Part shown: piece by piece, positions 1 to 45,279 of the stretch
Numbering within the stretch: position 1 is the stretch's first letter
Layout of the letters: each line of letters starts with the position of its first letter
Origin: Sphingosinicella sp. YJ22
Lineage (GTDB): Bacteria; Pseudomonadota; Alphaproteobacteria; Sphingomonadales; Sphingomonadaceae
Direction of reading: 5' to 3'
Assembly: GCF_011320075.1 (NCBI RefSeq)
Contig: NZ_JAANPA010000026.1
Coordinates: 1-45,279, forward strand
Length of the DNA stretch: 45,279 nucleotides
Translations under genes and position numbers: made by a program
Notes under the pieces: model-generated
Told to the model about the DNA's origin: nothing
The model's input: only the letters and a program-made list of their open reading frames with translations
The model's database searches: none

Positions 1-908
<908 letters not shown>

Positions 909-1070
909 ACTGGTAGGCGTCCCCCCTGATACAGGCGCAGAAATGGCGGCAAAAGGTTAACGACCGGATAAGCACCTATGGTTTTCACTGTAACCCGAAA
1001 TTTTCCTCGGGCTGAAGTGGCGGCTTCGGTTATGGCTGCCCCACACAGAGAAAAGTTCGTGGAGTTTGTG

Positions 1071-1787
1071 ATGCGTCGTCGCCTGTTCACCTTGTTCCTC
1101 GCGGCCGCGGCCGGCCTCGGCGCGGCGTCGCCGGCTCATGCCCAGATCGGCATCGGCGGCGGCTTCACCATCACCGGCCGAGGCACCGTGACGACCGATT
1201 TCCGCCACCGCGGAATCTCGCGCTCGGACGGCGATCCGGCGCTTCAGGCGACCGGCACCCTTTCACACGACAGCGGCTTCTATGCCGGCCTGTGGGGATC
1301 GTCACTGACCGAGGCGTCGCCGACGGGCGAACTCCAGGTCGAATATTATGCCGGCTATGCGCGTGAGATCGCCAGCGGCACTGATATCGACGTCGGCCTC
1401 GTCTATACGAGCTTTCCCGACGCGAGCGCGCTCGCCGACCCCGATTATGTCGAGGGCTATGCGTCGCTCAGCCACACCCTGGGGCCGGTGACGGCGGAGG
1501 CCGGCGCCTTCTACGCGCCGGAGCAGGACGGGCTCGGCGGCCGCGACAATCTCTATCTCTATGGCGACGTGACGGCGGGCATCCCGTTCACGCCGCTGAC
1601 CGTCCTCGGGCGCCTCGGCTATTCGACCGGCGGCCTCGCGCCGGGCGGCGGCGACTATGTCGACTGGCGGCTCGGAGTCGAGGTCGACCGCGGCCCGTTC
1701 CGCTTCGGCCTGTCCTATGTCGACACCGACCTCGACCTGCCCAACAGCGACGCGACCGTGGTGGCGTCGGTAAGCGTCGGCTTCTAG
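1071..1787 (+). CDS. TorF-family putative outer-membrane porin
   Basis: A 238-residue protein with a classical signal peptide: MRRR, a hydrophobic Ala/Leu core, and a cleavage site after AHA near residue 24. The mature part is rich in alternating aromatic and small residues (GFYAGLWGSS, QVEYYAGYA, DYVDWRLGVEV, FRFGLSYVDTD) and ends in VSVGF, a terminal aromatic typical of outer-membrane beta-barrels. The pattern matches the family named TorF putative porin (TIGR02001). Start 1071 is chosen because GGAG lies 7 bases upstream and the signal peptide begins there; the frame is open further upstream to 978. The substrate cannot be deduced. It is transcribed divergently from the sigma-54 activator. 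Confidence 0.75.
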   Translation: MRRRLFTLFLAAAAGLGAASPAHAQIGIGGGFTITGRGTVTTDFRHRGISRSDGDPALQATGTLSHDSGFYAGLWGSSLTEASPTGELQVEYYAGYAREIASGTDIDVGLVYTSFPDASALADPDYVEGYASLSHTLGPVTAEAGAFYAPEQDGLGGRDNLYLYGDVTAGIPFTPLTVLGRLGYSTGGLAPGGGDYVDWRLGVEVDRGPFRFGLSYVDTDLDLPNSDATVVASVSVGF

Positions 1788-1861
1788 CGGGTCGTTACGC
1801 GCAAGAAACTGTTAGCATGATCCATGTTAAGCGCCCCGCCGACAGTGGGCGGGGGCAGTTT

Positions 1862-2200
1862 ATGCATGGCGAGGTGGATCATGGCTTCGTCCAGCGCGGG
1901 GCGGAGCGGGTCGAGCTGCACTGCGAGGCGGTGCTGAAACTCGCTGACGGGCGCAGTTTCGACGCGCGGGTGCGCAACATCTCGACCTCGGGCATGCGCC
2001 TGTTCTGCCGCGACTTGCTGCCGATCGGCGGCGACGCCCGGGTGGCGATCGCCAATGGCGGCGAGCACCCGATCCAGATCGTCTGGCAGCTCGGCGTGTC
2101 GGCCGGAATCGAGTTCACGCCGCACCTCACCTGGCGCAGCGTCGTCGCCTTGCTCGCCGAATCCGAGGAGCAGGAAAGGCTGAACCGCCGAGTCGCCTGA
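1862..2200 (+). CDS. PilZ-domain protein
   Basis: A protein of 112 residues that is almost entirely one PilZ-like beta-barrel: VRNISTSGMRLFC is the characteristic (D/N)xSxxGxxxxx segment and GVSAGIEFTP the closing strand. PilZ domains bind cyclic di-GMP; the N-terminal RxxxR motif is only loosely represented here (QRGAERVEL), so nucleotide binding is uncertain. Start 1862 is preferred over the in-frame ATG at 1817 because GGGGGCAG lies just upstream. It is a single gene between the porin and a convergent aldehyde dehydrogenase. Confidence 0.7.
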   Translation: MHGEVDHGFVQRGAERVELHCEAVLKLADGRSFDARVRNISTSGMRLFCRDLLPIGGDARVAIANGGEHPIQIVWQLGVSAGIEFTPHLTWRSVVALLAESEEQERLNRRVA

Positions 2201-2220
2201 GCGGCCTAGAATTGTTGGTC

Positions 2221-2263
2221 GCGGTTGCCGGGCCGGCGGGTGATTCCACCGCCTCGCAACCGC
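2221..2263. terminator. Two-tier stem-loop between convergent genes
   Basis: GCGGTTGC (2221-2228) pairs perfectly with GCAACCGC (2256-2263). Inside lies a second stem, GGCGGGTG against CACCGCC around an ATTC loop, with one bulge. It sits between the PilZ stop and the aldehyde dehydrogenase stop, as expected for a bidirectional terminator. There is no T-run on either side, so intrinsic termination is unproven. Confidence 0.45.
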
Positions 2264-2264
2264 T

Positions 2265-3701
2265 CTAGCCGGCGACGTAGACCGTCTTCATCTGGGTGTA
2301 GAATTCGACCGCGGCGAAGCCCTGCTCGCGCCCGCCATAGCTCGACTTGCGGGTGCCGCCGAACGGCACGTGATAGTCGACTCCGGCGGTCGGCAGGTTC
2401 ACCATCACCATGCCGGCGCGCACGTTGCGGCGGAAATGGCGGCTGTGCTTGAGCGAGTTGGTGACGATTCCCGCCGACAGGCCGAACTGGCCGCGATTGG
2501 CGATGGCGAGGGCCTCGTCATAGTCCTTGACGCGCACGGTGCTGACGACCGGTCCGAACACTTCCTCGCTGTTGATGCGCATGTCGGGCGCGGTGTCGGC
2601 GATGACCGCCGGCGACATGAAATAGCCGGGATTGGTCATCTCAAGGCGCTCGCCGCCGGCGGCGAGGCGGCCGCCTTCCTCGGTGGCGATGCGCACGTAG
2701 CGCATGTTCTGTTCGAGCTGGCTGTCGCTGACCACGGGGCCGATCTGGGTCGCGGGATCGAGTGCGTCGCCGACCCTCAATGCGCGGGCGCGCTCGACCA
2801 GCGCCTCGACGAAGCGGTCGTGAATGCCTTCGGTGACGATGACCCGCGACGAGGCGGTGCAGCGCTGGCCGGTGCCGTAGAAAGCCCCGTCGATCGCACA
2901 GGCGACGGCGCGATCGAGATCGGCATCGTCGAGCACGACGAGCGGGTTCTTGCCGCCCATCTCGAGCTGGACCCGCGCCTGGCGCTTGACCGCGCCCTCC
3001 GCGACGCGCGCGCCGATGCCCTGCGAGCCGGTGAAGGAGATGCCGTCGACCTCCTCATGGTCGACGATCGCCTGGCCAACCTTGCCGTCGCCGATCACTA
3101 GGTTGAACACGCCCGCCGGCGCGCCGCATTCGTGGATGATCGCGGCCAGCGCATGAGCCGTCGCCGGCGTCGGGCTCGCCGGCTTCAGCACCACGGTGTT
3201 GCCGAAGGCGAGCGCGGGCGCCGCCTTCCACGCCGGGATCGCGATGGGGAAGTTCCACGGCGTGACCAGGCCGAACACGCCGACCGCTTCGCGATAGGTC
3301 GCGGCGTCGATTCCGGGGCGGGTGGAGTCGAGCGTCCGGCCATGGCGGCGAAGCGCCTCGCCGGCGAAATATTTGAAGATGCGCGCGGCGCGCATGACCT
3401 CGCCGGTGCCCTCGGCGATGGTCTTGCCTTCCTCGCGCGACAGCAGCTGCCCCAGCTCCTTGGCGCGCGCCATGATCGTCGATCCGACTTTGTCGAGCAG
3501 GTCGGAGCGCACTTCCGGCGAGGCGTCCGCCCAGGCCGGGAAAGCGGCGCGCGCTGCCGCCACGGCGGCGTCGACCTCGGCCTTGCCGCCGGCCGGGTAG
3601 CGCGCCACCACGTCGTTAGTGTTGGACGGGTTGAGGCTCTCGCCCGCGGCGGCGCCGGCAACCGCTTCGCCGGCGATGAAATGGGTGAGAGTGTCGGTCA
3701 T
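2265..3701 (-). CDS. NAD(P)-dependent aldehyde dehydrogenase
   Basis: A 478-residue ALDH-superfamily enzyme of normal length. Visible hallmarks: TPWNFP (N150) in the oxyanion region, LEMGGKNP with the general base E247, and GTGQRC with the catalytic Cys281. The C-terminal VPFGGTRKSSYGGREQG and EFYTQMKTVY resemble alpha-ketoglutaric-semialdehyde/2,5-dioxovalerate-type dehydrogenases used in sugar-acid catabolism. That substrate is an inference from overall look, since no pathway genes adjoin it. The start at 3701 (MTDTL) is chosen because GAGGAGG lies immediately upstream, though the spacing to ATG is short; the frame stays open to 3758. It is transcribed towards the PilZ gene. Confidence 0.85.
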   Translation of the reverse strand: MTDTLTHFIAGEAVAGAAAGESLNPSNTNDVVARYPAGGKAEVDAAVAAARAAFPAWADASPEVRSDLLDKVGSTIMARAKELGQLLSREEGKTIAEGTGEVMRAARIFKYFAGEALRRHGRTLDSTRPGIDAATYREAVGVFGLVTPWNFPIAIPAWKAAPALAFGNTVVLKPASPTPATAHALAAIIHECGAPAGVFNLVIGDGKVGQAIVDHEEVDGISFTGSQGIGARVAEGAVKRQARVQLEMGGKNPLVVLDDADLDRAVACAIDGAFYGTGQRCTASSRVIVTEGIHDRFVEALVERARALRVGDALDPATQIGPVVSDSQLEQNMRYVRIATEEGGRLAAGGERLEMTNPGYFMSPAVIADTAPDMRINSEEVFGPVVSTVRVKDYDEALAIANRGQFGLSAGIVTNSLKHSRHFRRNVRAGMVMVNLPTAGVDYHVPFGGTRKSSYGGREQGFAAVEFYTQMKTVYVAG

Positions 3702-3789
3702 GACCTCCTCGCAGCCGCTCGCCGCGCCCATGTCAAGCGGCGGCCGTTGACCGGGCATGCGCGGTTATGGCAATCGGTCGGCCGCCCGG

Positions 3790-3863
3790 GCGGGTGTAGC
3801 TCAATGGTAGAGCAGAAGCTTCCCAAGCTTACGACGAGGGTTCGATTCCCTTCACCCGCTCCA
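3790..3863 (+). tRNA. tRNA-Gly (anticodon CCC)
   Basis: A complete cloverleaf: acceptor stem GCGGGTG/CACCCGC, D-arm GCTC...GAGC, anticodon loop TTCCCAA (anticodon CCC), T-arm with TTCGATT, discriminator T, and an encoded CCA at 3861-3863. The anticodon stem has a G:A mismatch at its outermost pair (27:43). The last 35 bases are antisense to the 3' end of the neighbouring histidine kinase reading frame. Confidence 0.95.
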
Positions 3864-6837
3864 TATTCCCCTTAGCTTTGGTCGTTCCCGCAAGGTCCAG
3901 AAGCGCCGCCGCCAGCTCGGCGCGGCGGAAGGGTTTGGTGAGGCGGGGCAGGTCCGCGCTGACGCCGTCATTCTCGGCATAGCCCGAGATCAGCAGAGCG
4001 GGCATATCGCGGCGCCGACCGCGGAGCTCACGGATCAGCTCGGTGCCGGTCATGCCGGGCATCAGGTGGTCGGTGACCAACAGGTCGATCCTGGTGTCGC
4101 TGTCGAGAAGGCGAAGAGCGGCTTCGGCGGAATCCGCCTCGACGACGATATAGCCGAGGTCCGCGAGCATGTCGGCGGTGGTCGCCCGGACGATCTCCTC
4201 GTCATCGACCAGAAGGACGGTGCCAGCGCCGGCGCCGCCGTCCATATCGGCCTCCTCGGCTTCGCGCTCGGCCTGCTCCGAGGTGATGGGAAGGTGAAGA
4301 TCCACGACGGTTCCGACGCCCGGCCTGCTCTTGATGGTGAGAGCGCCGCCGAGCTGTGCGGCGAGGCCGTGGACCATCGACAGGCCGAGGCCAGTGCCGC
4401 GGCCGACGCCCTTGGTCGAGAAGAAGGGCTCGATCGCGCGCTTCAGCGTTTCGGCGTCCATGCCGATACCGGTGTCGGCGACGGCAAGGCGGACGTAGTC
4501 GCCCGCCGCGAGGCCGGCCGGATTGCCGTTGTCGAGCCGTTCGGGCTGGGCCGAGACGGTGAGGGTGCCGCCGCCCGGCATCGCGTCGCGGGCGTTCACC
4601 GCGAGGTTTAGAATCGCCATCTCGATCTGGTTGGGATCCGCCTTCACCCGCGGCAGCGCCGGCGCGGCGTCCATCACCACCCTGACCTGCGGGCCGGAAG
4701 TGCTGTCGACGAGGTCGATCATGTTGCCGATCAGGGTCTCGAGGTCGACCGGAACCGCCTGGAGCGGCTGGCGGCGCGCGAAGGCGAGGAGGCGCTGGAC
4801 CAGCACCTTGGCGCGTTCGGCCGAAGCGAGGGCGCCGTCGACGAGGCGCTGTTCGCGCTCGCCGCCGACGCTTCGCCTTTGAAGTAGGTCGAGCGCGCCG
4901 ATGATCGGGGTCAGCAGGTTGTTGAAGTCGTGGGCGACGCCGCCGGTGAGCTGGCCCATCGATTCGAGCTTCTGGCTCTGGCGGAGCGCCTCCTGGGTGC
5001 GTTCGAGCTCCTCGCGATGCGCCTTCTCGTCCGTGACGTCGCGGCCGATGGCGTGGATGAGGCCCTCGTCCGGAACCGCAATCCAGGACAGCCAACGATA
5101 GGAGCCGTCTCTGGCGCGGTAGCGATTCTCGAACCGGAAGGTGGTGACTCCGTCCGCCAGCCGGCCAAGCTCGGCCTCAGTCGGGGCGACGTCGTCGGGG
5201 TGGAGAAAGCTGGTGAGGTTGGCGCCGATGAGGTCCGCTTGTTGCCAGCCGAGCAGGCTCGTCCAGGCCGGATTGACCGCGTTGATCGTGCCGCCGAAGC
5301 GGGCGACGAGCATCATGTCGGTGGTCAGCCGCCACATGCGATCGCGGTCGGCGGTGCGCTCGGTGACCTGGGCTTCCAATGTCTCGTTTAGCCGGCGCAT
5401 CGCTTCTTCGCTTTCGCGCAGGGCGTCCATGGTTGAGCGACGTTCGCTCACGTCGACCAGAACGCCCGGAAAGCGAAGCGGCGTTCCGTCGGTTGCGAGC
5501 GAGACCTGACCGTTCGCCTCGACCCACCTCCAGCCTCCGCCGGCGCGGCGCACGCGATATTCGCAGCCATAACCGCCGCCACCCCCGAGCACGTCATTGA
5601 TGGCGTTCGTAACGTGAGGGATGTCGTCGGGGTGGATCGATTCCATCACCTGCTCGAGCGGAAGACCGGTACGGCAGAGTTCGGGATCAACGTCGAACGA
5701 GCGGGCGAAGCGCTCGTCGGCGGTGAAGATGTCGGCGGGAACGTCCCACACCCAGGTGCCGACGATGGCGCCGGCGTCGAGCGCGAGTTGGAGCCGTTCC
5801 GTGGCGGCACGCGCGTGCGCTTCGCTGACCCGGAGTCGCGCCTCGGCGCGGGTGCGCTCGACTGCGGCCCAGGTGCGCTCGGAGACTTCGGAAACGAGAT
5901 CGGCGTCGCGGTCGGTCCAGGGGCGCGGCGCGCTGGCATGGACGTAGAGCGCGGCGCGCATTCGTCCGTCCTTGACCAGCGACGCGGTGATGGCCGCGCG
6001 CGTGTCGATGGCATCGAAGGCTGCAAGGGTCTCCGGCGCGTTGGTGCGAGGATCCTGGGCGACGTCGGGAACGAGAAGCGGGGTTCCGGCCTTCAGGCTC
6101 GCGTGGACGTCGGGTCCGAAGGCGGCGAGGTCGTGGGTGCCTTCGCGGCCCGGCACGGTTCCGTCGGTCCAGTTGCGTTCGGTGGTAAAATAGCGCGCGG
6201 TCTCCTCGACCTCGCCATAGCCGACGCGGTTGGCGCCGAGATGACGACCGAGCGCCTCCGCCGCCGCGGCGATGATCGCCTGCGGATCGGACAGAGTGCG
6301 CATGTGGTCGCTGAGCGCGAGGAGGAAGCGGTTGCGCCGCTCGGCGAAGATCCGCTCGGTGACTTCATGCCCCTGGTTGAAGACGCCGACGACGGCGCCG
6401 TCCTCACCGCGGATCGGGGTGATGCTGTAGTTCCAATAGGTTTCGTGAACTCGCCCGTGGCGCTCCATCGGCAGCATCTCGTCGAAGGTCGAGAAGCCTT
6501 CGCCGGTCGCCATCACTTCCTGGAATTGCGGGCCGACCACGTCCCAGATGTCGTGCCAAACCTCGGCGCCCGGGCGCCCTAGCGACCAGGGATGACGCTC
6601 GGCCGGGATCGGCGCCCAGGCGTCGTTGTAGAAGAGACGAAGCTCCTCGCCCCAATAGATGGCCGTCGGGAAGGTCGAGTGGAGGCAGATCGACAGCGCC
6701 GAGCGTAGCGACTGCGGCCAGGTTTCGGGCGGGCCGAGCGGAGACGCGGCCCAGTCGGTGGCGCGGATAAGCGCGCCCATGTCGCCTCCGCCGGCAAGGA
6801 ATTGCTGCGGATCGGTCACCCGGTTCGCGTCGTCCAC
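3829..6837 (-). CDS. Hybrid histidine kinase (PAS-GAF-PAS-PAS-HisKA-HATPase-REC)
   Basis: A 1002-residue soluble sensor kinase with no obvious transmembrane segment. The order read is: PAS-like domain with [13 protein letters not shown] near residues 32-160, GAF about 175-325, PAS about 345-470, coiled linker, PAS about 500-605, then HisKA with [11 protein letters not shown] (phosphoacceptor His636). The HATPase has an N-box near 744-753, DTGIGM at 788-793 and GTGLGLSMV near 814-822. A C-terminal receiver has acceptor Asp923 (VTDHLMPGM) and conserved Lys968. The start is a GTG at 6837; ATG at 6780 has a GGAGG upstream, but that stretch encodes residues I believe are conserved in homologues. 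The last 12 or so codons are antisense to tRNA-Gly, and no earlier stop exists. The signal is unknown. Confidence 0.88.
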
Positions 6838-6929
6838 TACAGTGTTACCCTGTACCTTGAGACAGCCCCCCGGCTTGCTTTGCCCCTAGTCGATGCAAGC
6901 CATTGCGGAAAAGAGCCAAAATGACGGGG

Positions 6930-7817
6930 TCAGACGACCGCATCAGGCGCGGGCTGACGCTTGTCCTCGGTGTTGGTGTCGAAGTCGCCGGCGTCGTGGC
7001 GCTCGTGGAGCTGTTCGGACGGGTCGCCGGTAGTTCGATTGACCATTCGGCCGCGGCGGACGGCGGGACGGGCGGCGATGGCGTCGGCCCAGCGCTTCAC
7101 GTTCGGATATTCGTGGACGCTGAGGAACTCGGCGGCCTCATAGGCCTCGCCGCGCACGACGGCGCCGTACCAGGGCCAGATCGCCATGTCGGCGATGGTG
7201 TAGTCGGGGCCGGCGACGAACGCGCTGTCGGCGAGGCGGCGGTCGAGCACGTCGAGCTGACGCTTGGCCTCCATCGCGTAGCGGTTGATCGCATATTCGA
7301 TCTTGAACGGCGCATAGGCGTAGAAATGGCCGAAGCCGCCGCCGAGGAACGGCGCGCTGCCCATCTGCCAGAACAGCCAGGACAGGGCCTCGGCGCGGGC
7401 CGGATAGTCGGCGGGCAGGAAGCGCCCGAACCTTTCCGCAAGATACATCAGGATCGCGCCGGATTCGAACACGCGGACGGGTTCGGGGCCGCTGCGGTCG
7501 ACCAGGGCGGGGATCTTCGAATTGGGATTCACCGCGACGAAGCCGCTGCCGAACTGGTCGCCTTCGGTGATGCGGATCAGCCAGGCGTCATATTCCGCTT
7601 CCGAGATGCCGAGGGCGAGCAGCTCTTCCAGCATGATCGTGACTTTGACGCCATTGGGGGTGCCCAGAGAGTAGAGCTGCAACGGATGGCGGCCGACCGG
7701 CAGCTCGCGCTCGTGGGTCGCTCCGGCGATCGGGCGGTTGATGTTGGCGAACTTGCCGCCGCTCGCGCTGTCCCAGGTCCACACGCGGGGCGGGACGTAT
7801 TCGGCGGCATCGCTCAT
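6930..7817 (-). CDS. yghU: YghU-type glutathione S-transferase / disulfide-bond oxidoreductase
   Basis: A 295-residue GST-fold protein, close to the length of E. coli YghU (about 288). The N-terminal extension (YVPPRVWTWD, then FANINRPIAGATH) precedes the thioredoxin-like domain starting near residue 46 (LYSLGTPNGVKVTIML). NPNSKIPALVD and ESGAILMYLAERF are the typical glutathione-site segments, and the helical domain contains DYTIADMAIWPW. The YghU group binds two glutathione molecules and has disulfide-bond reductase activity; activity here is inferred from similarity. The start is supported by CAGGAG upstream of ATG 7817. It lies upstream of the histidine kinase on the same strand, separated by 92 bases. 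Confidence 0.88.
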   Translation of the reverse strand: MSDAAEYVPPRVWTWDSASGGKFANINRPIAGATHERELPVGRHPLQLYSLGTPNGVKVTIMLEELLALGISEAEYDAWLIRITEGDQFGSGFVAVNPNSKIPALVDRSGPEPVRVFESGAILMYLAERFGRFLPADYPARAEALSWLFWQMGSAPFLGGGFGHFYAYAPFKIEYAINRYAMEAKRQLDVLDRRLADSAFVAGPDYTIADMAIWPWYGAVVRGEAYEAAEFLSVHEYPNVKRWADAIAARPAVRRGRMVNRTTGDPSEQLHERHDAGDFDTNTEDKRQPAPDAVV

Positions 7818-7914
7818 GCTTATTCTCCTGGAGTCGGGGAGGTTTCGGATGATCTGGGCCCGCGCCGCGCGGTTCCAAGGGAAAAAGTTTCGGGTCCGGT
7901 GCGTTGGTAGTGCC

Positions 7915-8142
7915 GTGCCGCGTTATTATTTCAACATCTGCTCCGACGAATTCGAGGAGACCGACCTGGTGGGCGAGCATTGCAGCGACGATCTCGCCGC
8001 GTTGAAGGAAGCGCTGCGCCAGGCGAGCGCGCTCGTCGAGCAACAACTGTTCTTCAACCGGGTGGTCGAGACCTGGATCGAGGTGGAGGACGAGGATCAT
8101 CGCGAGGTGATGCGCCTGCCGCTGCGCGCGGCCGCCTACTGA
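7915..8142 (+). CDS. Small DUF6894-like protein
   Basis: A 75-residue protein starting at GTG 7915 with MPRYYFNICSDEFEETD, then an Asp/Glu/Ala-rich helix and a C-terminal strand pair (VVETWIEVEDEDHREVMRLPL). The MPRYYF start and the short length match a small family I know as DUF6894, common in alphaproteobacteria, whose function is unknown to me. The upstream frame is open to 7738, but that part overlaps the YghU gene antisense and does not look like the family. The stop overlaps the next start (TGATG), so it is probably translated as the first gene of a three-gene unit. Confidence 0.65.
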   Translation: MPRYYFNICSDEFEETDLVGEHCSDDLAALKEALRQASALVEQQLFFNRVVETWIEVEDEDHREVMRLPLRAAAY

Positions 8143-8972
8143 TGCGGCGGCTGTGGCTGATCACCAATCCTTCCTCCGGCTCGGCGAGCCCGGAGAAATG
8201 CGCGGCGATCGAGGCGATCTTCGAGGAGCGGGGGCTGCAGCTGGCCGGCCGCACCAACTTTCCAGAAGACGACTTGCCGGACGTCGAGGAACTGGTCTCC
8301 GGCAACGTCGACACGGTGGTGCTGTTCGCGGGTGACGGCACGGTCAACGCGGCCGCCTGCAAATATGACAAGTGGCACGGCCAGGCGCTGGTCCTGCCCG
8401 GCGGAACCATGAACATCCTCGCCAAGCGGCTCCACGGCGACGCCGACCCGCACGACATCGTCCACATCGCGCACGAGAAGGGCGCTCCGCGCCCGATGCC
8501 GTTCGTCGAGTCGGGCCCGCACAGGGCGTTCTGCTCGGTGATCATCGGTCCGGCCGCGGCCTGGGCGCAGGCGCGCGAGGCGGTGCGCTATCGCGCGTTC
8601 AAACGATTTCGGCGGGCGGTGCGGGTCGCCTGGGCGCGGACATGGCATCGCGGCGTCTGCCTGTTCGACGGGACGAAGGAGCGCGGCGCCTACAAGGCGC
8701 TGCTGATCAGCCCGGAGGATGGCTGGCTCAAGATCTCCGCTTTCTCGGCGCGCGGCTTCATGGACACGGCCAAGCTCGGCTGGGAATGGCTGACCGGCAA
8801 CTGGCAGGACGCGCCCGTTGTCGACAATGTCCGATCGGCCCATGTCACGGTGACCGGACCAAGGGCGATCCATGCATTGTTCGACGGCGAGGAGGTGATG
8901 CTGAAGTCGCCGGCTCTGGTCAGCTCGGGGGTGAGCAACCTCTCCTTCATCGCGACCGTTGACGCGGCATGA
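8142..8972 (+). CDS. Diacylglycerol kinase family lipid kinase
   Basis: A 276-residue protein with the DAGK catalytic-domain signatures: LITNPSSG at residues 6-13 (nucleotide-binding strand-loop), FAGDGTVN (GDGT at 64-67), and LPGGTMN at 84-90. Such enzymes phosphorylate diacylglycerol, sphingosine-like or related lipids at the inner membrane face; the exact lipid is not predictable from sequence. ATG 8142 overlaps the previous stop by one base, and the gene ends in a 4-base overlap with the phosphoesterase. In a sphingolipid-containing lineage a sphingoid substrate is conceivable but is inference only. Confidence 0.85.
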   Translation: MRRLWLITNPSSGSASPEKCAAIEAIFEERGLQLAGRTNFPEDDLPDVEELVSGNVDTVVLFAGDGTVNAAACKYDKWHGQALVLPGGTMNILAKRLHGDADPHDIVHIAHEKGAPRPMPFVESGPHRAFCSVIIGPAAAWAQAREAVRYRAFKRFRRAVRVAWARTWHRGVCLFDGTKERGAYKALLISPEDGWLKISAFSARGFMDTAKLGWEWLTGNWQDAPVVDNVRSAHVTVTGPRAIHALFDGEEVMLKSPALVSSGVSNLSFIATVDAA

Positions 8973-9718
8973 CCCGTCTCTTCCACGTCTCCGACCTGCA
9001 TTTCGGCCGGCAGGACCAGGCCGCGATCGACTGGTTCGCAGCGACCGTCCATGACGAGCGGCCGGCGGCGGTGATCTGCACCGGGGACCTCACCCAGCGC
9101 GCGCGCAGCGCCGAGTTCGAAGCGGCTGCCCGATATCTGGAATCGCTGCCGGTGCCGGTGACGGTCGAGCCCGGCAATCACGATCTGCCTTACTTCAATC
9201 CCTATGAGCGCTTCGTTCGGCCTTACCGCCGCTATGGCCGGCTCGAGCGGATGATCGAGCGGCCGCTCGACGTCGCCAACGTCGTGATCGTGCCGCTGAA
9301 GACGACGGCGCGCTTCCAGTGGCGCCACAATTGGTCGTGGGGCGTGGTCGGTCGCCGCTCTCTGGCCAGGACGCTAGCCCTGCTGGAAAGCGCCGATGAC
9401 GATCATGTGAAGCTGGTCGCCTGCCATCACCCGCTGGTCGACCGCGACGGCGGGCACTCGTCGGGCAAGACGATCCGCGGGCGCGAGGCGCTCGAGGCGC
9501 TCGCCGCGGCCGGCGCGCACGCGGTCCTGTCCGGCCACGTCCACACGCCGTTCGACCTGGAGGTGCCGGTCGCGGGCGGAGACACGATCCGAAAGATCGG
9601 CGCCGGCACGCTGTCCGAACGAGTCCGCGAGGCGCCGCCGTCGTTCAACGAGATCCGGGTGGGCGAGGGCGGCGCCCTCGACGTGGTTCACCGTTGGATG
9701 GAAAGCCCCGGCGCCTGA
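8969..9718 (+). CDS. Calcineurin-like metallophosphoesterase (CpdA-like)
   Basis: A 249-residue protein with the full set of metal ligands of the calcineurin-like phosphoesterase fold: DLHF (D9, H11), TGDLT (D40), GNHD (N70-H71), CHHPL and SGHVH. The arrangement resembles class III cyclic-nucleotide phosphodiesterases (CpdA/Icc). It overlaps the upstream lipid-kinase stop by 4 bases (ATGA), so the two are translationally coupled and may act on related phospho-compounds. A phospholipid-derived substrate is as possible as cAMP. Confidence 0.85.
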   Translation: MTRLFHVSDLHFGRQDQAAIDWFAATVHDERPAAVICTGDLTQRARSAEFEAAARYLESLPVPVTVEPGNHDLPYFNPYERFVRPYRRYGRLERMIERPLDVANVVIVPLKTTARFQWRHNWSWGVVGRRSLARTLALLESADDDHVKLVACHHPLVDRDGGHSSGKTIRGREALEALAAAGAHAVLSGHVHTPFDLEVPVAGGDTIRKIGAGTLSERVREAPPSFNEIRVGEGGALDVVHRWMESPGA

Positions 9719-9738
9719 CGGCCACCGGGGCCGCCAGA

Positions 9739-9876
9739 TCATTTCTTCTCGGTGTCGGTCGTGTCGGAAGTGGTTCCCTCCTGCGTGCCTTCCTTCAGCG
9801 TCTTCTGCTGCGTGGTGCCGCTCTGCACGCCGTCGGTGCCGTCGCCCGGTTCGCCCGGCTTCTTCGGTTCGAGCAT
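9739..9876 (-). CDS. Small hydrophilic protein of unknown function
   Basis: A 45-residue protein, MLEPKKPGEP..., rich in Gly, Thr, Gln, Lys and Asp/Glu and lacking hydrophobic segments, so probably disordered. GGGAGA lies 6-7 bases upstream of ATG 9876, a good ribosome binding site that fixes this start against the longer open frame. I do not recognise a family. It is convergent with the phosphoesterase gene. Confidence 0.5.
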   Translation of the reverse strand: MLEPKKPGEPGDGTDGVQSGTTQQKTLKEGTQEGTTSDTTDTEKK

Positions 9877-10023
9877 GATGTTCTCCCTTCCTTGTGCCGG
9901 AGTCGGGTGACCCGGCGCGGCCAGAATAGCCCGAGTAGCGTTGCAACGCACGCGCGTGCGTCAAAAGCAACCGGATCGGAGACGAAAGTGTCGGGCCAGG
10001 CGGACGGGCATCCTATTCGTCGC

Positions 10024-10103
10024 GTCATGCTGAACTTGATTCAGCGTCCATTTCCCGGCTGCAGCGGGCGTGACGAGGGGCCCCGAAACAAGTTCAGGGC
10101 GAC
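10024..10103. repeat. Imperfect 19-bp inverted repeat, probably a dispersed intergenic element
   Basis: The left arm at 10024-10042 and the right arm at 10085-10103 match in 15 of 19 positions when one is reverse-complemented; the shared core is CTGAACTTG. Elements with a CTGAACTTG core are, from memory, common between sphingomonad genes. The rest of 9877-10113 has no gene I can support. Confidence 0.5.
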
Positions 10104-10113
10104 AGGCTCAATT

Positions 10114-10401
10114 CTATCCGCGGTCGGGCTGCGGTTCCGGATAGTCTTCGCCGCGCTCGCGGGCTTCGCGGCGGGCGCGCTCTTCCGCCTGGCGCGCCTC
10201 GCGGCCGCGCCGCTCGTCTTCCTCGCGCAGTTGGCGGCCGCGCGCGCGATCGGCCTCGGACTGGCTCGTGGTCACCGCATCGACTCCGGCACTGACCGCC
10301 CGGACCGGCAGGGTGACGAGGTCGACCGCGGTCCGGGCGATACAGCCGGACAGGGCGACGGGCAGGGCGAGAAGAACAAGGGCGCGCATTTCCAACCGCA
10401 T
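10114..10401 (-). CDS. Small lipoprotein with charged tail
   Basis: A 95-residue protein. The N-terminus MRLEMRALVLLALPVALSGC is a signal peptide with a lipobox (LSGC, Cys20), so it is probably acylated and membrane-anchored. After a short Val/Ala-rich segment the protein becomes an Arg/Glu-rich helix (residues about 50-85) and ends in a Pro/Asp-rich tail. ATG 10389 is an alternative start. No family recognised. It is divergent from the GbsR-type regulator, with 81 bases between the two start codons. Confidence 0.65.
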   Translation of the reverse strand: MRLEMRALVLLALPVALSGCIARTAVDLVTLPVRAVSAGVDAVTTSQSEADRARGRQLREEDERRGREARQAEERARREARERGEDYPEPQPDRG

Positions 10402-10446
10402 AGCAGAATTGCGTTGCAGCCGGGTGAACGAACAGCCGCCCCCGAC

Positions 10447-10475
10447 TTGACTCTACATAGGGTGGGTTCCATAAT
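10447..10475 (+). promoter_or_regulatory. Sigma-70-type promoter for an apparently leaderless transcript
   Basis: TTGACT (10447-10452), a 17-base spacer, and CATAAT (10470-10475). The expected start of transcription, about 7 bases on, falls at or next to the ATG at 10483, so the mRNA would have no leader. The 20-bp palindrome 10474-10493 overlaps the -10 element and the start point. Confidence 0.6.
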
Positions 10476-10493
10476 TTCTGTCATGACAGAAAT
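10474..10493. promoter_or_regulatory. Perfect 20-bp palindromic operator candidate
   Basis: ATTTCTGTCATGACAGAAAT is fully self-complementary. It covers the end of the -10 box, the predicted transcription start and the start codon of the GbsR/MarR-type gene. A dimeric winged-helix repressor bound here would block its own promoter; autoregulation is inferred. Confidence 0.6.
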
Positions 10494-11055
10494 GACGGAA
10501 CAATCGTCGCCGACGAAGATGGCGCCAGCGGTCGAGCGGTTCGTGCTTAACTGGGGCGACATGGGCGGGCGCTGGGGCGTCAACCGCTCGGTCGCGCAGA
10601 TCCATGCCTTGCTCTACCTCGCCGAGCGGCCGCTGACGGCAGAAGACATCGCCGACTCGCTCGGCATGGCGCGGTCCAACGTGTCGAACAGCCTCAAGGA
10701 ACTGCTCGGCTGGAAGCTCATCCGCCGGATCCCGGTGATGGGCGACCGCCGCGACCATTATGAGGCCGAGACCGACTTGTGGGAGATGCTGACCCGCATC
10801 GCCCAGGGCCGCAAGGAGCGCGAGCTCGATCCCGCGGCGAGCGCGATCCGCGCCTGCATCGCGGAGGCGGAAGGGGACGCGGCGGTGAACCCGGTCGCGC
10901 GACGGCGGCTCGAGGAAATGGGCCGCTTCGTCGGCGAGATCGAGCGCTGGTACGGCCAGATGCTGAACGTGCCGCCGCCCAAGCTGATGCAGCTGATGCG
11001 GATGGGCACCAAGGTCGTCGACCTGCTCAGGCTCGGCCGCAAGGGGAAGGCCTGA
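10483..11055 (+). CDS. GbsR/MarR-family transcriptional regulator
   Basis: A 190-residue winged-helix protein. The recognisable part is residues about 25-100: a helical lead-in (GGRWGVNRSVAQIHALLYL), LTAEDIADSLGMARSNVSNSLKEL as the HTH, and a wing with RRIPVMGDRRDHYEAE. A helical dimerisation region follows. This layout is typical of the GbsR family of MarR-like repressors. ATG 10483 coincides with the predicted transcription start; ATG 10492 in the same frame is the alternative and would place the palindrome wholly upstream. The frame is open far upstream, but that sequence is intergenic in character. It heads a tightly spaced operon running to 14256. Confidence 0.8.
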   Translation: MTEMTEQSSPTKMAPAVERFVLNWGDMGGRWGVNRSVAQIHALLYLAERPLTAEDIADSLGMARSNVSNSLKELLGWKLIRRIPVMGDRRDHYEAETDLWEMLTRIAQGRKERELDPAASAIRACIAEAEGDAAVNPVARRRLEEMGRFVGEIERWYGQMLNVPPPKLMQLMRMGTKVVDLLRLGRKGKA

Positions 11056-11058
11056 GCC

Positions 11059-11484
11059 ATGGCCGAGCGGCGCGAAGCGATGAAGGCGGGCGAGGCCCCG
11101 ATCATCGTCTTCGACGCCCAATGCGTGCTTTGCTCGGCCAACGCCGCCTTCGTTCTCAAGCATGATCGGCGCGGGCATTTCCGATTGGCGGCGCAGCAGA
11201 GCGAGGCCGGCGCGGCGCTCTATCGCCGCTTCGGCATCGATCCCGCCGATCCCGAAACCCTGATCGTCGTCAGCGGGGACACGGCCGCGCGATATAGCGA
11301 CGCGCTGTTGGCCATCGCGCGCGGGCTCGGCTGGCCGTGGCGCGCCGCCTGCGCGTTCCGCGCCGTGCCGCGCTTCGTCCGCGATCCCCTCTATCGGCTG
11401 ATCGCCCGCAACCGCTACCGCCTGTTCGGCAAGCGCCAGACCTGCTGGATGCCTTCACCCGAGCAGAGGGAGCGGCTTTTATGA
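11059..11484 (+). CDS. DCC-family (DUF393) thiol-disulfide oxidoreductase-like protein
   Basis: A 141-residue protein containing the family signature VFDAQCVLCS (Asp19, Cys22, Cys25), a CxxC-like active site, and the C-terminal DPLYRLIARNRYRLFG block seen in DCC proteins. The fold is thioredoxin-like and the cysteine pair suggests redox activity, but the family's substrates are not established. It starts 3 bases after the regulator gene stops and overlaps the next gene by 4 bases (ATGA), indicating co-transcription and coupled translation. Confidence 0.8.
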   Translation: MAERREAMKAGEAPIIVFDAQCVLCSANAAFVLKHDRRGHFRLAAQQSEAGAALYRRFGIDPADPETLIVVSGDTAARYSDALLAIARGLGWPWRAACAFRAVPRFVRDPLYRLIARNRYRLFGKRQTCWMPSPEQRERLL

Positions 11485-12146
11485 GCGCTCTTCGTGCCCA
11501 TGCTCTCGAGCCTTGCGCGCTCGAGCCCGGGCCGCTTGGCGACCTGCGCTTTCGCCGTCTCGTCGGAGAAGAGGGCTGGGGCAGGCTACCGGCGGCTGTG
11601 CGCGAGCGCTTCGGGCATCGCGTCGTCGGCTGCCGTACCATCCTCTACAGCGGCGAGATCGTCGAATGCCGGATAAGCCGGGCCGGGCGCTGTCTCGCCC
11701 AAGCCGCTCGCCTGATCGGATCGCCGTTGCCGCTAAGCCGCGCCTGCGGCCTTCCCGTAGCGGTCAGCGTTACCGAGAACCCGGTGAGCGGCGGCCAGCA
11801 TTGGCTGCGCATCTATGCCCGCCCGCGCGGCTTCCCGCAGGTGATCTGCAGCTGCAAGGCGTTCGCCGGGCCAACCGGCCTCGAGGAATATCTCGGCCGC
11901 GGCTTCGGAATCGCGCTGCGCGTTGTCGCGGACGAGGAGGCGCTGCATTTTGTCAGCGATCATATTTTCTGGCGCTGCCGAGGCCTGCGCCTGCGGCTGC
12001 CGCGCTTCCTGTTGCCGGGAGACCTCGCCGTCAGCCATGTCGACTGCGACGACGGCTCGTTCTTCTTCGAGCTTCGCCTCCATCATCGCTGGATCGGCGA
12101 GCTCGTCCATCAGCGGGCGATCTTCCGGGAAAGGCCGCTGGCGTGA
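11481..12146 (+). CDS. DUF4166-like protein (stand-alone copy)
   Basis: A 221-residue protein I assign to DUF4166 by comparison with the C-terminal domain of the next gene. Both share a (G/D)RLPxAV start, a segment rich in Gly and Leu, and an end of the form RxxxIGELxHxxxxxxR. Four to five scattered cysteines are present (a CSCK stretch near the middle), which could suit the neighbouring thiol protein, but there is no known catalytic motif. It starts in an ATGA overlap with the DCC gene and ends in a GTGA overlap with the fusion gene. Function unknown. Confidence 0.6.
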   Translation: MSALRAHALEPCALEPGPLGDLRFRRLVGEEGWGRLPAAVRERFGHRVVGCRTILYSGEIVECRISRAGRCLAQAARLIGSPLPLSRACGLPVAVSVTENPVSGGQHWLRIYARPRGFPQVICSCKAFAGPTGLEEYLGRGFGIALRVVADEEALHFVSDHIFWRCRGLRLRLPRFLLPGDLAVSHVDCDDGSFFFELRLHHRWIGELVHQRAIFRERPLA

Positions 12147-13816
12147 GCCGAATCCTCGTGATCGGCGGCTATGGCGGCTTCGGCGCTCGGCTGTCGCGGC
12201 GGCTGGCGACGGCGGGACACGAGCTGCTGGTCGGCGGACGCAGCCGAGCGAAGGCCCAGACCTTTGCCGCGACTCTTGAGGGAGCCGAGCCGGTGGTCGT
12301 CAACCGCGAGCGAGATATCGGCGCGGTGCTCGTCGAGGTGCGGCCGCAGCTGGTGATCGACGCCGCGGGGCCGTTCCAGGCCAGCGACTACCGGGTGCCG
12401 AAAGCCTGCATCGCACTTGGCATTCCTTACCTGGATTTGGCCGACGCGCGGGCCTTCGTGTGCGGGATCGGCGCTCTCGACGGCGCGGCGCGGACTGCCG
12501 GGGTCGCTGTGGTGAGCGGGGCGTCCAGCGTTCCGGCGCTGTCGGGCGCGGTGGCTCGGCACCTGGCCGAGGGGCTGGACCGGGTCACGGCGATCGAGAC
12601 CGCGCTGAGCGCGTCGAGCCGCTCGTCCGCCGGAAACTCCGTCGCGCAGGCCATCCTCAGCTATGTCGGCAAGCCCGTGCGGCTGTGGCGCGGCGGGCGT
12701 TGGCAAGAGCGGAGCGGCTGGCACGAGCTTCGGACGGAGCGCTATTCGGTGGCGGGCGCGAAGCCGCTGAGCCGGCTGGTCGCCTTGTGCGACGTGCCTG
12801 ACCTCGAGCTTCTTCCGGACATGCTGCCCGGTCGGCCGGCGGTCGCTTTCCGGGCTGGCAACGAGTCGCGGGTGCAGATGATTGCCTTGTGGCTGCTGAG
12901 CTGGCCGGTGCGCCGGGGCTGGCTGCGCTCGCTGGCGGGGATGGGACGGTGGCTGCTGCCGCTCCAGCGCTGGGTCGGACGGTGGAGCGACGACCGCTCC
13001 GCAATGGCGATGACGTTGAAGGGCTGGCGCGGCGGACGGCCGGTGACCAAGCGCTGGACGATCATGGCGGAGGAGGGCGACGGGCCGGAGATCCCGACGC
13101 TCGCCGCCGAGCTGGTGGCCGGGCAGCTGCTCGCAGGACTGGTCGCGCCCGGGGCGCGGGATGCTTCTGCCTTGCTTAGCCTCGAGCAGTTCGAGCCGCT
13201 CTTCGCGACGCTGGCGGTGCGGCACGAGACGGCCGAGCTGGCGACGAGCGGTCCGCTCTATCGGCGGCTGCTCGGCGGTGTGTTCGACAGGCTGCCTGGT
13301 GCGGTGCAGGCCATGCACGATGTCCATGGCGATGCGGGGGCGTCCGGGGAAGGCGAGGTGAAGCGCGGCGGCGGCCTGATCGGCCGGATGATCGGCGCCA
13401 TCGTCGGCTTTCCGCCGGCCGGTTCCTATCCGGTCCATGTCGAGTTTCTACAGCGCGGCGGGCGCGAGCGGTGGATCCGCCATTTCGGGCCGCACCGTTT
13501 CTGGAGCTGGTTCAGCGCGAGGAATGGGCTGCTCTACGAGCGGTTCGGGCTGCTTCGCTTCGGCTTCGCGCTGCCGTGCGACGAGAGCGCCTTGCGCATG
13601 CGGCTGGTGCGCTGGAGCGCGGCGGGCGTGCCGCTGCCGCTGTTCCTCGCGCCGAAGGTCGATGCGCGGGAATGGCAGGAGGGCGACCGGTTCCGCTTCG
13701 ACGACCGAATCACGATGCCGCTGATCGGCGAGTTGATCCACTATTCGGGCTGGCTGCGACCGGTTGGCGCCGAATCCGAGGAAGACGCGGAGCGCGGCTT
13801 GAGGACTGCCGCGTAG
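12143..13816 (+). CDS. Saccharopine-dehydrogenase-like NAD(P)-binding protein fused to DUF4166
   Basis: A 557-residue two-part protein. Residues about 1-125 form a Rossmann domain opening with ILVIGGYGGFGARLSRRL (GxxGxxG) and VVDAAGPF-like content (VIDAAGPFQ), as in saccharopine-dehydrogenase-like reductases. The middle (to about 365) is the substrate domain. Residues about 372-540 are a DUF4166 domain (DRLPGAVQAMH, FPPAGSYPV, PLIGELIHYSGW), paralogous to the preceding gene. The GTG start at 12143 overlaps the previous stop; the open frame upstream is out of context. Such proteins are often called epimerase or dehydrogenase without proof. The reaction is unknown. Confidence 0.75.
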   Translation: MSRILVIGGYGGFGARLSRRLATAGHELLVGGRSRAKAQTFAATLEGAEPVVVNRERDIGAVLVEVRPQLVIDAAGPFQASDYRVPKACIALGIPYLDLADARAFVCGIGALDGAARTAGVAVVSGASSVPALSGAVARHLAEGLDRVTAIETALSASSRSSAGNSVAQAILSYVGKPVRLWRGGRWQERSGWHELRTERYSVAGAKPLSRLVALCDVPDLELLPDMLPGRPAVAFRAGNESRVQMIALWLLSWPVRRGWLRSLAGMGRWLLPLQRWVGRWSDDRSAMAMTLKGWRGGRPVTKRWTIMAEEGDGPEIPTLAAELVAGQLLAGLVAPGARDASALLSLEQFEPLFATLAVRHETAELATSGPLYRRLLGGVFDRLPGAVQAMHDVHGDAGASGEGEVKRGGGLIGRMIGAIVGFPPAGSYPVHVEFLQRGGRERWIRHFGPHRFWSWFSARNGLLYERFGLLRFGFALPCDESALRMRLVRWSAAGVPLPLFLAPKVDAREWQEGDRFRFDDRITMPLIGELIHYSGWLRPVGAESEEDAERGLRTAA

Positions 13817-13824
13817 GAGGAGAC

Positions 13825-14256
13825 ATGGCGATACAAGTGGAGGAAAGACCGACGGCGGGGCGGGTAATCCTCGGCTTTCTAGTCGCCGCCTTTGCGTCGG
13901 TGGCCGCTGAGGTGGTCCTGATCGCAAGCATCGCGGGCACGGATATGACGTTCGAGAGCATGCTGGGCTTCTCGATCTTCGTCTTTCTGTTCGGGGTGCC
14001 GATCGCGTTGATCGCCATCCTGATACTGGCGCTGCCGGCCTATCTTCTCATGCGCAAGCACTGGCACGTGCGGTGGTGGAACGCTGCGCTGACCGGGCTC
14101 ATCGTCGGGATGGTGCCGGGGATTCTTCTCGGGGCCGGGACCAGTTGGGAGGCGCTGCAGATCGGGCTAGCCGGCCTGGTCGGCGGCCTCGCTTTCTGGG
14201 CCGTGGTTCGCGAGCGGCCGGGGCAGGCCCGGATCGACCCCGAGACGTTCCGCTAG
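13825..14256 (+). CDS. Four-helix integral membrane protein, function unknown
   Basis: A 143-residue protein with four hydrophobic segments at about residues 13-33, 45-70, 86-104 and 110-124, and short charged ends. GGAGGAG lies 5 bases before ATG 13825. It is the last gene of the regulator-led operon (8 bases after the previous stop). Its final 90 bases overlap, on the opposite strand, the 3' end of the protease gene. No family recognised. Confidence 0.65.
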   Translation: MAIQVEERPTAGRVILGFLVAAFASVAAEVVLIASIAGTDMTFESMLGFSIFVFLFGVPIALIAILILALPAYLLMRKHWHVRWWNAALTGLIVGMVPGILLGAGTSWEALQIGLAGLVGGLAFWAVVRERPGQARIDPETFR

Positions 14257-15486
14257 GTCGCGGGTCAGCAGCCGCCAGCCGTCGGGCAGCAAGTCGGTCG
14301 ACATGAAATAATAGAAGTTGCAGCTGCCCGAGCGGGTCCAGTTGCCGCCCTTGTTGAGGCCGAGCGCGGTGGTGCCGACGAAGATCGGGCCGCCGCTGTC
14401 GCCGGCCGCGCAGGTCGGTCCCCTGACGGTGATCCAGGTCGGCTCGCACGGGCCGCCGCACAGCGTGCCGGGCGGGGCATAATCGGTGAGCTCGATCGCG
14501 GCGCAGCCATAGCCGCTGGTCTCGCCGCGGTGGCAGGCGATGTCGCCGGCGCGAAGCGACTCGCCCGGGCGGGCGCCGGTGAGCGGGCGCGCCACCTGCT
14601 TGTCGGCGTCGGCGTAGAAGAGCGGGCTCATCGGCGCGTCGCCGACATGGACCTGGACGTCCCGGCTGCCCGCTCCCCAGCCAGCGACGAAGGTGAGCCT
14701 CTGGCTGCGTCCGTCGGGCTGGAGAAGGGTGAGGTCGTCGGCGCAGTGGGCGGCGGTGGTAAGGCCGGTGCGGCGCCCGTCGGTGACGGTGAAGCCGGTC
14801 GTGCACCAGGTGCGCCGCCCGCTCGCCGGGTTGACGCCCTCGACCCTCGCGCCGCCTGCGGCGTCAAAATTCAAGCTCGCGCCGCCCGAGGCGTCGGAAT
14901 TGCGACTCTCGCCGACGGCGAGGCCGAGGCGGACGGGGACTCCGGTCAGCGCCTCGAGGCGCGCATCGGTCTCGGCGACGCGCTCGGGCGGGAAGCGGGT
15001 AGGGTTGCCGAGCACGACCAGCTCGCCGGTGCGCGGGTCGAAGCCCATGCCTTCGTTGCCGGGCGTGGCGGCGACGATGGCGTCGCGGTGGCGGCGCATC
15101 GCGGCGACGACCTGTGCGCGGGTCGCGGTCGCGCCGGTGACGAAGTGGACGGGGACCTCGATGCCTCCGACGCGGAGGGCGGTGTCGCGCGCTGGCCGGT
15201 TGCCGGTCAGTCGCACGACGATGCGGTAATCGGGGACATGCTCGACCGCGATCCCGGCGATGCGGCCGCGATGCCGGCGGAGGAGACGGTCGAGCGGGGC
15301 GACGCTGAGCTCCTGCGCGCGCAGGCGGCGCAGCGCCTCGTCCGGCGGGACATCGAACAGGTCGGCATAAGCGGCGGCGTCCTGGGCGAGCGCCTCGGCC
15401 GGCGTTTGCACGCGCGGAGCGAGCCCGTCCTGCGCGGCGGCGGGCGCGGCGATGAAGGCGGCAAGGACGAGGATGAGTTTACGCAA
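14167..15486 (-). CDS. Secreted streptogrisin-like (S1-type) serine protease with pro-region
   Basis: A 439-residue preproprotein. The signal peptide is MRKLILVLAAFIAAPAAAQ, residues 20 to about 190 form a helical pro-region, and the rest is a chymotrypsin-like domain. Catalytic residues visible are His247 in TTAAHCADD, probably Asp276 in RDVQVH, and Ser364 in CAAGDSGGPIF. Several cysteine pairs suggest disulfides, as in alpha-lytic/streptogrisin proteases. The start is uncertain: TTG 15486 begins exactly at the signal peptide, while GTG 15550 overlaps the methyltransferase stop (GTGA) and would give a 21-residue longer n-region. The 3' end overlaps the convergent membrane-protein gene by 90 bases. 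Confidence 0.78.
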   Translation of the reverse strand: MRKLILVLAAFIAAPAAAQDGLAPRVQTPAEALAQDAAAYADLFDVPPDEALRRLRAQELSVAPLDRLLRRHRGRIAGIAVEHVPDYRIVVRLTGNRPARDTALRVGGIEVPVHFVTGATATRAQVVAAMRRHRDAIVAATPGNEGMGFDPRTGELVVLGNPTRFPPERVAETDARLEALTGVPVRLGLAVGESRNSDASGGASLNFDAAGGARVEGVNPASGRRTWCTTGFTVTDGRRTGLTTAAHCADDLTLLQPDGRSQRLTFVAGWGAGSRDVQVHVGDAPMSPLFYADADKQVARPLTGARPGESLRAGDIACHRGETSGYGCAAIELTDYAPPGTLCGGPCEPTWITVRGPTCAAGDSGGPIFVGTTALGLNKGGNWTRSGSCNFYYFMSTDLLPDGWRLLTRDLAERLGVDPGLPRPLANHGPESEAADQAG

Positions 15487-15548
15487 TGGGAGCCCGCTCG
15501 ATTCAGCCCTGCTTCTGCCGCGCGGCGGATTGACGCAAGCTGACCGGT

Positions 15549-16355
15549 TCACAGCTTGCGCGCGACGATCTCGGCGACGAGCGGGGTGATCATCAGCGTG
15601 TCGTCCGGGCAGTCGTCGAGCGCGCGGGCGAAGCGGCGGGCCTCGTCGGCGCCGGCGTAGCCGAGCTCGTGGAGCCGGGCGGCGTTGACCGCCATGAACG
15701 CGGCGGGCCAGCGCCAGGTAAAGTCGCTCGGCCGAACGATCTCGACCAGGGGCCGCGCCGCGACGATCTCCAGGCCGGCGGTCTTGAGCAGATCGGGGAG
15801 CTGAAGCGCGATGTCGGGCTCGCCGCCGCTGTCGCGCCAGCTGCGGATGACGAGGTCGCGGAAGCGCTCCACGTCCGGGTTGGGCGGCATGGTCCGCCAC
15901 GCACCGTAATCGGCATATTCGTGGAACACGGCGACGCCCCCGGGCTTCAGCGCCTGCGAGATGTGACGGACAGTCGCGGCGGGATCGGCGACGAAGGACA
16001 GCAGCCAGCGGCACCAGGTCGCGTCCGCAATGCCATCGCCGAAGCCGGCCTCGGAGACGTCGTGGCTGCGCGCGTCGATATTGGTCAGGCCGAGGCGGCC
16101 GGCGCGGTCCTGGAGCGACGCGAGGAAGTTCGGCGAGCGCTCGAGAGCGATGACTCGGCCCTGCGGCCCGACGATCTCGGCAAGATCGGTGGCCGCGAAG
16201 CCGGGGCCTGCGCCGACGTCGATCACGGTCATCCCCGGCGCGATTCCGGCGGTCGTCCAGCCGTCGAGGACGTGGCGGCGCCACACAGCATGCTGGAGGC
16301 CGAGCCGCTCGACCTCGTCTGCCTGCGTCCCGAGGACGTAATCACCTTCGCTCAT
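15549..16355 (-). CDS. Class I SAM-dependent methyltransferase
   Basis: A 268-residue protein with motif I VIDVGAGPGFAATDLA at about residues 43-58, the acidic residue of motif II at VIALERS, and the post-motif ALKPGGVAVFHEYADYG block. This is the UbiE/small-molecule methyltransferase type; the substrate cannot be told. It is upstream of the protease gene on the same strand and could be translationally coupled to it through a GTGA overlap. The upstream 110 bases contain the rpsI terminator, so it probably has its own promoter. Confidence 0.8.
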   Translation of the reverse strand: MSEGDYVLGTQADEVERLGLQHAVWRRHVLDGWTTAGIAPGMTVIDVGAGPGFAATDLAEIVGPQGRVIALERSPNFLASLQDRAGRLGLTNIDARSHDVSEAGFGDGIADATWCRWLLSFVADPAATVRHISQALKPGGVAVFHEYADYGAWRTMPPNPDVERFRDLVIRSWRDSGGEPDIALQLPDLLKTAGLEIVAARPLVEIVRPSDFTWRWPAAFMAVNAARLHELGYAGADEARRFARALDDCPDDTLMITPLVAEIVARKL

Positions 16356-16409
16356 GCGCGCTCTGTGCGGAGCCGCGCCGGATCAGGCCAGCCGAATCTT
16401 GCGCCCAAA

Positions 16410-16440
16410 CGCAAAAGGGCGGCCCGTTGCCGGACCGCCC
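16410..16440 (-). terminator. Intrinsic terminator of the rplM-rpsI operon
   Basis: On the minus strand GGGCGGTCC pairs with GGGCCGCCC (one G-T pair) around a 6-base loop and is followed by TTTT then GCGTTT. It begins 28 bases beyond the rpsI stop codon. This is the clearest rho-independent terminator in the window. Confidence 0.85.
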
Positions 16441-16467
16441 CTCTGGTGATTTCCGAAGATCCGGAGC

Positions 16468-17037
16468 TTAGCGCTTCGAGAACTGGAAGGAACGACGCGC
16501 CTTGGCGCGGCCGTACTTCTTACGCTCGACGACGCGCGGGTCGCGGGTCAGGAAGCCGGCCTGCTTGACCGCGGTGCGGAGCGCCGGCTCGAAGCGCGAC
16601 AGCGCCTGGGCGATGCCGTGCTTGACCGCGCCGGCCTGGCCGGAGAGGCCGCCGCCGGAAACGGTGCAGACCACGTCATACTGCTCGCGGCGCTCGGCGA
16701 CGTCGAACGGCTGGTTGATCACCAGGCGCAGCGTCGGGCGGGCGAAATAGACTTCCTGGTCGCGGCCGTTGACGGTGATCTTGCCGGTGCCCGGCTTCAG
16801 CCACACGCGGGCGACGGCGTCCTTGCGGCGGCCGGTCGCATAAGCGCGGCCATAAGCGTCGAGCTGCTGTTCGCGAAGGACAGCGGCGATCTGCGGGCCC
16901 TGGGTCGAGACGCCATGGTCGTCGACCGGCTGCTCGCGGCGGCCACGGCCTTCCGGCGCGGCGGGAGCGGGAGCCGGCGCGGCCTGGCCCTCGACGACGG
17001 CGCCGAGATCGGAAAGGGACTGACGATTATCGGTCAT
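16468..17037 (-). CDS. rpsI: 30S ribosomal protein S9
   Basis: 189 residues. The canonical S9 core starts near residue 61 ([19 protein letters not shown]) and runs to the universally conserved basic end RRSFQFSKR, whose last residues reach the ribosomal P site. About 60 residues of Ala/Pro/Gly-rich sequence precede the core, an extension I associate with sphingomonad S9 proteins. It starts 3 bases after the rplM stop, in the standard rplM-rpsI order, and is followed by an intrinsic terminator. Confidence 0.97.
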
Positions 17038-17040
17038 GTT

Positions 17041-17520
17041 TTACGCGCCCACCTTGTTCTTGCGGTTCATGGCCGCGACATCGAGGACTTCGGGGTTCTG
17101 GCCGCCGTGCGGATGCTCGGTGCCGTTGTAGAGGTGCAAAGCACGCATCTGGTCACGGCCGAGCGGACCGCGCGGGATCATGCGCTCGATCGCCTTCTCG
17201 AGCACGCGCTCGGGGAAGCGGCCTTCAAGCACCTTGCCGGCGGTGATCGACTTGATGCCGCCCGCATAGCCGGTGTGCTTGTAATAGACCTTGTCGGCGA
17301 GCTTCTTGCCGGTGAAGCGGACCTTGTCGGCATTAATGATGACGACATGGTCGCCGCAATCGACGTGCGGCGTGTAGGACGGCTTGTGCTTGCCGCGCAG
17401 GATGTTCGCGACGATGGTGGCGACGCGGCCGACGACGAGACCGTCGGCGTCGATCAAATGCCACTTCTTTTCCACCTCGGCCGGCTTGACCGACTTGGTG
17501 GTCTTGAGGAGCGCCTTCAT
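17041..17520 (-). CDS. rplM: 50S ribosomal protein L13
   Basis: 159 residues of normal L13 length and sequence: [27 protein letters not shown] near residues 18-44, [34 protein letters not shown], and the [11 protein letters not shown] end. L13 is an early assembly protein of the large subunit. It is first gene of the rplM-rpsI pair. A 5' leader of roughly 70-80 bases with GC-rich inverted repeats precedes it; a possible promoter is at 17599-17627. Confidence 0.97.
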
Positions 17521-17598
17521 GGGCCCGGTGACCTTTTCTTAAAAACGGAAAGCCGCCACCCTTGCCCGGGACCGGGCGGGAGCGGCGCTGCGAGCGGC

Positions 17599-17627
17599 CA
17601 AATGGCAGCGAGGCCGCAGAAAGTCAA
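17599..17627 (-). promoter_or_regulatory. Candidate promoter of rplM-rpsI
   Basis: On the minus strand TTGACT (17627-17622), 17 bases, then CATTTG (17604-17599). The -35 is good and the -10 weak. It lies about 80 bases upstream of the rplM ATG. The rest of 17521-17793 shows no gene. Confidence 0.4.
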
Positions 17628-17793
17628 CAAAGCCGCGGGTTTCGTGAGAGGTAAAATAATACCATAGCACATCCGGCGGGCGCGGTCGGAGTCTTGGGCC
17701 TGGGCCGCCCTCCCTCCGCGCGGCCTCGGATATTGCCGGGCGCGCGCGGCCCGGGTATGTCACTGTGTTACGACGGTAAGTCGGGAGAGGGTC

Positions 17794-18891
17794 ATGAGGG
17801 GTGACTGGATGGCGGCGGCGACGCTGCTGCTCGCAACGGCCGCGACGGCGCAGCAACCTCCGGCAGGCGGGCCGCCGCCGCCGCCCGACAAGTCCACTCC
17901 CGTCGAATCGAACGAGCTGCGCGAGACCTGGAACGACCGGGTGAGTCAGGGTCCGCCGGTCGGCGCGATGCCGGAGTTCGACGGGTGGAGCATGGGCGCC
18001 GCGATGCCGCTGCCGCGCTCCGAGCATTCGGTCGCGGAATTCGGCGGCAGGATCTGGGTGCTCGGCGGCTATCCCCCCGGGCGTCTCCCCTCGAACCTCG
18101 TCCAGGTCTACGATCCGGCGACGAGCCGCTGGACGCTCGGCCCCAGCCTGCCCGAACCGATCCACCACACCCATGTCGCATCGGTCGGCGGCAGGATCTA
18201 CGTGCTCGGCGGCGAGGTCGAGGGCGCGAGCACCGGACGGCCCGAACGCTTTGTGTCGAACGTGTGGATGCACGATCCGGCGGTCGGCGGCTGGGTTGCG
18301 CGAGCGCCGATGCCGACCGCGCGAGGCGGCGGCGGCAAGGCGGTCATCGACGGCAAGATCTACGTGGCCGGCGGTCGCCCGCCGGGAGGCTCCGCGTTCG
18401 AGGTCTATGATCCGGCGACCGACAGCTGGGAACGGCTTCCGGACATGCCGACCCAGCGCAACCACCTCGCCATGGTCGCGATCGGCGGCAAGATCTACGT
18501 CGCCGGCGGCCGCTTCGGCCCGGGCGCGGGCGCCGAGCGGACCGACATCGTCGAGATCTACGATCCCGCGACCCGCATATGGTCGCGAGGCGCATCGCTT
18601 CCGGCGCCGCGCGGCGGGATCACCGGCGCGGCCCATGCCGGCTGCATGTTCGTGTTCGGCGGCGAGGGCGAGCGGAGCCATGTGCTGGGCCTGACGCCCA
18701 ACACCTATGCCTATGATCCCCGCGCCGACCGCTGGACGACGCTGCCCAACCTCCCGATCGCGGTCCACGGCCTCAAGGGCAGCGCGGTGATTGGCGGCCG
18801 CATCTTCCTTCCCGGCGGCGGGATCACGCTCGGCGGAAATTCCGGCACCAACGCGATGCAGGTCTACCGGCCGACGATGTCCTGCGAGTGA
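17794..18891 (+). CDS. Secreted Kelch-repeat protein
   Basis: 365 residues with a signal peptide (MRGDWMAAATLLLATAATAQ) and then a Pro-rich linker (to about residue 32). From about 60 to 360 there are roughly six Kelch motifs. Each has the GG doublet preceded by a hydrophobic strand (IWVLGG, IYVLGG, IYVAGG twice, MFVFGG, IFLPGG) and a (V/A)YDPATxxW strand. This predicts a six-bladed beta-propeller in the periplasm or outside. Kelch propellers bind proteins or, rarely, act as enzymes; nothing here points to catalysis. It is a single gene, convergent with the following membrane protein. Confidence 0.85.
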   Translation: MRGDWMAAATLLLATAATAQQPPAGGPPPPPDKSTPVESNELRETWNDRVSQGPPVGAMPEFDGWSMGAAMPLPRSEHSVAEFGGRIWVLGGYPPGRLPSNLVQVYDPATSRWTLGPSLPEPIHHTHVASVGGRIYVLGGEVEGASTGRPERFVSNVWMHDPAVGGWVARAPMPTARGGGGKAVIDGKIYVAGGRPPGGSAFEVYDPATDSWERLPDMPTQRNHLAMVAIGGKIYVAGGRFGPGAGAERTDIVEIYDPATRIWSRGASLPAPRGGITGAAHAGCMFVFGGEGERSHVLGLTPNTYAYDPRADRWTTLPNLPIAVHGLKGSAVIGGRIFLPGGGITLGGNSGTNAMQVYRPTMSCE

Positions 18892-18910
18892 GGGCCGCGG
18901 ACGAAGCGCG

Positions 18911-20482
18911 CTAGGCCTCGGGAGGCTTGTCGGCGGCTTCATCCAGCTTGGCCTTGGCCTGCTGGAGCGCTTCGATGTGAGGGAGCAGCTTGAGCAGCCC
19001 CTCGATCACGCCGCGGGCGCGTTCGCCGAGGTCGCCGAGGCGGACGTAGAGCTGGGGGACGTGGATGAGCAGGCGCAGGCCCTCCATGCGCGGGGACTCG
19101 CCCGCAGCGCCTTCGGTTTTTACCCGGCCGGCGAGCCGCTTCGAGTTGGCGACTCCGAGCAGCGCAGGGCCGACCCGCTGGAACGCGTCTTCCGGTAATG
19201 CCGCGATGAGCTTGGCGAGGAGGATGGCGGCGGCCTCGTGCCGGGCATCGCGGGCCACGCGCAGCGCCTCGACGAGGTCCTCGGCTCTGCCCGCGTAGAG
19301 CTGGGGGAGCCGAAGCAACGTGTCGAGCTTGCGCTCCATCCAGGTGGCGGGGCTGGCGATCAGCCGGTCCAGGGCGGAGAGTTCCGGCTCCAGCCGAGCG
19401 TCGAGCCGCTCGGTGACTTGCCGGCGGAGGTCGGCGGGGTCCGCGAACGGAGCCGGCGAAGGCCCTTGCAGCCGAAGCGCCGAGGCCAAAGCGAGGTGGG
19501 CGCCCTCCTCGCCGGAGCGCTCGCCGAGCTTGCGTGCCTTTCCGGGAAGGAAGCCAACTTGCGGGACGAACCCGGCCTGGCTGCCGAGCTGCAGCGCAAT
19601 CAGGAAATAGAAGCCCGGGATCCAGGACAGCGGCGCTGGGCTTCCGTACCAGTAGGTCAGGGGCGGGCTGCCGGGGGGCTCCACGCGCACTCCAGCCACC
19701 TGGCCACGGTGAAACCGGGAAGACGGCGCGGCCACGTGGTCGAGGACCAGCGAATCCGTGGACCGCTCGCCGGGAATGGAGACGATGCGGTGATTCCTGC
19801 CATGGCGCAGGTGGAAGATGTGGAGCCGCATGTCGCGGACTTCGGACAGCCATTCGATCAGCTCCGGGTCGTCGGTCCGCTGAAGGAGCCAGCTGTCGGA
19901 TGAGTCTTCCGCGTGGATTGCGGGCAGCGACAAGGCGTCGAGAAGGCGGGCGGCGAGATCCTGTCGGCCGGCGCCCCGAAGCAGAAGCGGCGGCAGCGGG
20001 CCGCTGTCGCGCGCCATCGCCTCGACCGCGCGATTGTCAGCCTGCCAGGCGGCGAAGTGACGACGGCTCGCGATCGCCGCGGCGGTATAGCCGGCGAGGA
20101 ACAGCAGGAGCGGGGCGAGGAGCCATAACGGCTCTTCTCCCCGGGCGATGGCGACGGTCAGCAGGACAAGAGCGGCGGGCAGCATCAGCGCCTGGATGAG
20201 GTGGATCCGGAAGGCGAACAGGATCCACTGCAGGAACGGCACAGAGAGGAGCACCGCGAGGATCGCGGCGAGGATCAGCGGGCTGTACCAGTCGACCTCG
20301 CCGCCGCCTGCTCCAAGCCAGACCAGCCAGCCGAGCACGGCGAGCGGAATGGCGCGGTAGAGCAACGGGTGGAACGGGATCGGGAAGGTGAAGAAGAAGA
20401 TCCAGCGCCAGCCGAGCCGGTGACCGATGCGGCCGAACGGGGCCGCCGCCCAGCCAGGGGTCCGTGTCTCGGTGCCCGTCAT
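18911..20482 (-). CDS. Membrane protein of unknown function, 523 residues
   Basis: Not recognised. The N-terminal 150 residues contain hydrophobic segments at about 28-36, 42-58, 65-90, 93-112 and 118-137 (four to five helices). A soluble part follows with a mixed alpha/beta region (residues about 165-275, including LLQRTDDPELIEWLSEV and RNHRIVSIPGERSTDS). Another hydrophobic stretch near 290-305 (WIPGFYFLIALQLG) precedes a long helical C-terminal region rich in Leu, Ala and Arg. No catalytic motif is visible. It faces glmM divergently with 104 bases between start codons, so it is probably transcribed alone. Confidence 0.7.
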   Translation of the reverse strand: MTGTETRTPGWAAAPFGRIGHRLGWRWIFFFTFPIPFHPLLYRAIPLAVLGWLVWLGAGGGEVDWYSPLILAAILAVLLSVPFLQWILFAFRIHLIQALMLPAALVLLTVAIARGEEPLWLLAPLLLFLAGYTAAAIASRRHFAAWQADNRAVEAMARDSGPLPPLLLRGAGRQDLAARLLDALSLPAIHAEDSSDSWLLQRTDDPELIEWLSEVRDMRLHIFHLRHGRNHRIVSIPGERSTDSLVLDHVAAPSSRFHRGQVAGVRVEPPGSPPLTYWYGSPAPLSWIPGFYFLIALQLGSQAGFVPQVGFLPGKARKLGERSGEEGAHLALASALRLQGPSPAPFADPADLRRQVTERLDARLEPELSALDRLIASPATWMERKLDTLLRLPQLYAGRAEDLVEALRVARDARHEAAAILLAKLIAALPEDAFQRVGPALLGVANSKRLAGRVKTEGAAGESPRMEGLRLLIHVPQLYVRLGDLGERARGVIEGLLKLLPHIEALQQAKAKLDEAADKPPEA

Positions 20483-20586
20483 GGCGCCGATCTAGCGATC
20501 AAACACGAAGCTTGTGCTAACGGCGGCGGGATTGGAAAGGGCGGCGCCGGCGCGCTATCAGGCGGGCAAGAGACAAGGAGCAGATT

Positions 20587-21921
20587 TTGGGCCGCAGATA
20601 TTTCGGCACGGACGGGATCAGGGGCCGCACCAACGAGGCGCCGATGACCGCGGCGATGGCGCAGCGCGTCGGCCAGGCCGCCGGCGCGCATTTCCGCCGC
20701 GGCGATCACCGCCACCGCGTGGTGATCGGCAAGGACACGCGCCTGTCCGGCTACATGATGGAGACGGCGCTCATCTCCGGCTTCACCAGCGTCGGCATGG
20801 ACGTGGTGATGGTCGGGCCGGTGCCGACCCCGGCGGTGGCGATGCTGACCCGCTCGATGCGCGCCGACCTCGGCGTGATGATCTCGGCGAGCCACAACAA
20901 GTTCGCCGACAACGGCATCAAGCTGTTCGGGCCGACCGGCTACAAATTGAGCGACGAGGACGAGGCGGCGATCGAGGCGCTGATCGAGCAGGAGCCGCAG
21001 CTCGTGCCGGCCGAGGAGATCGGCCGTTCCAAGAAGATCGAGGACGCGCGCGGCCGCTACATCCATGCGGTCAAGACGACCTTTCCGGACCACCTGCGGC
21101 TCGACGGCCTCAAGGTCGTCGTCGATTGCGCCAACGGCGCCGCCTACGAAGTCGCGCCGTCCGCCCTGTGGGAGCTGGGCGCGGAGGTGGTCGCGCTCGG
21201 AGTCAGCCCCAACGGCCTCAACATCAACGAGGGCGTCGGCTCCACCGAGGTCGACCTGCTCTGCCGAACGGTGGTCGAGACCGGCGCCGACATCGGCCTT
21301 GCCCTGGATGGCGACGCCGACCGGCTGATCGTCGCGGACGAGAAGGGACGGGTGGTCGACGGCGACCAGCTGATGGCGCTGATCGGCACCTCATGGAAGC
21401 GCAGCGGCCGGCTGCGCGGCGGCGGCGTGGTCGCGACGATCATGTCGAACCTCGGACTGGAACGCTATTTCGAGGGCCAGGGGCTGAAGCTCATCCGCAC
21501 CAAGGTCGGCGACCGCTACGTGCTCGAGACGATGCGCCAGCGCGGGTTCAACGTCGGCGGCGAGCAATCGGGGCACATCATCCTCAGCGACTATGGCACC
21601 ACCGGGGACGGCCTCGTCGCCGGGCTTCAGGTGCTCGCGGCCCTCGTGGTCGCGGGCAAGCCGGCGAGCGAGTTGCTCAACCTGTTCGACCCGCTTCCGC
21701 AGCTGCTCAAGAACGTGCGCTTCAAGGGCGCCCCTCCGCTCGACAAGCCCGAGGTCAAGGCGGCGATCGCCGACGGCGAGGCGCGCCTCGACGGCCGCGG
21801 CCGCGTGGTGATCCGCAAATCGGGCACCGAGCCGGTCATCCGGGTCATGGCCGAGGGGGAGGACGAGGGACTTGTCGCGGAGGTGGTGGACAGCATCTGC
21901 GCGGCGGTGCAGTCAGCATAG
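20587..21921 (+). CDS. glmM: Phosphoglucosamine mutase
   Basis: 444 residues, the normal GlmM length. It converts glucosamine-6-phosphate to glucosamine-1-phosphate for UDP-GlcNAc, peptidoglycan and LPS. Visible motifs: YFGTDGIRG at 5-13, the phosphoserine loop MISASHNKF with catalytic Ser102, the metal loop LDGDADR, the sugar loop GGEQSGH, and the phosphate site [12 protein letters not shown]. The start is TTG at 20587, with AGGAGC about 6 bases upstream and [10 protein letters not shown] directly following. Three genes follow in the same direction within a few bases of one another. Confidence 0.96.
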
Positions 21922-21943
21922 CTGGGGAAGGGGGAGGCTGTCG

Positions 21944-22171
21944 TTGCTTGAGTTGAGGCCGGATTGCGAGCGCTGCGGCGCGGACCTGCCGCCGGACAGC
22001 GCCGACGCGCGGATCTGCTCGTTCGAATGCACGTTCTGCGCGGCCTGCGTCGACGGGCCGCTCGACCGGGTCTGCCCGAATTGCGGCGGCGAATTGCAGC
22101 CGCGCCCGACGCGTGAATCACATCTGCTGGAACGCTTCCCGGCCAGCACCGATCGGAAAGGCCCACAGTGA
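21944..22171 (+). CDS. DUF1272-type small zinc-ribbon protein
   Basis: 75 residues beginning LELRPDCERCGADLPP with eight cysteines in CxxC pairs (CERC, CSFEC, CAAC, CPNC), as expected for one or two structural zinc sites. This matches DUF1272. TTG 21944 is chosen because GGGGGAGG lies just upstream and the family normally begins with the LELRP motif. It lies 22 bases after glmM and overlaps the thiD start (GTGA), so it is probably in the same operon. Function unknown. Confidence 0.75.
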   Translation: MLELRPDCERCGADLPPDSADARICSFECTFCAACVDGPLDRVCPNCGGELQPRPTRESHLLERFPASTDRKGPQ

Positions 22172-23325
22172 CCATTCCCCGAATCCTCATCATCGCCGGG
22201 TCGGACAGCGGCGGCGGCGCCGGCATCCAGGCCGACATCAAGACCGTCACCATGATGGGCGGCCACGCGATGACCGCGATCACCGCGGTGACCGCGCAGA
22301 ACACGGTGGGCGTGACCGCGGTGCATCCCGTCCCCACCGAGACGGTGATCGCCCAGATCGACGCGGTGGTCGACGATATCGGCGTCGACGCGGTCAAGAT
22401 CGGAATGATCGGATCGCCGGCGACCGCGGAAGCGGTGGCCGAACGGCTCGCCCGCCTCGACGGCGTGCCGATCGTGTTCGATCCCGTCATGGTCGCGACC
22501 AGCGGCGCTGAGCTTGCCGACGAAGCGACCGTCGCGGCCTTCGGCAAGCTGATGGACGTCGCCACCATCACCACCCCCAACATCCCGGAGCTGGCCGAGC
22601 TGTCGTGGGGCGACGACCCCGTCCATGCCGCGCTTAAGCTCGTTTCCGATCATCGCTGCGCGGTGCTGATCAAGGGCGGTCACGAGAAGGGCGAGGCGCT
22701 GGTCGACGCGCTGATCGAGGAAGACAATATGACGAGCTGGCAGGGCAGCCGGCTCAACACACCGCATACGCACGGCACCGGCTGCACGCTGGCCAGCGCG
22801 ATCGCGGTCCACCTGGCGCAGGGCCTGTCGCTGCCGGTCGCGGTCGACCGGGCGCGGCTGTTCGTGCGGCTGGCGCTGCGCGACGCGCCGGGGCTCGGCA
22901 AGGGCCACGGTCCGATGGGGCAGCAGAACGTGCGGCTCGACTCCGGCGACGGGCCGCGGCTCAACCAGGTCACCTTGCCGTGCAGCGACTTCGAGGCGAC
23001 GCGCGACTTCTACCTCACTTTGGGTCTCACCCTGATCGTCGAGAGTGCGCCCGATTATGCGCGTTTCGAGGCGCCGGGCGGGGCGACCCTGTCGATCAGT
23101 CGCAGCGACGAGGCGGCGGCCGGCGCGACGGTCTATTTCGAGTGTGACGATCTCGACGAGGAAACCCAGCGGCTGAGCCGGATGGGCATTCGCTTCGAGC
23201 ATGGGCCGATGAACCAGCCGTGGCTGTGGCGCGAGGCCCGCCTGCTCGACCCGTCGGGCAACGTCATCTGCCTCTACCGAGCCGGCGAAGCGCGCCGCTT
23301 CCCGCCATGGCGGGTCAAATCCTGA
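22168..23325 (+). CDS. thiD: Hydroxymethylpyrimidine/phosphomethylpyrimidine kinase fused to a VOC (glyoxalase-fold) domain
   Basis: 385 residues, about 120 longer than a usual ThiD. Residues 1-255 are a full ThiD: IAGSDSGGGAGIQAD at 9-23, VKIGMIGS, FDPVMVATSG, TPNIPEL, LIKGGH and HGTGCTLASA with catalytic Cys206. It makes HMP-pyrophosphate for thiamine synthesis. From about residue 264 to 372 there is a different domain (LNQVTLPCSDFEATRDFYLTLGL ... RLLDPSGNVICLYRAG) with the shape of a VOC/glyoxalase fold; the usual C-terminal metal Glu appears replaced. The start is GTG 22168, overlapping the DUF1272 stop. Confidence 0.9.
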   Translation: MTIPRILIIAGSDSGGGAGIQADIKTVTMMGGHAMTAITAVTAQNTVGVTAVHPVPTETVIAQIDAVVDDIGVDAVKIGMIGSPATAEAVAERLARLDGVPIVFDPVMVATSGAELADEATVAAFGKLMDVATITTPNIPELAELSWGDDPVHAALKLVSDHRCAVLIKGGHEKGEALVDALIEEDNMTSWQGSRLNTPHTHGTGCTLASAIAVHLAQGLSLPVAVDRARLFVRLALRDAPGLGKGHGPMGQQNVRLDSGDGPRLNQVTLPCSDFEATRDFYLTLGLTLIVESAPDYARFEAPGGATLSISRSDEAAAGATVYFECDDLDEETQRLSRMGIRFEHGPMNQPWLWREARLLDPSGNVICLYRAGEARRFPPWRVKS

Positions 23326-23360
23326 TCGGTTCGCCGCGGGAATATCCACAGGAAAGGCCG

Positions 23361-23388
23361 CGTCGTTCCAGCTTGCGCTGGAATGACG
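23361..23388. repeat. Dispersed hairpin repeat
   Basis: CGTCGTTCCAGC, loop TTGC, GCTGGAATGACG: a 12-bp stem with one G-T pair. Read on the minus strand it encodes the well-known VIPAQAG string typical of dispersed bacterial intergenic repeats. It lies between thiD and rnhB and could act as a weak terminator. Confidence 0.65.
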
Positions 23389-23414
23389 GGAGGCCGGTGG
23401 GTTAGCTTTGGGCC

Positions 23415-24029
23415 ATGGCGCCCTGCTTCAAGATCGAGAAGCCCTATCCCGAGCCGCTCGCCGGCGTGGACGAGGCGGGGTGCGCGCCGCTTGCCGGGCC
23501 GGTGGTGGCTGCGGCGGTGATCCTCGACCGCGCCAGATTTCCGCGCGGGATCGACGATAGCAAGAAGCTGCCGGCGCCGGTGCGCGAGCGGATCTGCGCC
23601 AAGCTCTACGAAGTGGCGCGGGTCGGCGTCGGCATCGCCTCGGTCGAGGAGATCGACAGCCTCAACATCTTCTGGGCGCGGATGCTGGCGATGACCCGCG
23701 CCGTCGAGGCGCTCGGCATGGACCCGGAGATGGTGCTGGTCGACGGCAATCGCTGCCCGAAATGGGAACGGCCGTCGGTGGCGATCGTCGCCGGCGACGC
23801 CAAGAGCCGGTCGATCGCGGCGGCGTCGATCGTCGCCAAGGTGACCCGCGACCGGATCATGGCCGAGCATGCCCGCGAATGGCCCGGCTATGGCTGGGAG
23901 ACCAACAAGGGCTATCCGACGCCCGACCATTGCAACGCATTGAAGGCGCTGGGGCCGACGCCGCTGCACCGCCGCAGCTTCGCACGGGTGCGCGAGCGGT
24001 TGCAGCTTGAACTGATCGCGGCGGAATAA
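23415..24029 (+). CDS. rnhB: Ribonuclease HII
   Basis: 204 residues, normal length. It removes ribonucleotides from DNA and RNA of RNA-DNA hybrids. The four acidic metal ligands are present: D19 and E20 (GVDEAG), D110 (VLVDGN), D128 (VAGDAK), and AAASIVAKVTRD and GYPTPDH follow. The normally invariant GRG that follows DEA is here GCA (residues 22-24), so the arginine that contacts the RNA-DNA junction is missing. It may form a short transcription unit with the next gene (25-base gap). Confidence 0.93.
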   Translation: MAPCFKIEKPYPEPLAGVDEAGCAPLAGPVVAAAVILDRARFPRGIDDSKKLPAPVRERICAKLYEVARVGVGIASVEEIDSLNIFWARMLAMTRAVEALGMDPEMVLVDGNRCPKWERPSVAIVAGDAKSRSIAAASIVAKVTRDRIMAEHAREWPGYGWETNKGYPTPDHCNALKALGPTPLHRRSFARVRERLQLELIAAE

Positions 24030-24054
24030 GCCGGAAGGGGAGGGAAGGCAGATC

Positions 24055-24462
24055 ATGCCGACGAGAGACGATCAGGACCGGCGGTCGAGCGAGCCGTTCG
24101 ACATGATGAGCGCGCTCGACATGCTGGGCCGGCGGATTGGCGGCGCGCTCGTGCTTGCCGGCGCGCTGATCGGTGTCGGAATCTATTGGAGCGGGGACAC
24201 GACGGAGGCGCCGGAATATCAAGGCTTCGCGGCGGACGGTGAGGTCTTCCGCCTCAACCTCGACAGCGGCTCGATCATCGCCTGTAATGCGGAGCGCTGC
24301 ACGCAGATCCTCCGGCCGGGGCAGGATCTCGAGGACAATGAGGGCAACACCCTGTTCCGGGTCCCGCCGGCCGCGCAGCTGCCCGCTCCGGCGGCGCAGC
24401 AGCCGGCAGCGCCGGCGCAGCCCGATCAGAGCGCGCCGAAGCAGGTCGATAGCGGCCAATAA
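24055..24462 (+). CDS. Single-pass membrane protein of unknown function
   Basis: 135 residues. The N-terminal 30 are charged, one transmembrane helix lies at about 31-48 (ALVLAGALIGVGIYW), then a small soluble domain with two cysteines (IIACNAERCTQIL) and a Pro/Ala/Gln-rich tail from about 100. GGGGAGGGAAGG upstream is a strong ribosome binding site. The two cysteines would sit in the periplasm and could form a disulfide. No family recognised. It lies 206 bases before ccrM. Confidence 0.65.
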   Translation: MPTRDDQDRRSSEPFDMMSALDMLGRRIGGALVLAGALIGVGIYWSGDTTEAPEYQGFAADGEVFRLNLDSGSIIACNAERCTQILRPGQDLEDNEGNTLFRVPPAAQLPAPAAQQPAAPAQPDQSAPKQVDSGQ

Positions 24463-24478
24463 AACTCGTTGGCCGGGT

Positions 24479-24630
24479 GAGTCTTCCCGGCCACACCACC
24501 TTTAGTGGAGTCTTGGGCGGCCGGGCCGCTACAAGATGTGGTGCGGGACTCGTTTCGTTCCGCGGGACGGTTAGCGGCGCGTTAACCAATTTGATCCACA
24601 GTCCGCTTGACCGGGGAGTCCGCCGGACTC
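24479..24630. promoter_or_regulatory. Cluster of five GANTC methylation sites upstream of ccrM
   Basis: GAGTC at 24479, 24508 and 24616, and GACTC at 24547 and 24626. All five are within the 206-base space between the preceding gene and ccrM, whose product is predicted to methylate exactly this sequence. In Caulobacter the methylation state of GANTC sites near the ccrM promoter feeds back on its transcription; the same is inferred here. Confidence 0.65.
24571..24586 (+). promoter_or_regulatory. CtrA-like binding site in the ccrM promoter region
   Basis: TTAG-N7-TTAAC, one base from the CtrA consensus TTAA-N7-TTAAC with exact spacing. It lies 83 bases upstream of the ccrM ATG and between GANTC sites 3 and 4. 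CtrA activates ccrM in Caulobacter; binding here is inferred. Confidence 0.6.
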
Positions 24631-24647
24631 CACACGGGACCTCTTGA

Positions 24648-25799
<1,152 letters not shown>

Positions 25800-25809
25800 G
25801 ATCACTCTT

Positions 25810-25825
25810 CTCCCGCAAGCGGGAG
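25810..25825 (+). promoter_or_regulatory. Hairpin masking the folP ribosome binding site
   Basis: CTCCCGC, loop AA, GCGGGAG. The 3' arm contains part of the Shine-Dalgarno sequence GGGAGGA of folP. The same CTCCCGC-AA-GCGGGAG core is, from memory, a widespread dispersed hairpin in sphingomonads, so it could be a repeat that happens to occupy this site. Confidence 0.5.
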
Positions 25826-25831
25826 GACAGG

Positions 25832-26911
25832 GTGGAACGCGTCTATCTTCGGCCGACGGCCTTCGTCGACAGCCCGGTTGGGCTGGACGAAGCGGCGCAG
25901 CGCCTGGCCGGCGGGCTGATCTGGTTCTCGGCGGTGGAGATCATCCGGCGCAGCGGCGCGACGGTGACCCGGGAGCTGGTGCCGGTCTCCGACATCGCCG
26001 CGCGACTGCCCGATCTCGGTGACAGGGCGACTCAGGCCTGGCAGCGGCTGACCGCGCCGCGGCCGGCGCTGACGCTGCGCGAGCGCACGATCCGGCTCGA
26101 CCAGCCGCAGGTGATGGGCATCGTCAACGTGACGCCCGACAGCTTCTCGGACGCCGGCCAGCTCGCCGATGCGACCAAGGCGATCGAGGCGGGCCACGCA
26201 ATGGCCGCCGCGGGCGCCGCGATCATAGACGTTGGCGGGGAGTCGACCCGGCCCGGCGCCCAGCCGGTGTGGGAGGGCGACGAGAGCGGGCGGGTGATTC
26301 CGGTGGTCCGCGCGCTTGCCGGCGCCGGCAATGCAGTCTCGGTCGACACCCGCAAGGCGGTGGTGATGGCGGTCGCGCTCGAGGCGGGCGCGGCGATGAT
26401 CAACGACGTGTCGGCGCTGACCTTCGACAATCGTTCGGCCGAGGTGCTTCGGGGCGCGTCGTGCCCGGTCGTGCTGATGCATCACCAGGGCAGCCCCGAG
26501 ACGATGCAGCAGAACCCGACCTATGACGGGCCGGCGTTGCTCGAAGTCTATGACTGGCTGGAAGCGCGGGTCGAGTCGGCGGTGGCGGCGGGGATCGACC
26601 GCGCGCGCATCATCGTCGATCCGGGCATCGGCTTCGGCAAGAATGTGCAGCACAATCTCGAGCTGATGAACGGCCTCGCGCTGTTCCACGGGCTGGGTTG
26701 CCCGCTGCTGCTCGGCGCGAGCCGCAAGCGGACGATCGGTGCGCTGTCCAACGAGGCGCCGCCGGACCAGAGGCTCGGCGGTTCGCTGACGCTGGCGCTC
26801 AAGGCGGCGGAGCAGGGGGCGCAGATCATCCGGGTCCACGACGTGTTCGAGACGGTGCAGGCGCTGCGCGTGTGGCGCGGCCTCAGGGACGCGGCGCTGA
26901 CGGCGCTGTGA
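25832..26911 (+). CDS. folP: Dihydropteroate synthase with N-terminal extension
   Basis: 359 residues from GTG 25832, against about 280 for the E. coli enzyme. It condenses p-aminobenzoate with hydroxymethyl-dihydropterin pyrophosphate in folate synthesis. Canonical motifs: MGIVNVTPDSFSD at 95-107, DVGGESTRPGA at 133-143, VDTRK, NDVSAL, MHHQG, DPGIGFGK at 263-270 and LLGASRKR at 293-300. About 90 residues of unassigned sequence (VYLRPTAFVDSP...) precede the barrel. GTG 25832 has GGGAGGACAGG upstream; GTG 25796, overlapping the ccrM stop, would add 12 residues read through the hairpin and is less likely. Confidence 0.93.
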   Translation: MERVYLRPTAFVDSPVGLDEAAQRLAGGLIWFSAVEIIRRSGATVTRELVPVSDIAARLPDLGDRATQAWQRLTAPRPALTLRERTIRLDQPQVMGIVNVTPDSFSDAGQLADATKAIEAGHAMAAAGAAIIDVGGESTRPGAQPVWEGDESGRVIPVVRALAGAGNAVSVDTRKAVVMAVALEAGAAMINDVSALTFDNRSAEVLRGASCPVVLMHHQGSPETMQQNPTYDGPALLEVYDWLEARVESAVAAGIDRARIIVDPGIGFGKNVQHNLELMNGLALFHGLGCPLLLGASRKRTIGALSNEAPPDQRLGGSLTLALKAAEQGAQIIRVHDVFETVQALRVWRGLRDAALTAL

Positions 26912-26913
26912 AG

Positions 26914-27171
26914 ATGAATCGGTTCTTACTCGACCTGGTCGAATCAGGGCTCTTGTTCTTGGCCCTCTTCCTAACGCTGCCCTACGTCCCATCAAATGAC
27001 GTCGGGACACTTCCATTTGGCGGCACCGGTGCGCTGGCGATCGTTCCTTTTGCCGCGAGCCGGCTTCTTCGCTGGGGGCGCCGCTACCTCCTGGCACTCC
27101 TTGAGACGGTGGCGTTCGCCGCGTTTGCGTGGGTCGCAAATGCGGTAGCGAATCTCCTCTACGCGATGTGA
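26914..27171 (+). CDS. Small membrane protein of unknown function
   Basis: 85 residues with hydrophobic segments at about 5-22, 36-50 and 58-82 and an RLLRWGRRYLL positively charged turn. ATG 26914 lies 2 bases after the folP stop; GTG 26908, overlapping that stop, would add two residues. Codon choice looks less GC-biased at third positions than in its neighbours (for example CTA, CCA, TCA, AAT), which may mean recent acquisition. No family recognised. Confidence 0.5.
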   Translation: MNRFLLDLVESGLLFLALFLTLPYVPSNDVGTLPFGGTGALAIVPFAASRLLRWGRRYLLALLETVAFAAFAWVANAVANLLYAM

Positions 27172-27190
27172 CGTGCGTATCCGTCGATGT

Positions 27191-28009
27191 TCAGCGGTCC
27201 TCGCCGAACACCGCGATCATCGGCCCGAGCGACGGGTAGGCGTCTATCCTGCCGGCGGGGCGGTCCCACAGGCTGGAGACCGCGCCGTCGAGGAACAGCG
27301 CATTGGGGCAGCCGAGGCGGTCGCGGAACAGGCGGGCGAAGCGGCCGAACGAGACCGGCTCGTCGCTGATCGCGAACCAGGCGGTGTCCGCGTCCGCCAC
27401 ACCGACGCCGTTGCGGACGTGGAGCGAGGTGCCGTTCTCGCTGAAGCGCGGGTGGAGCCGGCCGTCGATGACCAGAATCGGGCCGGACTGGGTGGCCCAG
27501 CGGATGGTGTCGGAGGCCTCGTAGTCCTCGCTGGTGACGACGGCGACGCGACCGTCCGCGTCGACCGTGAACACGCCGTTGGGCTTGAGGTGGAAATTGC
27601 CGCTGGCGTTGCGGGTGTTGAGGGCGCGGCGCTCGGTCCCGTCCTCGATGTAGAGGCCGATCGGGCGGCCGCTGCGGTCGTACATGCCGGCGTTCATGGC
27701 GAAGCGCAGGGTTTCGGCGCGCAGACCGAGGTGGCGATCCAGCGCGGCGAGGCTGCGCAGCGGGCGGCCGCCGAGATCGAGGAACAGCGCGATCCGGTCC
27801 TCGCCGCGGCGGTAACGGCAGGCGGTGAAGCGGCTGCCTTCGAACTCGATCCGTTCGCAGGCGCCCTCCGCGGGCGCGAGCAGGTCGTCGAGCTTGCGCG
27901 GCGCCGGCGCCGGCTCGGGGCGCGGCCACAGCAGCCACGCTGCGCCACCGGCGGCGGCGAGCAACAGGGCGGTTACGGCGGCGCGGCGGCTAGAGCGAAT
28001 AGCCGCCAT
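27191..28009 (-). CDS. Phosphodiester glycosidase (NAGPA-domain) family protein, membrane-anchored or secreted
   Basis: 272 residues. The N-terminus carries a signal anchor (about residues 8-27, VTALLLAAAGGAAWLLW). The rest is a NAGPA-like domain: FAMNAGMYD, PIGLYIEDG, NLKPNG-type strand (NFHLKPNGVF), ATQSGPILVIDG, RNGVGVADADTAWFAIS, and the terminal CPNALFLDGAVSSL. The family is named after the mammalian uncovering enzyme that removes GlcNAc from phosphodiesters. The bacterial substrates are mostly unknown, and cell-wall or exopolysaccharide phosphodiesters are possible. The 5' end overlaps the SDR stop by 20 bases, so the two are coupled. Confidence 0.8.
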   Translation of the reverse strand: MAAIRSSRRAAVTALLLAAAGGAAWLLWPRPEPAPAPRKLDDLLAPAEGACERIEFEGSRFTACRYRRGEDRIALFLDLGGRPLRSLAALDRHLGLRAETLRFAMNAGMYDRSGRPIGLYIEDGTERRALNTRNASGNFHLKPNGVFTVDADGRVAVVTSEDYEASDTIRWATQSGPILVIDGRLHPRFSENGTSLHVRNGVGVADADTAWFAISDEPVSFGRFARLFRDRLGCPNALFLDGAVSSLWDRPAGRIDAYPSLGPMIAVFGEDR

Positions 28010-28733
28010 CCGTGACAAGGGTGGTGCCTGTGTTGAAGCCGGCCACGTCGGAGAGGAGGAAGGCAATCTGGGCGGCGATCTCCTCCGGCGTGGCGTAGCG
28101 GGCGAGCGGCGTCGCCATGCTCGCCATCGCGGTATAGGCGGCTTCCTCGCTGCCATGGGCCGCGACCAGGTCCTTGAAGAAAGCGAGGTTGCTCCAGATC
28201 GGAGTCTCGACTCCGCCGGGCGCAATGGCGTTGACCCGGATCTTGTCGGGTGCGCCTTCCTTGGCCGCGATCCGGGCGAGGTGGAGGACGGCGGCCTTCG
28301 AAGCGCCATAGGCGGCGATGCCGGGCTCGGCCTTGATCCCGGCCACCGAGGCGGTGACGACGATCCCGCCGCCGCGCCCGGTCGCCTTGATCGCGCGCAT
28401 CGCCGCGCTGAGGCTGAGAAACGCCCCGTCGAGGTTCACGCCCATCACCCGCCGCCAGTCGGCAAAGGGCAAGTGGGCGATCGGCGTGCCGCCTTCGCCG
28501 ATGCCGGCGTTGATCACGGCATGGGTGAGCCCGGACAGATCGGCGTCGCGCCAGAGCTGTTCGTCGGCGACGTCGCCGACAATCCTCGGCGCGTCGAAGG
28601 CGCAGAGGCCGCCTTCGTCGCGATCCATCAGGATCAGCTTCGCGCCGCGCTCGGCGAGAAGGCGCGCGGTCGCCGCGCCAATCCCGGAAGCCGCGCCGGT
28701 GACCAGGACCCTGGCGGAAGAGAAGTCGGTCAT
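27990..28733 (-). CDS. Short-chain dehydrogenase/reductase
   Basis: 247 residues, classical SDR. The cofactor motif TGAASGIG lies at about 13-20, MDRDEGG after the second strand suggests NAD preference (acidic residue), NAG at 75-77, catalytic Ser in VVTASVAG, and YGASK as the YxxxK pair. The C-terminus (FNTGTTLVTDGGYSL) is typical. The substrate is unknown. It is the first gene of a two-gene unit with the phosphodiester glycosidase. Confidence 0.85.
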   Translation of the reverse strand: MTDFSSARVLVTGAASGIGAATARLLAERGAKLILMDRDEGGLCAFDAPRIVGDVADEQLWRDADLSGLTHAVINAGIGEGGTPIAHLPFADWRRVMGVNLDGAFLSLSAAMRAIKATGRGGGIVVTASVAGIKAEPGIAAYGASKAAVLHLARIAAKEGAPDKIRVNAIAPGGVETPIWSNLAFFKDLVAAHGSEEAAYTAMASMATPLARYATPEEIAAQIAFLLSDVAGFNTGTTLVTDGGYSL

Positions 28734-28769
28734 CCCTTCGAGATAGCGGGAGACCAGTAGCGAGGGAAG

Positions 28770-30227
28770 TTAAGCCGCGTTCTCGATGCCGAGCTCGCCG
28801 AGCTTGCGATAGAGGGTGGAGCGGCCGATGCCGAGGCGGCGGGCGACTTCGGTCATGCGCCCGCGATAATGGCCGATGGCGAGGCGGATCACGTCGGATT
28901 CGATGTCGTCGAGCTTCCGGAGATGGCCGTCGGGCTCGTAAAGGGTGATGCCGGGGCCGTGGGCCATGGCCGCGGTCGCGGACGCGCCGTTGAGACGCTT
29001 GGCGTGATAGTCGTCGACCCGGCGGCCATAGGTGGCCTCGGCGGCGATCTGCGGGAAATCGGCGGCGGTGAGGGCGTCGCTTTCGCACAAGACGGCGGCC
29101 CGGAAGAGCGCGTTCTGGAGCTGGCGGACGTTGCCCGGCCAACCGTAGGACATCAGCACCGCAAGACCGTCGTCGGTGATCGACAGGTGGCGCATTCCGG
29201 GCTGCTCGGCGATCCGCGACAGCAGGTGGCGGGCGAGGCCGGGAAGGTCGGTGATCCGGTCGCGCAGCGGCGGGATCGCGACATGGACGACGTTGAGCCG
29301 GTAATAGAGGTCCTCGCGGAAATTGCCGGAGGCGACCTCGTCATTGAGGCGGCGGTTGGTCGCGGCGATGATGCGCACGTCGACGGTGTTGGTGATTCGG
29401 CTGCCGAGCCGCTGGATCTCGCCGCTCTCGATGGCCCGGAGCAATTTGACCTGGGTGTCGAGCGGAAGCTCGCCGACCTCGTCGAGGAAGATTGTCGAGC
29501 CGTCGGCATCCTCGAAACGGCCGACATGGCGGTCGAACGCGCCGGTAAAAGCGCCTTTCTCATGACCGAACAGGACCGACTCGACGAGATTCTGCGGAAT
29601 CGCGCCGCAATTGACGATGTGGAGCTGCTTCTTGCCGCGCGGGCTGGCGGCGTGGATCGCCTGGGCGATGATCTCCTTGCCGGTGCCGCTCTCGCCCTCG
29701 ATGAGGACCGGCACCCGGGCGCGGGCGGCCTTGGCGGCGACCGCGAGGGCCGAGCGGAACAGCGGCGCCGAGCCGACGATCTCGTCGAAGCCCAGCGGCT
29801 TGCTGATCTTCTCGGACAGCGGGCGAAGCTCGCCCGACGATTTACGGCGGTCGGTCGCGGCGTCGAGCGCGACGAGCAGCCGATCGGGCGCGAGCGGTTT
29901 GACCAGGAAGTCGTTGGCGCCGGCGCGCATTGCCTCGACCGCGGTCGCGACCGAGGTCTGGGCGGTCAGCACCAGCAGCGGGAGATTGGGTCGCAGAGCG
30001 CGGATTTCGCGGATCTGCTGCGCGCCTTCCTCGCCGGGCAGCCACAGATCGAGCACGATCGCATCGAACTGGGGCTCCTGGGGATCGGACAGCATCTTCT
30101 GCGCCGTTTCGACGTCGGACGCGCCGCGCACCCACCAGCCGGCGCGCGCGCCGATGGCGCTCACCAGCCGCCGCTGCGCCGGTTCGTCGTCGATCAGAAG
30201 CAGGCAGCGGGTCGGATCTGGACGCAT
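28770..30227 (-). CDS. NtrC-family sigma-54-dependent response regulator
   Basis: 485 residues in three parts. The receiver (residues 8-120) has acidic pair D13-D14, phosphoacceptor Asp60 (IVLDLWLPG) and Lys110. The AAA+ domain (about 148-385) has Walker A GESGTGKE at 178-185, canonical GAFTGA at 225-230, and WPGNVRQL. A Fis-type HTH ends the protein (about 440-482, GRMTEVARRLGIGRSTLYRKL). GAAGGTTGAT precedes the ATG. No histidine kinase adjoins it, so the partner is unknown; flagellar, nitrogen or envelope control are all possible. Confidence 0.9.
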   Translation of the reverse strand: MRPDPTRCLLLIDDEPAQRRLVSAIGARAGWWVRGASDVETAQKMLSDPQEPQFDAIVLDLWLPGEEGAQQIREIRALRPNLPLLVLTAQTSVATAVEAMRAGANDFLVKPLAPDRLLVALDAATDRRKSSGELRPLSEKISKPLGFDEIVGSAPLFRSALAVAAKAARARVPVLIEGESGTGKEIIAQAIHAASPRGKKQLHIVNCGAIPQNLVESVLFGHEKGAFTGAFDRHVGRFEDADGSTIFLDEVGELPLDTQVKLLRAIESGEIQRLGSRITNTVDVRIIAATNRRLNDEVASGNFREDLYYRLNVVHVAIPPLRDRITDLPGLARHLLSRIAEQPGMRHLSITDDGLAVLMSYGWPGNVRQLQNALFRAAVLCESDALTAADFPQIAAEATYGRRVDDYHAKRLNGASATAAMAHGPGITLYEPDGHLRKLDDIESDVIRLAIGHYRGRMTEVARRLGIGRSTLYRKLGELGIENAA

Positions 30228-30363
30228 ATCAACCTTCCATGGAGGGCTTCGTCCTACTCCCGACTGGTAAAAGCGGCCTTAAGCGGCGACGCCCGCCTGC
30301 TGCTTCCATCGCGCAAGGGACGTTGTTAGAAGGGCGCCCGCAACGACGCATAAGAGGACTTCA

Positions 30364-30501
30364 ATGGCTGGCGAGATCGATCATCAGAAGGAATTTCAGG
30401 CCCATGCGGGGACCTATGATTTCTTCATCAAGCTGATGGCCCGAAGCACGATCGCTGCCGTCGTCGCCACTGCGATCGTGATCTGGCTGATCGTCACCTA
30501 A
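30364..30501 (+). CDS. aa3-type cytochrome c oxidase subunit IV-like small protein
   Basis: 45 residues: a soluble start (MAGEIDHQKEFQAHAGTYDFF) followed by one transmembrane helix (STIAAVVATAIVIWLIV). This matches the bacterial aa3-type oxidase subunit IV family, which in alphaproteobacteria is often encoded next to pnt genes. AAGAGGA precedes ATG 30364, and pntAA starts 19 bases after its stop, so it is probably the first gene of the transhydrogenase operon. It is divergent from the NtrC-type regulator. Confidence 0.8.
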   Translation: MAGEIDHQKEFQAHAGTYDFFIKLMARSTIAAVVATAIVIWLIVT

Positions 30502-30520
30502 AGGGGGAGCGTAGCGGGGG

Positions 30521-31651
30521 ATGAAGATCGCGGTCCTCAAGGAGACGGCCGACGGGGAGCGCCGCGTCGCGGCCACTCCGGAGACCGCGAAGAAATTCAT
30601 CGCCTTGGGCGCCAGCGTCGCGGTCGAGGCCGGGGCCGGCGCCGACGCCTCGATCTCCAACGAGGATTATGCGGCGGCGGGCGCAATCGTCGCGCCGCGC
30701 CACGAAGTGCTGACCGGCGCCGAGGCGGTGCTGGCGGTGCAGGCGCCGGATCCTGGCGAGTTGAACGGCATTGCGCCGGGCGCCTTGATCGTCGCGGCGC
30801 TCGACCCGTTCCGCAACCGCGAGCGGATCGACGGCTATGCTGCCAAGGGCGTCGAGGCGCTGGCGATGGAGTTCATGCCGCGCATCACCCGCGCGCAATC
30901 GATGGACATCTTGTCGAGCCAGGCGAACCTCGCCGGCTACAAGGCGGTGCTCGACGCGGCGGCGGAATATGGCCGCGCCTTCCCGATGATGATGACTGCT
31001 GCGGGCACCGTGGCGGCGGCCAAGCTGTTCGTCATGGGGGTCGGAGTCGCGGGCCTTCAGGCGATCGCGACGGGACGGCGACTCGGCGCGCAGGTGTCGG
31101 CGACGGACGTGCGCAGCGCGACCAAGGAGCAGATCATGTCGCTCGGCGCGAAGCCGATCTTCGTCGAGAATGTCGCCGGCATCGAAGGCGAGGGCGCGGG
31201 CGGCTACGCGACCGAGATGTCCGACGAATATAAGGCGGCGCAGGCTGAGTTGGTCTCCAGCCACATCGCCAAGCAGGACATCGTCATCACCACCGCGCTG
31301 ATCCCCGGCAAGCCGGCGCCGCGGCTGATCAGCGACGTACAGCTGCAGGCGATGCGGCCGGGCAGTGTGATCGTCGACCTCGCGGTCGAGCAGGGCGGCA
31401 ATGTCGAGGGATCGGCGCCCGGCGAGGTGGTGGTGCGTCACGGCGTCAAGATCGTCGGCCACCGCAACGTCGCCTCGCGCCTCGCCGCCGACGCGTCGGC
31501 GCTCTACGCGCGCAACCTCTACAATTTCCTCAGCGCCTTCTGGGACGCGGAGACCAAGCGGCCGGTGCTCCCCGACGATGACGAGATCGTTCAGGGCGTG
31601 CGGCTGACCCGCGGCGGCCAGGTGGTGAACGAGAGGCTGCTGGGCGCCTGA
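30521..31651 (+). CDS. pntAA: NAD(P) transhydrogenase subunit alpha, part 1 (soluble NAD domain)
   Basis: 376 residues forming domain I of the proton-translocating transhydrogenase: KETADGERRVAATP at the N-terminus, SMDILSSQANLAGY, the NAD-binding VMGVGVAGLQAI, TALIPGKPAP, and VDLAVEQGGN. The membrane domain is a separate gene (pntAB at 32739), as in other alphaproteobacteria with three-subunit enzymes. The complex uses the proton gradient to make NADPH from NADH. AAGGGGGAG precedes the ATG. Confidence 0.95.
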   Translation: MKIAVLKETADGERRVAATPETAKKFIALGASVAVEAGAGADASISNEDYAAAGAIVAPRHEVLTGAEAVLAVQAPDPGELNGIAPGALIVAALDPFRNRERIDGYAAKGVEALAMEFMPRITRAQSMDILSSQANLAGYKAVLDAAAEYGRAFPMMMTAAGTVAAAKLFVMGVGVAGLQAIATGRRLGAQVSATDVRSATKEQIMSLGAKPIFVENVAGIEGEGAGGYATEMSDEYKAAQAELVSSHIAKQDIVITTALIPGKPAPRLISDVQLQAMRPGSVIVDLAVEQGGNVEGSAPGEVVVRHGVKIVGHRNVASRLAADASALYARNLYNFLSAFWDAETKRPVLPDDDEIVQGVRLTRGGQVVNERLLGA

Positions 31652-31653
31652 TC

Positions 31654-32022
31654 ATGGGTTTCTTCTCCGCAACCGAGACCAGCGTCGACGACGTCCAGCG
31701 CGATTATGCGCCGATCCTGATTCCGGGCGAGAATGTGCTCGCGGCGTTCAAGACGGTTCGGGACCTGGTGTTCCTGACCAATTATCGGCTGGCTTTGGTC
31801 GACGTGCAGGGGCTGACCGGGCGCAAGGTCGACGTTCAGTCGATCCCGTACAAGTCGATCGTGCGCTACAGCGTCGAAACCGCGGGCACGTTCGATCTCG
31901 ATGCGGACGTCAAGATCTGGGTGTCGGGCAGCGCGGCGCCGATCGAGGTCAAGATCGGGCGCGGCAGCAACACGGTCGGCGTGCAGCAGATCCTCGCGCG
32001 CGGCGTGTTCGGGCCGCGCTAG
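31654..32022 (+). CDS. Bacterial PH-domain protein
   Basis: 122 residues forming one bacterial pleckstrin-homology-like domain: an N-terminal helix (SVDDVQRDYAPILIPGENVLAAFK), strands with RDLVFLTNYRLALVDVQG, SIPYKSIVRYSVETAG and a C-terminal helix (NTVGVQQILARGV). The LxFTxxRL pattern before VDVQG is usual in this family. It starts 2 bases after pntAA, so it is part of that operon, although the domain has no known role in transhydrogenase. Its stop codon shares the bases CTAG (32019-32022) with the stop of the opposite-strand acyltransferase. Confidence 0.75.
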   Translation: MGFFSATETSVDDVQRDYAPILIPGENVLAAFKTVRDLVFLTNYRLALVDVQGLTGRKVDVQSIPYKSIVRYSVETAGTFDLDADVKIWVSGSAAPIEVKIGRGSNTVGVQQILARGVFGPR

Positions 32023-32630
32023 CGCGCTCGCGCCGGGACGCCCCAGACGGTCGCCCCCGCGGGCACATCCTCCACGACCACCGCGCCCATGCCGATGGTC
32101 GCGCCTTCGCCGATGACGAGCGGGCGGTCGGGGCTGCCGTTGCGGATCACCGCGCCGGCGCCGACGAACACGCCGTCGCCGATATGGACATTGCCGTTGC
32201 AGGTCGTTCGCGGCGAGAAGGTGACATAGTCGCCGATCACGCAGTCGTGCGAGACCTGGGCGAAGACATTGGCCTGGAAATGGCGGCCGATCGTCACGGC
32301 GTTGTTGATCGCCACGAAATCGCAGATCTGGGCGCCCTCGACGATGCGGGCGGAAGGCGAGACGATGGCGCTAGATGCGACCACCGAGCCGAAAGCGCGG
32401 CCGGCGAAGCGCTCGGCCACCGCCTTGCGGCCTGACGAGCTGCCAAGCGCGAGGACCAGGCGATCGTCGGGCTGGAGCGCGTCGGGGGCGATGAGGGGCA
32501 CGCCCTGCACGTCCGCGCCGTCCGGCTCGTCGACGACGAAGACGATGGGCCAATCGGTGCTGCGCCTGGCAATGTCGGCCAGCTCGCGACCCATGCCTCC
32601 CGCGCCGAAGATTGCCAGCCTCACCCGCAT
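32019..32630 (-). CDS. NeuD-like sugar O-acyltransferase (left-handed beta helix)
   Basis: 203 residues. An N-terminal Rossmann-like PglD_N domain (LAIFGAGGMGRELADIA) is followed from about residue 85 by hexapeptide repeats of a left-handed parallel beta helix (VVASSAIVSPSARIVEGAQICDF..., then IGDGVFVGAGAVI, IGEGATIGMGAVV) and the final VPAGATVWGVPAR. Enzymes of this kind acetylate sugars for surface polysaccharides. ATG 32630 is chosen because the domain begins there; the open frame continues upstream to 32699. The gene lies within the transhydrogenase operon on the opposite strand. Confidence 0.8.
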   Translation of the reverse strand: MRVRLAIFGAGGMGRELADIARRSTDWPIVFVVDEPDGADVQGVPLIAPDALQPDDRLVLALGSSSGRKAVAERFAGRAFGSVVASSAIVSPSARIVEGAQICDFVAINNAVTIGRHFQANVFAQVSHDCVIGDYVTFSPRTTCNGNVHIGDGVFVGAGAVIRNGSPDRPLVIGEGATIGMGAVVVEDVPAGATVWGVPARAR

Positions 32631-32738
32631 ACCCCTCGCTAGTCCTTCGCCTTCGCTAAGGCGCGCACGGCCGCGGAACAAGCGTCTCGACAGCCCCAAA
32701 TTCCGCGGTCAAAGTGCCGGCCACAAAAGGGGGCGCTG

Positions 32739-33023
32739 ATGGACTTCATCTCGATCCTGTCGATCTTCGTGCTGGCCTGCTTCGTCGGCTATTTCGTGGT
32801 TTGGTCGGTGACGCCCGCGCTGCACACGCCGCTGATGGCGGTGACCAATGCAATCTCATCGGTGATCATCGTCGGCGCGCTGGTCGCGGCGGCCGCGGGC
32901 GGCTCGCCGTCCGCGAAGTGGCTAGGCCTCGCAGCGGTGGTGATGGCGAGCGTCAACATCTTCGGCGGCTTCGCGGTCACCGAGCGGATGCTCGCCATGT
33001 ACAAGAAGAAAGAGCGGAAGTGA
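32739..33023 (+). CDS. pntAB: NAD(P) transhydrogenase subunit alpha, part 2 (membrane domain)
   Basis: 94 residues with three hydrophobic helices (about 4-24, 35-53, 60-78), the membrane-spanning end of the alpha subunit: VWSVTPALHTPLMAVTNAISS and a basic KKKERK tail. It contributes to the proton channel with PntB. It is separated from pntAA by the PH-domain gene and an opposite-strand gene, so it may need its own promoter in 32631-32738. AAAAGGGGG precedes the ATG. Confidence 0.92.
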   Translation: MDFISILSIFVLACFVGYFVVWSVTPALHTPLMAVTNAISSVIIVGALVAAAAGGSPSAKWLGLAAVVMASVNIFGGFAVTERMLAMYKKKERK

Positions 33024-33063
33024 CGGCGCTGAGCGGCGTGGTCGCTGACGAAGGGGGCTGTTG

Positions 33064-34473
33064 ATGGAGCATGTCGCGGTCAGTCCATGGGTGATGCTGG
33101 CGTATCTCGTCGCCGGCGTGTGTTTCATCATCGCGCTTCGGGGGCTCTCGAGCCCTGAATCGAGCCGTGCCGGCAACCGCGCCGGAATGATCGGCATGGC
33201 CATCGCGGTGATTACCACCCTGGTGACTCACGATGTGGCGAGCCTGCCGGAGATCGGCATCGCCATCGCGATCGGCGGCGCCATCGGCTTCGTCATCGCC
33301 AAGCGCATCGCGATGACTGCGATGCCGCAGCTGGTCGCGGCGTTCCACTCGCTGGTCGGTCTCGCCGCGGTGCTGGTCGGAGCGGCGGCCTATCTCAATC
33401 CGGAGGCTTTCGGGATCGTCGGCGCAACCGGGGAAATCCTGACCGTCAGCCGGGTCGAGATGGGCCTGGGCGTGGCGATCGGCGCGATCACCTTCTCGGG
33501 ATCGGTGATCGCGTTCCTCAAATTGAACGGCAACATGTCGGGCAAGCCGATCATCCTGCCCGCGCGTCATTTCATCAATCTCGGCACGCTGGCGGCGATC
33601 CTCGGCCTCATCGCCTATTTCACCCAGGATCAGGACCCGTGGGTGTTCTGGACCGTGACGGGATTGTCCTTCGCGATCGGTTTCCTGCTGATCATCCCGA
33701 TCGGCGGGGCGGACATGCCGGTCGTGGTCTCCATGCTGAACAGCTATTCGGGCTGGGCGGCGGCGGCGATGGGCTTCACGCTGCACAATACGGCGATGAT
33801 CATCACCGGGGCGCTGGTCGGCGCGTCCGGCGCGATCCTTTCCTACATCATGTGTCGGGCGATGAACCGCAGCTTCATCAGCGTGATCGCCGGCGGCTTC
33901 GGCGGCGATGCTGCCGCGGCCGGCGGCGGCACGGCGATCGACCGGCCCTGGAAGCGGGGCTCGGCCGAGGACGCGGCCTTCCTGATGAAGCAGGCCGAGC
34001 AGGTCATCATCGTCCCTGGCTACGGCATGGCGGTGGCGCAGGCGCAGCATGCGCTGAGGGAGATGGGCGACCTGCTCGAGGCGGAAGGCGTGACGGTGAA
34101 GTATGCCATCCATCCAGTCGCGGGCCGAATGCCGGGCCACATGAACGTGCTGCTCGCCGAGGCCAGCGTCGATTACGACAAGGTGTTCGAGCTCGAGGAC
34201 ATCAACTCGGAATTCGCCCGCTCCGACGTCGCCTTCGTGATTGGCGCCAACGACGTCACCAACCCGGCCGCCAAGACCGACAAGACGTCGCCGATCTACG
34301 GCATGCCGGTGCTCGACGTGGAGAAGGCCAAGACGGTGCTGTTCGTGAAGCGCAGCATGGGCGGCGTCGGCTATGCCGGCGTCGACAACGAGGTCTTCTA
34401 CCGCGACAACACCATGATGCTCCTCGCCGACGCCAAGAAGATGGTCGAGGACATCGTGAAGTCGATGGGGTGA
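33064..34473 (+). CDS. pntB: NAD(P) transhydrogenase subunit beta
   Basis: 469 residues. The first 270 or so hold about eight transmembrane helices (IAIAIGGAIGFVIAKRI, MPQLVAAFHSLVGLAAVLVG with the conserved His, MPVVVSMLNSYSGWAAAAMGF). The rest is the NADP-binding domain III: VIIVPGYGMAVAQAQH, HPVAGRMPGHMNVLLAEA, GANDVTNPAAK and VLFVKRSMGGVGYAGVDNEVF. ATG 33064 is chosen, with GAAGGGGG upstream; the preceding TTG codon at 33061 is an alternative. It lies 40 bases downstream of pntAB. Confidence 0.96.
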   Translation: MEHVAVSPWVMLAYLVAGVCFIIALRGLSSPESSRAGNRAGMIGMAIAVITTLVTHDVASLPEIGIAIAIGGAIGFVIAKRIAMTAMPQLVAAFHSLVGLAAVLVGAAAYLNPEAFGIVGATGEILTVSRVEMGLGVAIGAITFSGSVIAFLKLNGNMSGKPIILPARHFINLGTLAAILGLIAYFTQDQDPWVFWTVTGLSFAIGFLLIIPIGGADMPVVVSMLNSYSGWAAAAMGFTLHNTAMIITGALVGASGAILSYIMCRAMNRSFISVIAGGFGGDAAAAGGGTAIDRPWKRGSAEDAAFLMKQAEQVIIVPGYGMAVAQAQHALREMGDLLEAEGVTVKYAIHPVAGRMPGHMNVLLAEASVDYDKVFELEDINSEFARSDVAFVIGANDVTNPAAKTDKTSPIYGMPVLDVEKAKTVLFVKRSMGGVGYAGVDNEVFYRDNTMMLLADAKKMVEDIVKSMG

Positions 34474-34517
34474 GCGGAGCCCCCAGCGAACCTGTGGGAA
34501 CCCGCAGGGTGTTTGGT

Positions 34518-34574
34518 CCGAAATGGAGTCATTTCGGCGACTGCCGGGGACACCGAAACGAGACTAACTGTCTC
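34518..34574. repeat. Two successive short hairpins downstream of pntB
   Basis: CCGAAATG-GAGT-CATTTCGG (34518-34537) and GAGAC-TAACT-GTCTC (34560-34574), both perfect. Neither is followed by a T-run, although TTGC follows the second. The whole 34474-34773 interval holds no gene I can support; it probably contains the pntB terminator and the promoter of the next gene. Confidence 0.45.
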
Positions 34575-34773
34575 TTGCACGATGCCGCCAAGCCAATCGC
34601 CGCGCTTTCTCAGAACCGGTCCCGCCGCCCGTCGGTCCACTGCGCCTCGAAACTTTCGCCATGATTAGAGAGGCTTGCTCCGGCGTATCGCCTCCGTTCC
34701 GGAGCAGAAGCGGGTTCCATCCGGTTCACGATCGACGCAGCCTCCATTCCGGACCATTTGGGGGGACGCGGCC

Positions 34774-35697
34774 GTGGCGCCGGAATGCGCGCATCAGGCG
34801 CTGGAAATGATCCGTTATTCGAACGAACCGGTCGTGCTGCTGTTCGGCGACAGCGACGAGGGGCTCGATCGTGGGCGGCGCGCGGCCGAGCTGAGCGGCT
34901 GCCGCGTCGCAGATGCGCTGCCGATCCACGGGGGCGTGGAGCGGCTGGACGCGCAGCTCGGCGAGACCATGGTGTTCGTCGACGCGGCCAAGCCGTCCGA
35001 AGCGCTCGACATGCTGCTGGACCGGCTCGACGGGATGGCGCGCCATGAGCGGCGGGCGAGCGTGGTTGCGGCGCCGGCGGCGATGATCGATGCCGTCGCG
35101 GCGCGCGCCTTCCACCCGGCGGTGATGCAGCTCGTCGACGAAAGCGAGCGAAGCCACGCCGCCGCGCTCGCTTTGGCCGCTGAAAGCCGCCCGGATCGTG
35201 TCGCAGAGCCCAGAGGCGCCAATGGGATCGCGATGCTCGCCCAGCTCAGTGAGGAAGCCGCGCGGATCGCCGACGTCCTCGCTTCGCTGTCGGAAGGCGA
35301 CCCGATCATCGTCGCCTCGCCGGCTCGCAGCGACGATCCGGACGCAGGCGAGGTCACCGCCGCCCAGGTTCGCGCGATCATCCGCGCGCGGCGCATGCGC
35401 GATCAGTTCTTTCGTGGTGAGATCTTCGCCGATCCGGCCTTCGACATGCTCCTCGACCTGTATGCGGCGCGGCTCGAGGGACACCGGGTGGCGGTGTCTA
35501 GCCTGTGCATCGCGGCGGCCGTGCCGGCGACAACGGCGCTCAGGTGGATCAAGCAGCTGACCGACCGCGGCCTGTTCGTCCGCCAGGCCGACCCGCAGGA
35601 TGGACGCCGAATCTATATCGAGCTGAGCGAGGGGGCGGCGAAGGCGATGGGCAATTATCTTGCCGCGGTGCAGCGGATCGCGCCATCGGTCGTGTGA
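34774..35697 (+). CDS. Winged-helix (MarR-like) regulator with a long N-terminal domain
   Basis: 307 residues. The C-terminal third (about 195-307) is a MarR-like winged helix: helix RARRMRDQFF, FDMLLDLYAARLEGHRVAVSSLCIAAAVPATTALRWIKQLTDRGLF as HTH, wing QADPQDGRRIYIELS. The first 130 residues look like a Rossmann- or receiver-like alpha/beta domain (VVLLFGDSDEGLDRGRRAAEL, TMVFVDAAK) without conserved phosphorylation residues. The GTG start at 34774 has GGGGGGA 7 bases upstream; the frame is open to TTG 34675. The stop is immediately followed by the CCA end of the convergent tRNA-Val. Confidence 0.7.
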   Translation: MAPECAHQALEMIRYSNEPVVLLFGDSDEGLDRGRRAAELSGCRVADALPIHGGVERLDAQLGETMVFVDAAKPSEALDMLLDRLDGMARHERRASVVAAPAAMIDAVAARAFHPAVMQLVDESERSHAAALALAAESRPDRVAEPRGANGIAMLAQLSEEAARIADVLASLSEGDPIIVASPARSDDPDAGEVTAAQVRAIIRARRMRDQFFRGEIFADPAFDMLLDLYAARLEGHRVAVSSLCIAAAVPATTALRWIKQLTDRGLFVRQADPQDGRRIYIELSEGAAKAMGNYLAAVQRIAPSVV

Positions 35698-35773
35698 TGG
35701 TGGGCGCTGACGGGCTCGAACCGCCGACCCTCTCGGTGTAAACGAGATGCTCTACCAACTGAGCTAAGCGCCC
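35698..35773 (-). tRNA. tRNA-Val (anticodon TAC)
   Basis: A complete cloverleaf on the minus strand: acceptor GGGCGCT/AGCGCCC, D-arm GCTC...GAGC, anticodon stem TCTCG/CGAGA with loop TTTACAC (anticodon TAC), T-loop TTCGAGC, discriminator A, encoded CCA. 76 bases. It is directly adjacent, with no gap, to the stop codon of the winged-helix gene on the other strand. Confidence 0.96.
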
Positions 35774-35821
35774 TTGCGCGTGACGCACTGCCATGCGGCA
35801 TGGGGCGCGGCAAGCCCCGGC

Positions 35822-35920
35822 CTAAAGCCAGCCCAGCACCGCGAGCAGGATGACCGACCCGACCATCGTGATCAGGAGCGATCCGGCGCAGCCGGCGCGG
35901 TTGGAGAAGAACAGGAACAT
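35822..35920 (-). CDS. 32-residue membrane protein
   Basis: MFLFFSNRAGCAGSLLITMV continues into a Val/Leu/Ile helix (GSVILLAVLGW) and ends with Leu. The whole protein is a single predicted membrane helix with a short FFSNR start. I recall very similar small proteins starting MFLFFSNR in sphingomonads, which supports it being real, but no function is known to me. It lies between tRNA-Val and the XRE regulator gene, on the same strand as both. Confidence 0.6.
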   Translation of the reverse strand: MFLFFSNRAGCAGSLLITMVGSVILLAVLGWL

Positions 35921-35953
35921 GGCCGCTGAACGCCGGCGCGTTCGGGCGGGTCC

Positions 35954-36517
35954 CTAGAGGCTTCGGATCAGCTTGACCGCGACGGCGGCCCAGGGCGGGT
36001 CGGCGAGGACGGTCTGACGGGCGCCGGCGCCGAGCGGGAGCAGATGGATCTTGCCTGGGTCCCGTCCGATCAGACGGCCGAACAGGAAACGGCCGGCGGG
36101 ACGGGGGACGAGGATGTCGCGGTTGAGGGCGCGGGCGAAGTCGTCCGGCCCGAGACGGTCGAGCCAGATCTCGTCGCCCGAGCGATAGTCGCCGATGCCG
36201 GCCTCGACGCGGATCGCGACCTGGCCGGGCTCGGGGCGGGGCGGAAGCAGCACGCCTTCGCGCCGCGGCGCATGGACGCCGCTTGCGCCCAGTAGCGCGG
36301 CCACCGGTACGTCCTCGCGCTCCGGCAGATCGACGAGGTCCGCGGCGTCGACACCGAGCGCCCTGGCGATGCGGTTGAGCCAGCCGACCGAGACCGTGCG
36401 CGTGCCGGTCTCAAGCCGTCCGACGGTCTGCGGCGTGGTCGGCGGGTCGCAGCGCGTCGCCACATCTTGAAGAGTCATGCCGCGGGCACGACGGACCTCT
36501 CGGATACGGGTGATCAT
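35954..36517 (-). CDS. XRE-family transcriptional regulator with S24/LexA-like C-terminal part
   Basis: 187 residues. The N-terminal Cro/C1 HTH is clear (IREVRRARGMTLQDVATRC ... TVGRLETGTRTVSVGWLNRIARALGV). The C-terminal half (about 95-185) has the strand pattern of peptidase-S24-like domains (GDEIWLDRL, NRDILVPRPAGRFLFGRLIG, KIHLLPLG), but no Ser/Lys pair is evident. ATG 36517 has AAGGA upstream; the frame is open to 36547. An imperfect palindrome lies about 32 bases upstream. It is divergent from the DUF6456 gene. Confidence 0.8.
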   Translation of the reverse strand: MITRIREVRRARGMTLQDVATRCDPPTTPQTVGRLETGTRTVSVGWLNRIARALGVDAADLVDLPEREDVPVAALLGASGVHAPRREGVLLPPRPEPGQVAIRVEAGIGDYRSGDEIWLDRLGPDDFARALNRDILVPRPAGRFLFGRLIGRDPGKIHLLPLGAGARQTVLADPPWAAVAVKLIRSL

Positions 36518-36548
36518 GACAGCGTCCTTCGCGCGTTCTTGAACCAAT

Positions 36549-36564
36549 AAGGTGAAATCACTTT
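36549..36564. promoter_or_regulatory. Candidate operator of the divergent XRE/DUF6456 pair
   Basis: AAGGTGA-AA-TCACTTT, an inverted repeat of 7-base arms with one mismatch, centred in the 110-base space between the two divergent start codons. Its position suits control of one or both genes by the XRE regulator; this is inferred. Confidence 0.4.
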
Positions 36565-36627
36565 CCTACAGATATGCCGAAATGGCAAGTGCCGGACTTG
36601 GGTGATTCGCAAGCGAGGAGCGATGCG

Positions 36628-37149
36628 ATGGGTGGGCGGCTGCTGAAGGAGAAGCGGGTCGTGGTGACGGGGGTGTGCGACGCCCCATCCCCGTCCGTCA
36701 CGGACAAATGGTCTTCATCTTCCAGGCCGGGCCGGGGAGGGACGGGCCGGTCCGTCACCGTGAATATCGCGGAGTCGCCGCTGGGCTGGCTGCGGGCGCG
36801 GGGACATGTCAGCGGGCGCCAGTTCGATGCCGGCGAGCAACTGCGCGGCGATTGGGAGCGGTCGCAGCTCGCGCCATCGGTCACGATGCGCTGGGACGCG
36901 GCGCCGGTGGGAAGGAGCGCGACCGGCGCGGCGCTCGATCCGACCGAGGCCCAGCTGGCGGCGCGGCGGCGGTTCGATGCGGCGGTGGCCGCGGTCGGCC
37001 CGGGATTGACCGATATTCTGTGGCGAGTCGTCTGCGCCGGCGAAGGCATGCGCGAGGCCGAACGGGCCCTCGGCTGGCCGGCGCGGGCAGGCAAGCTGGT
37101 CCTGTGCCTCGCACTCGACCGGCTGGCCGATCATTATGGCATGCGATGA
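36628..37149 (+). CDS. DUF6456 domain-containing protein
   Basis: 173 residues. After about 45 low-complexity residues (Ser/Pro/Gly-rich), the conserved block begins with ESPLGWLRARGHVSGRQFDAGEQLRGDWE, which is the typical DUF6456 start, and ends with GWPARAGKLVLCLALDRLADHYG. The latter resembles the DNA-binding-like end seen in cell-cycle- or phage-associated alphaproteobacterial proteins, but the function is unknown. ATG 36628 is preferred, since GAGGAG lies 7 bases upstream; ATG 36574 has no such signal. Confidence 0.7.
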   Translation: MGGRLLKEKRVVVTGVCDAPSPSVTDKWSSSSRPGRGGTGRSVTVNIAESPLGWLRARGHVSGRQFDAGEQLRGDWERSQLAPSVTMRWDAAPVGRSATGAALDPTEAQLAARRRFDAAVAAVGPGLTDILWRVVCAGEGMREAERALGWPARAGKLVLCLALDRLADHYGMR

Positions 37150-37191
37150 GCACTCTTGGCGTCACGTCGAGGGCGTGGCAGCACAGGATCG

Positions 37192-37281
37192 ATGCGCCGC
37201 AAAATCATTCTCGGACTCGTGCTGCTCGGCCTCGCGGCCTGGCTACTCGTCGTCTCGTTCGGAGAGATCGCCTTCTGGTGA
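37192..37281 (+). CDS. 29-residue membrane protein
   Basis: MRRKIILGLVLLGLAAWLLV followed by VSFGEIAFW: a positively charged start and one membrane helix. AGGATCG precedes the ATG, a modest ribosome binding site. Small proteins of this form are commonly predicted in alphaproteobacteria; whether it is expressed is not shown by the sequence. Confidence 0.42.
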   Translation: MRRKIILGLVLLGLAAWLLVVSFGEIAFW

Positions 37282-37325
37282 GCGGCATGGGGGCGCGATC
37301 GGACGCCCCCATGCCCGTCACGCGG

Positions 37326-37781
37326 TCAGCTGCGGCACTCGCCGGTGCGGCGGCCGGTTACGCGGACCTCGGTGTTGACGTTCTGGCCGGAGGCCTGAGT
37401 CTCCGAGTTCATGGTCATGTCCATGCTGTCACGGGTGTAGGTGCCGGCGACGGTGGCGCGCATGGACGTGCCCTGCTGGTTGCACTGGATCGTGCCGCTG
37501 ATGCGGCCGTCCGCCATGCGGTAGTCGTCCGACGTGCAGCCCTGCTGACCGCCGCCAGCGAAGTCGGCGCCCGGATTGCGGGCCTGCTCCGGAGTCAGAC
37601 ACTGGCTGACCGTTTGCGGCGGCGGCAAGGGCACGTTGGCGCCCTGCGGCAGGCCGGGGGCCTCCATCTTGGTGATCGCGACGTTCATGTCCCATTGGCC
37701 GGGTTCGAGCACCGTCGATTCGCCGCCGCACCCCGCCAGCAAGCTCGTGCTCAGCAGCGCCGGTATTGCCAATCTCTTCAT
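37326..37781 (-). CDS. DUF3617 family lipoprotein
   Basis: 151 residues. The lipoprotein signal is MKRLAIPALLSTSLLAGCGG with Cys18. The mature part begins LEPGQWDMNVAITKMEAPGLP and contains SQCLTPEQA and CTSDDYRMADGRISGTIQCN, ending TGEC. This matches the DUF3617 pattern of paired cysteines and a (P)GxW start. It is predicted to sit in the inner or outer membrane facing the periplasm; function unknown. Single gene, minus strand. Confidence 0.8.
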   Translation of the reverse strand: MKRLAIPALLSTSLLAGCGGESTVLEPGQWDMNVAITKMEAPGLPQGANVPLPPPQTVSQCLTPEQARNPGADFAGGGQQGCTSDDYRMADGRISGTIQCNQQGTSMRATVAGTYTRDSMDMTMNSETQASGQNVNTEVRVTGRRTGECRS

Positions 37782-37921
37782 GATGGTCCCCTCCTGCCCC
37801 TGAAGGTGCGGCTATAGCCCCATTGCGGGGGTGGAACAATGTCAGCGGGCGGAGGCTTGCCGTGCCAAAGGCAGGCGCCTAGGCCAGTTGCAAGGGGCAA
37901 CCGAAATTGGGGAGTCGGGCA

Positions 37922-38584
37922 ATGATCGTCTACGGCGCGTCGATGTCGCCTTATGTGCGCAAGGTGCTGGCCTTCGGCGTCGAAAAGGGCCTCGAGCTCG
38001 AGAACAAGCCGGTCGGGCTGGGCGACCAGGATCCGGAATTCCGCGCGGCGAGTCCGTTCGGAAAAATCCCAGGCTTTCGCGACGGCGACTTCGCCATTTC
38101 GGATTCGACCGCGATCATCATGTATCTCGACGCGGTCGCGCCGGAGCCGAACCTGATCCCGACCGAGCCCAAGGCGCGGGCGCGGACCTTCTGGTGGGAC
38201 GAGTTTGCCGACACGATCCTGATGGATTGCGGGCGCAAGATGTTCTTCAATCGCGTCGTGTCGCCTCTCTTCATGGGCAAGCCGGGCGACGAAGCCACCG
38301 CGATGAAGGCCGAGTGCGAGGAGCTGCCGCGGCTGGTCGATTATCTCGAGCCGAACATCCCGGCTTCCGGCTTCCTGGTCGAGGACCGGATCACACTCGC
38401 CGACCTGGCCGTGGCGAGCCCGTTCGCGAACATCACGCGCCACCTCAACGTCGCGATCGACGCGGGCCGATATCCGCGGGTGACGGGTTACATCCAGGGG
38501 ATTCTCGATCGGCCGAGCTTCAAGCCGATGATCGAGAAGGAGACGCGTTTCCTCGAAAAGGTGCGGGCACAAATACCGGCCTGA
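37922..38584 (+). CDS. Glutathione S-transferase family protein
   Basis: 220 residues with an N-terminal thioredoxin-like domain (IVYGASMSPYVRKVLAFGVEKGL; the SPYVRK segment stands at the usual glutathione-site position; SPFGKIPGF; SDSTAIIMYLD) and a helical C-terminal domain containing VEDRITLADLAVASPFAN. The substrate is unknown. ATG 37922 has GGGGAG about 10 bases upstream; the open frame extends 15 bases further without a better start. Confidence 0.85.
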   Translation: MIVYGASMSPYVRKVLAFGVEKGLELENKPVGLGDQDPEFRAASPFGKIPGFRDGDFAISDSTAIIMYLDAVAPEPNLIPTEPKARARTFWWDEFADTILMDCGRKMFFNRVVSPLFMGKPGDEATAMKAECEELPRLVDYLEPNIPASGFLVEDRITLADLAVASPFANITRHLNVAIDAGRYPRVTGYIQGILDRPSFKPMIEKETRFLEKVRAQIPA

Positions 38585-38652
38585 GCGTCCCCGTTCGCGA
38601 CAGGGCCGCTCTTCCTCTGGCGGGAGTCGGTGAGATCGCTTAAGCGCCCCGA

Positions 38653-39231
38653 ATGTTTCGGGGATTGTACGATTGGACGCTGAGGCTTGCCCACCACCGC
38701 CATGCGGTGCGCTCGATGGCGGCCGTGTCGTTCGCGGAATCGAGCTTCTTTCCGATCCCACCCGACGTGGTGCTGGTGCCCGTCGTGCTCGCCAACCGCG
38801 ACCGCGCCTATACGATTGCCGCCATCTGTACGATCGCCTCGGTGCTGGGCGGCGTGCTCGGCTATTTCATCGGCTATGCGCTGCTCGAGACGGTCGGGCA
38901 GTGGCTGATCCGGCTCTACGGCATGGGCGACGGCATCGCCCAGTTCCAGGAGACGTTCGAAACCTATGGCGCATGGATCATCCTCGCCAAGGGCCTGACC
39001 CCGATCCCGTTCAAGCTGATCACCATCGCCAGCGGAATCGCCCAGTTCAGCTTCGGGATATTCATCGTCACGGCGGTGATCACCCGAGCGTTCCGCTTCT
39101 TCCTCATCGCCTTCCTGCTCAAGCGCTTCGGCGAGCCGGTGCAGGCCTTCATCGAGCGCCGGCTGACCCTGGTCGGCTGGGCCGTGCTGATCGCTCTGAT
39201 CGGGGGCTTTGCCGCCGTAGCCCTGATCTAG
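38653..39231 (+). CDS. VTT/DedA-like inner-membrane protein (YqaA family)
   Basis: 192 residues with four to five hydrophobic segments. Landmarks include FAESSFFPIPPDVVLVPVVLAN (the E..FFPIPPD motif common to the SNARE-associated/VTT group), GGVLGYFIGYALLETVG, KGLTPIPFKLITIASGIAQ and ITRAFRFFLIAFLL. Members of this fold are proposed to move or scramble lipids such as undecaprenyl phosphate or phospholipids; the role here is inferred only. It lies 68 bases downstream of the GST gene and may be co-transcribed. Confidence 0.85.
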   Translation: MFRGLYDWTLRLAHHRHAVRSMAAVSFAESSFFPIPPDVVLVPVVLANRDRAYTIAAICTIASVLGGVLGYFIGYALLETVGQWLIRLYGMGDGIAQFQETFETYGAWIILAKGLTPIPFKLITIASGIAQFSFGIFIVTAVITRAFRFFLIAFLLKRFGEPVQAFIERRLTLVGWAVLIALIGGFAAVALI

Positions 39232-39255
39232 GGCAAGTCGGCCGGTAGGGCGGCC

Positions 39256-39444
39256 TCAATGGGCCCTGGTCGTAGGATGGGGTCGGAAGGACGCAAGCCG
39301 GTGGCCTTCGCGCCAGAGCTCGACCCGGTCGTCGCTCGGACGTTGCGCAGCCTGTTGCACCGCCTCGACATAGTCGGGCGCGTCGATCTCTTCCCAGCGC
39401 TCAAGCAGGTTGGCGCGAAAGAATAGCAGGCGGTAGGTCGGCAT
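39256..39444 (-). CDS. Small soluble protein of unknown function
   Basis: 62 residues, MPTYRLLFFRANLLERWEEI..., with a strand-helix-strand layout (YRLLFFRA, YVEAVQQAA, VELWREGHRLASF) reminiscent of small sphingomonad proteins in which a strand carries ELWREGxRLA. ATG 39444 is preferred because GGACG precedes it and the fold begins there; the frame is open to 39465. Function unknown. Confidence 0.55.
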   Translation of the reverse strand: MPTYRLLFFRANLLERWEEIDAPDYVEAVQQAAQRPSDDRVELWREGHRLASFRPHPTTRAH

Positions 39445-39550
39445 CGTCCTCGTCCATGCGAACACAAGCGAACAAGCCGCCCGTCGGTTTCATGGCGAGA
39501 GAGGAAGGGCCCGCCCCCACTGCCCAGGTTTCGGAAAGCCGGGGTGCGGC

Positions 39551-39820
39551 CTACTGACTGTTGCCGGCAATATTGGTCGTGGCGCCGCTGTCGGTCGCGC
39601 CGGTGTTGGCCGAGACGTTGGCGCCGACCTCCAGCGAGGTGTTGCCGGCAGTGTTGCGATCCGGACCGGCGCCGGTGCCGAGATCGGCATTGTCGTCGAT
39701 CGGCGGCAGGGTCTCCGTGCCGAGCGTGTTGGCGCTGGTGTTGTCGGCCTCGGTCCCACCGCCGCAAGCGGTGAGGGCGAGCAGGCTGGCCGGGACCAGC
39801 GCAAGAGGGAGAGTGCGCAT
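39551..39820 (-). CDS. Asn/Thr/Gly-rich lipoprotein
   Basis: 89 residues. The signal peptide MRTLPLALVPASLLALTACGGG ends in a lipobox (LTAC, Cys19). The mature protein is low-complexity, with frequent Asn, Thr, Gly and Ala (TEADNTSANTLGTE, NTSLEVGANVSANTG), so probably disordered at the membrane surface. No family recognised. Confidence 0.6.
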   Translation of the reverse strand: MRTLPLALVPASLLALTACGGGTEADNTSANTLGTETLPPIDDNADLGTGAGPDRNTAGNTSLEVGANVSANTGATDSGATTNIAGNSQ

Positions 39821-39988
39821 CGGCTGATGTCCCCGTCCGTGAATGACAGCGGCTTGAATGGCAGAGGGGGTACATGCGGTTCAAGACGTGTCGAATTCCG
39901 AGAAGCCGCAATGTGTTAACCCTCTTCCTGGGGAACCCGAGCGCGGTCAGGGTCATTCCGGTCACGGTCTTATTCAGAGGAGGGACCC

Positions 39989-40345
39989 TTGGGCAGCAGC
40001 CGCGTGGCGGGGCTGATCCGCGACGGGGAGAGTGGAGCGACGCGGGCGCGCGGCCTGACGGCGCAGCTGAGAACGGCGCCGGCGAGCTACGCCGTGCGGA
40101 TCCGCGACTTGTCCGCGCTTGGCGCGCGGATCGAAGCCGAAAGGCTGCCCAGCCCGGGAATGATCGTGTGCCTTCAGCGCGGCGGAGCGGCGGTGTTCGG
40201 GGTCATGGCATGGGTCGAAGACGGCCAAGGCGGCATCCTCTTCGACGAGGAGCTCGACACGCAGATATTTGGCGCGGAGCCACAGGGAGCGGAGCGCCTT
40301 GCCCGCGCCGCTTCGGCTGGCGAAATATGGGCTCGGCTGAGATAG
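39989..40345 (+). CDS. PilZ-like domain protein
   Basis: 118 residues. The central part (YAVRIRDLSALGARIEAE ... GMIVCLQRGGAAVFGVMAWVEDGQGGILFDEEL) follows the PilZ strand order with the DLSxxGxxIE motif. The N-terminus contains RARG before it, where the RxxxR c-di-GMP motif would be, but the match is poor. The start is a TTG at 39989 with GGAGGGA 4 bases upstream. A TTAACC lies about 75 bases upstream. It is the second PilZ-like gene of the window. Confidence 0.62.
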   Translation: MGSSRVAGLIRDGESGATRARGLTAQLRTAPASYAVRIRDLSALGARIEAERLPSPGMIVCLQRGGAAVFGVMAWVEDGQGGILFDEELDTQIFGAEPQGAERLARAASAGEIWARLR

Positions 40346-40382
40346 TCGTGAAATGCCAGCGAACCTATATGGCACTTTATCC

Positions 40383-40412
40383 TTGACAGCGTCACGCTAA
40401 TGTGGCACTAAT
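40383..40412 (+). promoter_or_regulatory. Possible promoter reading towards the GTA-like cluster
   Basis: A perfect TTGACA (40383-40388) followed after 18 bases by ACTAAT (40407-40412). The -10 is poor. If active it would transcribe about 410 bases before the portal gene, antisense to the small membrane-protein frame. Confidence 0.25.
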
Positions 40413-40694
40413 TGCACAAGCTGAGGAATTGTAGCTGATTCGCGGGGCCGGCCGATGGACGGGAGCTCTCGCCGGCTCGACCCCGCGTAGCGAGGCCAGG
40501 ACCGGCGCGGAAATCTCGCTAGCAGCCCCGCGCGGCACCGGCGGCGTCCACGTGAACAGCCGATAGAGCAGGGTGAAGGCCAGGATCAGGGCCAAGGCGG
40601 CCAGCATCAGGACCGCGACGAGCACGCGGCCCCGGCAGCCGACAATCCGGTTGTCGCTGGTTATGACTTCTTCGTTTCTGTCGCTTGGCTCCAT
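40392..40694 (-). CDS. Putative single-pass membrane protein
   Basis: 100 residues from ATG 40694: a charged start (MEPSDRNEEVITSDNRIVG), one strong transmembrane helix (VLVAVLMLAALALILAFTLLY, about 28-48) and a Pro/Arg-rich tail. The frame stays open upstream to 40823. No family recognised. If it is not a gene, 40346-40821 is an unexplained 476-base stretch before the portal gene. Confidence 0.45.
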   Translation of the reverse strand: MEPSDRNEEVITSDNRIVGCRGRVLVAVLMLAALALILAFTLLYRLFTWTPPVPRGAASEISAPVLASLRGVEPARAPVHRPAPRISYNSSACAISATLA

Positions 40695-40821
40695 CGGAAC
40701 ACCATTTCCGCTGCGTGCAGCGAACGCGTAGGAGCCTCCAGCCGTTTCCGGATGGGCGCCGCGGGGTTTGCGGCCCGAATTTGACCAACGCAGCCAGGAT
40801 TCCCGGCTTACGAGGTGACAC

Positions 40822-41955
40822 ATGAAATGGTTCGGCCGAAAGGGCGCGCGGGAAGCCGCGCGGCCTTTTTTGTTGCGGGGACTGTGGGGACAGGCGGGCG
40901 AGCCCTTGCCGCGATCCTACGAAGCCCAGGTGCGCGCAGCCTATCTCGGCAACGCCGTGGCGCAGCGCGCGGTGCGCCTGGTGGCGGAAGCGCTGGCGTC
41001 GATCACCATCGACGCGTCCGGGAGAGCGGACGGCAGCACTCCGATGGGCTTTGGACAGGCGGTGTCGCTGATCGACCCGGCTCTTCTCGAGAGCATCGGC
41101 ACCCAGTTGCTGCTTCATGGCAACGCCTTCGTTCACGTCGCGCAGGACGGGGAAGGGCAGCCGGCGCGGCTGTTCCCGCTCCGGCCAGAGCGGGTGAAGG
41201 TCGAGCCCGACGGCACGGGCTGGCCCACGTCCTACCTGTACCGCATCGGTGAAACAAAGCGGCGTTTCCAGATTCGGGATGGGCTGGGTCGGCCGGAGGT
41301 TATGCATATCCGCTCGGTCCACCCGCTCGACGACCATTATGGGCTCGGGTGCCTGGGGGCGGCCGCGGCGGCGGTAGCGGTGCACAATGCGGCAGGGCGA
41401 TGGAACAAGGCGCTGCTGGACAATGCGGCGCGTCCGTCCGGAGCCTTGGTCTATCAACCCGACGATGGCGCGGCGCTGTCGCCGGCGCAGTTCGAGCGGC
41501 TGCGCGAGGAAATGGAGGCGCAGTTCGCCGGCGCCGGCAATGCCGGGCGGCCGCTGCTGCTCGACGGCGGATTGAAATGGCAGGCGATGAGCCTGTCTCC
41601 GGCCGACATGGATTTCGTGGCGTTGAAGGCCGGCGCGGCGCGGGAAATCGCCCTGGTCTTCGGCGTGCCGCCGATGCTGCTCGGACTGCCGGGGGACAAT
41701 ACCTACGCCAATTATCGCGAAGCGGTTCGGTCATTGTGGCGCCTGACCGTGCTGCCGATGGCCGACAGGGTGCTCGGCGCGCTGAGCGAGGGCCTTGGCG
41801 CATGGTGGCCGGGGCTGAGGCTCGCGGTCGACATCGACCAGGTGAGCGCCCTGCACGGCGATCGAGCCGAGCTGTGGGCAGCGGTCAGCGCGGCGGATTT
41901 CCTGACGCGCGATGAAAAAAGGGAGATGCTGGGCTTCTCCCGGGAGCAGGCGTGA
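40822..41955 (+). CDS. HK97-family phage portal protein (GTA-like)
   Basis: 377 residues. Portal signatures are readable: an N-terminal block with AYLGNAVAQRAVRLVAEALA, LLLHGNAFVHV, PLRPERVKVEPDG, HPLDDHYGLGCLGAA, and FGVPPMLLGLPGDNTYANYREA, a standard portal segment. It corresponds in position to g3 of the Rhodobacter GTA. GAGGTGAC lies just upstream of the ATG. No terminase-like gene precedes it. Its stop overlaps the next start (TGATG). Confidence 0.9.
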   Translation: MKWFGRKGAREAARPFLLRGLWGQAGEPLPRSYEAQVRAAYLGNAVAQRAVRLVAEALASITIDASGRADGSTPMGFGQAVSLIDPALLESIGTQLLLHGNAFVHVAQDGEGQPARLFPLRPERVKVEPDGTGWPTSYLYRIGETKRRFQIRDGLGRPEVMHIRSVHPLDDHYGLGCLGAAAAAVAVHNAAGRWNKALLDNAARPSGALVYQPDDGAALSPAQFERLREEMEAQFAGAGNAGRPLLLDGGLKWQAMSLSPADMDFVALKAGAAREIALVFGVPPMLLGLPGDNTYANYREAVRSLWRLTVLPMADRVLGALSEGLGAWWPGLRLAVDIDQVSALHGDRAELWAAVSAADFLTRDEKREMLGFSREQA

Positions 41956-42269
41956 TGAGCGACAACGCGGCGATGCTCGCGCAGCTGATGCGGCAGGCGG
42001 AGCAGGAGGGCGCAGCGTTGGTGACGCTGCGCGCGCTCGCCGAGGAGGCGAGCGAGGTCGGGGCGGAGCGGGCGCTGTCGCTGCTCGGGCTGACCGGAAC
42101 GGCGGCGCGACGCGACATGGACGAACTGCGCGAGCTGCTCCAGGCGTGGCGCGACGCCAAGAAATCGGCGTGGCAGGCGGTGGTGACCTGGTTCGTGCGG
42201 ATCGGCCTGGCGGCGCTGGTCGCCGGCATGGCGGTGAAGCTGGGACTGCTGGAACGGCTGGCAGGATGA
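41955..42269 (+). CDS. Small DUF6127-like protein of the GTA cluster
   Basis: 104 residues: helical, Ala/Glu/Leu-rich first part (MSDNAAMLAQLMRQAEQEGAALVTLRALAEEASEVGAERA), then a conserved-looking LGLTGTAARRDMDELRELLQAWRDAKKSAWQ segment and a terminal membrane helix (WFVRIGLAALVAGMAVKLG). I associate it with DUF6127, found beside portal and protease genes in alphaproteobacterial GTA clusters; this name is from memory. It overlaps both neighbours (TGATG before, ATGA after), so it is translated in a coupled series. Confidence 0.65.
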   Translation: MSDNAAMLAQLMRQAEQEGAALVTLRALAEEASEVGAERALSLLGLTGTAARRDMDELRELLQAWRDAKKSAWQAVVTWFVRIGLAALVAGMAVKLGLLERLAG

Positions 42270-42643
42270 GGTTCGCCGGCTATGCGGCGGTGTTCGACCG
42301 ACCGGACCGAGGCGGCGACGTGGTGCGGCGTGGGGCGTTTGTAAGGGCGCCCGCCGCTCATGCGGTGCCGTTCCTGTGGCAGCATGACCGGACGCGGCCG
42401 ATCGGCCGGATCGACTACCTGCGCGAAGACGCACGGGGACTGCGAGTGATCGGCCGGGTCGTCGACGCGCAGGCTGTCGCCCTGCTCAAGGCGCGGGCGG
42501 TGAGCGGTTTGAGCTTCGGTTACCGCGTGCGCGAGGCGAAGGGCACGGAGCCGCGCGAACTCACCGCCTTGGAGCTGATCGAAGTGAGCCTGGTGACCTT
42601 TCCGATGCAGCCGCTGGCGCGGGTGCATGCCATCGAAAATTGA
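42266..42643 (+). CDS. HK97-family prohead protease (GTA-like)
   Basis: 125 residues, short but with the family landmarks: FAGYAAVFDRPDRGGDVVRRGAF, PFLWQHDRTRPIG (active-site His region), ARAVSGLSFGYRV (active-site Ser region) and ELIEVSLVTFPMQPLARV. It cleaves the scaffold part of the major capsid protein during head maturation. ATG 42266 overlaps the previous stop. It corresponds to g4 of the Rhodobacter GTA. Confidence 0.88.
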   Translation: MRFAGYAAVFDRPDRGGDVVRRGAFVRAPAAHAVPFLWQHDRTRPIGRIDYLREDARGLRVIGRVVDAQAVALLKARAVSGLSFGYRVREAKGTEPRELTALELIEVSLVTFPMQPLARVHAIEN

Positions 42644-42725
42644 ATCGTGGCCGTCGCGGGGATGAGACGGGGTCTGTGAGGGGCGCTTCGGCGCCTCTCT
42701 TCATTTTTGAGCGGGAGAGAGGGTG

Positions 42726-43841
42726 ATGGTGGACGTGGTTGCGGATGATGCGCTGGAGGCTTCGTTCGAGGCGCTCGAGCAGGAGCATGTCGAGGTGGAG
42801 GGGCTGCGGGCCGAGGTTGCGCAGCTGAGGGCGCGGCTGGCGGCCAGCGAGCGGCCGCCCCTGTCGGGCGCCAAGAGCGAAAGCTCGCCCTTCGTCGAGC
42901 GCTACCTGAGAAAAGGCCTCGAGCAGGGCGTCGAGCTGAAGGCGATGTCGGGCGTTTCCGACGCCGCCGGCGGCTATGCGGTGCCCGAGGAGATCGACGC
43001 TCAGATCGAGCGGGCGCTGACCGCGATCTCGCCGCTCCGGGCGATCGCGTCGGTCGTGAAGGTCGGAACGGCCGGCTATCGCAAGCTGGTGACGACGGGC
43101 GGAACGCCGGCCGGCTGGGTGGCGGAGACGGCAGGGCGGCCGGAGACGGACACGCCGGTGTTCAACGAGATCGCGCCGCCGTTCGGCGAGCTCTACGCCA
43201 ATCCGGCGGCGAGCCAAGCGATGCTCGACGACGCCGCGTTTGATGTCGAGGCGTGGCTGGCGAGCGAGATCGCGACCGAGTTCGCGCGGGCCGAGGGCGC
43301 CGCTTTCGTGTCGGGATCGGGCGTCAATCGGCCGAAGGGGTTTCTCGCCGCGGACACCGCCGAGACGGCAGACGGGGTGCGGCCGTTCGGCACGCTGCAG
43401 GTCCTCAAGACCGGCGTCGCCGGCGGCTTCCCGGCGAGCAGCCCGCAGGACAAGCTGATCGATCTGGTCCAGAGCCTGCGCTCGCCGTATCGGCAGGGTG
43501 CGGTGTTCGTGATGAACTCGGCGACCGCGGCACGGATCCGCAAGTTCAAGACCAGCGACGGCGCGTTCCTGTGGCAGCCGGGGCTGGTGGCCGGGCAGCC
43601 GGACACGTTGCTCGGCTATCCGGTGGTGGAGGCCGAGGACATGCCGGACGTCGCGGCGGACTCGCTGTCGATGGCATTCGGCAACTTCAAGGCGGGCTAT
43701 CTGATCGCCGAGCGCGCGGAGACCCAGATCCTTCGCGACCCGTTCACCAACAAGCCGTTCGTTCACTTCTACGCCACGCGCCGCGTCGGCGGGCAGGTGA
43801 TGAACAGCGAGGCGATCAAGCTGCTGAAGTTCGCGGCCTAA
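42726..43841 (+). CDS. HK97-fold major capsid protein (GTA-like)
   Basis: 371 residues from ATG 42726 (GTG 42723 is an alternative; GGGAGAGAGG precedes). The N-terminal 50-70 residues are coiled-coil scaffold-like (EALEQEHVEVEGLRAEVAQLRARLA). The HK97 core then starts at AAGGYAVPEEIDAQIERALTAISPLRAIASVV and includes GGTPAGWVAETAGRPETDTP, FVSGSGVNRPKGFL, FVMNSATAARIRKFK and FGNFKAGYLIAER. It corresponds to g5 of the Rhodobacter GTA. It ends KLLKFAA at 43841, after which the GTA order breaks. Confidence 0.93.
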   Translation: MVDVVADDALEASFEALEQEHVEVEGLRAEVAQLRARLAASERPPLSGAKSESSPFVERYLRKGLEQGVELKAMSGVSDAAGGYAVPEEIDAQIERALTAISPLRAIASVVKVGTAGYRKLVTTGGTPAGWVAETAGRPETDTPVFNEIAPPFGELYANPAASQAMLDDAAFDVEAWLASEIATEFARAEGAAFVSGSGVNRPKGFLAADTAETADGVRPFGTLQVLKTGVAGGFPASSPQDKLIDLVQSLRSPYRQGAVFVMNSATAARIRKFKTSDGAFLWQPGLVAGQPDTLLGYPVVEAEDMPDVAADSLSMAFGNFKAGYLIAERAETQILRDPFTNKPFVHFYATRRVGGQVMNSEAIKLLKFAA

Positions 43842-43843
43842 GC

Positions 43844-43953
43844 TTCGCGCGGAGGCGCCGAGGCGGGCAACGTCGGCGTCCTTTCCTGGCTGATAGGAGG
43901 TGCGGCGTGAAGCGAGGCCGCAAGGCCTCGTCGACTTTGCGCCTCCGCGCGAA
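43844..43953. repeat. 15-bp perfect inverted repeat enclosing a GCAA-loop hairpin
   Basis: TTCGCGCGGAGGCGC (43844-43858) and its exact reverse complement at 43939-43953 enclose 80 bases. Within them CGAGGCC-GCAA-GGCCTCG (43913-43930) forms a perfect 7-bp hairpin with a GNRA tetraloop. The element lies between the capsid stop and the tail-fibre-like start. It could be a terminator, an RNA structure or the edge of an inserted segment. Confidence 0.6.
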
Positions 43954-43974
43954 CAGCTTTTCCTGGAGATTGCG

Positions 43975-45279
43975 ATGTCCTTGTTCTTTGCGGACCTGGT
44001 CCGGGAGTTTTCGCACTCCACCGGCGCGGGCGACCTCGCGCTCGAAGGCGCGTTGCCGGGGCATCGGCGGTTCGGGGACCTCGTGCCGGCTGGGGCGCGG
44101 TTTCACTATGCGCTTGCCGGGCTCACCAACCCCAGCGAGTGGGAAACGGGCGAGGGCGAGCTGGGCAGCGGTGCAACGCTGGTGCGCTCCCCGCTCGCGT
44201 CCTCGGCCGGTGGGGCGCTGGTCGACTTCTCGCCGGGACTGAAGACGGTGGCGCTGACCGTCGCCGCGGCCTGGTTCGCGGACCAAGACGCGGCGGTCAA
44301 TGCCGAGCTACCGGCGCTGCAGGCGGCAATCGACGGCAAGGCGCCGCTGGAGCACGATCACGACTCGTCTTACGCGGCGGCCGGGCATGAGCACAGCTTC
44401 GCCGCGCTGACCGACAAGCCGACGACCCGCGCGGGCTACGGCATCATCGATGCGCAGCCGCTCGACGCCGAGCTATCCGCGATTTCCAGCCTCGTCTCGG
44501 CGGCGGATCGGCTGCCCTATTTCACCGGTGCGGGCACCGCGACGCTGGCGACGTTCACGGCTGCCGGGCGTGCCCTGGTCGATGACGCGGACGCGGCGGC
44601 GCAGCGCTCGACGCTTGGTCTTGCTTCGGCGGCGCTGAAGAACACTGGCACCTCGGGCGACGCAGTGCCGCTGCTCAATGGGGCAGCGGATTTCGGTTCC
44701 CGCCTGACCGCGGCCGGCGGCGGCATGTTCACGGGCTTCGTGGCGGCGCGCCCGTTCGACGGCATCGAGCTTCGATATGTGGCGGGGATCGGCACGATCC
44801 AGGCCGTCACCGCCGCCGGTGCTGCAATGCCCGTGCGCGTGAGCGGCTCCGATGTCCGCATTCACATCAGCGGCGGCGACCGCCTGACCATCGACAATGT
44901 CGCCGCCAATTTCACGGTGCCGATCCAGCGCAACGGGACGCAGGTGCTCAATACCCGCATCACCGGGTGGGGCACGATGACCGGCACCGCGACGCGCAGC
45001 GCGTGCGACACGGCGACGGTGACAGCGGCGCAGCTGGCCGAGCGGGCCGCGCGCGCGTTCGCTACACGGCCGGCCTGGCGGTGGACTGGAATGGCCTTCC
45101 GGAGCCCTTGCGGCAGGGGATCGTGCGGCTCGCCGCGCATCTCTATGCTGCCCGCGGCGAGGCGGACGCGCCGCCCCCTGCCTGCGTCGCCGCGTTGTGG
45201 CGGCCGTGGCGGCGGCTGCGGCTCGGCTGATGTTCGGCCGGCTGACGGCGCGCGCGGCGCAGCTGGCCGCGCGGAGCGC
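43975..45279 (+). CDS. Phage tail-fibre-like protein, reading frame runs into a foreign 3' end
   Basis: The frame opens at ATG 43975 (GGAG 7 bases upstream) and has no stop before the window edge. Residues 1-105 (MSLFFADLVREFSHSTGAGD ... ALTVAAAWFADQD) form an N-terminal domain; then HDHDSSYAAAGHEHSFAALTDKPTTRAGYGI is the His-rich, GYGI-type repeat of tail fibres. A beta-rich part ends with TGWGTMTGTATRSACDT, VTAAQLAERAARA, the usual last segment of such proteins. After about position 45057 the frame becomes Arg/Pro/Gly-rich nonsense, while the connector remnant is encoded in another frame. The true C-terminus (about 10-15 residues and a stop) is therefore missing. Confidence 0.6.
   Translation, partial: MSLFFADLVREFSHSTGAGDLALEGALPGHRRFGDLVPAGARFHYALAGLTNPSEWETGEGELGSGATLVRSPLASSAGGALVDFSPGLKTVALTVAAAWFADQDAAVNAELPALQAAIDGKAPLEHDHDSSYAAAGHEHSFAALTDKPTTRAGYGIIDAQPLDAELSAISSLVSAADRLPYFTGAGTATLATFTAAGRALVDDADAAAQRSTLGLASAALKNTGTSGDAVPLLNGAADFGSRLTAAGGGMFTGFVAARPFDGIELRYVAGIGTIQAVTAAGAAMPVRVSGSDVRIHISGGDRLTIDNVAANFTVPIQRNGTQVLNTRITGWGTMTGTATRSACDTATVTAAQLAERAARAFATRPAWRWTGMAFRSPCGRGSCGSPRISMLPAARRTRRPLPASPRCGGRGGGCGSADVRPADGARGAAGRAER
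45054..45230 (+). pseudogene. C-terminal remnant of a GTA-like head-tail connector (g6-like) gene
   Basis: In the frame ending at TGA 45228-45230 the last 58 codons read RVRYTAGLAVDWNGLPEPLR and continue with QGIVRLAAHLYAAR and a CVAALWRPWRRLRLG end, the C-terminal part of gp6-type head-tail connector proteins (usually about 200 residues). The N-terminal 140 or so residues are absent. Upstream of 45054 this frame is only a shadow of the tail-fibre-like gene. No start codon or ribosome binding site of its own is convincing. It overlaps the next start (TGATG), as g6 and its neighbour normally would. Confidence 0.6.
45230..45279 (+). CDS. Start of the next GTA-like cluster gene, cut by the window edge
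   Basis: ATG 45230 overlaps the connector stop. The first 16 codons read MFGRLTARAAQLAARS. That is too short to assign; a head-closure or tail-terminator gene would be expected at this position. Confidence 0.45.
   Translation, partial: MFGRLTARAAQLAARS

Follow-up and report, generated by a model that had tools for sequence, protein, structure and literature searches.

In the gene transfer agent (GTA) of R. capsulatus, RcGTA, a dodecamer of Rcc01688 sits on the portal and the capsid and binds the tail stopper, as summarized in PMC7296036, which also gives the numbering of g6 and g7. The head fibre gene of R. capsulatus is described as lying outside the head-tail cluster, and capsid fibre genes are reported within the structural region of GTA-related phages, e.g., Rhizobium phage 16-3 (PMC11409702). 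In podophage GP4, Gp77 is named as the fibre-tail adaptor (PF23148; PDB accession no. 8jou). Finally, pseudogenised and lost GTAs are reported in alphaproteobacteria, in the general terms set out in PMC10883770.

The window analysed here, a stretch of 45,279 nucleotides from Sphingosinicella sp. YJ22, is the entire contig C19 of a genome (G000) that comprises 82 contigs and 2.97 Mb and is 99.99% complete. Its final 50 bases (45230-45279) are also the final 50 bases of contig C33 on the opposite strand, forming a dovetail of exactly 50 bp through which the GTA cluster runs on in the expected gene order; because the window ends where the contig ends, the connector gene is not truncated by the limit of the window. 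After the overlap, C33 carries genes for head closure, tail completion (PF11367), tail tube (PF06199), and GTA-gp10 (PF11836), followed by the tape measure (PF09718, a match that, like that of NlpC/P60, falls just below the Pfam cut-off), a gene with a tail-sheath TIM barrel and DUF2460, the baseplate hub (TIGR02218, “phage/gene transfer agent baseplate hub protein”), NlpC/P60, and g15 (Phage-tail_3, Rcc01698_C). Together with the portal, DUF6127, protease, and capsid genes of the window (Table 1), these downstream genes identify the window and C33, by homology, as an RcGTA-like head-tail cluster, with syntenic homologues of most head-tail genes (those from portal to capsid lie on C19 and those from closure to g15 on C33). 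Reading portal, DUF6127, protease, capsid, connector end, closure, tail completion, tail tube, GTA-gp10, tape measure, DUF2460, hub, NlpC/P60, and g15, the order is that of RcGTA; the connector of G016, a genome of the same genus, is homologous to Rcc01688 and the end of g15 to Rcc01698. The differences from RcGTA are a fibre/adaptor slot between capsid and connector, the fusion of DUF2460 to a tail-sheath TIM barrel (as in G016), and the lesions in the window. Gene numbers other than g6 and g7 are those we take to apply, with the DUF6127 gene presumably in the g3.5 position.

Table 1. Coordinates of cluster features in the window and of capsid-connector modules in relatives
Feature	Coordinates	Strand	Evidence or comment
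Missing large terminase site	40443..40826		~4.7 kb including terminase in G016 between the same flanks
Portal (g3)	40822..41955	+	PF04860, E 1.1e-75
DUF6127 gene	41952..42269	+	PF19622, E 2.9e-27
Prohead protease (g4)	42266..42643	+	PF04586, E 6.4e-26
Major capsid protein (g5), open frame	42723..43841	+	PF05065, E 9.8e-89
Fibre-like gene, without last ~20 codons and stop	43975..45045	+	61% identity to G016 over residues 1-358
Junction tract, G/C only, 16 bp	45042..45057		Alignment with G016
g6-type head-tail connector, last 58 codons and stop	45054..45230	+	82% identity, G016 residues 118-174 of 174
Head-closure gene start	45230..45279	+	Same 50 bp end contig C33
Slot modules in relatives	L077:7006-7802, L080 ~2270-3060, L075:2609-5115		Capsid-connector interval
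Slot modules in relatives	L083:2708-5936, L084:2343-3889, L086:4543-7341		Capsid-connector interval

The fibre-like frame that the original prediction placed from 43975 onward proved homologous to phage fibres, matching PHROG tail-fibre families (best E of 2.6e-11 for the query 43975-45276), and its likeness to G016 extends through the residues AER (45037-45045). As had been claimed, the fibre's own stop is missing, and compared with G016 its last ~20 codons are gone too. The codons at 45054-45227 match PHROG 442 (head-tail adaptor; E of 4.3e-7) in a frame other than that of the fibre, which agrees with the proposal that the last 58 codons of a connector gene follow here; with 58 of ~175 codons remaining, the g6 connector is not intact. 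Coding sense had been said to be lost at about 45045-45060, and alignment indeed places the crossover within or beside a 16-bp run of G and C only, 45042-45057. The likeness to the connector starts at 45033, ~45045, or 45057, depending on the alignment, and since these starts reach from 45033 to 45057, the precise point is not fixable. The estimate of ~140 missing connector codons holds relative to the 197-aa RcGTA protein (~139), but only ~115 are missing relative to G016 (175 aa including the start).

A 16-base direct repeat that had been proposed as microhomology for the join (45025-45040 and 45254-45269) is real and occurs at those two places only, even with one mismatch allowed (shuffles expect 0.02), and a 16-bp repeat was present in just 13 of 2,000 Markov simulations of the 1,305-bp region. 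Both copies encode AAQLA in frame, one in the fibre and the other in the head-closure gene, whereas the G016 stretch L037 does not contain the 16-mer. In the window as a whole, 29 16-mers (~12 pairs) recur, so that repeats this long are not rare there. We rejected this repeat as the joining homology because its second copy lies past the connector stop, inside the next gene.

In G016, the corresponding order is capsid, a 395-aa fibre, a spacer, a 93-aa Gp77-type adaptor (PF23148; E of 3.3e-29), a 175-aa connector, and head closure, and the full connector matches TIGR02215 and the RcGTA adaptor Rcc01688. The window is shorter than G016 by 919 bp, comprising the fibre end, the adaptor, and ~115 connector codons. 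The suggestion that a fibre stands here instead of the g6 connector was therefore dropped, since G016 carries both, whole and in the region order capsid-fibre-adaptor-connector; so was the idea that a GTA head module had been converted into a fibre-bearing one, since in G016 the fibre already lies between the capsid and an intact connector. A relative in which an intact fibre is followed by a full connector had been named as evidence against the prediction; G016 is such a relative, and it rules out replacement, not loss. The discontinuity is real and was rightly placed, and it most likely reflects loss rather than replacement.

Searches with the adaptor and with residues 1-109 of the G016 connector gave no other match in the window assembly at an E of ≤0.001 (small contigs may be absent from it), and relocation of the missing pieces elsewhere in the genome was rejected because the adaptor and the connector start are not found on its contigs; the search covers these two pieces, the lost fibre end being too short to search for. 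Across 60 genomes, the Gp77-type adaptor is present in 17, the window genome not among them, the connector remnant was found in 28, and the full G016 connector was found in 33, with the window genome matching residues 110-174 of 174 only. The fibre was matched in four of the 60 (the window's own genome included), of which G016 gave the only full-length match (61%), while G039 and G051 match at about residues 3-78 only; a GTDB scan returned, among the matches listed, G016's own record and at least 13 partial matches. As G016 was the only close relative found with this fibre, the deletion was sized by comparison with that genome alone. The N-terminal domain of the fibre is common to 43 of the 80 viral loci kept from 341 found, and a 17-sequence HMM detected no Gp77-type gene near phage fibres with this domain in the 80 kept loci, many of which are short. 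The predicted model of the fibre has a mean pLDDT of 49 and is good only at residues ~10-100, i.e., the N-terminal domain; confident over this part only, it gave no PDB match at an E of ≤0.001.

We put at roughly 75% the probability that this is a decaying RcGTA-like cluster that lost ~0.9 kb between the fibre end and about codon 115 of the connector. Its ancestor would have carried capsid, fibre, Gp77-type fibre adaptor, g6 connector, and head closure, as G016 still does, and ~0.9 kb would have been lost at the G/C-only tract, from the last 20-odd codons of the fibre to about codon 115 of the connector. The tract may have served as microhomology, as judged from the surviving sequence. The cluster would thus be left with a fibre that lacks its native end and with neither a fibre adaptor nor a usable connector ring; given the place of g6 in RcGTA, the head could not join the tail, and the cluster should make no working particles. 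Of the three options originally offered (an insertion or deletion creating a fibre-bearing module, a decayed GTA, or an assembly chimera), the decayed GTA fits best with the other lesions in the cluster, the mostly clean non-cluster neighbourhood, and the similar lesions in relatives.

The same nonfunctional state is suggested by three further lesions, namely the lack of a terminase, a nonsense codon, and a shift of frame. The tail-sheath/DUF2460 protein of G016 (759 aa) aligns to C33 over its full length with 77% identity, interrupted by one in-frame TAG at the position of G016's TGG, with homology on either side. The g15 homologue is split between two frames (residues 30-402 and 404-746), a change that could be a sequencing error. 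Upstream of the portal, a blastn comparison with the G016 stretch L256 found a VTT-domain gene and the portal collinear in the window, with a 62-bp patch as the only other homology between these flanks; no terminase lies beside the portal. The G016 terminase matched 38501-41000 at chance level only, and the upstream ORFs of eight relatives, including the terminases of G034, G008, G007, and G019 (family checked on the G034 protein: PF17289 and PF03237), revealed none in the window. A terminase adjoins the portal or lies slightly upstream of it in 10 of 15 genomes; there is none at this place in G000, G005, G020, and G011, and the cluster of G006 is cut by a contig end. Terminase matches elsewhere in G000, on C6 and C8, are 47 to 60% identical, in pieces, and away from the GTA cluster. 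As genes that remain whole in close relatives carry disabling lesions here, the locus has the makeup of a GTA pseudogene cluster, each single lesion of which may be a sequencing or assembly error. Judged from the genes, the lesions argue against particles that move random host DNA.

Two side observations concern these genes. The fusion of DUF2460 to a noncontractile tail-sheath TIM barrel (L003:14893-17178 and L037:4373-6649, both on the minus strand) can be aligned over most of its length in each of the 14 relatives besides G016, and the G016 g15 protein has no TIM-barrel match. The further terminase-like genes of G000 (C6, 5310-6587; C8, 49395-50684) indicate that other prophage-like regions probably exist in this genome.

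Could the join at 45042-45057 instead be an artefact of assembly or of a chimeric read, the genome having fibre, adaptor, and connector intact in a cluster perhaps broken elsewhere? The join lies ~230 bp from a contig end, where assemblies go wrong, in a G/C-only tract with 72% GC around it, and contig ends overlap by assorted lengths, which marks them as awkward in this assembly: six exact dovetails (113, 72, 63, 50, 29, and 17 bp) exist among 62 of the 164 ends, and six more pairs of ends share 30-mers without a dovetail. A single fixed overlap length was rejected, as the lengths vary, and the other end of the window has no exact match to any contig end. However, G/C-only runs of 17 to 22 bp occur at least 15 times elsewhere in the window, and the adaptor and the connector start are on no contig of the 99.99% complete assembly. 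Overlaps of 50 to 113 bp were left unmerged elsewhere, so that a join on ~16 bp would be out of character, and the remaining cluster lesions (the stop and the missing terminase) are of another kind than a misjoin. We regard an artefact as unlikely. The neighbourhood served as a control, in which G016 ORFs of at least 100 aa from a 23.5-kb homologous neighbourhood were compared with the first 40 kb of the window, keeping matches of at least 55% identity and removing overlapping ones (16 non-cluster ORFs, 13.5 kb aligned). Fifteen of the 16 align in one piece without stops, some of them only partly, so that breakage is concentrated in the GTA cluster; the sixteenth, which matches in part and contains two stops, is an ORF overlapped by others on the opposite strand and is probably no gene.

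It is far less probable still that the fused frame is a working gene, i.e., a fibre with a new 130-residue end in a fibre-bearing device without a g6 connector. The frame does stay open across the connector remnant to the contig end and for another 54 codons in C33 (489 aa in total), but its tail is connector and head-closure sequence read out of frame. Moreover, neither the native end of the fibre nor the adaptor remains, and the terminase, tail-sheath/DUF2460, and g15 genes are lost or broken too.

If the cluster is decaying, its lesions look recent relative to the split from G016. Between the window genome and G016, dN and dS are 0.12 and 0.75 for the connector remnant, 0.18 and 0.67 before and 0.14 and 0.63 after the stop in the tail-sheath gene, and 0.33 and 1.07 and 0.38 and 1.14 for the two parts of g15; the pattern is purifying in the connector remnant and beyond the tail-sheath stop. 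Compared with five relatives taken as intact, the window proteins have changed about like those of G016 or less in most genes, showing little sign of long relaxation; DUF3168 (16.2 versus 7.6 unique changes), NlpC (13.4 versus 9.8), and the tail tube (7.6 versus 4.4) are faster in the window. It is on the low dN/dS of the broken genes, together with changes no greater than those of G016 in most genes, that we base a recent decay; the rate pattern also fits a cluster less broken than it appears. The junction is most likely a case of a known phenomenon, GTA pseudogenisation. As outlined in PMC10883770, the GTA cluster in “cheater” lineages of alphaproteobacteria likewise contains broken genes, the breakage being recent as judged by dN/dS; compared with that outline, the lesions of the window are placed in single genes, and a same-genus counterpart is intact. 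GTA decay alongside such a counterpart bears on the question of whether GTAs are lost by way of nonproducing lineages of this type.

To place these lesions among relatives, we compared the cluster in 14 genomes besides G016. Within the genus, the connector was matched in 12 of 25 other genomes, ten of which were examined, omitting G009 (divergent) and G011 (cut by a contig end). Clear lesions are found in three of the ten: in G025, portal homology stops at residue 51 and protease homology at residue 28, the capsid is gone, and g15 has a stop; in G005, the capsid lacks its first 228 residues, and closure has no match; and in G020, the tail-sheath gene has a 97-residue gap and a frame change, and g15 has a stop and a frame change. 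The same test found no lesion in G016, G018, G008, G007, G010, and G019 (the small closure gene being undetected in G007 and G010), and the cluster of G006 is cut by a contig end. Among five genomes outside the genus, in all of which closure and DUF3168 were undetected, G030 and G034 are without stop or frame change, G031 has one stop in g10, in G041 the tape measure is partial and g15 contains a stop, and G032 (86% complete, 7% contaminated) has several frame changes. In G005, protease homology gives way to capsid residue 229 within ~20 bp (L182, ~15117-15139, minus strand), apparently by a deletion of the same kind in another species.

The interval between capsid and connector was compared in 19 of 20 loci (G009 was omitted for want of a capsid match), listing ORFs of at least 60 aa. 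Eight of the 19 have no gene-like ORF there (G018, G020, G005, G007, G034, G019, G031, and G011), G018 having only a 61-aa ORF that runs into the connector. The adaptor stands by itself in G008, and G025 retains it though its capsid is gone. Fibre-like genes or genes of unknown type accompany the adaptor in seven loci (G016, G030, G032, G037, G041, G050, and G038); the slot gene of G030 bears an esterase domain (PF03629), in G037 and G032 the slot genes belong by match to a PHROG tail family, and several other slot proteins have no Pfam family match. In G010 and G006, the slot holds an 88-aa gene of a single PHROG family, which in G010 is homologous to Rcc01079, the head spike base of RcGTA (6tb9; E of 8.8e-10), whereas the window has a fibre instead. 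The 93-aa gene of G016 resembles Gp77 of podophage GP4 also at the level of the structure entry (8jou_D; E of 5.9e-4), but it sits in a GTA-type head cluster, and the window has lost it. A fibre gene likewise lies among the head-tail genes of Rhizobium phage 16-3 and others, but these are phages or prophages, likened here by placement only (PMC11409702).

The gene order fibre, adaptor, connector suggests that in intact relatives the fibre/adaptor pair probably surrounds the g6 connector ring as a collar and attaches to cell surfaces. It is tempting to speculate, with the chances about evenly balanced, that the g5-g6 gap of sphingomonad GTA clusters is a swap slot for receptor-binding modules and that the cassette of the window was caught in the middle of its loss, together with its docking ring. 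If this was the case, GTA particles would switch the cells they bind through cassette exchange at one fixed place, and the fibres would dock on the capsid or on the connector ring, making the slot a candidate site for the determinants of the cell range of a sphingomonad GTA. Titles and abstract openings on Sphingomonadales GTA fibres or pseudogenised GTAs contained no mention of such a slot, which may still be published. Within the same interval of the window, the spacer between the capsid stop and the fibre start contains an inverted repeat (43844-43865 and 43932-43953; 22 nt, 86% complementary) that could be a terminator or an attenuator.
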